A DNA stretch of 45,964 nucleotides from assembly GCF_014377975.1 (NCBI RefSeq), contig NZ_JACMOO010000285.1:1-45964 (forward strand), given 5' to 3'. The notes beneath the pieces were generated by a model. The model did no database searches. It saw only the letters and a program-made list of their open reading frames with translations, and was not told the DNA's origin. Position numbers and translations under genes: made by a program. Position 1 is the stretch's first letter, and the number at the start of each line of letters is the position of its first letter. Shown piece after piece: positions 1 through 45,964 of the stretch. The stretch is from Ferruginibacter sp. (GTDB lineage Bacteria > Bacteroidota > Bacteroidia > Chitinophagales > Chitinophagaceae).

Positions 1-19
1 AGATGCTATTTTATTTGAA

Positions 20-38
20 GGCGCCCGCCGAGGCGCTC
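20..38 (-). terminator. GC-rich hairpin at the end of the first gene (weak terminator candidate)
   Basis: An inverted repeat GCGCC/GGCGC with a 6-nt loop overlaps the stop codon of the minus-strand gene that ends at position 37. It stands out as GC-only in an AT-rich area. There is no clear T-tract after it on the minus strand, so termination is only a possibility. Confidence 0.3.
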
Positions 39-780
39 AGACCTTGCCATAAGGCGTCTTAAAAACTATTCTTTTCAATTTAGTAACTCTTTTACTTAAT
101 TCTGATTTACTCCTATTTTCTCTCATTTTTTTTATTGCCGCATCAAAATTATGTCCATACCTACTTTCAGCAAAAGACTTTAAATTATCCAGCTTGTTAT
201 CCTTAAAAAAATCGCTATCAGAAAGAAAAATGCAAAACACTGCGCATGTATATTTGTCCTTACCTAATATCCACTGGTTGACATTAGCTTGTAGGGTTTT
301 TTCATAATCAGAAAACACTCGTTGTTTATTAGCGGTAATAAAGGCTAAGGATTCCACTTCAGGTCTTTCAGACTTTTTAAACTTTATTGCCTTTTTCAAT
401 GACAATAATTTAGCAATGACAGTATTTACGAAAGACAAATTAAGGTTTGCGTTAGGCAAAGGCCAATAATCCTTAGGTTCGTTTATTAAATATTGTTGTA
501 ATTCCGCATTAAATTTTTGAGCATATTCATGGGCCTTATTTAGGTAACGTTCAACCCGTTCATTTTTCATTTTGTTCGAATCGTACAAGCCTAAATTATC
601 ATCAATTTCTGCCTCAAATAATTTTAGGTATTGCATTAATCGAAAATGTTTATTGGGGCTAATAATAATTTCGCCATCGTTATAAGGGTGTTTGTGCCTT
701 ATCTCTGAAATTTCTTCCATAGTCGTATTCAGTAGCTCATTATAAAAATTAAATTCTCCTTCTGTGCTTAGTTGTGCCAT
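37..780 (-). CDS. Hypothetical protein beside the tRNA-Leu integrase
   Basis: A 247-residue protein that I do not recognise. It has no signal peptide or membrane segment, is rich in Lys, Asn and Glu, and ends in a basic stretch (residues about 220-247), which is compatible with nucleic-acid binding but does not prove it. It lies 14 bp downstream of the integrase gene on the same strand, so both are probably cotranscribed and part of one integrated element. The companion of some Bacteroidota integrases is an RteC-like protein; a faint resemblance at the C-terminus is not enough to claim that. The ATG at 780 is the only reasonable start. Confidence 0.7.
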   Translation of the reverse strand: MAQLSTEGEFNFYNELLNTTMEEISEIRHKHPYNDGEIIISPNKHFRLMQYLKLFEAEIDDNLGLYDSNKMKNERVERYLNKAHEYAQKFNAELQQYLINEPKDYWPLPNANLNLSFVNTVIAKLLSLKKAIKFKKSERPEVESLAFITANKQRVFSDYEKTLQANVNQWILGKDKYTCAVFCIFLSDSDFFKDNKLDNLKSFAESRYGHNFDAAIKKMRENRSKSELSKRVTKLKRIVFKTPYGKV

Positions 781-794
781 CTTACTGTTTGGAT

Positions 795-1874
795 TTACAA
801 ATCAAAATTTAGTTTATCTGTTCCCTTCTGTTTCATTTCCTCGGCTGCTTGGACATAGCGCATTGTCTGTGCAGTGCTTGAATGCATCAATAATTTTGAA
901 GTGGTTAGTATATCAACGTCATTGAAGATTAGGTTTGTCCCATAGCTGTGCCTTAGATTGTGCCAAGTAATCTTTTTTTTGATCTTTGCTCTTTCAACCC
1001 ACGCTTTAAGTGTTTTGTTTGCCCCGTTTGCCGTTGGAAGGTTAAACACTTTCCCTCCCGGCAATCCTGCTTCACCTAATAACTTGATTGCAGTTTTATT
1101 TAATGGTATAGTATAGGAATTGTTTTCGTCTTTTAGTTTTGATCTAACAATTTCCAACTGGCTACTATCAAATTTTATTTTATCCCACTTCAACTGTTTT
1201 ATATCAACCCATGCAAGTCCGGTAACAGTGCTGAACAAGGCAGCCCGTTTCACTTCGCTGCTTTCTGTAAGTGTTGCGGCTAAGGTTGCTATCTCAGCAA
1301 GAGTCAAAATATCCTTTTTGTTTGCCTTGCCTTTGGCCTTTCGTTCAACCTCATCCAAAATGTTTGATTTTAAAAAACGTTTCCGGTATGCGTTTTTAAT
1401 CATCTTTTTAAACCGGTTGAAGTATGACTTCGCACCTTCGCCGGTGCTCTTTGATTGCAGGTAATCTATAAAGTCCTCAATCAATAAGGCTGTCAGGTTT
1501 CCAAAGGTTAACCCGGATTTTTTTTCCAAGACAAGGAAAGCAGAAAACCTATTTAAAACACCCTGCATGTTTCGTTTGTCTTTTTTCGTGTAGGCATCTA
1601 CGTAAGTTTGCATCCAAACAGTAATGATCGTCTTTTTTGCAGCATCACTATCCATGTTGTAATTGTTGCCCTCAAGTTCAATGGCCCTGGTTAACCTTAT
1701 GGCTTCGCCCTGCTGAAGTAGTTCTTTGTTGCTCTCTCTGTCACTTAGGTTTGAAGGCTTTGCAAGTTGCAGGTGCTTTAATGTTTCAATCGTGTGCTTG
1801 CCATCTTTATAAATATCTAACCTTAAAGAAGTGGTGCCATTTGCATTTTTTCGCTTTCTTAATGTTACACTCAT
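795..1874 (-). CDS. Tyrosine recombinase (IntDOT-like integrase) next to tRNA-Leu
   Basis: A 359-residue site-specific integrase. The N-terminus (residues about 1-80) looks like the arm-binding domain of Bacteroidota integrases, then a SAM-like core-binding domain (about 85-190) and the catalytic domain. Catalytic elements visible are a beta-hairpin Lys (RSKLKDE), the H-x-x-R box (TWHNLRHSYGT), a second His (LLMHSS) and the nucleophile Tyr (TMRYVQA). The first catalytic Arg is replaced: the motif reads TGLAWVDI where most family members have TGLRxxD. The Bacteroides CTnDOT integrase also lacks Arg I. I chose ATG at 1874 because the longer frame to 1937 would start with TTG and adds a non-conserved leader. 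The start lies about 195 bp from the 3' end of tRNA-Leu, typical of tRNA-targeted integrative elements. Confidence 0.9.
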   Translation of the reverse strand: MSVTLRKRKNANGTTSLRLDIYKDGKHTIETLKHLQLAKPSNLSDRESNKELLQQGEAIRLTRAIELEGNNYNMDSDAAKKTIITVWMQTYVDAYTKKDKRNMQGVLNRFSAFLVLEKKSGLTFGNLTALLIEDFIDYLQSKSTGEGAKSYFNRFKKMIKNAYRKRFLKSNILDEVERKAKGKANKKDILTLAEIATLAATLTESSEVKRAALFSTVTGLAWVDIKQLKWDKIKFDSSQLEIVRSKLKDENNSYTIPLNKTAIKLLGEAGLPGGKVFNLPTANGANKTLKAWVERAKIKKKITWHNLRHSYGTNLIFNDVDILTTSKLLMHSSTAQTMRYVQAAEEMKQKGTDKLNFDL

Positions 1875-2040
1875 TTGACTTTGGTTTGATTTTCTTTTCC
1901 CTAAGGTATGAAATATTATTGAATAAATGTACCTCAAGGTTCAAATAAGGTACAAGAAATGAGAAATCAATGTATAATCAAAGGAAATAAAAGGAAAGTG
2001 AAATAGTTGAAAGGCTTGCCAGTGCTACGTTTTCAGGCAT

Positions 2041-2065
2041 AAAAAAACCTCCTAAAAAGGAGGTT
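2041..2065 (-). terminator. Rho-independent terminator of tRNA-Leu
   Basis: On the minus strand AACCTCC, a short A/T loop and GGAGGTT form a hairpin followed by a run of T. It starts a few bases after the 3' end of the tRNA, so it ends the tRNA transcript (possibly an hscB-tRNA transcript). Confidence 0.8.
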
Positions 2066-2068
2066 GAG

Positions 2069-2153
2069 TGCCCACGAAAGGAATCGAACCTTCACACCCT
2101 TGCGAATGGCAGATTTTGAGTCTGCTGCGTCTACCAATTCCGCCACATGGGCA
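2069..2153 (-). tRNA. tRNA-Leu(CAA)
   Basis: An 85-nt class II tRNA on the minus strand. The acceptor arms TGCCCAT/GTGGGCA pair, the D-arm contains GGTAGACGC, the anticodon stem GCAGA/TCTGC carries the loop CTCAAAA with anticodon CAA (codon UUG), there is a long variable arm, and the T-arm reads GGTTCGATTCC. CCA is not encoded. The gene lies 26 bp after hscB on the same strand. Its 3' half is a likely attachment site for the adjacent integrase. Confidence 0.95.
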
Positions 2154-2179
2154 TTTGTTTAACGGGCTGCAATATTACG

Positions 2180-2659
2180 TTAATCATCCAATCTGTCCAA
2201 AATACGTTGCAAGTATTTTTTCTTAAAATAATATTCCTTTACTTTTAGTAATTCGGCGGTGGTAATTGCAGCAGCATCATACTGTTCAATAATGGATTGA
2301 ACACCGGAATAAATATCTTTTTCAAAGTCATTAATCGCCGTGGCTGACTCAGCCGTAAGCTCTTCATTCAGCTCCATTACTTCCATTAAAAAATCAGGTG
2401 GTAACAGATATTTTTCTTCCTCTTCCAGCAGCCCTTTTAATTGCAATAGATATTTTATAGTGCTGTCTTTATCCTTCAAAATTTTTAATGCCTTGTTAAC
2501 GGCAGAAGATTTTTCCAGCGCTTCTTCCTGTTCAGCTTCCGTTGCCTGTGTAAAATAATCGGGATGGTATTTTTTTTGTAATTCAAAATACTTTTTTGCC
2601 AACTTGCTTTTGTCAACATTCAGACTTACCGGCAGATCAAATAATTCAAAATAATTCAT
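2180..2659 (-). CDS. hscB: Fe-S cluster co-chaperone HscB (J-domain protein)
   Basis: A 159-residue J-domain protein, near the usual HscB length (about 170). The J-domain covers residues 1-75 with the HPD motif at 32-34, which stimulates the ATPase of a DnaK/HscA-type Hsp70. The C-terminal helical part (about 85-159) fits the three-helix bundle that binds the IscU scaffold. It should act in the cytoplasm in iron-sulfur cluster transfer. No other isc or suf gene is in the window. It is followed on the same strand by tRNA-Leu. The N-terminal cysteines of eukaryotic HscB are absent, as expected in bacteria. An unrelated short DnaJ-like protein is the alternative. Confidence 0.85.
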   Translation of the reverse strand: MNYFELFDLPVSLNVDKSKLAKKYFELQKKYHPDYFTQATEAEQEEALEKSSAVNKALKILKDKDSTIKYLLQLKGLLEEEEKYLLPPDFLMEVMELNEELTAESATAINDFEKDIYSGVQSIIEQYDAAAITTAELLKVKEYYFKKKYLQRILDRLDD

Positions 2660-2780
2660 ACAGCAAATGTCAACTTACAAATATCAAATTCCAAATTATA
2701 AGTAATTGAATTTTGCAAACAGCTTCAATTGATGAAAGTGTATCAGTATAAACAATAACTTGCCGTTTTAAAACTACTGC

Positions 2781-3983
2781 ATGTTAAAAATAGGTTTAAT
2801 AAGAGAAGGTAAAATTCCTTGCGACAGCCGGGTAGCCCTTACACCGGCGCAATGCAAGTGGCTGCACAAAAATTTTAATGATATACGGGTAACCGTTCAG
2901 CACAGCAGCAGCCGCTGCTATAGCGATAAAGAATATCAACTGGCAGGCATAACGGTGCAGGAAGATATGAGCGATTTCGATATACTAATGGGCATTAAGG
3001 AAGTGCCGGTGAATATGCTGATAGATAAAAAAACCTACTTCTTTTTTTCGCATACCAAAAAGCTGCAACCTTACAACCAGGCAATGATAGAGGCGATTGC
3101 TGCAAAAAAAATTACATTGATTGATTATGAATGCCTGGAACATGAAGATGGCACAAGGATAATCGGCTTTGGTTTTTTTGCGGGCATTGTGGGGGCGCAC
3201 AATGGTATGATGGCCTATGGTAACCGCACCGGCCTGTTTCAATTGCAAAGGGTTAGTACAGTAAACAGTTTTCAAAAACTGATACATACTTATTTTGGAT
3301 TAAAAGTACCCGTAATAAAAATAGCGGTAACGGGCAGCGGACGTGTGGCACATGGTGTACTTGAAATTATGAACCTGCTGGGTATACACGAGGTGGAAAC
3401 AGATGAATACCTGCAAAAAAAATTTACCTACCCGGTATATGTTCATTTAAAAGGAGCTGATCTTTATGCTCACCATCAAACCGGCCTATACAATCGCGAT
3501 GATTTTCACCTTCAGCCAAAACAGTACCGGTGTAAATTTATCAACTACGTGGGCGAAACTAATATTTTATTAAATGGTATTTACTGGAATAAAGATATCC
3601 CCCGGCTGTTTGAACTGGAAGAGATGGCAAAAGAGAATTTCAACATCACAACCATTGCCGACATTACCGATGATATACATGGATCTATACCCTGCAATTT
3701 GGGCGACAGCACGATTGAAAACCCGGTTTATGGTGTGGATAAAAATACGTTTAAACGCACGTTGCCTTATGCAACTAACTCCGTAGATGTAATGGCAGTG
3801 GGCAATTTGCCCAACGAATTGCCCAGGGATGCCAGCCGTTATTTTGGCGAACAGCTAATAAAATTTGTATTGGATGGCGTACGAAAAGGTGGCAACGAAA
3901 CCATTGATAAAGCCACGATTATTAAAGATGGTTTATTAAATGAACCGTTTAGTTATATGCAGCAGTATGTTGCTGAAGGATGA
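2781..3983 (+). CDS. Saccharopine dehydrogenase / alanine dehydrogenase-like NAD(P) oxidoreductase
   Basis: A 400-residue protein with the AlaDh/PNT N-terminal fold and a Rossmann domain (AVTGSGRVAHGVLEI, about residues 180-195). The motifs IKEVP and FFFSHTKK correspond to the Lys/His catalytic region of yeast saccharopine dehydrogenase Lys1, and LIDYECLEHEDGTRIIGFG resembles the Lys1 'yDlEfl.d..grRv.aFG' block. The predicted reaction is NAD(P)-dependent formation or cleavage of a secondary amine such as saccharopine, but substrate cannot be read from sequence, and lysine genes are not nearby. The ATG at 2781 starts the conserved MLKIGLIREGK. It stands alone between divergent hscB and rnhA. 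Confidence 0.75.
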   Translation: MLKIGLIREGKIPCDSRVALTPAQCKWLHKNFNDIRVTVQHSSSRCYSDKEYQLAGITVQEDMSDFDILMGIKEVPVNMLIDKKTYFFFSHTKKLQPYNQAMIEAIAAKKITLIDYECLEHEDGTRIIGFGFFAGIVGAHNGMMAYGNRTGLFQLQRVSTVNSFQKLIHTYFGLKVPVIKIAVTGSGRVAHGVLEIMNLLGIHEVETDEYLQKKFTYPVYVHLKGADLYAHHQTGLYNRDDFHLQPKQYRCKFINYVGETNILLNGIYWNKDIPRLFELEEMAKENFNITTIADITDDIHGSIPCNLGDSTIENPVYGVDKNTFKRTLPYATNSVDVMAVGNLPNELPRDASRYFGEQLIKFVLDGVRKGGNETIDKATIIKDGLLNEPFSYMQQYVAEG

Positions 3984-4063
3984 ACAGTACAGAAATTACT
4001 GGAACAGGCCGCTACCTTTTGCTACAGGTGTAATTTATTGTTTACAAATTTTTAATATTATTG

Positions 4064-4531
4064 ATGCAGAATAAAATTCAACTTTATACAGATGGCTCCT
4101 CCCGGGGCAATCCCGGCCCTGGAGGGTATGGTGCTCTTTTATTGTTTGGTGATCACCGAAAGGAATTGTCGCAGGGTTTTCGCCGTACTACCAACAACCG
4201 CATGGAACTGCTGGCAGTAATTGCCGGGCTGGAAGCCATTAAAAAAAATGAACTGCCCGTGACTGTTTTTTCTGATAGTCAGTACGTGGTAAATTCTGTT
4301 GAAAAAGGATGGCTAAAAACCTGGATAAAAACAGATTTTAAAGGAGGCAAAAAAAATAAAGATCTGTGGAAAAATTATTATGAACTGTCCAAAAAATTTA
4401 CCGTCAATTTTGTTTGGGTAAAGGGTCATGCCAATAATCCTTTCAACAACCGTTGCGATGAACTTGCTACGGCTGCTGCGGATGGAAAACATTTGTTGGT
4501 AGATGTTGGCTATGAAGAAGCTGCAAATTAA
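4064..4531 (+). CDS. rnhA: Ribonuclease HI
   Basis: A 155-residue enzyme, the same length as E. coli RNase HI, which cuts the RNA strand of RNA-DNA hybrids. The catalytic carboxylates are visible as D10 (LYTDGS), E48 (NNRMELL), D71 (VFSDSQY) and D132 (NRCDELA), with the conserved H122 (VKGHANNP). The basic loop of the E. coli type (KTDFKGGKKNKDLWK) is also present. I use ATG 4064; a TTG sits three bases earlier but adds nothing conserved. The gene follows the dehydrogenase with an 80-bp gap on the same strand. Confidence 0.95.
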   Translation: MQNKIQLYTDGSSRGNPGPGGYGALLLFGDHRKELSQGFRRTTNNRMELLAVIAGLEAIKKNELPVTVFSDSQYVVNSVEKGWLKTWIKTDFKGGKKNKDLWKNYYELSKKFTVNFVWVKGHANNPFNNRCDELATAAADGKHLLVDVGYEEAAN

Positions 4532-4853
4532 GAATATGAATTAATAGTAAAGTTGATCGGGAAGAATTACATTAATTTTCCCTCCACATCGTTAAACCGT
4601 ACAATGGGTTTTGCCGCATGCGGATTTCCGGTATCTTTCATTGCAAACTATCACATGTTGCTTCCTGCATTGTAATTTGTTGAAGTAAGTTGTTCATATT
4701 TATAGATCAGTTTCTCAAAGTATGGTGCAAATACCTATTGACCGTTTACTGCCATCCACTTTACCACTACCTATTTTTACAAATTAGTTATTCTTTGTAC
4801 TGGTCGATATTTACTTCTGATAAATTATTGGTGACTTTAAACCTGCCTTCCAA
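4532..4853. other. Intergenic region without a recognisable gene
   Basis: About 320 bp between the convergent rnhA and radical SAM genes. A weak imperfect hairpin (GGGAA...TTCCC near 4559-4582) follows rnhA but has no T-tract. I see no RNA gene and no ORF with protein-like composition. Confidence 0.6.
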
Positions 4854-7073
4854 TCACAGTTGCAGCAATCCAAAACGGTATAAACTGTTCACGGGTTTGT
4901 TATCCCAAAAAAGCTCAAAGTCCTCCAGGGAGTGGGCTTCATAGCTTTCTTTCACTTCCTGTTGTGTATAAATTTTGCTGTTATCAACAGATAATTTTTC
5001 CAGCATACCTGCCAGCCAGTTTCCCTGTTGTTCGCTTACTTTTATGCTGGTGGTTTCTTTTTTATTTTGAAAAATCAGTTCAGCCATTGGCCAGTGATTA
5101 CCCTTTTTTGATTTGATAAAATGTACAACCGCAGGCTTGTGTCCAAGCCATATAATTTTTGAAGCAGGCTTTGTTGCACTGGTTTCCACCTGTTCCAGCG
5201 CATTTACAATATAGTCTGGCGCTACCGTTGTTTTAGGTATCTTAAAATCAAACCATTTTTGCAGGGGATAATCAAAGCAGGTACCGTGCATGTAATTGAG
5301 CAACGATTTTTTTAATCCAAAACTATATGTTGGATGATCAGCTCCCGTGGGATCTGTATGCTCAATATCGTTGTTGGCAAAACTGCCGATGGCATCGCTT
5401 ACTTTTTTTACTTTATATTTTTGTGGATTCAGCCCCACAGGGCTATGTGCCGTCATGGTAAACTGGTGCCAAAAGGCAGACTGCAGAATACCCGCTTCAA
5501 ACAACTGCCTTACCATTTCCAGTGAGTCAATTGTTTCCTGGGCTGTTTGCGTTGGAAAACCATACATCAGGTAAGCGTGTACCATAATACCTGCATCAGA
5601 AAAATTTTTATTAACCCTTGCCACCTGTGCTACCGTAATTCCTTTTTGTATCAGCTCGAGCAAACGGTCAGATGCTACTTCCAGGCCGCCGGACACCGCA
5701 ATGCAACCCGATGCTTTTAGCAACAGGCACAGGTCTCTTGTAAAACTTTTTTCAAACCTTATATTCGTCCACCAGCTTGCTGTTAATTTCCTTTTTATAA
5801 TTTCAATGGCCAGGGCACGCATTAAAGCCGGCGGTGCAGCTTCATCTACAAAGTGAAAACCATTTTGCCCGGTTTGCGCAATGATTGTTTCCATCCTGTC
5901 GCAAAGTAGTTTTGCTGCAATGGGTTCGTACAATTTTATATAATCTAACGAAATATCGCAGAAAGTGCATTTGCCCCAATAGCAACCATGTGCCATGGTG
6001 AGTTTGTTCCAGCGGCCATCGCTCCATAAACTGTGCATAGGGTTAATCACTTCAATGGCAGAAATATATTCATCTAAGAACAAATCACTGTAGTCAGGCG
6101 TGCCTACCTGTCCTTGTTTATAATCTGTACAAGCCGCGTTATTGATGTAGTTAACCCGGCCATTTACCAATGTAAAAGTTCGTTTAAGCTGTTCAATGTT
6201 TATTTTACCGTCCAGGTGCAATAATAAATTTTCCAGCGGTGCTTCGCCATCATCCAACGTTATAAAATCATAAAATTCAAATACGCGTGCGTCTGATAAT
6301 GAACGCAGCTCCGTATTGGCAAAACCTCCGCCCATCGCTACTTTTACGCCTGGGTAATGCTTTTTAATAAATTGCCCGCAACGAAGCGAAGTATATAAAT
6401 TACCAGGGAATGGTACAGAAATGGCTACCAGCGCAGGTTCAATTGCATCCATTCTTTTTTTCAGAATATCAGTCAGTATGGTATCAATATAAGTGTGCTC
6501 GGCCTGCAGTGCTGAATACAATTCATCAAAGCTGTTTGCACTTCTCCCGAGTTTTTCCGCATACCTGCTAAACCCAAAATGTGTATCTACACATTCCGTT
6601 ATCATATCACTCAAATCTTCCAGGTACATGGTTGCAAGGTGCTTTGCTTTATCCTGTGTGCCCATGCTTCCAAAAGCCCATTTTAAATCATCAAGTTGCG
6701 CAAAGCGACTGGCTTCCGGCAAAAAATCCCTCTTGCTAATCTGGTGTGCCAGGGTTGGATTTTTTCCCTGCAGAAATAAAATAACCGCATCAATGGTATT
6801 GATATAATCCTTTTGTAAAATAATTATCCTGCCGGCATTATCAGACCAGTCTTTTCCTGACTTTTTGATGGATTCAAATAAATGGATAAGTCCCTGTTTA
6901 CTGAAAATAGCAAGGGTTACTTCAATACCAAGATCAGCCTGGAATGAACCGATGTGTTTTGTATTTAAAAAACCTTTCAGATACGCAGTAGCGGGATAAG
7001 GCGTATTTAACTGGGTAAATGGGGGTGTTATTAAAAAAACAGGCGTGCTCAAATGATGTGTATTTATCTGCAA
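4854..7073 (-). CDS. B12-binding-domain radical SAM protein
   Basis: A 739-residue protein. The N-terminal part (about 90-270) resembles a cobalamin-binding fold, with SVPFPGNLYTSLRCGQFIK and KVAMGGGFANTELR in the expected places. The radical SAM core follows with the cluster motif HGCYWGKCTFCD. The spacing is C-x4-C-x2-C rather than the usual C-x3-C-x2-C. Downstream motifs such as SGGLEVASDRLL and HAYLMYGFPTQT match class B radical SAM barrels. Methylation or rearrangement of an unknown substrate is possible. The start is TTG at 7073; there is no ATG that retains the conserved N-terminus (TPVFLITPPFTQLN). It is monocistronic, with DUF4197 upstream separated by a terminator. Confidence 0.8.
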   Translation of the reverse strand: MQINTHHLSTPVFLITPPFTQLNTPYPATAYLKGFLNTKHIGSFQADLGIEVTLAIFSKQGLIHLFESIKKSGKDWSDNAGRIIILQKDYINTIDAVILFLQGKNPTLAHQISKRDFLPEASRFAQLDDLKWAFGSMGTQDKAKHLATMYLEDLSDMITECVDTHFGFSRYAEKLGRSANSFDELYSALQAEHTYIDTILTDILKKRMDAIEPALVAISVPFPGNLYTSLRCGQFIKKHYPGVKVAMGGGFANTELRSLSDARVFEFYDFITLDDGEAPLENLLLHLDGKINIEQLKRTFTLVNGRVNYINNAACTDYKQGQVGTPDYSDLFLDEYISAIEVINPMHSLWSDGRWNKLTMAHGCYWGKCTFCDISLDYIKLYEPIAAKLLCDRMETIIAQTGQNGFHFVDEAAPPALMRALAIEIIKRKLTASWWTNIRFEKSFTRDLCLLLKASGCIAVSGGLEVASDRLLELIQKGITVAQVARVNKNFSDAGIMVHAYLMYGFPTQTAQETIDSLEMVRQLFEAGILQSAFWHQFTMTAHSPVGLNPQKYKVKKVSDAIGSFANNDIEHTDPTGADHPTYSFGLKKSLLNYMHGTCFDYPLQKWFDFKIPKTTVAPDYIVNALEQVETSATKPASKIIWLGHKPAVVHFIKSKKGNHWPMAELIFQNKKETTSIKVSEQQGNWLAGMLEKLSVDNSKIYTQQEVKESYEAHSLEDFELFWDNKPVNSLYRFGLLQL

Positions 7074-7153
7074 AAATATCGGTTAAAAATTAAATAAAAG
7101 ATGATGATGTATTGTGGGGATTTAACCTGCCAACGCATTTACTTAAACCGCAC

Positions 7154-7181
7154 AAAAAAAGCATTACCTTTTTGTAATGCT
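7154..7181 (-). terminator. Rho-independent terminator of the DUF4197 gene
   Basis: On the minus strand AGCATTAC and GTAATGCT form an 8-bp stem with a 6-nt loop, directly followed by seven T. It lies 28 bp after the stop codon of the DUF4197 gene. Confidence 0.85.
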
Positions 7182-7208
7182 CTTAAGTATCTATATTATT
7201 TAAAATAA

Positions 7209-7982
7209 TTATTTACTTCCAAAAACTGATTTTAAAATACCGGTAACTTGTGCCGCAGGGTCTTTTCTTATTTTTTGTTCTTCTAAACTTATGTTTAAAA
7301 ATAATCCACTTAAGGCTTTTTCAGTAACGTAAGCAGTAAGGTCGGGATTAACTTTTTTTGCAGAAAACCTGTTATAGTTGGTAAATACATCTTTCCAGTA
7401 TTTGGTGGCATCTACTTTAACAAGGCTGGCTTCAATTACCGGTCTAAATTTTTCGGTTAGTTCCATGGTGGTTGTTTTTCTTAAATAGTCGGTAGCTGCA
7501 AAATCGCCTCCCTTTAAAATCTGCAATCCATCAGTAACACTCATTTGTTTTATGGCATTGAAAAAAATATTTCCAACTCCACTGGCAGCATCTTCTGCTG
7601 CCCTGTTCATGGATAAAACAGCCTTATCTACCATGCTTCCCAAGCCCACATTGCGCAGTGTTTTTTCTGCCTGTTGTGCTTCGGGAGGCATTAAAATTTT
7701 AATAGCAGCATCACCAAAAAAACCATTTGCCTTACTTAATTTTTTACTGCTGCTGTCTGTACCAACCCTTAAAGCTTCTTTTAATCCGGCAATAATATCA
7801 TCGTTGCTTAAACCTTTTCCCAGGCTGGAAGAACCATTACCCGGATTAATATTATCCAGAATACTTTTACCGGAAGTGCTGTCTTTTTTTGTTACTTTAT
7901 TCAACAGGCCTTTTAAACCCTGAGCCTGTGTGGTTGCAGTAAAAAGCGCTATGGTAATAATTGAAGTAATGATTTTTTTCAT
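7209..7982 (-). CDS. DUF4197 family periplasmic/secreted protein
   Basis: A 257-residue protein with a Sec signal peptide (MKKIITSIITIALFTATTQAQ, probable cleavage after residue 20). The mature part matches DUF4197: the LSNDDIIAGLKEALRVGTD block, FFGDAAIKILMPPEAQQAEKTLRNVGLG, and the C-terminal GLFLNISLEEQKIRKDP. Family members are about 230 residues and have no established function. A Ser/Gly linker (residues about 40-58) separates signal peptide and domain. The gene has its own terminator and is divergent from the oxidoreductase at 8076, so regulation is probably independent. Confidence 0.85.
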   Translation of the reverse strand: MKKIITSIITIALFTATTQAQGLKGLLNKVTKKDSTSGKSILDNINPGNGSSSLGKGLSNDDIIAGLKEALRVGTDSSSKKLSKANGFFGDAAIKILMPPEAQQAEKTLRNVGLGSMVDKAVLSMNRAAEDAASGVGNIFFNAIKQMSVTDGLQILKGGDFAATDYLRKTTTMELTEKFRPVIEASLVKVDATKYWKDVFTNYNRFSAKKVNPDLTAYVTEKALSGLFLNISLEEQKIRKDPAAQVTGILKSVFGSK

Positions 7983-8075
7983 ATAATATTTTGATTAGTA
8001 AGATAAAATTAGCACAGTAAGGGTTAATATGCTTATTTAGTTTTTATCTTTATCCCTTTTAACAATTTCAATAGC

Positions 8076-9227
8076 ATGGCACAAATATCGTTTTGGGAGA
8101 AAGAAAGTTTTTTTGCACCACAGGATGTAATTATCGTGGGCAGCGGTTTTGTAGGTTTGTGGAGTGCGTTGCATCTAAAATTAAAAAAACCTGGATATAA
8201 AATTACAATTCTTGAAAGAGGCTTTATTCCTACAGGTGCAAGCACCCGCAACGCAGGCTTCAGTTGCTTTGGCAGCCCCGGCGAGTTAGTGGCTGATGTG
8301 GCAACAATGGGCGAAGATAATATGTGGCAACTGGTAGAAATGCGGTACCAGGGTTTGCAGCAAATAAGAAAAAATTTTACCGATGACGCAATTGACTATG
8401 ATGCGTGCGGCGGGTATGAATGCTTTTCAAAACAATCTGCAGACTGGACCGAATGTACCGACAAACTTAACTGGCTAAATAAGGGTTTACAAAAAATTAC
8501 CGGCGATGAAAATTTATTTAAAATAGCCGATGAAAAAATCGGCGCATTTGGATTGAAGGGCTTTGATCATCTGATAGAAAACAAGCTGGAAGCAGGTATA
8601 CATTCCGGTAAATTAGTGCAGGCTCTGTTACAAAAAGTACAGGGCTTAGGTGTGCAGGTATTAACCAATATTGAAGTAACTTCTTATGAAAGCCATTACA
8701 ATGGAGTACAACTACACACTTCTGTTGCGGGTAGCCCGGAAACGAATATCCCTTTTACGGCAAATCAATTATTGCTTTGCACCAATGCGTTTACAAAACA
8801 ACTGCTGCCACAAGCCGATATTATACCAAACCGTGGACAGGTACTTATTACGGCTCCTATTAGTAACCTTCTTTTAAAAGGAACATTTCATTTTGACCAG
8901 GGCTATTATTATTTTAGAAATGTAGGTAACCGCTTGTTATTGGGTGGCGCAAGAAACAAAGATTTTGATAAGGAGAATACACTGGAAATGCAGACTACAC
9001 CTATAATACAGGCTGCATTAGAAAATTTTATACAAGAACATTTATTACCGGATACAACCTACACTGTTACAGATTCATGGAGCGGTATCATGGCCATGGG
9101 TCAGCAAAAAACTCCCTTAATCCTGCACATTGAGAACAATATATTTTGCTGCGTCCGGATGGGTGGAATGGGCGTGGCACTGGCCCCAATGGCCGCACAA
9201 AAAGTTGCTGAGTTAATGAGCAGTTGA
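8076..9227 (+). CDS. FAD-dependent oxidoreductase (DAO family)
   Basis: A 383-residue flavoprotein. The dinucleotide-binding motif GSGFVG is at residues 22-27 with the acidic strand end ILERG further on, and TGASTRNAGFSCFG matches the second FAD contact region of the DAO family (gamma-glutamylputrescine oxidase/sarcosine oxidase type). The C-terminal SWSGIMAMGQQKTPLI and GGMGVALAPMAAQ match the substrate/FAD closing motifs. Oxidation of a secondary or primary amine with transfer to oxygen is expected; the substrate is unknown. The ORF faces the metalloprotease gene with only 4 bp between stop codons and no terminator between them. Confidence 0.8.
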   Translation: MAQISFWEKESFFAPQDVIIVGSGFVGLWSALHLKLKKPGYKITILERGFIPTGASTRNAGFSCFGSPGELVADVATMGEDNMWQLVEMRYQGLQQIRKNFTDDAIDYDACGGYECFSKQSADWTECTDKLNWLNKGLQKITGDENLFKIADEKIGAFGLKGFDHLIENKLEAGIHSGKLVQALLQKVQGLGVQVLTNIEVTSYESHYNGVQLHTSVAGSPETNIPFTANQLLLCTNAFTKQLLPQADIIPNRGQVLITAPISNLLLKGTFHFDQGYYYFRNVGNRLLLGGARNKDFDKENTLEMQTTPIIQAALENFIQEHLLPDTTYTVTDSWSGIMAMGQQKTPLILHIENNIFCCVRMGGMGVALAPMAAQKVAELMSS

Positions 9228-9231
9228 TAGT

Positions 9232-10506
9232 TTATTCTTTGATAAGTTTTTTTGTAATCCTGGTAGCTCCTTCCTGGATACTGAGTATATAAACACCTTT
9301 GGCAAGCCCCGCAGTATTAATATTTGTTTTTGCTGAAATAACTGTACCACTGTAAACTTTATTTCCCGTTACATTAAAAATATTGATTGTTTTTAAAACA
9401 GATGCTTTTAATTCACCGATGTATTCAATTGTTACAATTGACTGCAACGGATTAGGATATATTTTTAACCCGGCAAATGGTTGTACAGCAACCGTGGTAT
9501 CAATAGCAGGTAAAGCCCCGCCCTGGGCCAGGGTGCTGTCGCAGGCAAAAGAAAGCAGGAATGAATTGCGTATATTATTTTCAGCAAACAAGGCCCTCAT
9601 TCTTATTTTTTGACCTTTGGTAAAAAGGTTCATACAATCATCGTTTGTAAAATCCATAAAGTTCATATACATGTCGCCGTTGCCGTTTGGAGAGCAATTG
9701 GTTACATGCGGAAACGTAGGGCAGCCATAGTTATAATACTGCTGAACAGGCGTATCGTCTACGTCGTCAGTACCGCAGATGGCATCGCCCCAGATATGTT
9801 TCAACCCAAGCCAGTGGCCTGTTTCGTGGGTAGCGGTGCGGCCTTTATCGTAAGGAGAACGTACATTGCCAGTGGTTCCAAAAACATCATACGATATCAC
9901 TACACCATCCGTAGCTGCAGGGCCGCCAGGAATGCTAGAGTAACCCAATGTCCTTCCACCCATATTACAAACCCAGATGTTGAGGTAGCGTTTACAGTCC
10001 CATGCATCATCACCACCCTGGGCTGCATATTTCATGGCATCCTCGGGAGAAAAAAAATCTGTTTTGGTGTATTTTCTTATGATGCCTGTTGTTCTTCTGC
10101 CCTGCGGATCAACCTGAGCCAGACAAAACCTGATCCTGGTATCAGCAACCAGTGTTGCAAAAACTGTAGGGGTATTTATTCTATCTGCATTTAAATTACT
10201 GTAATCATTGTTTAACACAGTAAGCTGCGACTGTACCTGGGCAAGGCTTATATTCTGAATGGATGTATTGTATAAAATATGTATTACTACGGGAAGGTTA
10301 ATAATTTCATCTGCTACAATATCTCTGGCCGCACTATTATTTGAAACAGCCGTTATTTGTGCAGCCGCTTTATTAAAAGAATTTTTGATGAAAGGATCAG
10401 TAGTAATTAATTGCTGGATATACCCGGCGGTACCACAATTGCGCTGTGCCTGCGCAACAGACATCTCCAGCATAAAAAATAAAATAAAGACGGATGAAAA
10501 TTTCAT
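9232..10506 (-). CDS. Secreted M43-type zinc metalloprotease with T9SS sorting domain
   Basis: A 424-residue preproprotein. Signal peptide residues 1-20, a propeptide-like segment, then a metzincin catalytic domain with zinc motif HETGHWLGLKH at 227-237 and a Met-turn region (YMNFMDFTNDDCMNLF). The pappalysin-like block CGTDDVDDTP follows the zinc motif. A C-terminal domain of about 80 residues (IYPNP...VTIEYIGE to KGVYILSIQEG...KKLIKE) is a type A T9SS sorting domain, so the enzyme should cross the outer membrane by the type IX system and be released or surface-anchored. Substrate proteins are unknown. Six or more Cys suggest disulfides in the mature protein. Confidence 0.9.
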   Translation of the reverse strand: MKFSSVFILFFMLEMSVAQAQRNCGTAGYIQQLITTDPFIKNSFNKAAAQITAVSNNSAARDIVADEIINLPVVIHILYNTSIQNISLAQVQSQLTVLNNDYSNLNADRINTPTVFATLVADTRIRFCLAQVDPQGRRTTGIIRKYTKTDFFSPEDAMKYAAQGGDDAWDCKRYLNIWVCNMGGRTLGYSSIPGGPAATDGVVISYDVFGTTGNVRSPYDKGRTATHETGHWLGLKHIWGDAICGTDDVDDTPVQQYYNYGCPTFPHVTNCSPNGNGDMYMNFMDFTNDDCMNLFTKGQKIRMRALFAENNIRNSFLLSFACDSTLAQGGALPAIDTTVAVQPFAGLKIYPNPLQSIVTIEYIGELKASVLKTINIFNVTGNKVYSGTVISAKTNINTAGLAKGVYILSIQEGATRITKKLIKE

Positions 10507-10705
10507 AAACCAAAAATTTGAAATGCAAAAAGATAATTTGGCTCATGGGGATACAATGATACTGATCAAGGGTATTGGAGATACGGGCATTGGCCGAACA
10601 ATAGAAAAGGTGGAATTTATAATCTCAGAATAAACAGCAGACGGTATTATTTAATGGGAGTAATTTGTAATATCCGTTTCAGAGATACCGTAAAAGTAAG
10701 GACAA

Positions 10706-10736
10706 TTTGCTTGCCGGCAAAAAATATTTACATTTT
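10706..10736 (+). promoter_or_regulatory. Bacteroidota-type promoter of the glutamine cyclotransferase gene
   Basis: TTTG at 10706-10709 and TACATTTT at 10729-10736 are separated by exactly 19 bp, matching the Bacteroidota consensus TTTG/TAnnTTTG with one mismatch. The predicted transcription start near 10743 excludes the upstream-most start of the open frame and supports the ATG at 10806. Confidence 0.55.
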
Positions 10737-10805
10737 TTTATTACAATGATGGCATTAAACCTGTTATGCTTTAGTATTTTTGCCTTTAAACCGAATTTAA
10801 TTTTG

Positions 10806-11624
10806 ATGACAAAGTATTTACTATTTGCAGCAGTATTGCTGCTTACTGCCTGCAACAGCAACAACAATGCTGTAGAAACAACCATTACTGAAACGCCTTT
10901 AACCGGTATTGCCGCACCACAAAATATAAACTTAAATATTATTGGTATTTATCCCCACGATACAAGTGCCTACACGCAGGGACTTGAGATTTATAATGGT
11001 AAATTATATGAAGGAACGGGGGATTATGAAACCTCTTCACTAAGAATCACTGATATTAAAACCGGAAAGGTAGAGCACAAACACATGATGGGTACCAATA
11101 AAATTTTTGGCGAAGGCATCACAATTTTTAATGATAAAATTTACCAGCTTACCTGGCAAAGCCATGTGGTAAATGTGTATGACCTGAATAATATTGATCG
11201 GCCCATAAAAACATTTAACTGGCCATATGAAGGCTGGGGTATTACACACACGTCAACCGAATTAATCATCAGTGATGGCTCTGCCAATTTATATTTTGTA
11301 AACCCCGATAATTTTAAAATAAGAACCACCACCCAGGTTACCGATAATATCGGGCCGGTAAATAACCTTAACGAACTTGAATTGATTAACGGCTTTGTAT
11401 TTGCCAATGTATACCAGTCGGATACTATTGTAAAGATTGACCCTGCAAACGGACATGTGGTGGGCAAAATAGATTTGTCCGGCTTAAAGGATCAATATTT
11501 TAAAAACCTGTTAGTTCCGGAAAGAACCGATGTGCTAAATGGTATTGCCTATGACAGCACTACCAAAAAGATATACATTACCGGAAAGCGCTGGCCCAAA
11601 ATGTTTGAGGCGTTTATAAATTGA
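10806..11624 (+). CDS. Glutaminyl-peptide cyclotransferase (glutamine cyclotransferase) lipoprotein
   Basis: A 272-residue lipoprotein. MTKYLLFAAVLLLTAC is a lipoprotein signal peptide with lipobox LTAC; this and the promoter at 10706 fix the start at ATG 10806. The body is a five-bladed propeller of the bacterial/plant glutamine cyclotransferase type: YTQGLEIYNGKLYEGTGDY, GEGITIFNDKIYQLTWQ, WPYEGWGITHTSTELIISDG, LNELELINGFVFANVYQSD and LNGIAYDSTTKKIYITGKRW are the recurring blade motifs. It should convert N-terminal Gln of exported proteins to pyroglutamate. In Bacteroidota such processing protects T9SS cargo and other exported proteins after signal-peptide cleavage; the metalloprotease next door is exported but the link is only positional. 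Confidence 0.9.
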   Translation: MTKYLLFAAVLLLTACNSNNNAVETTITETPLTGIAAPQNINLNIIGIYPHDTSAYTQGLEIYNGKLYEGTGDYETSSLRITDIKTGKVEHKHMMGTNKIFGEGITIFNDKIYQLTWQSHVVNVYDLNNIDRPIKTFNWPYEGWGITHTSTELIISDGSANLYFVNPDNFKIRTTTQVTDNIGPVNNLNELELINGFVFANVYQSDTIVKIDPANGHVVGKIDLSGLKDQYFKNLLVPERTDVLNGIAYDSTTKKIYITGKRWPKMFEAFIN

Positions 11625-11626
11625 TG

Positions 11627-11675
11627 ACAGCATCAGTGAATGAAAACGGAAGTTATATTACTGCTGTATTTTTTT
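11627..11675 (+). terminator. Possible terminator after the cyclotransferase gene
   Basis: ACAG/CTGT and CAGT/ACTG form an interrupted stem just after the stop codon, followed by A then seven T. The stem has an internal bulge and a large loop, so it is weak. Confidence 0.35.
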
Positions 11676-11710
11676 ATTTAAAAAAAGAGAAAGTTCCTGT
11701 TCTACATAAC

Positions 11711-12265
11711 CTACGGCGTTATAACATTACCCAATAAATTAAATCCGTACTGCGATAAATAAAGCACAATTATTGACAAACCAACTACGCCTAAAACAAT
11801 TGCCCAAATCCACCACTGACTTTTTTTAGTTATTTCTGTTTCGTCAAAATAGCCGGTCATTTGTGTAGAGGTTGTTTCCTTGTCGCCTACCAGTAATGCG
11901 TGTTCTGTATGTTGTCTTATTACGGTTTGAGCAGCCACAGTGGGTAAAAAAAAACTGTTTACCTTCCGGGGAATAAAATCAATGGCACCTTGCCCATTTT
12001 TTATAAAGTCCCCCACCCCTTTTAAGGTCACAATTCCTTTTTCATCAATGTCTTTTTTTATCAGTTCACTGAATGCAGTAAACTCGTTAAATACATTTTC
12101 ATCAGCCTCCTGCGAAGCAGAAAAAACAATAGATGGCAACGGCGCTTTTATCTGTGCGTTCACTAAATCATGCTCAGCTGAAAGGCTGGTTACAGCAAGT
12201 GTACCAATACCGGGTAAGCGGCAGGTTTTATTCAGAAAAAGTGTTGGTGCAATGATGTATTCCAT
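11711..12265 (-). CDS. HU-CCDC81-like domain protein with one membrane segment
   Basis: A 184-residue protein. The N-terminal block (LFLNKTCRLPGIGTLAVTS, residues about 8-28) followed by an acidic/hydrophobic segment and GVGDFIKNGQGAIDFIP (about 100-118) looks like the prokaryotic HU-CCDC81 fold that in Bacteroidota often precedes a membrane anchor and a SPOR domain. A single transmembrane helix lies at about residues 150-172 (WWIWAIVLGVVGLSIIVLYL). No SPOR domain follows. It is the last gene after the TPR and barrel genes on the same strand (123 bp after the barrel). The role is unknown; the envelope context suggests cell-wall or septum association. Confidence 0.55.
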   Translation of the reverse strand: MEYIIAPTLFLNKTCRLPGIGTLAVTSLSAEHDLVNAQIKAPLPSIVFSASQEADENVFNEFTAFSELIKKDIDEKGIVTLKGVGDFIKNGQGAIDFIPRKVNSFFLPTVAAQTVIRQHTEHALLVGDKETTSTQMTGYFDETEITKKSQWWIWAIVLGVVGLSIIVLYLSQYGFNLLGNVITP

Positions 12266-12388
12266 GGTAAATGTGTATTGTTCAAAGATAGGAATATACC
12301 ATAAAAGACGATTATAGAAATAAGCAGTGCTTATCTGTTGAAAAAAATACTGTTAAACAAACCAGCGCTGTTCTTAATCAAAAAAAAA

Positions 12389-14032
12389 TTAAAACTTAAG
12401 TATGATCCCAGCCAACACGCCGGTTCCGTAAACTTCGTACCCATACCAGCGCTGGTATTTATTGTTTAAAATATTATTGATATCCAGCCAGGCGCTTATT
12501 TTTTTATTAATCGTTACTTCAACGCCTGCACTCAGGTCGGCTGCGCCGCCTAAGGTTTGATTTATATTACCGGGCAACAGGTAAGCCGATCCGGTATATG
12601 CAGTAAAATCACTTTTAATCATTACCTGTTTAAACGCCCACCAGCGCAGGGATGCATCAATTTGCAATGGTATGGTGCCCCAGGCCTTCGCATTGTCATG
12701 CATGCCGGTATAGCCATTAAAAGTAAGTCCGCCGGTAATCGTAAATTTATCCTGGTTTATATAACTCAAATCGCCATGTATACGCAGGTCGGCCAGCTTA
12801 CTTTCGTTGCTAACTTTAAACGATTTGGAATCAGAACCTATGGCAGTATCATTTATAAAGAAAGGCAGGTTTTTATACCTGAGCACGCCACCCTTGGCAC
12901 TAAAATTAAAATGTTTACCAACAGATGCCTTGATGCCCCCATACAATTCAGTTTCTGTTGTATTGAGTTGAGGGGAAGTTAGCGGCGACAGGTAAGGATT
13001 GATAGCGGTTAAATTCTGATAACTGTTTTTAATAAACCGGCCAGTAAAACCAGCCTGCACCAAAAATGATTTATCAGGTATTTGTGCCTCGCCGTAAAAA
13101 TTGGGTAGTACACTTAACTTACCATTATCCCAGGCAGGTGTTAACCCGCCATGTAACGATAACTCCGGTGTTGTATAAATTAATTCAGGTGCAATTGAAA
13201 AAATATTATTGCTGAATTTGATATTATCAGGCATGTAATTTTGAGTGGTATAGCTGGTTATGTCCGCTTTGGCAACCACTTTTACTGAAAAAATATCTCC
13301 CAGTTTTTTTTCTACCGGAGCCTCTATCAGCAAAGAACTTTCGGTTAATTTTTTCTGGTTAGTAAAAACATTGATCTCTATATTAGGGTTGTAATTAATA
13401 TCCTGCTCATTTACATCTTTGTTGCGAAAGCCTCCCTTCAATTTAACATCTGTTAACCGCTGCAACAGATCGCTTTTATTGTAATTGTGCAGCGCATGAT
13501 CGTAGCCGTATAAATAGTAATCATTCTGACTAATACCAGCACTGCCATACACTTCAGCCTTGTCTGTAAAATAACTACCGCTTGCTTTTAGGTTCATCTT
13601 GCTATAATCCTGGTTCTTGATTTTACCTTTTGATGAAATATAATCAGCATACACATTTACTAAACTTTCTTTGCCGTCGCCAAAACTAAATCCCGCATTA
13701 ATGTACGGTGTTGAATAGTTACCAAAGCCTGCTTTCAAAAAATTACGGGAACCCATATCCAGACTGGTATCCTGTGTTAAAGCCAACGGTTTTAAAGTCA
13801 TTGGCTGATAAGTATAAAATAAATTTTGTGCTGGAATGGCATACGGTGAAACCTGTCTGACCGTATCTGCGGTTAAATTGGTAGCCGAAAAATTAATTTT
13901 AACTGCGTTGCGCAATACGGGTTTATAGCTGGAAGTAATATCAATGCTTTGCTTTTTAGTGGTATCTCTTTGAGCAAAACATGCCATTGCCGGTAAACAA
14001 AATAAACCTGTTATTATACTTTTTGTACGCAT
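12389..14032 (-). CDS. Outer-membrane beta-barrel protein (TonB-receptor-like barrel without plug)
   Basis: A 547-residue exported protein: signal peptide residues 1-20 (ends CFAQ), then alternating amphipathic strands with many aromatic residues (GFGNYSTPYINAGFSFG, VNVYADYIS, LRWWAFKQVMIKSDF) and a C-terminal strand ending in Phe (VYGTGVLAGIILKF), the signature of an outer-membrane barrel. No plug domain or TonB box is visible, so it is unlikely to be a standard active transporter. It lies 57 bp downstream of the large TPR protein, and the two are probably cotranscribed. Such pairs recur in Bacteroidota, but a function is not established to my knowledge. Confidence 0.75.
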   Translation of the reverse strand: MRTKSIITGLFCLPAMACFAQRDTTKKQSIDITSSYKPVLRNAVKINFSATNLTADTVRQVSPYAIPAQNLFYTYQPMTLKPLALTQDTSLDMGSRNFLKAGFGNYSTPYINAGFSFGDGKESLVNVYADYISSKGKIKNQDYSKMNLKASGSYFTDKAEVYGSAGISQNDYYLYGYDHALHNYNKSDLLQRLTDVKLKGGFRNKDVNEQDINYNPNIEINVFTNQKKLTESSLLIEAPVEKKLGDIFSVKVVAKADITSYTTQNYMPDNIKFSNNIFSIAPELIYTTPELSLHGGLTPAWDNGKLSVLPNFYGEAQIPDKSFLVQAGFTGRFIKNSYQNLTAINPYLSPLTSPQLNTTETELYGGIKASVGKHFNFSAKGGVLRYKNLPFFINDTAIGSDSKSFKVSNESKLADLRIHGDLSYINQDKFTITGGLTFNGYTGMHDNAKAWGTIPLQIDASLRWWAFKQVMIKSDFTAYTGSAYLLPGNINQTLGGAADLSAGVEVTINKKISAWLDINNILNNKYQRWYGYEVYGTGVLAGIILKF

Positions 14033-14089
14033 AGTAATGTATATATTTTAAGCTGCTCTTTAATAAAAATGGTAATAGTAAAAGACGTT

Positions 14090-17000
14090 TTAATTTACTT
14101 TTGACGACTCTTTTTCTGCAGCCATCGCTTTATCCAGTTTTTGCTGAGCGGTTGTTTTCAATTCCGGCAGGGTAGAATTTTGAGCTACACTTTGATAAGT
14201 TGCTTTTGCATTAAAAAAATCTTTTTGCTGCATAAAAATATCACCCAATAAAATATAGCTGCTGGTAAGCCAGTAATCATAACTGCTGGTTTCTTTTATT
14301 ACAACTTGTGCCGCTTTTTCTGCAGCTGTATAATTACCAATGCTAAACAAACAGTTCGCAATTTCATACCTGGCTTCTGCACCCCAGGCCGATTTATTGA
14401 TAGCAGCACATGATTTGAATGAAGCAATAGCACCGTTGCAATCATTGCTTTTTTGCTGCGACTTTCCCAACACTAAAAAGGCAACCGATTTATCATCGGT
14501 ACTAATACCTTTACCTTTTAACAAATCCTTTGCTACTTCATTTGCCTGGTCATATTCCTTTAACTGGTAATCGCATCTAACCAGGCCCCTTGCGGCTTCC
14601 AGCTGATTGTCCTGATTGACGGCACCTGAACGAAGCAATTCAAAAGCCTTTTTTGCATTGGGATAATCTTTTAATTCAAAATAATATATGCGGCTGGCTG
14701 CCAGCGCAGCCCTTTCAAAATATTTATTGATGCCTTTGCTGCTTACATAATTATATCCTATCAATGCATTGCTCCAGTCTTTATTTTTTGAGTAACATTC
14801 ACTGCGAAAAAAGCTGGCTTCCAGTACAGAAGCGCCTACAGGAAACTGCGACAAATAATTGGTAAAGCCGGCGATAGCACCTGCACAATCGTTGCCATTG
14901 TATTTTAATTCTGCAGCCGAATAAGTAATGCCATCGGCCTCTGTTGCTGAAATATTTTTACCATTTTTACGCATCAGTTCAACGTACTCATTTGGTTTTC
15001 CGGATTCCACATAAATGCCTTTAAGGTTGTCCAGCGCTTCATCTACCTCAACCGACTGAGGGTATTGCTGTATCAGCTGCTGGTAGTTAGCCAAGGCTTG
15101 TTCGTTGTTATTGAGATTGTAATAACTAAGACCAAGTTTTAAATATGCTTTTGGTTTTAATCCGCCTGCACTATTATAGGTTAGTACCTTGTTTAAATAA
15201 GGAATGGCTTCGGTGAATTTTTCATCGGCCATATAAGTATTGGCTACTTCCATTGTTGCATCGGGTACCAGGCTGCTTTGCGGATACAGGCGGATTAAGC
15301 TGTTTAGACCGGCAATTTTTCCAGATGCGCTTTTTATACCCGCAATCATTGCTTTTTGAAACAGGGCATAATCACTTTGTGTCAATCCCTTGCTGATTAC
15401 AATATCATACATGCTGCTGGCTTTGGAAAAATCTTTTACCATAAAATAATTATCCGCACTTCTTACATAAGCATCCTGTTCAACAGGAGTGGCTGTGATA
15501 GCTGATTTGGCTATAGCTTCAAAATTAGCCAGCGATTGCCTGTAGTTTTCCTTTTTCATCCAGCAATACCCAAGATCGTATTTTGCAGTGGCAGGTGTTG
15601 CTTCGCCTTGCGCAACAGCACCACTTTGTAAATAAAAAGATAAATACCGGATGGCTGCATCATAATCAGGTATGCGGTAAGCAATTTCTCCCTTCCAGAA
15701 ATTAGCATACGGTGTAATAGATGAAGCTGGAAGTTTTAATATTTTTGAAAATAATTCATCGGCCTGTATTATTTGCTGATCGTTAAAATACTCAATAGCA
15801 CGGCCATATAAAATACGCGGATAAACATTTTGCATGGCAGCGGTTGGTTTACTAAACGACTCATATAAAGTAAGCGCATCATTAAAATTATTAGTATTCG
15901 CCAGCAGGCCTACTAAAATTTCTTTTGCCTCGTTGGTAGAAATTGAATTGGGATAATTATTTAAAAAATTTCTCATTTCATTCAGGGCTACATCCGGGTA
16001 GCCAAGATCGTACGATAACTTGGCATAATTGAACAATGAAATTTCCTGTTGTTTTTTATTACTGCTGTTATTGGCACAATATTGAAAAGCCGTTCTTGCA
16101 TTTGCTTTTTGATTGGTTCTTAAATAACAATCGCCCAGCAGGTACATCGAATTTTGTCCCAACGAATCCTGCTCATTGCTGAGTTGTTTAAAGCCCTCAA
16201 TTGCTTTGTTCAATTGTTTAGCTTCATAATAACAATAACTCAATTCATACAAATCTTCCTTGCTTACCTTTTTTGTATTTTTTACATAATATTCCAGTAG
16301 TGGCAGAGCTTTTGCGTAATTCTTTCTTTCAAAATACATCTGTCCCAGCAACTGTTTCATTTCTTTATCATAATACAAACCTCCCCTGCTTAAAGTGCTT
16401 TCGCCATACCGTAAACTCTCCTCCTTTTTATTTTGAAAATAATAGATTTCGGCAATGTAGTAAGGTACCACACTTTTATATTCATCTTTCATTTCTACCA
16501 GCTTAAACGATTTTAATGCATCTGCATAACTGCGGTCGTAATAACTTATAAAACCGTAATAATAATTGGCAGGAATGTAATATTTATTTTCAGGCAGCTG
16601 GTGAATTTCGTTAAACAAAGGTTTGGCATCTTTAAAACGTTTCAGGTTAAAATAGCAGTACCCCATTTCAAATTTTGCATCAGCAATTTCTTCATTGCTC
16701 AGGTTATCGAGCGATGCCTGTTCATAATATTTTATAGCATTGGTAAAATCATTTTTCACAAAATAAAATTTACCTAAATGATAACTCATTAATTCTAACC
16801 GGGGCTGATTGTTTATCCATTCTATGTAATGCTTTGCTTCTTCTTCTGCAATGGGCAACCCCAGTTTCAAACGGCATACGATGTAATAATAATTTACATC
16901 ATCATGCAAATACACATTATTACTTTTTTGATCATCAGGATATTCTTTCTTTACCACTTCCAGTAAGGGATACGCCAGTGCATACTGCTGTTTAATAAAC

Positions 17001-17137
17001 AATTCTTTTGCGTCTTTAAACTTTCTTTCTGCATCTGTAAAAACATGTGTGGGTTGTGCAAATACTGAAAAAGAAAAGAGTACTGCTATCAGCAGCAAAA
17101 AATAGGTTGGTTTTATCATATTGATTATATCTTTCAT
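14090..17137 (-). CDS. Large periplasmic TPR-repeat protein
   Basis: A 1015-residue protein with a signal peptide and TPR-like helical repeats over most of its length (for example NAIKYYEQASLDNLSNEEIADAK, ALANYQQLIQQYPQSVEVDEAL, TAEKAAQVVIKETSSYD). Some repeats resemble those of YbgF/CpoB and BamD-type outer-membrane assembly proteins. It should act as a periplasmic scaffold. Two ATGs are possible: 17137 and 17119; the second gives a cleaner signal peptide (MIKPTYFLLLIAVLFSFSVF). It heads a probable operon with the barrel and HU-like genes. Confidence 0.8.
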   Translation of the reverse strand: MKDIINMIKPTYFLLLIAVLFSFSVFAQPTHVFTDAERKFKDAKELFIKQQYALAYPLLEVVKKEYPDDQKSNNVYLHDDVNYYYIVCRLKLGLPIAEEEAKHYIEWINNQPRLELMSYHLGKFYFVKNDFTNAIKYYEQASLDNLSNEEIADAKFEMGYCYFNLKRFKDAKPLFNEIHQLPENKYYIPANYYYGFISYYDRSYADALKSFKLVEMKDEYKSVVPYYIAEIYYFQNKKEESLRYGESTLSRGGLYYDKEMKQLLGQMYFERKNYAKALPLLEYYVKNTKKVSKEDLYELSYCYYEAKQLNKAIEGFKQLSNEQDSLGQNSMYLLGDCYLRTNQKANARTAFQYCANNSSNKKQQEISLFNYAKLSYDLGYPDVALNEMRNFLNNYPNSISTNEAKEILVGLLANTNNFNDALTLYESFSKPTAAMQNVYPRILYGRAIEYFNDQQIIQADELFSKILKLPASSITPYANFWKGEIAYRIPDYDAAIRYLSFYLQSGAVAQGEATPATAKYDLGYCWMKKENYRQSLANFEAIAKSAITATPVEQDAYVRSADNYFMVKDFSKASSMYDIVISKGLTQSDYALFQKAMIAGIKSASGKIAGLNSLIRLYPQSSLVPDATMEVANTYMADEKFTEAIPYLNKVLTYNSAGGLKPKAYLKLGLSYYNLNNNEQALANYQQLIQQYPQSVEVDEALDNLKGIYVESGKPNEYVELMRKNGKNISATEADGITYSAAELKYNGNDCAGAIAGFTNYLSQFPVGASVLEASFFRSECYSKNKDWSNALIGYNYVSSKGINKYFERAALAASRIYYFELKDYPNAKKAFELLRSGAVNQDNQLEAARGLVRCDYQLKEYDQANEVAKDLLKGKGISTDDKSVAFLVLGKSQQKSNDCNGAIASFKSCAAINKSAWGAEARYEIANCLFSIGNYTAAEKAAQVVIKETSSYDYWLTSSYILLGDIFMQQKDFFNAKATYQSVAQNSTLPELKTTAQQKLDKAMAAEKESSKVN

Positions 17138-17498
17138 TATTGCTAATGGTAAAATTAACTCTATTGCCGTTTACGCAAACACCATTCCAAACCAGTTGTT
17201 AATAAGTGGATAACTGTTGCATTCAAAAGGAAATGTACAGTTGAAAGCCTGTTAAAAAAAAGGTAAAGAATAAATATCTTTTATTGCAGTTCAAAAATTT
17301 TAACCCTCATTGATTTTTATTTTTCAAATAACATTATCATTTTTATAAATTATTTGCTAACCATTTGGTTTATGACCTTCTTCATACTGCTTCTAACAAC
17401 ACTTTATTACATTGCAATTGATGAATACAAATATTTTTACAGTATAAATAATGATAAAGATTAAATTGCCGGAAATTTATAACGTTTAAAAAACCAGG
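17138..17498. other. Divergent intergenic region
   Basis: About 360 AT-rich bp between the divergent TPR and DoxX genes. Apart from one 30-codon hydrophobic ORF (listed separately) I see no RNA gene or clear promoter pair. Confidence 0.5.
17372..17464 (+). CDS. Possible 30-residue membrane microprotein
   Basis: ATG at 17372 opens a 30-codon frame whose first half is hydrophobic (MTFFILLLTTLYYIAIDE) and whose second half is polar and aromatic. It ends 34 bp before the doxX start. There is no visible ribosome-binding sequence and AT-rich DNA readily gives hydrophobic frames by chance, so this is speculative. Confidence 0.2.
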   Translation: MTFFILLLTTLYYIAIDEYKYFYSINNDKD

Positions 17499-17909
17499 AT
17501 GAAAAAATTGTTCTCTTCAAAATACAGTGCCAATGCTGTAAATGCAGCGATGCTGGTGTTAAGACTGGGCCTTGGCATCCTGATGCTGGTGGGGCACGGG
17601 TTTCAAAAAATTACCCACTTCAGCGTTACAGCGCAACACGTGCCTAACCTGCTGGGAATGGGAACAACCGTTAATGCTTCCTTAATAATTTTCGCTGAAT
17701 TTTTTTGTTCCTTGTTCTTAATACTTGGACTGTTTACAAGGTTCGCATGCATCCCTTTAATCATTGCCATGAGCGTTGCATTGTATAAAGTAAATCATCT
17801 TGATTTTTTTGGACAAGGGCATGCAGCTGCTTTATACCTTACAGGTTTTGTTGCTATTTTATTAATTGGTCCTGGTAAAGTGAGTGTAGATGGAATGATG
17901 GGGAAATAG
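17499..17909 (+). CDS. DoxX family membrane protein
   Basis: A 136-residue protein with four predicted membrane segments. The block LRLGLGILMLVGHGFQKI and the later FAEFFCSLFLILGLFTRFA match the DoxX family. Family members are linked to quinone or thiol redox chemistry, but this one has no redox cysteines that would suggest a particular reaction (Cys only in FFCSLF and RFACIP). The gene is monocistronic, followed by a palindrome-containing region. Confidence 0.85.
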   Translation: MKKLFSSKYSANAVNAAMLVLRLGLGILMLVGHGFQKITHFSVTAQHVPNLLGMGTTVNASLIIFAEFFCSLFLILGLFTRFACIPLIIAMSVALYKVNHLDFFGQGHAAALYLTGFVAILLIGPGKVSVDGMMGK

Positions 17910-17936
17910 AGTTAATTGGCCGGATTTAATTAGCTA

Positions 17937-18067
17937 ATTAGCACATGTGCTAATATGCCAATCAAATACCGCAGCATTCATAATTTTAATTCACTAATTT
18001 ACTTTTTCCCTAAAATACAGCTGAATTCAGCAATTAATAAATCATCAAATTAGCACATCAGCACATT
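17937..18067. repeat. Palindrome and repeated 'TAGCACAT' words between doxX and the thioesterase
   Basis: A perfect 18-bp palindrome (ATTAGCACATGTGCTAAT) lies at 17937-17954. The words TAGCACAT and CAGCACATT recur at 18051-18067 immediately before the thioesterase start. The palindrome lacks a T-tract, so it is more likely an operator or a dispersed intergenic repeat than a terminator. Confidence 0.5.
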
Positions 18068-18073
18068 ATCAAT

Positions 18074-18505
18074 ATGTATACTACAGAAACTCAAATAAGA
18101 ATTCATTATGCCCTTACAGACCAGATGGGAGTGGTTTACCATGGCCATTATGCTGAGTTTTACGAAATAGGAAGGGCCGAAGCAATCAGGGAACTGGGGT
18201 ATAGCTATAAAGATATTGAAGCCATGGGCATTATTATGCCTGTAGTAGATATCCACAGCCGTTTTTTAAGACCGGCAAAATATGATGACTTAATAATGGT
18301 TAAAACTATATTGAGAGAATTACCAGTACACCACAAAATTGTCTTTCATTCAGAAATTTACAATGAAGCAGGCGATCTTTTAAACACCGGTGATGTAACA
18401 CTTTATTTTATGGAAGCAAAGCATATGAAGCGCTGCGAAATGCCCGCTGCGCTGAAAGAAAAGTTAGTGGGGTATTTTACGGAATCTGTTGATAAGACAA
18501 ATTAA
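18074..18505 (+). CDS. Acyl-CoA thioesterase, YbgC/FadM-type hotdog protein
   Basis: A 143-residue single hotdog-fold protein. The active-site region TDQMGVVYHGHYAEFYEIGR contains D16, the conserved catalytic aspartate of the 4-hydroxybenzoyl-CoA thioesterase type, and the following R-x-E pattern. It should hydrolyse acyl-CoA in the cytoplasm; chain length is not predictable. In Proteobacteria such genes sit with tol-pal, but here it stands alone. Confidence 0.85.
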   Translation: MYTTETQIRIHYALTDQMGVVYHGHYAEFYEIGRAEAIRELGYSYKDIEAMGIIMPVVDIHSRFLRPAKYDDLIMVKTILRELPVHHKIVFHSEIYNEAGDLLNTGDVTLYFMEAKHMKRCEMPAALKEKLVGYFTESVDKTN

Positions 18506-18584
18506 ATATTGACGTTACCAACGTTGACACACATTTTGATTCCATTTTATACAACTGCTTAATCCGCATTAATTTTGCGCAAAA

Positions 18585-19013
18585 TTAAGCCCGGTGATGA
18601 TCACCCTTCCATTGCTGAATAGCCAGTTTAATTTCTTTGGCCGACATATTTTCATCCACTACTTTTTTTGACAGCCCTATGTATTCATCATCACCGGCAA
18701 AACGCAACGCAATAATTTGTGACATGGTTAAACGGCTGTCCTGTTGCTTTCCGGCAGCAAGATAATACCTGAAATTTTCTTCTGCCCTGATGGCCCTGTC
18801 CTGCACTTTTAATACAGAACCACGTACAATAAATGCCAGCACAAGGGTAGCAAAAGAAAGCGCTACCAGCAAAGAAGCTGAATAAATATTTGCAGGTTCA
18901 GAATGAAAAACATTCACTATTGAACCAATAAAAACAAATAACAGCAAGGGAACTATTACAAAATGAAATGCGGGAACAAACTTGCTGTGATTTTTATAAT
19001 TCTGTTTGGACAT
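18585..19013 (-). CDS. DUF6526 family membrane protein
   Basis: A 142-residue protein with two membrane helices (about residues 15-35 and 45-65) after a short polar N-terminus (MSKQNYKNHSKFVPAFH) and a soluble C-terminal half (LTMSQIIALRFAGDDEYIGL, ending in KGDHHRA). This matches the DUF6526 family common in Bacteroidota, whose function is unknown. It is separated from the convergent thioesterase by 79 bp. Confidence 0.75.
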   Translation of the reverse strand: MSKQNYKNHSKFVPAFHFVIVPLLLFVFIGSIVNVFHSEPANIYSASLLVALSFATLVLAFIVRGSVLKVQDRAIRAEENFRYYLAAGKQQDSRLTMSQIIALRFAGDDEYIGLSKKVVDENMSAKEIKLAIQQWKGDHHRA

Positions 19014-19118
19014 ATAATTAGTTTAGATACGAAATACAGCCATTCATTTCAATAAAAAAAATAAACCTTTATTTCTTGTAAAAATCATTATGTATTCAGA
19101 GGTATTGTTATGGAGTCA

Positions 19119-20537
19119 TCACTTCATAACATCCAGAAGCTTCCATATTTTTTCTCTGACAGTGCCAGGATTGCCATCAAAATTATTTACCATAAAACAA
19201 AAAGTATAAGTAGTGCCATTGTTGCTGCTGACATAACCAGCGTACGTTCTAACGCCATTGATATAGCCATCCTTCATAGTAATGTTATTGATTACGGGTA
19301 AGGATTTATAAAAAGATGAATACCATTTTTGTTGCCGGGCATAATTTAAAATAGTAACCAATGCATTGGCCGTAACCCTGTTGGCAGGCGATAAACCGCT
19401 ACCATCAATAATATTTAATGAGGGAGGATCAATCCCTCTTTTACTCCAAAAATCTTTTATAATAATTACACCATCCCCGGTAGTGCCTTTGCCCGCTTTT
19501 ACGGCAGCGATTGTTTTTACCAGTGCTTCTCCAAAAAGATTCACACTTTTTTTAAGGAACCAGTAATTAATAGAATCCAATGAAGGTGATACAATTGAAT
19601 CGAGGCGTATGCCATTGGGAATAAATAGTGCTTGATTGTTAACCAGGTGTTCTGTGTAACTCCAGTTTTTTTCCTGCACCTGAATACCATTGTTCTTTAA
19701 ATACGCATCAACCGTTTGTAAAAAAAGGTTTGGCGGATCTGGTATGGAACCTGAAATGGTAAATCCATTTACCGTTGGAGGTACCGTTCCTTTGGCAATA
19801 ATATTTTTCACAAACGGTGCTGAAAAAAGATACCCATTGTCGCCACTTCCTTTCTCGCCCGTTTTTACAAAATTAATAAATGACCAGGTCGATAAAACTG
19901 CCGCTGGCTGTGTTGCAATAATCGTGGTTGCATCATTTGCATTATTGCCTGTTTTAAAGGTTACATCAAACTGGTTTTCCCGCCAGTTAAGTCCCCAAAC
20001 ACCGGCACCGTAATAATTGCCTATATCTTCCCAAATCCAACCTTTCGGTATCGCATCCAGTAAAAAAAAATGATCGTCGGCTACTATACCTCCTGCAATT
20101 GACTGTATATTATTTTTTTGAAGACATGCTGCAATTTTTTTAAGTACATTTTCCTCTGAAGAGCCTTTCCAGCGTGAACTTCCAAGCGTTGGATCGCCGC
20201 TGCCAGCAACATACAGGTTGCCTTGTAAAATACCATTTTTTATTGGCTGGTCATGTGTTAAATAAGTTTTGTAACGGTAATCATTTCCCAGTAACTCAAA
20301 AGAGGTAGCACTGGTTATAATTTTCTGGCAACTGGCCGGTGCAAGGCCAATACTACTGTTTTTATCAAATACAATTTTGCCTGTCTTATTATCTACTACA
20401 TACATGCTGATAATGGCATGTTTAAACTGCTCATCGGCTTCCAGTTTTTTTACACTGGCAGCCAGTTGAGTAGTTATGTTTTGTCCAAACAAAATTACAG
20501 GCAACCACCCATAAATAAATAAACAAACTGTTTTCAT
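19119..20537 (-). CDS. dacB: D-alanyl-D-alanine carboxypeptidase/endopeptidase (S13, PBP4-like)
   Basis: A 472-residue periplasmic peptidase of peptidoglycan. Signal peptide MKTVCLFIYGWLPVILFGQ starts at ATG 20537; a longer frame would start at GTG 20555. Motif 1 (S-x-x-K) is SCQK in LAPASCQKIITS; motif 2 (S-x-N) is SVN in FLKKSVNLFG; LNIIDGSGLSPANRVTANAL is the conserved S13 block. The third motif, normally KTG, reads KDG (ITMKDGYINGVRTYAGYV). The family cuts the terminal D-Ala or the D-Ala-mDAP cross-link. The start is 44 bp from the divergent cinA start, so both share a short promoter region. Confidence 0.88.
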   Translation of the reverse strand: MKTVCLFIYGWLPVILFGQNITTQLAASVKKLEADEQFKHAIISMYVVDNKTGKIVFDKNSSIGLAPASCQKIITSATSFELLGNDYRYKTYLTHDQPIKNGILQGNLYVAGSGDPTLGSSRWKGSSEENVLKKIAACLQKNNIQSIAGGIVADDHFFLLDAIPKGWIWEDIGNYYGAGVWGLNWRENQFDVTFKTGNNANDATTIIATQPAAVLSTWSFINFVKTGEKGSGDNGYLFSAPFVKNIIAKGTVPPTVNGFTISGSIPDPPNLFLQTVDAYLKNNGIQVQEKNWSYTEHLVNNQALFIPNGIRLDSIVSPSLDSINYWFLKKSVNLFGEALVKTIAAVKAGKGTTGDGVIIIKDFWSKRGIDPPSLNIIDGSGLSPANRVTANALVTILNYARQQKWYSSFYKSLPVINNITMKDGYINGVRTYAGYVSSNNGTTYTFCFMVNNFDGNPGTVREKIWKLLDVMK

Positions 20538-20581
20538 ACATGAATTATCTTGCACTAAAATTAATCTTTTTTTTTACGAGT

Positions 20582-21844
20582 ATGACACAAGCAAGCATCA
20601 TTACAATAGGTGATGAATTATTAATAGGACAAGTGATTGATACCAACAGTGCCTGGATGGCACAGCAACTAAACATTGCAGGCATTAAAGTGTTGCGGCG
20701 TGTTGCAGTAGGCGATATGTGGGATGAAATTTGGAAAGCACTGGATGAGGAAAGTAAACATGCAGATATAATTCTTATTACCGGAGGCCTTGGCCCTACT
20801 GCAGATGATATTACCAAACCTTTACTTAATAAATATTTTAACGGTAAACTGGTAATAGATGAAGGTGCCTTAAAAAATGTAAAACATATTTTTGAAAGGG
20901 TGCTTAACCGGCCCATGATTGAAAGCAATTTTAAACAAGCTGAAGTTCCGGATACCTGCAAAGTTATTTTAAACAAAAGAGGAACTGCCCCTGGCATGTG
21001 GTTTGAAAAAGAAGGAAAAGTGTACGTAAGCATGCCGGGTGTACCGTATGAAATGAAGGGAATGATGGAGGATTATGTTATTCCGCAACTAAGCACGCAT
21101 TTTATATTTCCACACATCACCCACCGCACTTTATTAACGGCTGGCATTGGAGAATCTTTTTTAGCAGAGCAAATAAAACAATTTGAAACCGGATTGCCTG
21201 CACATATCAAACTGGCCTATTTACCCAACTATGGCATGGTGCGTTTACGGTTATCGTCTGTAGGTTTTGACCGGGTGGCAGTGGAAAAAGAAATACAGGA
21301 ATATTTTGAAACCCTGCAGCAACAGGTAAAAGAATTTCTGGTTACAAACCTGGATGAACCAATGGAAAAGGTAACTGGGAAACTTCTGGCTGCAAAAAAC
21401 AAAACCATGTGTACTGCGGAAAGCTGCACTGGTGGCTATATTGCGCATTTACTAACCACAATCCCCGGAGCATCTGCCTTTTACGATGGCAGCGTGGTAA
21501 GTTATTCTTATAAAGCCAAAGAGGATTTATTACAGGTATCTAAAGAAACTTTGGAAACCAAGGGAGCAGTAAGCGAAGAGGTAGTAATGCAAATGGCAAA
21601 GGGTGCATTGGCAGCCATACAATCAGATTACGTGATTGCCGTTTCCGGTATCATGGGGCCTGATGGTGGCCTGCCCGATAAACCCGTTGGTACGGTATGG
21701 ATTGCGGTTGGCAACAAAAATAAAATAGATGCACATAAATTATATTTTCGTTTCGATAGGGCAAGAAATGTTCAGCTTACTGCAACCCATGCTTTAAATC
21801 TGCTTAGGAAATTTATTTTGACAGATACAGAATCTGTTCCTTAG
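20582..21844 (+). CDS. cinA: CinA family protein (competence/damage-inducible; nicotinamide-nucleotide amidohydrolase type)
   Basis: A 420-residue protein. The N-terminal MoaB/Mog-like domain (COG1058) carries SIITIGDELLIGQVIDTNS and ITGGLGPTADDITK. The C-terminal PncC domain has AESCTGG, YDGSVVSYSYKAK and VSGIMGPDGG, which are the nicotinamide mononucleotide deamidase signatures. The protein likely recycles pyridine nucleotides (NMN to nicotinate mononucleotide, and ADP-ribose hydrolysis in some members). ATG 20582 is chosen because the upstream 14 codons are not conserved and overlap the dacB start region. Confidence 0.93.
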   Translation: MTQASIITIGDELLIGQVIDTNSAWMAQQLNIAGIKVLRRVAVGDMWDEIWKALDEESKHADIILITGGLGPTADDITKPLLNKYFNGKLVIDEGALKNVKHIFERVLNRPMIESNFKQAEVPDTCKVILNKRGTAPGMWFEKEGKVYVSMPGVPYEMKGMMEDYVIPQLSTHFIFPHITHRTLLTAGIGESFLAEQIKQFETGLPAHIKLAYLPNYGMVRLRLSSVGFDRVAVEKEIQEYFETLQQQVKEFLVTNLDEPMEKVTGKLLAAKNKTMCTAESCTGGYIAHLLTTIPGASAFYDGSVVSYSYKAKEDLLQVSKETLETKGAVSEEVVMQMAKGALAAIQSDYVIAVSGIMGPDGGLPDKPVGTVWIAVGNKNKIDAHKLYFRFDRARNVQLTATHALNLLRKFILTDTESVP

Positions 21845-22032
21845 CAAACAGCGTATTAGCGGAAATAATTATCTTTGACGCTTACAACAATGATTGCTGT
21901 ATTTTTAGTGTAAGGGCGGGAGTATATTTTGTCCGGGCATTTATTTTTCAAATTAACATCGTTGCATCGCCCTCTTGTACCATATACCTGTTGGGGATCA
22001 CTCATTCAATTCTAATCTTTAATATAAACAGC

Positions 22033-23385
22033 ATGGCACTTGTAGATTTAATAATGCCCAAACTAGGTGAAAGCATCATGGAAGCAACCATTTTGAAATG
22101 GCATAAAAAACCAGGCGATACCATAAAAGAAGATGAAACTGTACTGGATATTGCTACAGATAAAGTGGACAGCGAAGTGCCTTCTACAACTGCCGGTGTG
22201 CTGGAACAAATTTTATTTAGTGAAAACGATGTTGTTCCTATCGGGGCCGTTATTGCAAAAATAAGGGCAGGTACAGATTCGGCTGTAACCCAATCACAGC
22301 CAACAGCACCAGCATCACAACCCGAATACGAAGAAGCAAAATTAATTGAAGAAGTTCCTTACCAGCCATCACAGTTTATTGTACAACCTTCTGCTGCTGC
22401 TGGTAAAACTGCATTAAAATTCTACTCTCCACTGGTGCTGAATATTGCACAACAGGAAGGCATTACCATGGTAGAACTGGAAAAAATTGAAGGTACAGGG
22501 CAAGACGGCAGGGTTAGTAAAAAAGATATTTTAGCATACGTTTCGGCAAAGGCATCCGGCAATTATCCAGCGGTAACTGTTTATCAAAAAAAGGAGGTCA
22601 TTGCAGAAAATGAAATACCTAATAACGAGGTTGCGGTAAGCAGTACTGCGCAGGTAATGACGGGAAGCTACACAGGCAATATAGAAATAATAGAAATGGA
22701 CCGCATGCGCAAACTGATTGCAAAACATATGGTTGACAGTAAAAATACCAGTGCCCATGTAACCAGCTTTGCAGAATGTGATGTAACCAATCTTGTTTTG
22801 TGGAGAGAAAAAATTAAAAAAGATTTTGAAAAAAGAGAGGGCGAAAAAATAACCTATACCCCTTTGTTTATAGAAGCCATTGTAAAGAGTATTAAAAAAT
22901 ATCCCCTGCTAAGCAGTTCTATAGACGGTGATAAAGTAATTATTAAAAAAGATTTAAACATTGGTATGGCCACCGCTTTACCCAATGGTAACCTGATTGT
23001 ACCCGTTATAAAAAATGCAGACCAATTAAACCTTACCGGGTTAACCAAACAGGTAAATAATCTGGCCAATGCAGCAAGAACGGGCAAATTAAAACCAGAT
23101 GATACCAATGGAGGAACTTTTACCTTAACCAATATAGGTAGTTTTGGAAGTATTATGGGAACGCCTATTATTAACCAGCCCCAGGTTGCCATCATGGCTG
23201 TAGGCGCTATTAAAAAAAGAGCGATGGTTATTGAAACACCTCAGGGCGACAGCATTGCCATCCGCCACATGATGTACATTTCATTAAGCTACGATCACCG
23301 GATTATTGATGGCGCACTGGGCTCTACTTTTTTAAATGCTGTTTCAAAAGAACTGGAAAATTTTGATGGTAACCGTAGTATTTAA
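22033..23385 (+). CDS. 2-oxo acid dehydrogenase E2 (dihydrolipoamide acyltransferase)
   Basis: A 450-residue E2 subunit. A single lipoyl domain (1-80) carries lipoyl-lysine K44 in the motif TDKVDSE; a peripheral-subunit-binding domain follows (SPLVLNIAQQEGI to GRVSKKDILAYV, about residues 133-175); the catalytic domain ends with the active-site motif DHRIIDG (H422, D426). It transfers the acyl group from E1 to CoA. Substrate (branched-chain, pyruvate or 2-oxoglutarate) is not decidable; no E1 or E3 gene is adjacent. A TATCTTTG sequence at 21870-21877 fits a -7 element, but no TTTG lies at the right distance. ATG 22033 is the start of the conserved MALVDLIMPKLGES. Confidence 0.9.
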   Translation: MALVDLIMPKLGESIMEATILKWHKKPGDTIKEDETVLDIATDKVDSEVPSTTAGVLEQILFSENDVVPIGAVIAKIRAGTDSAVTQSQPTAPASQPEYEEAKLIEEVPYQPSQFIVQPSAAAGKTALKFYSPLVLNIAQQEGITMVELEKIEGTGQDGRVSKKDILAYVSAKASGNYPAVTVYQKKEVIAENEIPNNEVAVSSTAQVMTGSYTGNIEIIEMDRMRKLIAKHMVDSKNTSAHVTSFAECDVTNLVLWREKIKKDFEKREGEKITYTPLFIEAIVKSIKKYPLLSSSIDGDKVIIKKDLNIGMATALPNGNLIVPVIKNADQLNLTGLTKQVNNLANAARTGKLKPDDTNGGTFTLTNIGSFGSIMGTPIINQPQVAIMAVGAIKKRAMVIETPQGDSIAIRHMMYISLSYDHRIIDGALGSTFLNAVSKELENFDGNRSI

Positions 23386-23622
23386 ATTTTGAGTTCCTGT
23401 TCAATTTCGCATTAAAATTTTATTGGTTTTAAATTATTCCCTGCTAAATTTTGTAATGTTAGATCTTTATATTTCCCACTTAAAGGCAAATTATCCCTGG
23501 CGGGAAAGTTATCAAATTAATCATTGCCAGTAAGCTTACCATAAGACAATAAGATTTTTTTACCTGAACGCAGCTTATGGAATTTTATTAAGTTTACATC
23601 TTAATTTGTATACCTGACAACT

Positions 23623-24195
23623 TTGAACCCGGACAAATACAAACATATAGACGACGGCGAACTGCTTAAACAATTTTATGCAGATAAAAACAATGAGTGG
23701 CTTGGCATATTGCTTCAACGCTATACCTTATTGTTACTAGGTGTTTGCATGAAGTATTTAAAAAACGAAGAAGAAGCAAAAGATGGTGTGCAGCAGGTTT
23801 TTTTAAAAGCCATTACAGAGCTGCACAAATACAAAGTAGATTATTTTAAAAGCTGGCTGTACATGGTAGCAAAAAACCATTGCCTGATGAAGCTAAGAAA
23901 TAAAGCACAACAGTCTTTGGAAATAAATGAAAAGCTTTTGGCTACACCCGATGAAGCAGAAGATAAAAATAAATTTGTGGCCCGGGATATTGCGCTAACC
24001 CAAATGGAAACCGCTTTACAGCAATTGAATGCGGAGCAGCAACAATGCATAACTTTGTTTTACCTGCATAAAAAAAGTTATCATGAAATAACTGCACAAA
24101 CGGGGTATAGTTTACTGCAGGTAAAAAGCAATATTCAAAACGGAAAACGAAATTTAAAAATAATGCTGGAGCGTTTACAACAACATGAACAATGA
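23623..24195 (+). CDS. ECF-type RNA polymerase sigma factor
   Basis: A 190-residue sigma-70 family protein with region 2 (LLLGVCMKYLKNEEEAKDGVQ and KSWLYMVAKNHCLM, about 35-95) and region 4 (LQQLNAEQQQCITLFYLH to HEITAQTGYSLLQVKSNIQN, about 125-175). The only sensible start is TTG 23623; upstream there is no ATG or GTG before a stop, and the next ATG would delete part of region 2. The gene overlaps the following membrane-protein gene by 11 bp, a sign of translational coupling and the usual arrangement of an ECF sigma factor with its regulator. Confidence 0.88.
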   Translation: MNPDKYKHIDDGELLKQFYADKNNEWLGILLQRYTLLLLGVCMKYLKNEEEAKDGVQQVFLKAITELHKYKVDYFKSWLYMVAKNHCLMKLRNKAQQSLEINEKLLATPDEAEDKNKFVARDIALTQMETALQQLNAEQQQCITLFYLHKKSYHEITAQTGYSLLQVKSNIQNGKRNLKIMLERLQQHEQ

Positions 24196-24619
24196 TTTAA
24201 AAGACATATTATCCAACAGCAATAAAGATATTGATAACCAGCAATTGATGGATTACCTGAGTCATCATATATCCCAGGCAGATATGCATGAGCTTGAAAA
24301 AAGCATGGCAGAAGATGATTTTATAAATGATGCAGTGGAAGGTCTGCAGGAAATTAAACCTACCAAAAATCTGCAGATATATGTTGAACAACTAAACAAG
24401 GATCTTCAAAAACAGGTTATAAAAAATAAAAGCCGGCGTTTAAAAAGAAGGATAAAAGATCAGCCGTATACCTATTTTGCGATTATCCTCATTTTATTAC
24501 TTGTAATAATTGGTTATATCGTATTGAAAAGAAATAATCGTCCCCTGCCTGCTATAAATAAAATAACAGCAATTCAAAAAACTACCGCACAAATAATCAG
24601 TAAAACATGGCTAAACTAA
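24185..24619 (+). CDS. Membrane protein coupled to the ECF sigma factor (putative anti-sigma factor)
   Basis: A 144-residue protein with an acidic N-terminal half (residues 1-75), a basic stretch (KSRRLKRRIKDQ) and a single membrane helix at about 97-117 (YFAIILILLLVIIGYIVL), then a short outside tail. The topology (cytoplasmic N-terminal domain, one membrane helix) and the 11-bp overlap with the sigma gene suggest an anti-sigma factor. The zinc-binding H-x3-C-x2-C motif of the ZAS type is absent, so the assignment rests on position and topology. Confidence 0.65.
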   Translation: MNNDLKDILSNSNKDIDNQQLMDYLSHHISQADMHELEKSMAEDDFINDAVEGLQEIKPTKNLQIYVEQLNKDLQKQVIKNKSRRLKRRIKDQPYTYFAIILILLLVIIGYIVLKRNNRPLPAINKITAIQKTTAQIISKTWLN

Positions 24620-24651
24620 AAGGTCCTCCTGAAAAATTCAGGAGGACCTTT
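24619..24651. terminator. Bidirectional terminator between the anti-sigma-like gene and the LEA-like lipoprotein
   Basis: A 15-bp perfect stem (AAGGTCCTCCTGAA and its complement) with a 3-nt loop lies between the convergent genes. On the minus strand it ends in TTTT; on the plus strand the T-tract is interrupted. The left arm overlaps the last base of the plus-strand stop codon. Confidence 0.85.
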
Positions 24652-24670
24652 ATCATTTATTTTGTAATGC

Positions 24671-25015
24671 TTAGTGTTTAACAGCTTCTTTAGCCTTATC
24701 CACCATTTTATCAGCACCAGCTTTCATTTTGTCTGCGCCTTCTTTAGCTTTATCCGCCATTTTATCAGCAGCGTTATTTACCATCTTACTAGCACTATCC
24801 GCAGCTTTATTAACCATTTTGTTGGCACTATCAGCAACATTGTTCATCATTTTTTTAGCAGTATCAACTGTAGCTGATGCAGCTTTTGAAGCAGAATCAG
24901 CAGCAGCAGTAGCAGCTTTTGCAGAATCAGCAGCAGATGCAGGTGTAGATTCGGTACCATTGTTACAAGCGGTCATTGACACTGTAACAGCAAGAATAGC
25001 AATTAATTTTTTCAT
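24671..25015 (-). CDS. LEA-like alanine/lysine-rich lipoprotein
   Basis: A 114-residue lipoprotein: signal peptide MKKLIAILAVTVSMTAC (lipobox MTAC), then almost pure amphipathic helix made of imperfect 11-residue-like units (ADSANKMVNKA, ADSASKMVNNA, ADKMADKAKEG, ADKMKAGADKM). Composition is dominated by Ala, Lys, Asp, Met and Ser; there are no aromatic residues. This resembles late-embryogenesis-abundant group 3 and apolipoprotein-like repeats, which help during dehydration or membrane stress. A well-formed promoter lies at 25046-25076. Function is inferred from composition only. Confidence 0.7.
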   Translation of the reverse strand: MKKLIAILAVTVSMTACNNGTESTPASAADSAKAATAAADSASKAASATVDTAKKMMNNVADSANKMVNKAADSASKMVNNAADKMADKAKEGADKMKAGADKMVDKAKEAVKH

Positions 25016-25045
25016 TGTAGTTTTTTTTGTTTTTAAATTTCGCTG

Positions 25046-25076
25046 CGAATATACTATCTTTTTTTAATTAGTCAAA
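25046..25076 (-). promoter_or_regulatory. Bacteroidota-type promoter of the LEA-like lipoprotein gene
   Basis: On the minus strand TTTG (25076-25073), exactly 19 bp, then TATATTCG (25053-25046): the consensus TTTG-N19-TAnnTTTG with one mismatch. It lies about 30 bp upstream of the ATG at 25015. Confidence 0.55.
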
Positions 25077-25138
25077 TATATTTACATAGTCCAACATAAA
25101 CGTACTTAAAGCAATAAAAGTACAAGTGACTAATAAAT

Positions 25139-26443
25139 TTATTTTTTTCTGAAAAATATTCTGACTGGTACGCCGGTAAATTTAAAATTAAGCCTCAACT
25201 GGTTTTCTAAATAATTTTTATAAGGTGTTTTAACATCATCAGGATAATTACAGAAAAATGCAAAGGAGGGCACTACAACCGGCAATTGGGTAACATATTT
25301 AATCTTAACCTGGCTGCCTCTAACTACAGGCGGATGATACGCTTCTACCGCTTTCAACATTTTATCATTCAGTTTGGAAGTAGCTATCTTTTGTTTACGG
25401 CTATCATACACTTCAAGCGCAACTTCCATTGCTTTAAATATCCTGGTTTTTTCAAGAGCCGAAATAAAAATAATAGGCAGATCACTAAAAGGTGCAAAGC
25501 GTTTTTTTAATTCTACTTCATAATCCCGGGCAGTATTGGTTTCTTTGGGCATTACATCCCACTTGTTCACCAATACAACAATACCTTTTCCTTTTTTTAC
25601 AGCCATAGCAAATATGGAAAGATCCTGGGCGGCAATTCCTTTTTCAGCATCCAGTAACAGTAAACAAACATCCGCTTCATCTACTGCTTTTATTGCCCGT
25701 ATTACAGAATAAAATTCAAGATCCTCATTTACTTTTGCTTTACGGCGGATGCCTGCTGTATCTATTAAAACAAATTCTTTATTAAATAAATTATAGTGGG
25801 TGTGAATGGTATCTCTTGTTGTACCTGCTATCTCACTTACAATAGTACGCTCCTGCCCCGTTAAGGCATTTAGCAAAGAGGATTTACCTACATTGGGCTG
25901 CCCGATGATGGCAAACTTGGGTAAATTCTTTTCTTCTTCTGCAGGTTCATCTACAATCAGGTCCGTCAACTCATCTAGTAAATCGCCCGTTCCTGTACCG
26001 CTGATGGAGGACAAAAAGTGTATCTTATCAAAACCAAGACTATAAAATTCGGAAGCTTCCAGTAATCTGTCGTGATTATCAACTTTATTAACTACCAAAA
26101 AAACCGGTTTAGCCGTTTTGCGCAGCATTTGAGTCATCGCTTCATCAAGGTCAGTAATGCCGGTTGCTACATCCACCATAAAAATAATGGCATCTGCTTC
26201 CTCCACCGCTATCAAAACCTGCTTGCGGATTTCCCTTTCAAAAATATCCTGGCTTTTTGGTACAAAACCACCGGTATCAATCACATTAAATGATTTACCA
26301 TTCCAATCGGCTATACCGTACTGACGGTCACGGGTAACGCCACTTACATCATCCACAATGGCCTTGCGTTCTTCCAACATCCTGTTAAAAAAAGTACTTT
26401 TACCAACATTGGGTCTTCCTACTATTGCTACTGTAAAACTCAT
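25139..26443 (-). CDS. der: Ribosome biogenesis GTPase Der (EngA)
   Basis: A 434-residue protein with two tandem GTPase domains and a C-terminal KH-like domain, the Der hallmark. First domain: GRPNVGKST, GVTRDRQYG, DTGGF, NKVD. Second domain: GQPNVGKSS, GTTRDTIH, DTAGI, NKWD. It is required for 50S ribosomal subunit assembly. It lies downstream of era on the same strand (111 bp with a short tandem repeat between them), so the two ribosome-assembly GTPases are neighbours and may be cotranscribed. Confidence 0.97.
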   Translation of the reverse strand: MSFTVAIVGRPNVGKSTFFNRMLEERKAIVDDVSGVTRDRQYGIADWNGKSFNVIDTGGFVPKSQDIFEREIRKQVLIAVEEADAIIFMVDVATGITDLDEAMTQMLRKTAKPVFLVVNKVDNHDRLLEASEFYSLGFDKIHFLSSISGTGTGDLLDELTDLIVDEPAEEEKNLPKFAIIGQPNVGKSSLLNALTGQERTIVSEIAGTTRDTIHTHYNLFNKEFVLIDTAGIRRKAKVNEDLEFYSVIRAIKAVDEADVCLLLLDAEKGIAAQDLSIFAMAVKKGKGIVVLVNKWDVMPKETNTARDYEVELKKRFAPFSDLPIIFISALEKTRIFKAMEVALEVYDSRKQKIATSKLNDKMLKAVEAYHPPVVRGSQVKIKYVTQLPVVVPSFAFFCNYPDDVKTPYKNYLENQLRLNFKFTGVPVRIFFRKK

Positions 26444-26445
26444 CT

Positions 26446-26490
26446 TTATTATTTGATAATTTATTATTTGATAATTTATTAATTGATAAT
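26446..26490. repeat. Three tandem copies of a 15-bp AT repeat between era and der
   Basis: The unit TTATTATTTGATAAT occurs at 26446-26460 and 26461-26475, and as TTATTAATTGATAAT at 26476-26490. Related words (TTATTCAATTATCCATTATT) follow near 26536-26556, just before the era stop codon. Such intergenic repeats are common in Bacteroidota; a role is unknown. Confidence 0.75.
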
Positions 26491-26554
26491 TAATGGAAAA
26501 ATGAAAACCTGTTTGAAAAAAATTTACAATAACCCATTATTCAATTATCCATTA

Positions 26555-27421
26555 TTAATACCCGTATTCTTTTAGCTGCATTTCATTGTCCCGCCATTTA
26601 GGACGAACTTTTACAAACAGTTCTAAAAATACTTTACTGCCTAAAAATTCTTCGATATCTTTTCTTGCCAGTGTACCCAGCTGTTTAATCATTTTACCAC
26701 CTTCACCCAGGATAATTCCTTTTTGTGTATCTCTTTGTACAATGATATCTGCCCCAACTTTTATCAGCGTTGATTTTTCTTTAAACTCCTGTACCAACAC
26801 AGTTGCGTGGTAGGGAATTTCTTCTCCATACAATAAAAATATTTTTTCTCTGATGAGTTCACTTACAAAAAATTTTGTTGGTAAATCACTAATGTCATCT
26901 CCTTCATAAAAAGGGGCACCTTCCGGCAACATGTCAATAATAATTGCCAACAGGTTTTCAATACCTTTTTTCTTTAATGCGGAAATGACAATTACCTGCC
27001 TGCAGTAAGGCTGTTGTTCAAAAAAATGGGTGGCTTTTATAATATTTTCTTCACTCACCGCATCTGCCTTGTTTAAAATTACCAGTGCCGGAACTTTCAA
27101 TCTTAATTGCGAAAAAATTAAATTACTTTCTTCGGGGTTTTCCCTGGCATCCGTCATCAACAAAGCAATATCGGCATCTTCTAAACTTCCTTTTACTGCC
27201 TGCATCATTTTTTCGTGCAGCTTGTATTTGGGTTCGATTATACCCGGTGTATCAGAAAAAATAATCTGGTGACCTGATCCTGTTAAAATTGCTTTAATAC
27301 GATGCCGCGTAGTTTGTACCTTATGAGATACAATAGCGAGCTTTTCGCCAATGAGCGCATTAAGCAATGTACTTTTACCTGCATTGGGCTTTCCAAAAAT
27401 ATTTACGAAACCTGATTTCAT
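26555..27421 (-). CDS. era: GTPase Era
   Basis: A 288-residue protein with one GTPase domain (GKPNAGKST, VQTTRHRI, DTPG, NKAD) followed by a KH domain (GIILGEGGKMIKQLG at about 235-250). It binds the 3' end of 16S rRNA and acts in 30S subunit maturation. Length is typical (about 300). It is transcribed from downstream of the tRNA-fMet terminator. A 7-bp hairpin (AAGTCTT/AAGACTT, 27439-27455) lies in its leader. Confidence 0.97.
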   Translation of the reverse strand: MKSGFVNIFGKPNAGKSTLLNALIGEKLAIVSHKVQTTRHRIKAILTGSGHQIIFSDTPGIIEPKYKLHEKMMQAVKGSLEDADIALLMTDARENPEESNLIFSQLRLKVPALVILNKADAVSEENIIKATHFFEQQPYCRQVIVISALKKKGIENLLAIIIDMLPEGAPFYEGDDISDLPTKFFVSELIREKIFLLYGEEIPYHATVLVQEFKEKSTLIKVGADIIVQRDTQKGIILGEGGKMIKQLGTLARKDIEEFLGSKVFLELFVKVRPKWRDNEMQLKEYGY

Positions 27422-27517
27422 GTATGACCTTTAAAGGCAAGTCTTAATAAGACTTTGATAACCGCATACAAACAGACTGGAGGAGGTGATCAAATTCATC
27501 AGCAACTTGCCAAGAAT

Positions 27518-27539
27518 AAAAAAGGCTCTTGCGAGCCTT
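27518..27539 (-). terminator. Rho-independent terminator of tRNA-fMet
   Basis: On the minus strand AAGGCTC and GAGCCTT form a 7-bp stem with loop GCAA, followed by six T. It lies 12 bp after the tRNA 3' end. Confidence 0.88.
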
Positions 27540-27550
27540 CGTGTTTTTAG

Positions 27551-27622
<72 letters not shown>

Positions 27623-27833
27623 GTGCAAAAGTAAGGGATTACACTATTGCCGCCAAATATTATACATCAGTATCTCAAATTAAATGATAAACCAAACGGT
27701 ACAATGGTGCATAATGCCAGTGGCAGCATGCTTATTACTACCTGGTGGTGGCAAAAAAATAAAATAAAAGGAAGATGAAACACACAGCCCCTGCCCGCAG
27801 GAACCGATTAAACTTATCATCACCAGCACTTGT
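27623..27833. other. Intergenic region, possible decayed gene
   Basis: No long frame is open. A short hydrophobic frame starts near 27684 and a charged one at 27834; together they could be the remains of a small membrane-protein gene, but this is weak. Confidence 0.3.
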
Positions 27834-27941
27834 ATGCCGGAGATAAAGAAGAAATCAGCAACCCGTTATAAGGATAAAATAACGGAGATGGCGGATGATA
27901 TGAAAGACCGGCTGACCATCATCAACATAAAATCAGGTTGA
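27834..27941 (+). CDS. Possible 35-residue charged peptide
   Basis: ATG at 27834 opens a 35-codon frame of highly charged helix-like sequence (KDKITEMADDMKDRL). It ends inside the left arm of the terminator that serves the opposite strand. The segment resembles the amphipathic tail of YtxH-type small proteins, but the hydrophobic head is in another frame; it may be a remnant. Speculative. Confidence 0.2.
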   Translation: MPEIKKKSATRYKDKITEMADDMKDRLTIINIKSG

Positions 27942-27972
27942 TCGTTGGTATTATGAACCGGTCAACCTGATT
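27931..27972 (-). terminator. Terminator of the DUF2807 pair
   Basis: AATCAGGTTGA (27931-27941) and TCAACCTGATT (27962-27972) form an 11-bp perfect stem that can extend inward by a few pairs. On the minus strand it ends in TTTT. It starts 18 bp after the last DUF2807 stop codon. Confidence 0.8.
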
Positions 27973-27989
27973 ACGTTTTATAGCAAATA

Positions 27990-28712
27990 TTATTTTCCTT
28001 TTCTGCCAATGCTGCTGGCACCGCTGCTGTGCTGGTTTTTTATCACCGCGTTTCCCCTGTAAGAAATATCGCTGGCACCGCTGGCATCGGCTGATATTTC
28101 TTTATTTACTGTAATATGGATGTCAGAGGCGCCGGATGCTTTTGCGTTGCAAATATCTGTAACAAGGTTGTAGCCTTTAAAGTCGCTGGCGCCGGTAGAA
28201 TATATACTCACCGTGTTGGTAACACCACTGATGGTTGCATCGGAAGCACCACTTAATTCGATTATAAGGTCGTTTACTTTTACGGCACCTTTAAAATCAC
28301 TGGCGCCGCTCATATCCAACGCTAATGAAGGCACATTGATGGTGCCGGCAAGCTGCACATCGCTTGCCCCTGAGGCCTGAAGCTTTTCTAAATTTTTGAA
28401 GGAAACATACACTTTCAACTTTTTATTTCCCCCGCTCCACATTTTGTCTCCTTCATAATATATTTTCAGGGTATTGTTTTCCACCACGGTTTTAATATGC
28501 TCTTTATATTTATCTTCAGCAGCACTAACGGCAATTGATTCGGCGTCAAACTGGGAAAGATACAGATCAATACCACCAGATATTTTGATTGCATTAAAAC
28601 TTCCAGTCAATGTTCTAAGTTGTGCATTGGCATCGTTTACAAATACTTTATTTTGCCCCTGCCCTGCTACAGTAGCCGTAAGGATTGCCAGAGATAAAAT
28701 TATCTTTTTCAT
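27990..28712 (-). CDS. DUF2807 (head GIN domain) exported protein with repeated GASD motifs
   Basis: A 240-residue protein with a signal peptide (residues 1-18) and a DUF2807 body predicted to fold as a right-handed beta-helix. The motif (S/T)GASD recurs at roughly 20-25-residue spacing: SGASDVQL, SGASDFKG, SGASDATI, TGASDFKG, SGASDIHI, SGASDISY and a final SGASSIG, consistent with one turn per repeat. The family is annotated as putative auto-transporter adhesin, but function is unproven. It is 19 bp downstream of its paralogue, so one transcript is likely. Confidence 0.8.
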   Translation of the reverse strand: MKKIILSLAILTATVAGQGQNKVFVNDANAQLRTLTGSFNAIKISGGIDLYLSQFDAESIAVSAAEDKYKEHIKTVVENNTLKIYYEGDKMWSGGNKKLKVYVSFKNLEKLQASGASDVQLAGTINVPSLALDMSGASDFKGAVKVNDLIIELSGASDATISGVTNTVSIYSTGASDFKGYNLVTDICNAKASGASDIHITVNKEISADASGASDISYRGNAVIKNQHSSGASSIGRKGK

Positions 28713-28731
28713 ATTTGGATTTTTAATACAA

Positions 28732-29460
28732 TTAGATAGACTCTTTTTTTACCATACCGCCGCTTGAAACACTTAAATCCTTCATCACGGCATTGCCTTT
28801 GTAACGAATGCCACCACCACTGTTTGCTTTGGCGTTTAATTCTTTGTTAACTGTAATTCTTACTCCGCCGCCACTGGTTGCTTTTGCCTCGCAAAAATCA
28901 ACAGCCAGATCGTATCCTTTAAAAATGGCACCGCTGCTTACATCTACCTGCAGTTTTTCTGTTTTGCCTGATAGGTCAATTTCTGATCCGCTGTTTTGCG
29001 AAATTGCCATTTCGCCTACATTTACGTGCCCGCTAAAATGTGCACCGCTGGTAAATGTACATTGCAATTTATTTACAGAAACAGTACTTTTTAAAATTAC
29101 GTCAGCCCCTGAAGATGCATAAATTTTTTCGAGCGCTTTAAAAGAAACATATGCGTTCAGTTTTCTTTTTTCGCTGTACAACCAACTTAAACCACTTTTA
29201 TCAAAATAAATTTTTAAGGTACCGTTTTCTACAACCGTTTTAAACCGTTCCATATACTTTTCTTCTGAAGCGCTTACTGCAACAGACTCTTCGTTGCCCT
29301 GAGTAAGATACAAATTAATACCGTCGGACACGGTGATGGCAGTAAAGCCGGCTATTACTGTACGTTGTTGCGCATTGGCATCATTTACCGCTACCTTATC
29401 CTGGGCAAATGTGCTTAAATTGATTAATGTAATAATTAGTGCGATTACTATTTGTTTCAT
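28732..29460 (-). CDS. DUF2807 (head GIN domain) exported protein, paralogue of the next gene
   Basis: A 242-residue protein with signal peptide MKQIVIALIITLINLSTFAQ. It aligns with its downstream neighbour through the whole length (for instance KVAVNDANAQQRTVIAGFTAI versus KVFVNDANAQLRTLTGSFNAI, and KYMERFKTVVENGTLKIYF versus KYKEHIKTVVENNTLKIYY), so the pair is a tandem duplication. In this copy the GASD motif has diverged to SGAD, SGAH, SGSE, SGAI, SGGG. It is divergent from the thiamine receptor gene. Confidence 0.8.
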   Translation of the reverse strand: MKQIVIALIITLINLSTFAQDKVAVNDANAQQRTVIAGFTAITVSDGINLYLTQGNEESVAVSASEEKYMERFKTVVENGTLKIYFDKSGLSWLYSEKRKLNAYVSFKALEKIYASSGADVILKSTVSVNKLQCTFTSGAHFSGHVNVGEMAISQNSGSEIDLSGKTEKLQVDVSSGAIFKGYDLAVDFCEAKATSGGGVRITVNKELNAKANSGGGIRYKGNAVMKDLSVSSGGMVKKESI

Positions 29461-29569
29461 GGTAATTTTTTTAGTAATACGCTTACTGTAAACTATTTGT
29501 TACACAAAAGATGAAAATAATTTAAAACTCCTTTACCTTCGTTCTTCAAAACTGTTCTTATTCATCGTC

Positions 29570-29657
29570 TGAATTTCCGGGGTGCTTCTTTAATAGAGGC
29601 TGAGATAATACCCGTTAACCTGCTCAGGATAATGCCTGCGAAGGGAGCAATAATTCA
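29570..29657 (+). promoter_or_regulatory. TPP riboswitch (THI element)
   Basis: The conserved core is complete: CCGGGGTGC, then GGCTGAGATAATACCC, ACCTG, CAGGATAATGCCTGCG and AAGGGA. The outer stem P1 can be formed by TGAATT (29570-29575) and AATTCA (29652-29657). A 9-bp hairpin with one bulge (29657-29679) follows and may be part of the expression platform; it has no T-tract, so control of translation is as likely as termination. It precedes the TonB-dependent receptor at 29701 on the same strand, so thiamine pyrophosphate should repress that gene. Confidence 0.95.
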
Positions 29658-29700
29658 CATCGGATCGTCATCCGGATGTTCAGCACAAAATTTTATTGAA

Positions 29701-31866
29701 ATGAAAAAACTACTAATGAGTGGTATGCTTTGTGCTATGGCAATTAAAACAATTGCCCAGGAAATTAAAAAATTTAATGACACTTCGTTTATGCAGCCGG
29801 TGGAAGTTACTGCCATCAGGGCAAATGATAAAGCGCCCTTTGCCAAAACAAATCTTACCAAAAAAGACATTGAAAAAAATAATCTTGGCCAGGATTTGCC
29901 GTACCTGCTAAATCAAACGCCTTCCGTAATTATTAATTCGGATGCAGGCAATGGCGTAGGTTATACCGGCATCCGCATTCGTGGTACAGATGCAAGCCGC
30001 ATCAACGTTACGCTCAACGGCATCCCCTATAACGATGCAGAAAGCCAGGGCACTTATTTTGTAGATCTGCCCGACATTGCTTCCTCCGCCAATAGCATTC
30101 AAATACAGCGTGGGGTGGGAACCAGCAGCAACGGCGCGGGATCTTTTGGTGGCAATATCAACTTATCTACCAACGAAATAAATGAAAAACAATACACCGA
30201 ACTAAACAATAGCTACGGTAGTTACAACACCTGGAAAAATACCCTGAAATTTGGCACCGGTATCATCGGAAAACATTTTACCATCGACGGCAGACTGAGC
30301 CAAATCAGTAGTAACGGCTATATTGACCGGGCCAAAACCAACCTGAAATCTTTTTATTTTAGTACTGCCTGGGTAGATGAAAAAAATTCACTACGACTCA
30401 ATATTTTTTCGGGTAAAGAAAAAACCTACCAGGCATGGAACGGTGTTCCGGAAGCATTACTGAAAACAGATCGTACTTATAATATTTCAGGGCAGGAACA
30501 GCCGGGAACACCTTACCCAAATGAAACTGATAATTACACCCAGACTCATTACCAATTATTTTACAATCATCAGTTTAATAAATACCTGAAAGCAAATGCT
30601 GCAATTTTTTTAACCAAAGGAAAAGGCTATTTTGAAGAATACAGGGCAGATCAAAGCTTGTCGGCCTATGGCTTACCTGAATATATTGTTGGCACCGACA
30701 CAACTAAAAATACTGATATGGTAAGGCGCGAATGGCTTGACAATAATTTTTATGGAACCATATTTTCTTTACAATACAAAAAAGAAAATACCCAGCTAAC
30801 TTTTGGGGGAGGGTGGAATAAATACGATGGCAAACATTATGGAGAGATTATCCATGCTGTAGTACAACCTGCTGTTCCATTAAATTATCGCTGGTATGGA
30901 GATTTGCCTGCGCACAAAAAAGATCTTTCTCTTTATACAAAATTTACCCAACAGGTTAGTGAACATTGGCAATTGTTTGCTGATATGCAGGTAAGAACTG
31001 TAAACTATATTATCAATGGTTTCAGGGATAATCCTCTGTTGGTTATTAAAAACAATTATACTTTTTTAAATCCAAAAATCGGGTTTACTTATACCAATAA
31101 AGAATGGCAGGCTTATGCCTCTTATGCCCGGGCGGGCAAAGAACCCAACAGGGATGATTTTGAAGCCGGCAAAACGCAGCAACCCATGCAGGAAGAATTA
31201 AATGATGTGGAACTGGGCGTAGAAAGAAAAAGCAACACCTTTTCTTTTGGGGCCAATCTTTTTTATATGAAATACCACAACCAGCTGGTATTGATTGGAA
31301 ATATTAATGATGTGGGATCTTACACAAGAACCAATATTGACAACAGTTACCGTGCTGGCATTGAGTTGCAGGGAAGAGCAGTGATTACAAATTATTTAAA
31401 TCTTACAGCCAACCTAACCTTAAGCGAAAATAAAATTAAAAATTTTAAAGAACTGATAGATAACTACGACAGTGGCGGAACTGTAACCAACCAATACAAA
31501 AAAACGGATATCTCGTTTTCACCAGCAGTTGTGGCCGGAGGAAGTATTAATATTATACCGGTTAAGAACGGAGAGATTAGTTTGCTGAGTAAATATGTAA
31601 GCCGTCAATACCTGGATAATACCTCTCAAAAAAGCAGGAGCCTGGAGGCTTATTATGTGCAGAATATCAGGTTAACCTATGCCCTGCCAACCATTCATTT
31701 TTTAAAGGCTGTTACATTTATTCTGCAATTAAATAATGTATTTAATAAAAAGTACGAAGCCAATGGTTATACATTCAGTTATATTTCCGGCAAATTAACT
31801 ACTGAAAATTTTTATTTTCCCATGGCCCCGTTTAATTGTATGATGGGGGTAAACATCCGCTTGTAA
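29701..31866 (+). CDS. TonB-dependent outer-membrane receptor, predicted thiamine (or precursor) uptake
   Basis: A 721-residue receptor: signal peptide (MKKLLMSGMLCAMAIKTIAQ), an N-terminal TonB-box-like region, a plug domain (LPYLLNQTPSVIINS, GYTGIRIRGTDASRINVTLNG, IQIQRGVGTSSNGAGSFGG) and a 22-strand barrel ending in Phe-rich strands and LNNVFNKKYEANGYTF, the usual penultimate motif. ATG 29701 follows the riboswitch; the longer frame from 29632 would run through riboswitch sequence. THI-element control of outer-membrane receptors in Bacteroidota is established, and in Bacteroides thetaiotaomicron such a receptor is needed for thiamine uptake. No PnuT-type inner-membrane carrier or thiamine kinase is next to it here. 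No carboxypeptidase-like N-terminal extension is present, so it is not SusC-type. Confidence 0.92.
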   Translation: MKKLLMSGMLCAMAIKTIAQEIKKFNDTSFMQPVEVTAIRANDKAPFAKTNLTKKDIEKNNLGQDLPYLLNQTPSVIINSDAGNGVGYTGIRIRGTDASRINVTLNGIPYNDAESQGTYFVDLPDIASSANSIQIQRGVGTSSNGAGSFGGNINLSTNEINEKQYTELNNSYGSYNTWKNTLKFGTGIIGKHFTIDGRLSQISSNGYIDRAKTNLKSFYFSTAWVDEKNSLRLNIFSGKEKTYQAWNGVPEALLKTDRTYNISGQEQPGTPYPNETDNYTQTHYQLFYNHQFNKYLKANAAIFLTKGKGYFEEYRADQSLSAYGLPEYIVGTDTTKNTDMVRREWLDNNFYGTIFSLQYKKENTQLTFGGGWNKYDGKHYGEIIHAVVQPAVPLNYRWYGDLPAHKKDLSLYTKFTQQVSEHWQLFADMQVRTVNYIINGFRDNPLLVIKNNYTFLNPKIGFTYTNKEWQAYASYARAGKEPNRDDFEAGKTQQPMQEELNDVELGVERKSNTFSFGANLFYMKYHNQLVLIGNINDVGSYTRTNIDNSYRAGIELQGRAVITNYLNLTANLTLSENKIKNFKELIDNYDSGGTVTNQYKKTDISFSPAVVAGGSINIIPVKNGEISLLSKYVSRQYLDNTSQKSRSLEAYYVQNIRLTYALPTIHFLKAVTFILQLNNVFNKKYEANGYTFSYISGKLTTENFYFPMAPFNCMMGVNIRL

Positions 31867-32261
31867 ACCAATGCCGGATGGCTGATGTCGGAAGTAGGAT
31901 TTTTTATACTTCTCAGGAGCAGTCTGAAAACAATTTTTACATTACCCTATAAGTAACACAGTGGCCGGTGGGGATACCGGCCACTGTGTTAGCCGGGGTT
32001 AGAGTACGCCACTAACCGCAGGATGCGAAATGAAAATTCTGTTTTTAAACAGCTTTTCCCTTCCGGCTATTTACTGAAATATATTATTTGGATTACTGCG
32101 GAGGAAATTCGACGTTCCTGAAGTCTGCAGCATTCGTTCCAATGCCCCTACTACATGGAAACTTTAACATGAAAGACAAATTTGGTTGCACCATAGGGTT
32201 TTTAATAAGATCGCTTACCCAGCGATGATTTATTGTTTTGCAGTTTGTAATAAGCAAGTCC
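31867..32261. other. Intergenic region between convergent genes
   Basis: About 395 bp between the receptor and the kinase. It holds two adjacent hairpins (31954-31991 and 31997-32017). On the minus strand a 64-codon frame (32093-32287) overlaps the kinase gene's 3' end; its C-terminal third (MLKFPCSRGIGTNAADF) looks protein-like but I do not recognise it and cannot call it a gene. Confidence 0.4.
31954..31991. terminator. Perfect 16-bp hairpin between convergent genes
   Basis: TAACACAGTGGCCGGT and its exact complement enclose a 6-nt loop (GGGGAT). A second 6-bp hairpin GGTTAG/CTAACC lies at 31997-32017. Neither strand has a T-tract. Its place between two convergent transcription units suggests a transcription barrier, but a non-canonical terminator or a dispersed repeat are equal possibilities. 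Confidence 0.5.
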
Positions 32262-33710
32262 TTATACTTTTTGTTCAGGAAACACAACGGAAAATACGGT
32301 ACCCGATTCTACCTGCGACTGCACATCTATTTTTGCATGATGGCTTTTAAGAATATTGAATGTAGTGGCCAATCCCAGGCCAATCCCATTTCGCTTGGAA
32401 GTAAAATATGGTTCAAATAATTTTTCTTTATTTTCCGGGCTGATACCGCATCCGTTATCAATTATCATTAAACTGGTTTGGTTGTTTTGAACAATGGTTT
32501 TTACTTCTATTAAACCGGTTGTATCTGGTACTGCTTCGATGGCATTTACCAATATATTTAAAATAGCCATTTCCAGTTTTGCCGCATCTGCCCTAATGAT
32601 CGTATCACGCTGATCGCAATTGGTAACGAGAATGATATTACGCATTACCAGTTTATCCTTTACTGCTGCTATTACTTTATCCAGCAGGCCATGCAACGAC
32701 ACATCCGTTAAATTCATATCCGCCGGTCTTGAGCTTTGCAGCAGTTCCGTTATAAGATCGTTGATGCGCTGACTATTGCGCTGTATAATATCAAGTAAAA
32801 AAATATCTTCTTCGATTATGGTTGTCTCCTGCAAATTTTCTGTAGCAAGTTTAATATTGTTTAACGGGTTTCTCACTTCGTGTGCCAGGGTAAGAATAAA
32901 TCGTCCGGATGCAGCCAGTTTTTCTGCCCGCTGGCTCGCTTTTTCTGCCTTTTTCAGATCCGTGATATCATGAATTATTCCCTGCATATATGGCTCATTG
33001 GCACTATCAGCTTCAATTGAAGCAGATATTAAACAAGTTTTAATTTCTTTGCCGGCAGTAATAAAATCCAGTTCAAAATTTTCTATTTCCCCGTTCGCTT
33101 TTACCTGCGTAAAAAAGTATTCCATATCCGCAGGATTTTTTAAAAAATCAGCTAAAGGTTTACCTATGCAGCTGGCTGCATCAAAATCAAGAATATCTGT
33201 AACGGCATAATTAATATTTGTAAGCGTTGTATCTGGTTTTGCAATAAAAACAATGTCTTTCGACTTTTCAAAAATACTGCGGTAACGCCGTTCGTTTTCC
33301 TGTATTATCTGCATACTACGAACGCGTTCCAGGGTATAGCGGATGGTTCGTTCCAGTTTATCTTCATCCAGTTCTGCTTTTATCAGGTAATCAAAAGCAC
33401 CGGCTTTTGTGGCTTCGGTATCAATATTGTAATTACCCTTGCCGGTTAGCAAAATAATGGGCGTAAACATGTTTTTTGCTACTGCATCTTTAATAAGATC
33501 AATGCCATTTTTTGCACCAAGACTGTAGTCGCAAAAGCATAATGTATAGTTGTTGTTGCACAACTCATCCAACGCATTTGAATATCTCTGTACCCAATTG
33601 ACTTCAAAGGTCCAAACAGTAATATTTTTAAAATAATTACTAATCAGTAAAAAATCATCTTCATCATCTTCCACTATTAAAATCTTCACAAGTTGGTGAC
33701 GGGTGCTCAT
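32262..33710 (-). CDS. Receiver-PAS-histidine kinase hybrid
   Basis: A 482-residue soluble kinase with no membrane segment. Receiver domain 1-125 (VEDDEDDF acidic patch, phospho-Asp in CFCDYS, conserved Thr/Lys region LLTGKG and LIKAELD), PAS domain about 135-255, HisKA about 270-335 (phospho-His in LAHEVRNPLNNIK), HATPase about 370-480 (NILVNAIEAV, DNGCGISPENKEKLFEPYFT, GIGLGLATT). A receiver at the N-terminus means the kinase itself is controlled by an upstream phosphodonor, probably the sensor kinase at 34379-36259. Last gene of a three-gene cluster. Confidence 0.9.
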   Translation of the reverse strand: MSTRHQLVKILIVEDDEDDFLLISNYFKNITVWTFEVNWVQRYSNALDELCNNNYTLCFCDYSLGAKNGIDLIKDAVAKNMFTPIILLTGKGNYNIDTEATKAGAFDYLIKAELDEDKLERTIRYTLERVRSMQIIQENERRYRSIFEKSKDIVFIAKPDTTLTNINYAVTDILDFDAASCIGKPLADFLKNPADMEYFFTQVKANGEIENFELDFITAGKEIKTCLISASIEADSANEPYMQGIIHDITDLKKAEKASQRAEKLAASGRFILTLAHEVRNPLNNIKLATENLQETTIIEEDIFLLDIIQRNSQRINDLITELLQSSRPADMNLTDVSLHGLLDKVIAAVKDKLVMRNIILVTNCDQRDTIIRADAAKLEMAILNILVNAIEAVPDTTGLIEVKTIVQNNQTSLMIIDNGCGISPENKEKLFEPYFTSKRNGIGLGLATTFNILKSHHAKIDVQSQVESGTVFSVVFPEQKV

Positions 33711-33877
33711 AATTGGGTGATTGATATTGTGACAGAAAATTGGAAAAATTGCAACATGGGCGAAAGCTAAAGTACGAAAGATAATTTTACCCTTATGAAT
33801 TCTTCAAAATTGATGGCACAATATTTAGATAAAACCAGCGATTAATTTAACAGGGCGAAGATTTAAAAGTGATTATT

Positions 33878-34315
33878 TTAAATTAAAAAATCAGGAATGG
33901 AAGAAGATTGCTTTATGGCAGCAGAGGTGCTGTCTGTTAGCAACTGTTGAAGCTTATTCAGTAAATTATTGAAATCAATCGGTTTATGAAAAAAAGCAGT
34001 TGCGCCTAATTTACGGCTTCGCTCAATGGTAACATTGTCATTGGCTGTGGTAAAAATTATCACCGGTATATCTTTTAAAAATTGATCTTTTTTTATAGCA
34101 CGTAAACATTCAAATCCATTCATTACAGGCATGTTGAGATCAAGAAAAATGATATCCGGGACAGGGTTGATTTTTAATTTTTCAAGGGCTTCTGCTCCAT
34201 TAAAAGCAACCTCACATTTCACTAAACTATTTACCTGTTTTAAAGCCTCTTTAAAGAGCATCTGATCATCTTCATCATCATCTACCATTAATATATACTC
34301 GATAGTTTTGGTCAT
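33878..34315 (-). CDS. Stand-alone response-regulator receiver (Rcp1-like)
   Basis: A 145-residue single receiver domain: acidic cluster VDDDEDD, phospho-acceptor Asp in IIFLDLNMPVMNG, Thr in IIFTTAND and Lys in FFHKPID. No output domain follows, as in Rcp1 and other phosphotransfer receivers that pass phosphate along a relay. It lies between two kinases, 63 bp downstream of the membrane kinase, on the same strand. Confidence 0.92.
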   Translation of the reverse strand: MTKTIEYILMVDDDEDDQMLFKEALKQVNSLVKCEVAFNGAEALEKLKINPVPDIIFLDLNMPVMNGFECLRAIKKDQFLKDIPVIIFTTANDNVTIERSRKLGATAFFHKPIDFNNLLNKLQQLLTDSTSAAIKQSSSIPDFLI

Positions 34316-34378
34316 TTGTTTAGTTTGTTAGTTGGGGGTATCGTTAAATTACGGATTTAACACTCTATTTGCTGCACA

Positions 34379-36259
34379 TTAATTTTGATAGGGTAAATAT
34401 AAACAAAAAACAGCACCCGTACCGCTTTCCCCTTTTGCCGATATAATCCCATTATGATGATGCATTATTTTTTTACAAATTGCCAATCCAATACCGGTTC
34501 CTTCGTAAGCTGTTCTGCCATGCAACCGTTGAAAAAGCTCAAAAATTTTATGTTCATATTGTTGTTCAAAACCTATTCCATTGTCCGCTATAGAAATTTT
34601 CCAGAATTTACCTTTCTGGCCGGGATGATCTGTTTTCATTTCTTCTTCAGAGAGCACGGAGGCTGTAATGATAATATGAGGCGGCACATCCTTTCTGCCA
34701 TATTTAACAGCATTATGAATAATATTGGAGAACAATTGCAAAAACTGTATTTGTACTACATTCAGTACCGGCAAATTATTGGTTTCAATAGTTACATTTT
34801 TTTCTTCCAGCATTTCGGCCAGGTTATTCTTTACTTCTTCCACAACACTGTTAAGATCGGTGCGGATAAATTTAATTTCTGAATTGTTGGCATTGGAGTA
34901 ACTTAGTAATGCCTGTATCAGATTTTGCATACGGGCCGCAGCAGCAATGATTCTTGTAAAATAATCCTTTCCCGTTTCCGACAAATTAGCATCTTCCTTT
35001 TTTGCAAGAATGAGCTTACTGAAAGATTGTATTTTTCGTAAAGGTTCCTGCAAATCGTGAGAAGCAATATAGGTAAAAGACCCAAGTTCTGCATTGTTGC
35101 GTTCCAGTTCCAGGTTTTTGGCAGCCAGCGTATCATTTAATAAAATATCTATTGAAACATCCTGTATTGAACCTACCAACAATTCATTGTTTTCACTTTG
35201 AATAAACGCACCGCTCGACCTGCAGTAAATAATGGTATTCTGTTTAGTGATAATGCGGTAAACATGTTCAACAAGCGTGTGTGTGTCTAATGTTTCTTTG
35301 CCATCTTTAATTACCTGTTCCTTGTCATCAGGATGAATAAAACTGGTAAACTTTTCAAAACTGGGAACAAATTCCTGCGGCTCATATCCAAGTAGCCGAA
35401 AAAGATTATCAGAATATTTGAGCCCACCAGTTTGCAGGTTCCAGGAATAACTGCCAATCAATGCATTTTCTTCGGCATAAGAATAAATACTATTGGTGAG
35501 TTTTAGTTCTTCATTTAAAATTTTTAATGCTTCCGTTCTTTCAGATACTTTAATTTCCAGTTCGCTTGCAAAATGTTTAGTGGCCCGCTGCAGTTCCTGC
35601 GCAGAGGCCTCATTATCTTCTGCCTTAACGCGTAAATGCATTTCGTTTCTAAGCCTGAAATAAGCAACTGTTACAATAACGATGGCTATCAGCGAAAGTA
35701 GTAAGGAATAAAGCGGAGTTATAAAAGCGGTACGGTCTTTTTGTAATGTTCTGTGTAATAATAAATCATTTTCAATCTGTGTCATCACTGCAATATGATC
35801 CCTTATTTCATCCATGGAAGCTTTACCTTTTTCCAGGTAAACAATCATGCTATCTTTTACACTACCCTCGCTCATTGATTGTTTAAAAATGAAGGCTAAA
35901 ACATCAAACTGTTTTTTAATCAGTACGGATAAAATTTCATTATTTTTTTGCTGGGTATTATTCGTACCAATAAGTATTTTTACATCTTCGATATTTTTTT
36001 TTACTTTTTCAAATGCCCCGTAATAGGGTTGTAAAAAGGCGGGCTTTTTTGTAAGCAGGTAACCCCGTTGGCCTGTTTCAGCATTCAGCAGGTTTACTAA
36101 AACCAGGTTTAGTGTATTACTTACCTGGTAACTATTATTTAATAAATTTTCTGCATCATTTTGCGAGTTAATCCGCTGATAAGAAATAAAGCTTGTTGCC
36201 AGTAAAATTAAAAGCAGGCCGGTAAAAAATACATCTGGTAATACTATCTTTTTTTTCAT
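34379..36259 (-). CDS. Membrane sensor histidine kinase with CHASE3 and PAS domains
   Basis: A 626-residue kinase. TM1 near residues 8-26, a periplasmic CHASE3 domain (about 30-180, NAETGQRGYLLTKKPAFLQPY), TM2 near 183-203, a coiled coil (about 210-255), a PAS/PAC domain (about 262-370, SYSWNLQTGGLKYSDNLFRL), HisKA with phospho-His in TYIASHDLQEPLRKIQS, and HATPase (NIIHNAVKYG, DNGIGFEQQYEHKIFELFQRLHGR, GTGIGLAICKKI). The kinase core resembles that of bacteriophytochromes, but no GAF/PHY domain is present. First gene of a cluster with a lone receiver and a hybrid kinase. Confidence 0.92.
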   Translation of the reverse strand: MKKKIVLPDVFFTGLLLILLATSFISYQRINSQNDAENLLNNSYQVSNTLNLVLVNLLNAETGQRGYLLTKKPAFLQPYYGAFEKVKKNIEDVKILIGTNNTQQKNNEILSVLIKKQFDVLAFIFKQSMSEGSVKDSMIVYLEKGKASMDEIRDHIAVMTQIENDLLLHRTLQKDRTAFITPLYSLLLSLIAIVIVTVAYFRLRNEMHLRVKAEDNEASAQELQRATKHFASELEIKVSERTEALKILNEELKLTNSIYSYAEENALIGSYSWNLQTGGLKYSDNLFRLLGYEPQEFVPSFEKFTSFIHPDDKEQVIKDGKETLDTHTLVEHVYRIITKQNTIIYCRSSGAFIQSENNELLVGSIQDVSIDILLNDTLAAKNLELERNNAELGSFTYIASHDLQEPLRKIQSFSKLILAKKEDANLSETGKDYFTRIIAAAARMQNLIQALLSYSNANNSEIKFIRTDLNSVVEEVKNNLAEMLEEKNVTIETNNLPVLNVVQIQFLQLFSNIIHNAVKYGRKDVPPHIIITASVLSEEEMKTDHPGQKGKFWKISIADNGIGFEQQYEHKIFELFQRLHGRTAYEGTGIGLAICKKIMHHHNGIISAKGESGTGAVFCLYLPYQN

Positions 36260-36537
36260 TGATATCTTTTAAAAATTGCCTGGTGGCATCCGGTTACTTT
36301 TGTTGTACCTGTTATTTAAGCACATTTTTTGCAACACCATACGGTTAAATAAAAATATAGAATTGCATTGAATAATTGCGTAGTTTTTTTTCTGCATTTA
36401 TTATTTATTAAAGAAGAAATAAAAGGTACAAGTGTTACAGTTACTTTGTTACTACGTGTCGCTGCAGCTGCAGGCTTTTATAATAAGGCGAAAATACTGT
36501 CAGCAAAAAATAGATAAATCCCGTAATTTTAAATATC

Positions 36538-37383
36538 ATGAACTCGATAAAAAACATACTGATCACAGCAGGCGGTAATCGCCAAATGGCACTGGATATT
36601 TTTTTTGAAAAAAAAATGGAGCAAAAACCAGTGGTGATTTATGCGCATGGTTTTAATGGCTTTAAGGATTGGGGGAATTTTGACCTGATTGCTGAAAAAT
36701 TTGCCGGGCGGGGATTGGTATTTATAAAATTTAATTTTTCGCACAACGGCACCACGCCCCGGCAACCGGAAGAATTTGCAGACCTGGAAGCATTTGGAAA
36801 TAATAATTATTCAATGGAACTAAATGATTTGAAAGAGGTAATAGATTGGGTAGTAGATAAAGAAAATCCTTACCGGCAAGCCATTGATAACAGTGCTATC
36901 TATCTGACAGGACATAGCATGGGCGGAGGTATTGCCATCCTGCAGGCAGCCAGAGACCGTCGCATAAAAAAATTAATTACCTGGGCAGCCATCAGTCAGT
37001 GTAAAACGCCCTGGGGTAGCTGGCCTCCTGAACAAATGGAAGAGTGGAAGCAAAGCGGGGTTCAGTATTATACCAACAGCCGCACAAAACAGCAACTGCC
37101 TTTGTATTACCAGTTGTATGAAGATTATTGTAACAACCAGCAAAAGCTTGACATAAAAAGCGCTATGCAAAGCCTGCAAATTCCTGTATTGATTTGCCAT
37201 GGTACAGCTGATACTGCCGTACCGGTTGAAAATGCAATATTGTTAAAAACCTGGCAACCGGCGGCACAAATTTTTACCGTTGAAACCGATCATGTATTTG
37301 GAAGAAAACATCCCTGGACTGATAATGTTTTGCCCTCCGCAATGGAAGCCATTGTACATGCCAGCATACAATTTTTATTGTAG
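36538..37383 (+). CDS. Alpha/beta hydrolase (dienelactone hydrolase/acyl-peptidase-like)
   Basis: A 281-residue cytoplasmic serine hydrolase. The nucleophile elbow GHSMGGG (about residues 123-129), the acid in HGTADTAVPVE and the final His in VETDHVFG form the catalytic triad; the oxyanion block HGFNGFKDWGNFD precedes it. No signal peptide. Substrate is unknown. The sequence TAATTTTA just upstream of the start is a poor -7 element. It is followed by the NagB-like gene after 154 bp. Confidence 0.82.
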   Translation: MNSIKNILITAGGNRQMALDIFFEKKMEQKPVVIYAHGFNGFKDWGNFDLIAEKFAGRGLVFIKFNFSHNGTTPRQPEEFADLEAFGNNNYSMELNDLKEVIDWVVDKENPYRQAIDNSAIYLTGHSMGGGIAILQAARDRRIKKLITWAAISQCKTPWGSWPPEQMEEWKQSGVQYYTNSRTKQQLPLYYQLYEDYCNNQQKLDIKSAMQSLQIPVLICHGTADTAVPVENAILLKTWQPAAQIFTVETDHVFGRKHPWTDNVLPSAMEAIVHASIQFLL

Positions 37384-37537
37384 GGTACAACGGTTTTAAA
37401 AATAGTATTCAATCAGCAAAGAAAGTGTAGGATTAGGGCAACAGACTCTTTCAATTTTCACTTGCTGTAAAAGCCAACCGGCAACGTATATTGATTGATG
37501 CCCAACTGTTTATTTTCAGCTTAAATAATATTAGCCA

Positions 37538-38257
37538 ATGGTTGCTACGTTTAAAAATTATCAGGATTTGTCTGCCTTTGCAGCTAATAAAATTATCCGT
37601 TTAGTAAAGCATAAAAAAAATGCCGTATTGTGTTTGGCTGCCGGCGATACGCCGGCTTTAACTTATCACCTGGTAGTGGAGACAGCTAAAAGAGAAGCAA
37701 TCAGTTTTTCGGAAATTATATTTACAGGCCTGGATGAATGGGTGGGCATTGGCCCGGATATACCCGGCAGTTGTTATCATTTTTTGCAGCAAAAAATATT
37801 TGGCCCTTTGGGAATAAAAAAAACGCAGATTCATTTTTTTAATAGCATGGCAACTGATCTGCAGCAGGAATGCAACCGCATCAATACCATCATTCAAACA
37901 GTGCGTGGTATTGACCTGGCACTGGTAGGCATTGGGCTAAACGGTCATGTTGGTTTTAACGAGCCAGGCATTGATCCTGCAGGGAATGCTCATGTAGTTA
38001 CCCTGGATGAGGTAACCAGTATTGTGGGACAAAAATATTTTAAAACAAATACTGCTTTATCCAAAGGCATCACATTGGGGATGGCGCAAATAATGCAGGC
38101 CCGTGAAGTTTTGTTACTGGCGAACGGCGCAAAAAAAGCAGCGATCATCCGCAGAACATTAAAAGAAGATATTTCAAATGCAGTGCCTGCAGGCTTTATT
38201 ACCACCCATCCAAATGGATGGATATTGCTGGATGAGGAAGCGGCGGCTGAATTGTAA
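37538..38257 (+). CDS. Glucosamine-6-phosphate deaminase-like sugar isomerase (NagB family)
   Basis: A 239-residue protein of the NagB/6-phosphogluconolactonase superfamily. AAGDTPALTYH is the phosphosugar-binding loop, GLDEWVGI carries the active-site Asp, and GIGLNGHVGFNEPG contains the Asn-Gly-His-Gly block with the catalytic His of NagB. It lacks the allosteric C-terminal part of E. coli NagB (266 residues). The expected reaction is conversion of glucosamine-6-phosphate to fructose-6-phosphate and ammonia; a related aminosugar is possible. It lies next to, but is not clearly in an operon with, the sugar module at 38.5-43.2 kb. Confidence 0.8.
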   Translation: MVATFKNYQDLSAFAANKIIRLVKHKKNAVLCLAAGDTPALTYHLVVETAKREAISFSEIIFTGLDEWVGIGPDIPGSCYHFLQQKIFGPLGIKKTQIHFFNSMATDLQQECNRINTIIQTVRGIDLALVGIGLNGHVGFNEPGIDPAGNAHVVTLDEVTSIVGQKYFKTNTALSKGITLGMAQIMQAREVLLLANGAKKAAIIRRTLKEDISNAVPAGFITTHPNGWILLDEEAAAEL

Positions 38258-38490
38258 TTTGTTTAGCAATACTATAAATTGTACAGGTAGGCTTTATTAT
38301 AAGTAATGTAGTAAAAGAGTATCTGTAAAACTCTGCCTGTTAAAATCGCTATGCTTTATTTGTATATGTTTGAGGAATTATTTTTTACATAGGGCGGTAA
38401 AGATTTCAGGGCAACCATGTTGTTTTATTTTTAGCGCTACAATAACCAGGCGTTGCTGCAACTAAAATTATATTAATTAAATTGAGCTAT

Positions 38491-39723
38491 ATGAAAAATT
38501 ACCTGTTTTTTTATCCCTGTTTATTACTGGGTGCAGCAGGCTGCAATCTGCCGGCTAAAAGCCCTGCCGCTGCAACGGCAAAGGATTCTGCTTCAAAAGG
38601 AACTTATGCTTATGATGTAGACTTTTTAAAAAAGCACACCACCAAAGTAATTGAACTAACCAGCGAAGACAGCTCCGCAAAAGTATTGTTATCGGCAGAT
38701 TACCAGGGCCGGGTTATGACCAGCACTGCTTTGGGCGATACCGGTATCAGTTTTGGCTGGCTGAATTATGCATTGATAGCTGCACCCGAAAAAAAGAAAC
38801 AATTTAACCCCGTGGGGGGAGAAGAACGTTTTTGGATGGGCCCGGAAGGCGGCCAGTATTCATTGTATTTTAAAGGCGGTGATTCTTTTAATATAGCGCA
38901 CTGGCAGGTACCTTCGTTTATTGATACTGAAATGTACGATGTAACACAAGCCAGTAAATCAATGGCTGTTTTTTCTAAAAAAGCCATTATAAAAAACTAT
39001 AGCGGAACCAGTTTTGATATTGCGATTGAAAGAACCGTAAGCCTGCTTTCAAAAGATCAACTGGCAAAAAAACTAAAAGTATCCATCCCTGCTGATATTG
39101 ATTTTGTAGGTTTTGAAACAAGTAACAAAGTAACCAATACCGGCAGCACCAACTGGACAAAAGACAACGGATTATTATCTATCTGGCTGTTGGGAATGTT
39201 TACTCCTTCCCTTGAAACAACCGTTATCATTCCATTTCATCCAATTGCCAACGCACGATCTTTTATCACGGATAATTATTTTGGCGATATACCCAAAGAA
39301 CGTTTACACGTTACCGATAGTGTACTCTATTTTACCTGCGATGGAAAACTGAGAAGTAAGATTGGTTTATCGCCCTTGATTGCCAAACCAATTGCAGCCA
39401 GCTTCGATTTTAAAAATAATGTGCTCACAGTTATTATTCCGCAGGTAAATAAGGAGGCCGCTTATGTAAACAGCAAATGGGAAATGCAGGCACAGCCTTA
39501 TAAAGGCGATGTAATCAATTCGTACAACGACGGACCGCTGGCAGACGGAACACAGATGGGGCCGTTTTATGAAGTGGAATCTTCGTCACCGGCACTTGAA
39601 TTAAAAACAGGTGCAACGGGCGAATATAAACAAACCACTTGCCATTTTCAGGGCAGTTATATCACCTTGCAACAATTGGCAAAACAACTGCTGGGCGTTG
39701 ACCTTAACACAATAAAAAAATAA
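38491..39723 (+). CDS. DUF6786 family lipoprotein
   Basis: A 410-residue lipoprotein: signal peptide [18 protein letters not shown] (lipobox GAAGC), then a Ser/Ala linker and a beta-rich domain ([38 protein letters not shown]). I match it to DUF6786 by these blocks; the fold recalls aldose-epimerase/carbohydrate-binding domains but no activity is known. ATG 38491 is better than the TTG at 38482. A weak promoter (ATTT, 19 bp, TATTTTTA near 38403-38433) precedes it. The stop is 7 bp before the FAH-family gene, so they form an operon. Confidence 0.75.
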
Positions 39724-39730
39724 CATCACC

Positions 39731-40594
39731 ATGCATTTATACAAAACTTTAAAAGGCAATTTACTGAAACAGCAGGAAAATTATTATTTACTAAAAGATG
39801 ATTGGGATACATTGATCAATCAGCCGGATTTGTACAAACATCTTTTACAACTGTCAACAACTGCCGAAACGATTTCCGGCGATGAAGCAATACACGGAAT
39901 TAATAATTATTTACAGCCACCGGTAGGCAGCCAGGAAGTTTGGGCAGCGGGTGTTACTTACCTGCGCAGCCGCGATGCAAGAATGGAAGAATCAGAAGAT
40001 ACAGGAGCCGCCGATTGTTACCAGCGGGTTTACGAGGCAGAGAGGCCGGAGCTGTTTTTTAAGTCGCTTTCACACCGGGTTTCAGGTCATGGCCAGCCGG
40101 TGCATATTCGCAGGGATTCAAAATGGGATGTACCCGAACCTGAGCTTGCTTTGTACATCAATTCGTTGGGCAATATACAAGCCTACACCATCGGCAACGA
40201 TATGAGTTCAAGAAGTATTGAAGGAGAAAATCCTTTGTATCTGCCGCAGGCAAAGATGTATGAAAGAAGCGCAGCACTTGGGCCTTGCCTGCTGATCATT
40301 GAGGAGCCAATTACATTGGCTACTTCCATCGGCATAACCATTTACCGCAATAATAAAAAGATGTTTGATGATGCCACTACACTTGCCAATATGAAACGCT
40401 CTTTAAGCGAACTGGCCGGGTGGCTGTATAAAGAAATGGATTTTGAAACCGGTTGCTTTTTAATGACGGGCACCTGTGTAGTACCACCCAATGATTTTAC
40501 ATTGCAGGAAAAGGATGTAGTAAATATCCGCATAGATGGCATTGGTATATTGACAAATACCGTTGCTCTTAAAAATAAATTTTCAGGAGCGTAA
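39731..40594 (+). CDS. FAH-family 2-keto-3-deoxy-aldonate dehydratase/hydrolase
   Basis: A 287-residue protein of the fumarylacetoacetate hydrolase family. The metal/substrate block is [43 protein letters not shown] and [21 protein letters not shown] resemble the subgroup that includes 2-keto-3-deoxy-D-arabinonate dehydratase, which forms 2-oxoglutarate semialdehyde. Close FAH relatives act on 2,4-diketo-3-deoxy-fuconate, so the exact substrate remains open. It sits between the DUF6786 lipoprotein (7 bp) and a FucP-type permease (98 bp). Confidence 0.8.
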
Positions 40595-40692
40595 AGTATT
40601 ATTTTAATTGAAACTTTTTTTTATTGCAGGTACAGTATATTTATAGTTGAAAAAAAATTAACCCGGTTTTTAAAAAATCTTTAACGATCAAC

Positions 40693-41979
40693 ATGTCCAA
40701 TCAACCACCGAAAGCCGCAAGCTATAAGGTAGCTTTTGTATTAATTACCAGCCTTTTTTTTATATGGGCTTTTTTACACAACATCAATCCAATCCTTATT
40801 CCGCATTTAAAAAAAGCCTGCCAGTTAACAGACCTGCAATCTTCTTTTATTGATACGGCTGTATACCTGGGTTATTTTATTATTGCGTTGCCTGCAGGCT
40901 GGTTCATGCATAAATACGGGTATAAAAAAGGAATTCTTTTTGGTTTAATTTTATATGCTATTGGTGCAGCATTGTTTATTCCAGCGGCTTCTGCCCGCAG
41001 TTATAATTTCTTTTTAGTTGCGTTGTTTATCATTGCCAGCGGCGCTACATTTTTAGAAACCGTAGCCAATCCTTATATCACCAAGCTGGGTGATAAGGCG
41101 TCATCTGAACAACGCTTAAATTTTGCACAATCCTTTAATGGAGTAGGTGCTTTTATAGCACCCATCATTGGTGGACAATTTATACTTTCGGGCATTGAAC
41201 ATACGCCCCGGGAGCTTCAAAATTTTTCACCGGAGCAACTTAACAATTATCTTTCTTTTGAAGCAAACAGTATAAAAATACCCTATATGGTTATTACAGG
41301 TGTGGTATTATTAGTAGCACTTTTTTTTGTTTTTACCCGTTTACCCGAAATTGTGGAAGAAGATATTGAGGACGACGGACATGGCCACAAATCTTTTTCT
41401 TTAAAAATATTTCGCCACCGGCATGTAACCTGGGCAGTAATTGCAGAATTTTTTTATGTGGGTGCACAGGTTGGTGTGGGTAGTTTTTTTATCCGTTTTT
41501 CCAGGTTTACCATGGGGCTTCCTGAAAAAGAAGCCGCCTATTTGTGGGGCTTTATTGCAATGGTTGGCTTTATGCTGGGCCGCTTTGCCGGAACGTTTTT
41601 TATGCGGTATGTCAAGCCTTCAAAACTGCTAAGTTTGTATGCAGTAATAAATATTGTATTGCTCATTATTGCCTTAATGGCTTTCGGTAAAATAGCCGTG
41701 TATTCCTTGCTAGCCGTGCCTTTCTTTATGTCTATCATGTTTCCAACCATATTTGCTTTGGGTATTAAGGGGCTGGGAGAAGAAAGTAAAATTGCTTCTT
41801 CTTTCCTGGTAATGTCCATTGTTGGCGGAGCCATTATTCCTCCCATTATGGGACAGATTTCGGATAAAACGGGCAGCATACAGATGGCCTATATTGTTCC
41901 GTTGCTTTGTTTTGTATTTGTATTGTATTTTGGCTGGAAGGGGTATAAATTTGTTGAACCAAAAACAGTTGTTGTTTAA
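40693..41979 (+). CDS. FucP-type MFS sugar:H+ symporter
   Basis: A 428-residue inner-membrane protein with 12 predicted helices, like E. coli FucP (438). Matching blocks: LFFIWAFLHNIN, FLETVANPYITKLG, PTIFALGIKGLGEESK. The Glu of E. coli E135 is kept (E122), but the site of E. coli D46 is Pro33 (INPILIP instead of LNDILLP), as judged by alignment from memory. E. coli FucP also carries D-arabinose, which has the same configuration as L-fucose at the relevant centres. The neighbours (FAH enzyme, GH172) fit uptake of a sugar of that type. Confidence 0.85.
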   Translation: MSNQPPKAASYKVAFVLITSLFFIWAFLHNINPILIPHLKKACQLTDLQSSFIDTAVYLGYFIIALPAGWFMHKYGYKKGILFGLILYAIGAALFIPAASARSYNFFLVALFIIASGATFLETVANPYITKLGDKASSEQRLNFAQSFNGVGAFIAPIIGGQFILSGIEHTPRELQNFSPEQLNNYLSFEANSIKIPYMVITGVVLLVALFFVFTRLPEIVEEDIEDDGHGHKSFSLKIFRHRHVTWAVIAEFFYVGAQVGVGSFFIRFSRFTMGLPEKEAAYLWGFIAMVGFMLGRFAGTFFMRYVKPSKLLSLYAVINIVLLIIALMAFGKIAVYSLLAVPFFMSIMFPTIFALGIKGLGEESKIASSFLVMSIVGGAIIPPIMGQISDKTGSIQMAYIVPLLCFVFVLYFGWKGYKFVEPKTVVV

Positions 41980-42074
41980 AAATAATTGTTGAGGAGAAAA
42001 CAAACTTTTAGCACCTGATGATTAAATGATCCGGAAGGCTTCTTTAGATTTTCATATATTTTAAAACTACCATC

Positions 42075-43235
42075 ATGCAAAAGACTACCAGTTGTTTATT
42101 TTTTTGTATCGTTATCTGCGCCATTTCGCAGGCGCAAAAATTTAATGGCATCGAATCCAATATGGGCAATTTATTCCGGATGTCGGATGCCAAAACGAGG
42201 TCTATCAGTCCGGAGAATTTTACCGGTGCAAAAGGCGAAGGCGGTAAAGCCACTACAGGAACAGGTTCTGGCGCAAGTAAAGATTTAGGGCAGGGCTGGA
42301 AGGTAAGTCCGAGTGTGGTCATCAAATCTAAAACTACTTTCACTGTTGCAGAAATCAGCGGGCCAGGTTCGGTGCAGCATATCTGGATGACACCCACTGG
42401 CAACTGGCGGTATTCCATCCTGCGTTTTTACTGGGATGATGAAACCACGCCTTCCGTAGAAGTTCCGGTGGGAGATTTTTTTGGTATGGGCTGGGGCAAA
42501 TATTCTCCGTTGCAGTCGCTGGCAGTTTGCGTAAACCCAGGCAGCGCTTTTAATTGTTACTGGCCAATGCCCTTTAGAAAAAAATGTAAAATAACCATGG
42601 AAAATATGGATGATGCAGATATGGTATTGTACTACCAGGTTGATTATATTTTAACAGAGGTACCCCCGGATGCTGCTTACTTTCATGCACAGTTTAACCG
42701 TACCAACCCATTGCCTTATAAACAGGAGTACGTACTGGTAAATAATATAAAAGGAAAGGGACAGTATGTGGGTACTTATATAGCCTATGGCGCTCACAAC
42801 AATGGCTGGTGGGGCGAAGGAGAAATAAAATTCTTTATGGATGGCGATACCAATTTCCCCACCATTTGTGGCACCGGCACCGAAGATTATTTTTGTGGCT
42901 CGTATGATTTTGATACACAGAAAAAAAATGAAGCAGGTGTGGAGCATTCTAACTACACAGAATATTGCACCCCGTATGCCGGCTTGCCTCAGGTAATAAA
43001 AGGTGACGGGCATTATGAAATAGCGCAGCGTTTTGGCTTGTACCGCTGGCACATTAAAGACCCTATCCGTTTTGAAAAAGATTTAAAAGTTACCATACAG
43101 GCGCTGGGCTGGAAGCACAACGGCACTTACCTTGTATTGCAGGATGACATTGCTTCTACGGTGTTCTGGTACCAGGCAGAACCGCATACCCCTTTTCCAA
43201 AATTACCGGCAAAAGATCAACTGGAAGTTAATTAA
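42075..43235 (+). CDS. GH172 (DUF2961) glycoside hydrolase, exported
   Basis: A 386-residue enzyme with signal peptide (residues 1-20) and a DUF2961/GH172 domain. Family motifs: SVQHIWMTPTGNWRYSILRFYW near 99-120, VEVPVGDFFGMGWG near 128-141, and CGTGTEDYF at 265-273. Acidic residues E248/E250 and E270 are spaced much as the catalytic glutamates of the characterised Bifidobacterium enzyme. GH172 members act on D-arabinofuranosides of mycobacterial D-arabinan and on alpha-D-fructofuranosides. There is no sorting domain or lipobox, so it is probably periplasmic. Last gene of the sugar module. Confidence 0.85.
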   Translation: MQKTTSCLFFCIVICAISQAQKFNGIESNMGNLFRMSDAKTRSISPENFTGAKGEGGKATTGTGSGASKDLGQGWKVSPSVVIKSKTTFTVAEISGPGSVQHIWMTPTGNWRYSILRFYWDDETTPSVEVPVGDFFGMGWGKYSPLQSLAVCVNPGSAFNCYWPMPFRKKCKITMENMDDADMVLYYQVDYILTEVPPDAAYFHAQFNRTNPLPYKQEYVLVNNIKGKGQYVGTYIAYGAHNNGWWGEGEIKFFMDGDTNFPTICGTGTEDYFCGSYDFDTQKKNEAGVEHSNYTEYCTPYAGLPQVIKGDGHYEIAQRFGLYRWHIKDPIRFEKDLKVTIQALGWKHNGTYLVLQDDIASTVFWYQAEPHTPFPKLPAKDQLEVN

Positions 43236-43662
43236 AAACACGCTTTCATCTCAAGGTTTGCGAGGACACCAGCCCCGGCAAAAAGGCGAATACGTCGGAT
43301 GTTGATTTACAAGACACAACATTGGCTTCGGGAAATTGCAGGATATTATGATTAAAAAGCGGGTTCCAGCAAGGGCTAAAAAAAACGCAATATTTGTTTT
43401 TTTCTTTAGACAGTGGGTTTATAATGCTCAGTTTAGTTATCAATCTCAACGCTTTTCATAAGTTAAATATTAAAAAAGTTTGGTTTTAAAAATTAATAAA
43501 TAAATAGTATTTTAGGTTTGTCAAATCAATTATCCATGTGTAAATCTGTAACTCAGGTATGGCATTGCTTTTAAAAAAACACCATTTAGTTGTATCAAGC
43601 CTCAGCAATTAATAATGCAGAAATCATAAGCATTTGTAAAATAAACACCAAAATGTTGGATT
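43236..43662. other. Intergenic region before the second recombinase
   Basis: About 430 bp. The first 200 bp hold a minus-strand frame (43246-43449, 67 codons) that I do not believe is a gene; the rest is AT-rich and contains only a candidate promoter. No terminator follows the GH172 gene that I can recognise. Confidence 0.5.
43517..43548 (+). promoter_or_regulatory. Candidate promoter of the recombinase gene
   Basis: TTTG at 43517-43520, 20 bp, TAAATCTG at 43541-43548: one base longer than the preferred spacer and one mismatch in the -7 box. It would give a leader of about 110 nt before ATG 43663. Confidence 0.3.
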
Positions 43663-44889
43663 ATGATTACGATTGTTTTAAAACCATTTCACCAAAATGC
43701 AGAAGAGCGTATTGGGATTTTTTTTGACTTTAATTTAAGTCTTGACAGGAAAATAAGAAAAATACATTTTGTGCGTTGGAACAATGCCTTTAAATGCTGG
43801 CACTTGCCAGTAAATTCAGAAAGTTACAATGAGTTGTCTGCAGCCGTAGGGGATGCTGCAGCGATTGACAACAGCCGGTTAAGGTTTTATCTTGAAAAAA
43901 GAAATAAAATTCAGGCAGGCAATCAATTTGCCATTGCAAACAAGAGTGATGCCGTGGCAACAAATAATAACTTTTCGATAAAACGAATTAAGCCACCAGC
44001 ATCGGCCAAATCCCTGATATGGCAGGTAAGTAACGAAAATTTAGAAGAGCTGGCAAAAATGGTACAGCTATTAAAATTACAAGGCAAAAGCGATCGTACA
44101 ATCGATACTTACCGCAGTGAATTTCTGCAGTTGCTTCAAACCATACAAAAAAAGCTGGTGAGCAGCCTTACCACGGAAGAGTTAAAACGGTACATGGTGT
44201 ATGCAATGGAAACGAAAGGCATTTCTGAAAATACCGCCAATAGCCGCTTAAGTGCGATTAAATTTTACTTTGAACAGGTATTGGGCGGGGAGAAATTTTT
44301 TTGGGAGATACCAAGAGCAAAGAAACCGAAGCTATTGCCAAAACTTATCAGCGAAGAAAAAATAATTTTGGGGCTGATGAACGTTGCCAATCTGAAACAC
44401 CGCACGCTGTTGTTACTTGCCTATAGTGCGGGTTTAAGAGTAAGCGAAGTAGTTGGGTTAAAAATAGCGGATATCAACAGCGACCGGATGCAAATTTCCA
44501 TTAATGGAGCCAAAGGCAAAAAAGACAGGATGGTAATGCTAAGCGCATCGATACTGGAATTATTGAGGGAATACTATCAATGCTATAAGCCAAAAGAATG
44601 GCTATTTCAGGGACAGCACAAGGGTGAACATTACAGCAGCCGGTCGGCACAGGAAATTTTTAAATCAGCCTATAAAAATCTGGGGTTGCCGGAGCAATGC
44701 AGCTTTCATAGTTTGCGGCACAGTTTCGCCACCCATTTACTGGAAAACGGAACGGATATCAGCTATATTCAAAGACTGCTTGGGCACAGCGATATAAAAA
44801 CTACATTAATATACGCCCAGGTAAGTAACAGAGATGCAGGAAAAATTGAAAGTCCGCTTGATAAGATACTGCGGAAAAAGAAGGGCTAG
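43663..44889 (+). CDS. Tyrosine recombinase with integron-integrase-like C-terminus
   Basis: A 408-residue recombinase, longer than XerC/D (about 300). An extra N-terminal domain (1-115, with RWNNAFKCWHLPV) precedes the SAM-like core-binding domain (about 125-215) and a full catalytic domain: Arg I in AGLRVSEVVGL, Lys in GAKGKKDRMV, H-x-x-R in FHSLRHSFATHL, His in LLGHSDIKTTLIY and Tyr in IYAQV. The end (AGKIESPLDKIL) matches the 'VRSPLD' tail of integron integrases, but the extra patch of IntI between the Lys hairpin and the H-x-x-R box is missing. It is followed by a terminator and a cluster of related inverted repeats, so it may act on sites there. Function (integration, cassette capture or inversion) is unproven. 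Confidence 0.9.
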   Translation: MITIVLKPFHQNAEERIGIFFDFNLSLDRKIRKIHFVRWNNAFKCWHLPVNSESYNELSAAVGDAAAIDNSRLRFYLEKRNKIQAGNQFAIANKSDAVATNNNFSIKRIKPPASAKSLIWQVSNENLEELAKMVQLLKLQGKSDRTIDTYRSEFLQLLQTIQKKLVSSLTTEELKRYMVYAMETKGISENTANSRLSAIKFYFEQVLGGEKFFWEIPRAKKPKLLPKLISEEKIILGLMNVANLKHRTLLLLAYSAGLRVSEVVGLKIADINSDRMQISINGAKGKKDRMVMLSASILELLREYYQCYKPKEWLFQGQHKGEHYSSRSAQEIFKSAYKNLGLPEQCSFHSLRHSFATHLLENGTDISYIQRLLGHSDIKTTLIYAQVSNRDAGKIESPLDKILRKKKG

Positions 44890-44915
44890 AATTAGATTTC
44901 AGATGTTTTATTTAA

Positions 44916-45083
44916 TATGCGGAAGTTTGCTCAAAACTTGCGTTTTTCCAATTAATCATACATTATTTAATATTTTATACGAAAGTTTAAACTTTCATAT
45001 ATTAATTCCCCGTTTATATATAATTTTAGTAATTAAAAACTTATGCGGTTTTAACATTTTTCAGAAAAATGAACATTCGCATA
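44916..45083. repeat. Cluster of three related inverted repeats downstream of the recombinase
   Basis: Copy 1: TATGCGGAAGTTT (44916-44928) opposed to AAACTTGCG (44934-44942). Copy 2: the perfect palindrome GAAAGTTTAAACTTTC (44981-44996), extending with one mismatch to 44976-45001 (left arm TATACGAAAGTTT). Copy 3: TATGCGG (45042-45048) opposed to CGCATA (45078-45083), with an inner hairpin CATTTTT/AAAAATG (45055-45071). Left arms start 60 and 66 bp apart and share TATRCGRAAGTTT. Such arms are the form of tyrosine-recombinase binding sites, but no core or overlap region is proven. Confidence 0.55.
44920..44947 (+). terminator. Probable terminator of the recombinase gene
   Basis: AAGTTT/AAACTT form a 6-bp stem with loop GCTCA, extended by a CG/CG pair beyond one mismatch, and five T follow directly. 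It starts 31 bp after the stop codon. The same sequence is also copy 1 of the inverted-repeat cluster, so the two readings compete. Confidence 0.5.
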
Positions 45084-45159
45084 TAATTACGTTGGTTGCT
45101 ATTTTAAAGACCCCCACCATTTGACACCATTTTTGACAATTTCAACCATATTAAAAGCA

Positions 45160-45666
45160 ATGGACATCAAAATTATCATAACTGCTATCTTAACTTTTAT
45201 TGCGACGGGAATATTAGCACCATTTAGTAAAGTAATTTTTGAAAAGATATTTTCTGCATATAACCCAGACCCAAAAAAAATAAATTCAGGAATAAAGAAT
45301 ACTCTCCTTTTTGCATTGCGGTATTTAGTGCCAATTGCTAATGTTATATACTTATATATTTCACATAAAGAGGTTGACAAGTTTTTAGTTTTAACGACTG
45401 TTTTTATTTTTTCGGTATTAGTATTAAATATTTCGTTAGACATGTTATTTAAGTTTATGGACAGGTTTTTTATTAATAAAAAGACAGATTTACTTTCTCC
45501 AATAATTTCAATTATTAAAGAATTATTAGATAAGAGTGTAACACATGATAAAGTGCTTATTAAACTAACTGAAGTCCAATATGACCATATAAACATTGCA
45601 AATAAACTCTCCGAGCAAGTTGCATCTATCCCTAAACAGCAAGACCAAAAACAGCAACCAACATGA
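45160..45666 (+). CDS. Orphan small membrane protein
   Basis: A 168-residue protein that I do not recognise. Three hydrophobic segments (about residues 4-24, 47-65 and 74-96: TLLFALRYLVPIANVIYLYI, FLVLTTVFIFSVLVLNISL) are followed by a soluble charged tail (about 110-168) ending KQQDQKQQPT. I use ATG 45160; the frame is open to a TTG at 45121 that adds 13 residues without visible support. The gene is more AT-rich than its surroundings, which suggests recent acquisition. It lies after the recombinase and repeat cluster, the place of a cassette gene. An overlapping minus-strand frame exists but has poor composition. Confidence 0.6.
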   Translation: MDIKIIITAILTFIATGILAPFSKVIFEKIFSAYNPDPKKINSGIKNTLLFALRYLVPIANVIYLYISHKEVDKFLVLTTVFIFSVLVLNISLDMLFKFMDRFFINKKTDLLSPIISIIKELLDKSVTHDKVLIKLTEVQYDHINIANKLSEQVASIPKQQDQKQQPT

Positions 45667-45964
45667 GGTTTTATAATATTGGGGCCTGACCAACAAACAT
45701 CAGCTAAAAGCAAAGCCAGGCATCAGTTTCGGCTTGACCAGCATCTTTAATCTTTAGTACAAACAATGAACTTTTAATTATTAATTTGGCTTCGGTTGCG
45801 GGCAGACGGAAGTTAATATCCCAACATCATAAAGCCCTACCGTTGTACGTCACCCTATTGAACATCCTACACATATACAAGCATCCATGACTTTTGCCGA
45901 CACGACCCAAAGCACAAAGTCAGGCACATTGCAAGGCACACAAAAACGAAACACAAAAGCCAAC
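45667..45964. other. Non-coding region with a short repeat and a T-poor tract
   Basis: No open frame. GGCCTGACCAACA and GGCTTGACCAGCA are imperfect direct repeats near 45682 and 45732. The last 64 bases (45901-45964) contain only three T and are strongly A/C-rich, ending AAAGCCAAC at the window edge. This may be one arm of a long hairpin or a repeat whose other part lies outside the window. Confidence 0.5.

What the first reader, a model, noticed from the sequence alone, without database searches (positions are those of the whole stretch)
44916..45083. Cluster of related inverted repeats directly downstream of a tyrosine recombinase
Seen: three inverted repeats with a shared left arm (TATGCGGAAGTTT, TATACGAAAGTTT, TATGCGGTTTT) start 60-66 bp apart in the 230-bp gap between recombinase and orphan gene. 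One is a perfect 16-bp palindrome; one has a second hairpin inside its arms. Inference: these are binding or crossover sites of the recombinase, in the place where an attI-like site would sit.
Basis: partly seen in the sequence, partly recalled or inferred. Interest (0 to 1): 0.75.

Follow-up and report, generated by a model that had tools for sequence, protein, structure and literature searches.

The report
Overlooked Bacteroidota integron: attI and cassettes
The hairpins lie in the landing site of an integron, a bacterial gene-capture device, whose recombinase lacks the segment by which integrons are normally recognised; relatives of this recombinase are common in the same bacterial class and seem to have been overlooked as integrons.

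Summary
Behind the third repeat lies an integron-type crossover, TTCGCATATAATTAC-G|TTGGTTGC (G at 45091). The orphan gene is a cassette: it starts TTGGTTGC and ends with GCAACCAAC (45654-45662), its exact complement, which opens a 197-nt attC ending at the next GTT (45842). The contig ends in cassette 2. Relatives carry arrays, one with a cassette present twice at 100% with borders at GTT. In held-out loci a GTT chosen by its upstream motif obeys the complement rule in 20 of 26 cases, other GTTs in 16 of 340. Close relatives share attI and differ behind the crossover. The integrase lacks the IntI-specific insertion (58-62 residues against 100) and has its own N-terminal domain. Canonical IntI occurs in 1 of 198 genomes of the class, relatives of this integrase in 97, not all with arrays (44 of 98 testable loci show a strict cassette). 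Nine searches of an open-access library found no report of this lineage as integrons. Recombination itself is inferred, not shown.

The parts
43663..44889 (+). Integron-type tyrosine recombinase, 408 aa: N-terminal domain of about 120 residues, SAM-like core-binding domain, catalytic domain with RKHRHY; no IntI-specific insertion; ends ..SPLDKILRKKKG
   Evidence: Pfam PF13495 and PF00589; TIGR02249 171.7 bits, below its cut-off of 265; alignments
44916..44942 (+). Inverted repeat 1 (TATGCGGAAGTTT / AAAACTTGCG), candidate accessory integrase site; followed by T5 but not called as a terminator
44976..45001 (+). Inverted repeat 2, 26-nt near-palindrome with a perfect 16-bp core (44981-44996), candidate accessory integrase site
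45042..45083 (+). Inverted repeat 3 (TATGCGGTTTT / AACATTCGCATA) with an inner hairpin; its right arm is the left half of the attI core
45073..45099 (+). attI core and right box: ..ATTCGCATATAATTAC-G|TTGGTTGC; inferred crossover between G45091 and T45092
   Evidence: motif in 41 loci; complement rule
45092..45842 (+). Gene cassette 1 (751 nt), from TTGGTTGC to the G of the next GTT
45160..45666 (+). Cassette gene ('orphan' ORF), 168 aa from ATG (181 aa from TTG 45121), no Pfam match and no NCBIfam match over cut-off; its stop lies directly behind the R'' box
45654..45662 (+). R'' box GCAACCAAC, exact complement of the attI right box GTTGGTTGC (10 nt with the next base)
   Evidence: a 10-nt match occurs in 0.31% of 20000 Markov sequences
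45654..45850 (+). attC of cassette 1 (197 nt, long class), imperfect palindrome
   Evidence: fold of the circular form; covariation in 41 sites; covariance model 144.6 bits, but this sequence is one of the model's own
45842..45964 (+). Second crossover G45842|T45843 and the first 122 nt of cassette 2, cut by the contig end
   Evidence: window = whole contig C89; motif GTTGTACGTCA

Best explanation
This is the head of an integron: integrase gene, attI, first gene cassette with its attC, and the start of a second cassette at the contig end. The integrase gene points towards the array, so attI lies behind its 3' end. Most likely mechanism (inferred): the integrase binds the double-stranded attI core (left half TTCGCATATAATTAC, right box GTTGGTTGC) and the folded single bottom strand of an attC, cuts next to the G of GTT, and inserts a circular cassette at attI or excises one from an array. 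Shown by sequence: boundaries, complement rule, arrays in relatives, variable cassettes, one duplicated cassette. Inferred: enzymatic activity, strand choice, and that repeats 1 and 2 are accessory integrase sites. The integrase belongs to a Bacteroidota lineage without the IntI-specific insertion and with a separate N-terminal domain weakly like DUF5710.
For: (1) Window: start of cassette 1 and its R'' are complementary over 10 nt; such a match occurs in 0.31% of Markov sequences. The circular-form bottom strand folds at -22.6 kcal/mol with R'' and R' paired, against -16.8 in the array form. (2) Held-out loci: motif-chosen GTT has a complement of 9 nt or more in 20 of 26, other GTTs of the same loci in 16 of 340 (Fisher 2.8e-18). 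(3) Arrays: chains of 14 links in G016 and 11 in G026 (the last link of each weak), 13 strict ones in G207, 6 in Hydrotalea sandarakina and 5 in Pinibacter soli, last link weak in both; a 1577-nt stretch in G026 twice at 100%, identical from GTT to just past the next GTT. (4) Of 98 integrases with 1 kb or more downstream, 44/19/14 have at least 1/2/3 strict cassettes; upstream control 11/1/0 of 119. (5) 78 cassettes from 17 chosen arrays: longest ORF forward in 75, reverse in 2, none in 1. (6) attC stem: 10 of 11 pairs with both-sided changes in 41 sites. (7) Four locus pairs with 86-92% integrase identity: 0.88-0.94 identity in the 16 nt before GTT; behind it (+10..+60) 0.30 and 0.16 in the two that can be measured. 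Over 309 pairs at 60-99.5%: 0.61 before, 0.31 behind. (8) Six contigs end with the attI GTT or within 3 bases behind it; contig ends within 1 kb on the 3' side in 26 of 80 loci, on the 5' side in 7 of 80.
Against: The defining IntI insertion is absent, and the literature calls it necessary (PMC9668308, PMC8138268, passages). The window holds one complete cassette only. In the own genome most further attC matches have poor R'' boxes; of 13 looked at, one (C68) gave a clean 10-nt pair and one (C285) an 8-nt pair within the 1.5-kb flank. 54 of 98 relatives have no strict cassette, among them Chryseobacterium and Parapedobacter loci with more than 9 kb downstream. Only 66 of 142 integrases have the motif at score 3 or more; below score 4 the chosen GTT obeys the rule in 11 of 43. 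The 13-cassette array of G207 stands behind a recombinase frame of only 246 aa, apparently truncated. The chain detector skips some attCs (4.4-kb 'cassettes'). No structure model could be made and no activity was measured.
Confidence: 0.92

Rival explanations
1. Cassettes beside an unrelated Xer-like recombinase: real attC arrays (CALIN-like), but moved by a canonical IntI supplied in trans, the local recombinase doing something else.
For: No IntI insertion in the local recombinase; own-genome attCs partly degenerate; canonical IntI is frequent in other classes of the phylum (84 of 296 phylum genomes, all but one outside the window's class).
Against: Canonical IntI in 1 of 198 genomes of the class and none in the own genome at E <= 1e-70; the attI motif sits 43-772 nt behind this recombinase in 66 of 142 distinct loci, with the first cassette directly behind it in many; arrays begin at this recombinase in several genera.
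Confidence: 0.06
2. The repeats are regulatory: a terminator of the recombinase gene (repeat 1 is followed by T5) and a promoter for the next gene (TATAAT 45082-45087 in the attI core).
For: Repeat 1 is a hairpin followed by TTTTT; two promoter-like matches of 10/12 end at 45087.
Against: The scan finds 0 terminators, and 8 promoter-like sites against a shuffled mean of 5.9; regulation does not explain the complement rule, the break at GTT or the arrays. It may be true in addition: known integrons drive their cassettes from a promoter near attI (recalled).
Confidence: 0.25
3. A Xer/dif-like or invertible-promoter system: the repeats are crossover sites for dimer resolution or DNA inversion.
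For: Best solved-structure matches are XerA-type 4a8e, IntI4 and XerD; XerC, XerD and invertase models match below cut-off.
Against: Own XerC/XerD-like genes are separate and lie in a separate clade (96/95); the arm pattern has no reverse-strand copy in the genome; cassettes are found behind the recombinase, not before it.
Confidence: 0.02
4. Chance hairpins in AT-rich DNA next to a recombinase.
For: Folding z-scores of only about -2; counterparts of repeats 1 and 2 rare.
Against: Arm pattern twice in the genome, both here; the third repeat's right arm belongs to the shared core.
Confidence: 0.03

Closest known systems
Integrons with canonical IntI (mobile and sedentary chromosomal)
   Same: Integrase next to attI; GTTRRRY-type crossover; cassettes of mostly one forward ORF; attC hairpins whose R'' complements the cassette's own start; variable arrays
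   Different: Integrase lacks the IntI-specific insertion, scores below the IntI model cut-off and carries an extra N-terminal domain; attC mostly of two size classes, 37 of 77 near 195-200 and 27 of 77 near 130-135 nt
Reverse-orientation integrons (Spirochaetota-type, mentioned in PMC9668308)
   Same: The integrase gene points towards the cassettes, attI behind its 3' end; some canonical IntI loci of this phylum look the same (e.g. L156, L160)
   Different: Those integrases are canonical IntIs
Integron-like subgroup of tyrosine recombinases (PMC8138268)
   Different: In the passages read, members without the insertion are not tied to attI, attC or arrays, and the insertion is called essential
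Archaeal integrons (PMC9668308)
   Same: MAG-based discovery of integrons in a group thought to lack them; attI immediately downstream of intI
   Different: Archaeal IntIs keep the IntI-specific domain
XerA / XerC / XerD
   Same: Catalytic domain and short K-loop to box II spacing (61-66 residues); best PDB match 4a8e
   Different: Separate clade; here attI, arrays, an N-terminal domain and an SPLD tail

Membership tests
Integron (as a genetic system) | Integrase gene adjacent to a specific attI | tested here: met
   window 45073-45099; motif in 66 of 142 distinct loci
Integron (as a genetic system) | attC sites: R'' complementary to the cassette's own R', stem-forming, crossover at G|TT | tested here: met
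Integron (as a genetic system) | Array of cassettes, mostly one ORF each, same orientation | tested here: met
   relatives; window: one complete cassette and the start of a second
Integron (as a genetic system) | Cassettes differ between close relatives while attI stays | tested here: met
   L041/L044, L117/L121, L138/L143; L032/L034 only up to the GTT
Integron (as a genetic system) | Integrase recombines attI x attC and attC x attC | not testable with these tools
   needs an assay
IntI integron integrase family | Score over the curated cut-off of TIGR02249 (265 bits) | tested here: not met
   window 171.7 bits at E 2.4e-50; the best of 56 members has E 5.3e-59, bit score not printed, about 200 bits by extrapolation
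IntI integron integrase family | IntI-specific additional domain near patch III | tested here: not met
   58-62 residues from K-loop to box II in 120 of 120 family and related proteins, 100 in 14 of 14 IntI, 61-66 in 7 Xer
IntI integron integrase family | Inside the IntI clade | tested here: not met
   IntI (14 rows) is one clade, 100/100; the window protein lies in another starred set of 24 rows (99/95)
XerC/XerD/XerA | Score over curated cut-off (335 / 330 / 220 bits) | tested here: not met
   165.8 / 162.4 / 193.1 bits
Tyrosine recombinase | R..K..H..R..H..Y | tested here: met
   RKHRHY in the window protein, which set the columns, and in 20 of 21 and 83 of 87 family rows

The most novel reading that the evidence does not exclude
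Integron recombination does not need the IntI-specific domain. A large Bacteroidota lineage of insertion-less integrases with a DUF5710-like N-terminal domain runs integrons across the class Bacteroidia, where a search for canonical IntI finds almost none; canonical IntI may be a later offshoot of this wider group, since in the tree it lies among insertion-less integron-type recombinases and apart from Xer.
Probability: 0.55. Interest if true: 0.9.

Novelty: new variant of a known kind. Interest (0 to 1): 0.82.

Why it matters
Surveys define integrons by the IntI-specific domain. [quoted passage not shown] My own samples agree for the window's class (IntI in 1 of 198) but not for the wider GTDB phylum (84 of 296), so the gap is one of class. 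If this lineage works, integrons are common in that class too, some 'integrase-less' attC clusters may have an overlooked enzyme, the insertion held to be essential is dispensable, and the origin of IntI becomes testable with living relatives. Cultured carriers (Hydrotalea, Pinibacter, Lacibacter, Cnuella) make the test simple.

Tried and rejected
Viral contigs: 2 weak relatives, so no phage origin is supported. Plasmids: 362 records at E <= 1e-30, only 2 covering 80% of the query, the best Chryseobacterium at 36%. Rfam: no attC-like family in the window or in five array loci. PADLOC on 10 chosen cassette proteins: hits on 3, one of them very weak, so a general defence role is not claimed. N-terminal domain: no solved relative (best E 1.4); DUF5710 in 14 of 31 members, best E 2.1e-5, in 5 of 56 full proteins; HARP in 1 of 31 (E 0.11), not pursued. 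Own genome's continuation of cassette 2: no convincing partner among the loci held. A Xer/dif reading of the attI core was considered, not tested. Spacing by regular expression measured only 30 of 170 proteins and was replaced by alignment columns. The inverted-repeat scan counted a run of N in L081; ignore that row. The chain detector finds 2 cassettes in G044 where self-comparison shows more repeats. IntegronFinder was not available.

Full report
What is there. The window is one whole contig (C89, 45964 bases) of a metagenome-type assembly of 437 contigs (94% complete, 7% contaminated). The recombinase (43663-44889) has a SAM-like core-binding domain from about residue 131, a phage-integrase catalytic domain and about 120 further N-terminal residues. 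It scores below the curated cut-offs of IntI, XerC, XerD and archaeal XerA.

The way to the answer. In 59 genus genomes all had a match to the recombinase at E <= 0.001, but that includes Xer proteins at about 30% identity; 19 congeners have full-length relatives at 41-52%. Printing the DNA behind 31 recombinases (two had next to no DNA behind them) showed in many a block like CGTATATTTA..GTTRGC, usually 70-330 nt behind the stop codon, followed by different DNA each time. Long contigs then showed arrays: about 200-nt repeats between genes in G016 and G044, and in G026 a 1577-nt stretch present twice at 100%, identical from GTT to just past the next GTT. This is integron anatomy: each cassette begins TTRRRY.. 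and carries near its end the reverse complement (R''), so that in the excised circle R'' and R' pair (the rule is recalled knowledge).

Test of the rule. A weight matrix of the 16 nt before GTT was trained on 12 genus sites, the window's among them. In held-out loci scoring at least 6 and with at least 1 kb behind the site, the chosen GTT has a 9-nt or longer complement within 5 kb in 20 of 26 cases, 10-nt or longer in 13 of 26; the other GTTs of the same loci in 16 and 2 of 340 (Fisher 2.8e-18 and 3.7e-15). For loci scoring below 4 the chosen GTT reaches 9 nt in 11 of 43, so the motif does not cover the whole family. A stricter detector (complement of at least 9 nt plus an attC-like stem, starting anywhere in the first 900 nt) finds at least 1, 2, 3 cassettes in 44, 19 and 14 of 98 integrases with 1 kb or more downstream, against 11, 1 and 0 of 119 upstream pieces. 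An earlier control gave at least one in 2 of 18 pieces of the window (none more than 1), in 4 of 58 upstream pieces (one with 2), and in 0 of 3 reversed loci. Chains run to 14 links in G016, 11 in G026, 6 in Hydrotalea sandarakina (L092) and in L112, 5 in Pinibacter soli (L110), the last link of each being weak, and 13 strict links in G207 on a 2.0-Mb contig, there behind a recombinase frame of only 246 aa. In 17 chosen arrays, 78 cassettes (median 917 nt, ORF median 206 aa; one duplicated cassette counted twice, cassettes over 3 kb left out) have the longest ORF forward in 75, reverse in 2 and none in 1; of 77 attCs 37 are near 195-200 nt and 27 near 130-135 nt. In 41 attCs of the long class 10 of 11 stem pairs show changes on both sides.

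The window read this way. G45091|T45092 is the attI crossover. Cassette 1 runs from 45092 to 45842; its gene (45160-45666, no known family) stops directly behind its R'' box GCAACCAAC (45654-45662), which complements the attI right box GTTGGTTGC; with the next base 10 nt match, found in 0.31% of Markov sequences. The attC (45654-45850) folds better as the circular bottom strand (-22.6) than as it stands in the array (-16.8 kcal/mol). Cassette 2 is cut by the contig end. The covariance model finds 23 matches in the own genome at E <= 0.01, the window's own included; of 13 others examined most have poor R'' boxes, one (C68) shows a clean 10-nt pair, one (C285) an 8-nt pair, and C345 ends at CGTTAG, two bases past its GTT.

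Signs of movement. Locus pairs with 86-92% integrase identity (L041/L044, L117/L121, L138/L143, L032/L034) keep 0.88-0.94 identity in the 16 nt before GTT; behind it (+10 to +60) identity is 0.30 and 0.16 in the two pairs where it can be measured. Over all 309 pairs at 60-99.5% the means are 0.61 and 0.31; since the sites were picked by motif, the first figure is partly by selection. Six contigs end with the attI GTT or at most 3 bases behind it (L032, L077, L131, L103, L217, L184; 6 of 66), as expected if cells of one population differ from that base on. Among 80 public loci the contig ends within 1 kb behind the recombinase in 26 and within 1 kb before it in 7 (counted from the table; sign test p = 0.0013). 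Assembly breaks can have other causes; the exact position at GTT is the telling part.

The integrase is not an IntI by the usual definition. The distance from the K-loop to box II is 100 residues in 14 of 14 IntIs of the same phylum, 61-66 in 7 Xer proteins, and 58-62 in all 120 family and related proteins aligned; the catalytic residues are intact in most (20 of 21, 83 of 87 and 12 of 12 rows). In the tree IntI is one clade (100/100) and Xer another; the family, further insertion-less Bacteroidota recombinases and IntI stand together apart from Xer (96/95). The family as chosen is not one clade (3 changes), one Xer row is very long, and the placement of IntI within this set rests on moderate support (94/95 and 84/74). 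Some of the further recombinases also head cassettes (L239, L232, L234). Solved-structure matches are XerA-type 4a8e (1.5e-36) and IntI4 2a3v (2e-27). The N-terminal domain has invariant W39 and W46 and weak likeness to DUF5710 (14 of 31).

Distribution. In 198 genomes of the class, IntI over the cut-off occurs in 1, relatives of this integrase at E <= 1e-70 in 97. In 296 genomes of the phylum the counts are 84 and 90, the IntI carriers all but one outside the class. The relatives are not all integron integrases: the set includes proteins without a recognisable array.

Literature. Nine searches of the open-access library (no preprints, few subscription journals; listings seen) gave no report of this lineage as integron integrases; 'integron' with 'chitinophag', 'attc' and 'cassette' gave 0 papers. 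Passages read: PMC9024848, PMC9668308 (IntI-specific domain as defining feature), PMC8138268 (insertion not fully conserved in the integron-like subgroup but essential), PMC8618304 (Bacteroidota listed among phyla with integrons), PMC2426708 (Bacteroidetes/Chlorobi group listed), PMC8352920 (attC models of 11 taxa, no word beginning with Bacteroid).

Verdict. attI, attC and cassettes are shown by sequence as firmly as sequence can; the activity of the insertion-less integrase and the role of repeats 1 and 2 are inferred. The system is an integron in every feature I could test; its integrase is not a member of IntI as defined. Hence 'new variant of a known kind'.

Noticed in passing
L061:8182-8994 (-), G026 array: A cassette gene that looks like a class D beta-lactamase (Pfam Transpeptidase 3.9e-39; the class is judged by eye) in an environmental congener.
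   Followed up: partly
L061:5092-5159 (-): Rfam DUF805 RNA (RF03081, 79.2 bits) lies between a crossover and the start of the cassette gene L061:4470-5078: a cassette with its own cis-regulatory element.
   Followed up: no
L061:14496-14849 (-) and L092:13662-14648 (+): Cassettes encoding a PD-Lambda-2_B-like HTH protein and a D12 adenine methyltransferase, both matching defence-library models.
   Followed up: partly
L061:6019-7065 (+): Reverse-oriented transposase-like gene (judged by eye) inside a 2.8-kb cassette of the G026 array.
   Followed up: no
G000:C51:29-1240 (-) (L070): A second full-length integrase of the same lineage (43-45% identical) in the own genome, its contig ending 16 nt behind the stop codon.
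   Followed up: partly
window 29568-29663: TPP riboswitch (66.8 bits) at the 5' end of a 744-aa ORF (29632-31866).
   Followed up: no
L156, L158-L161, L163, L165; L169, L170, L172, L175, L204: Canonical IntI loci of the same phylum: the first group has attI-like sites 149-166 nt behind the 3' end (reverse-oriented type), the second on the 5' side (some matches only 7 nt).
   Followed up: partly
L199/L232 and L202: Two genera of one other family of the class share a different block before the crossover (TATCCAATT-GTTACC), and L232 has R boxes of another style (GTTGTANNNCA in 3 of 4): possibly a second attI/attC subtype.
   Followed up: no
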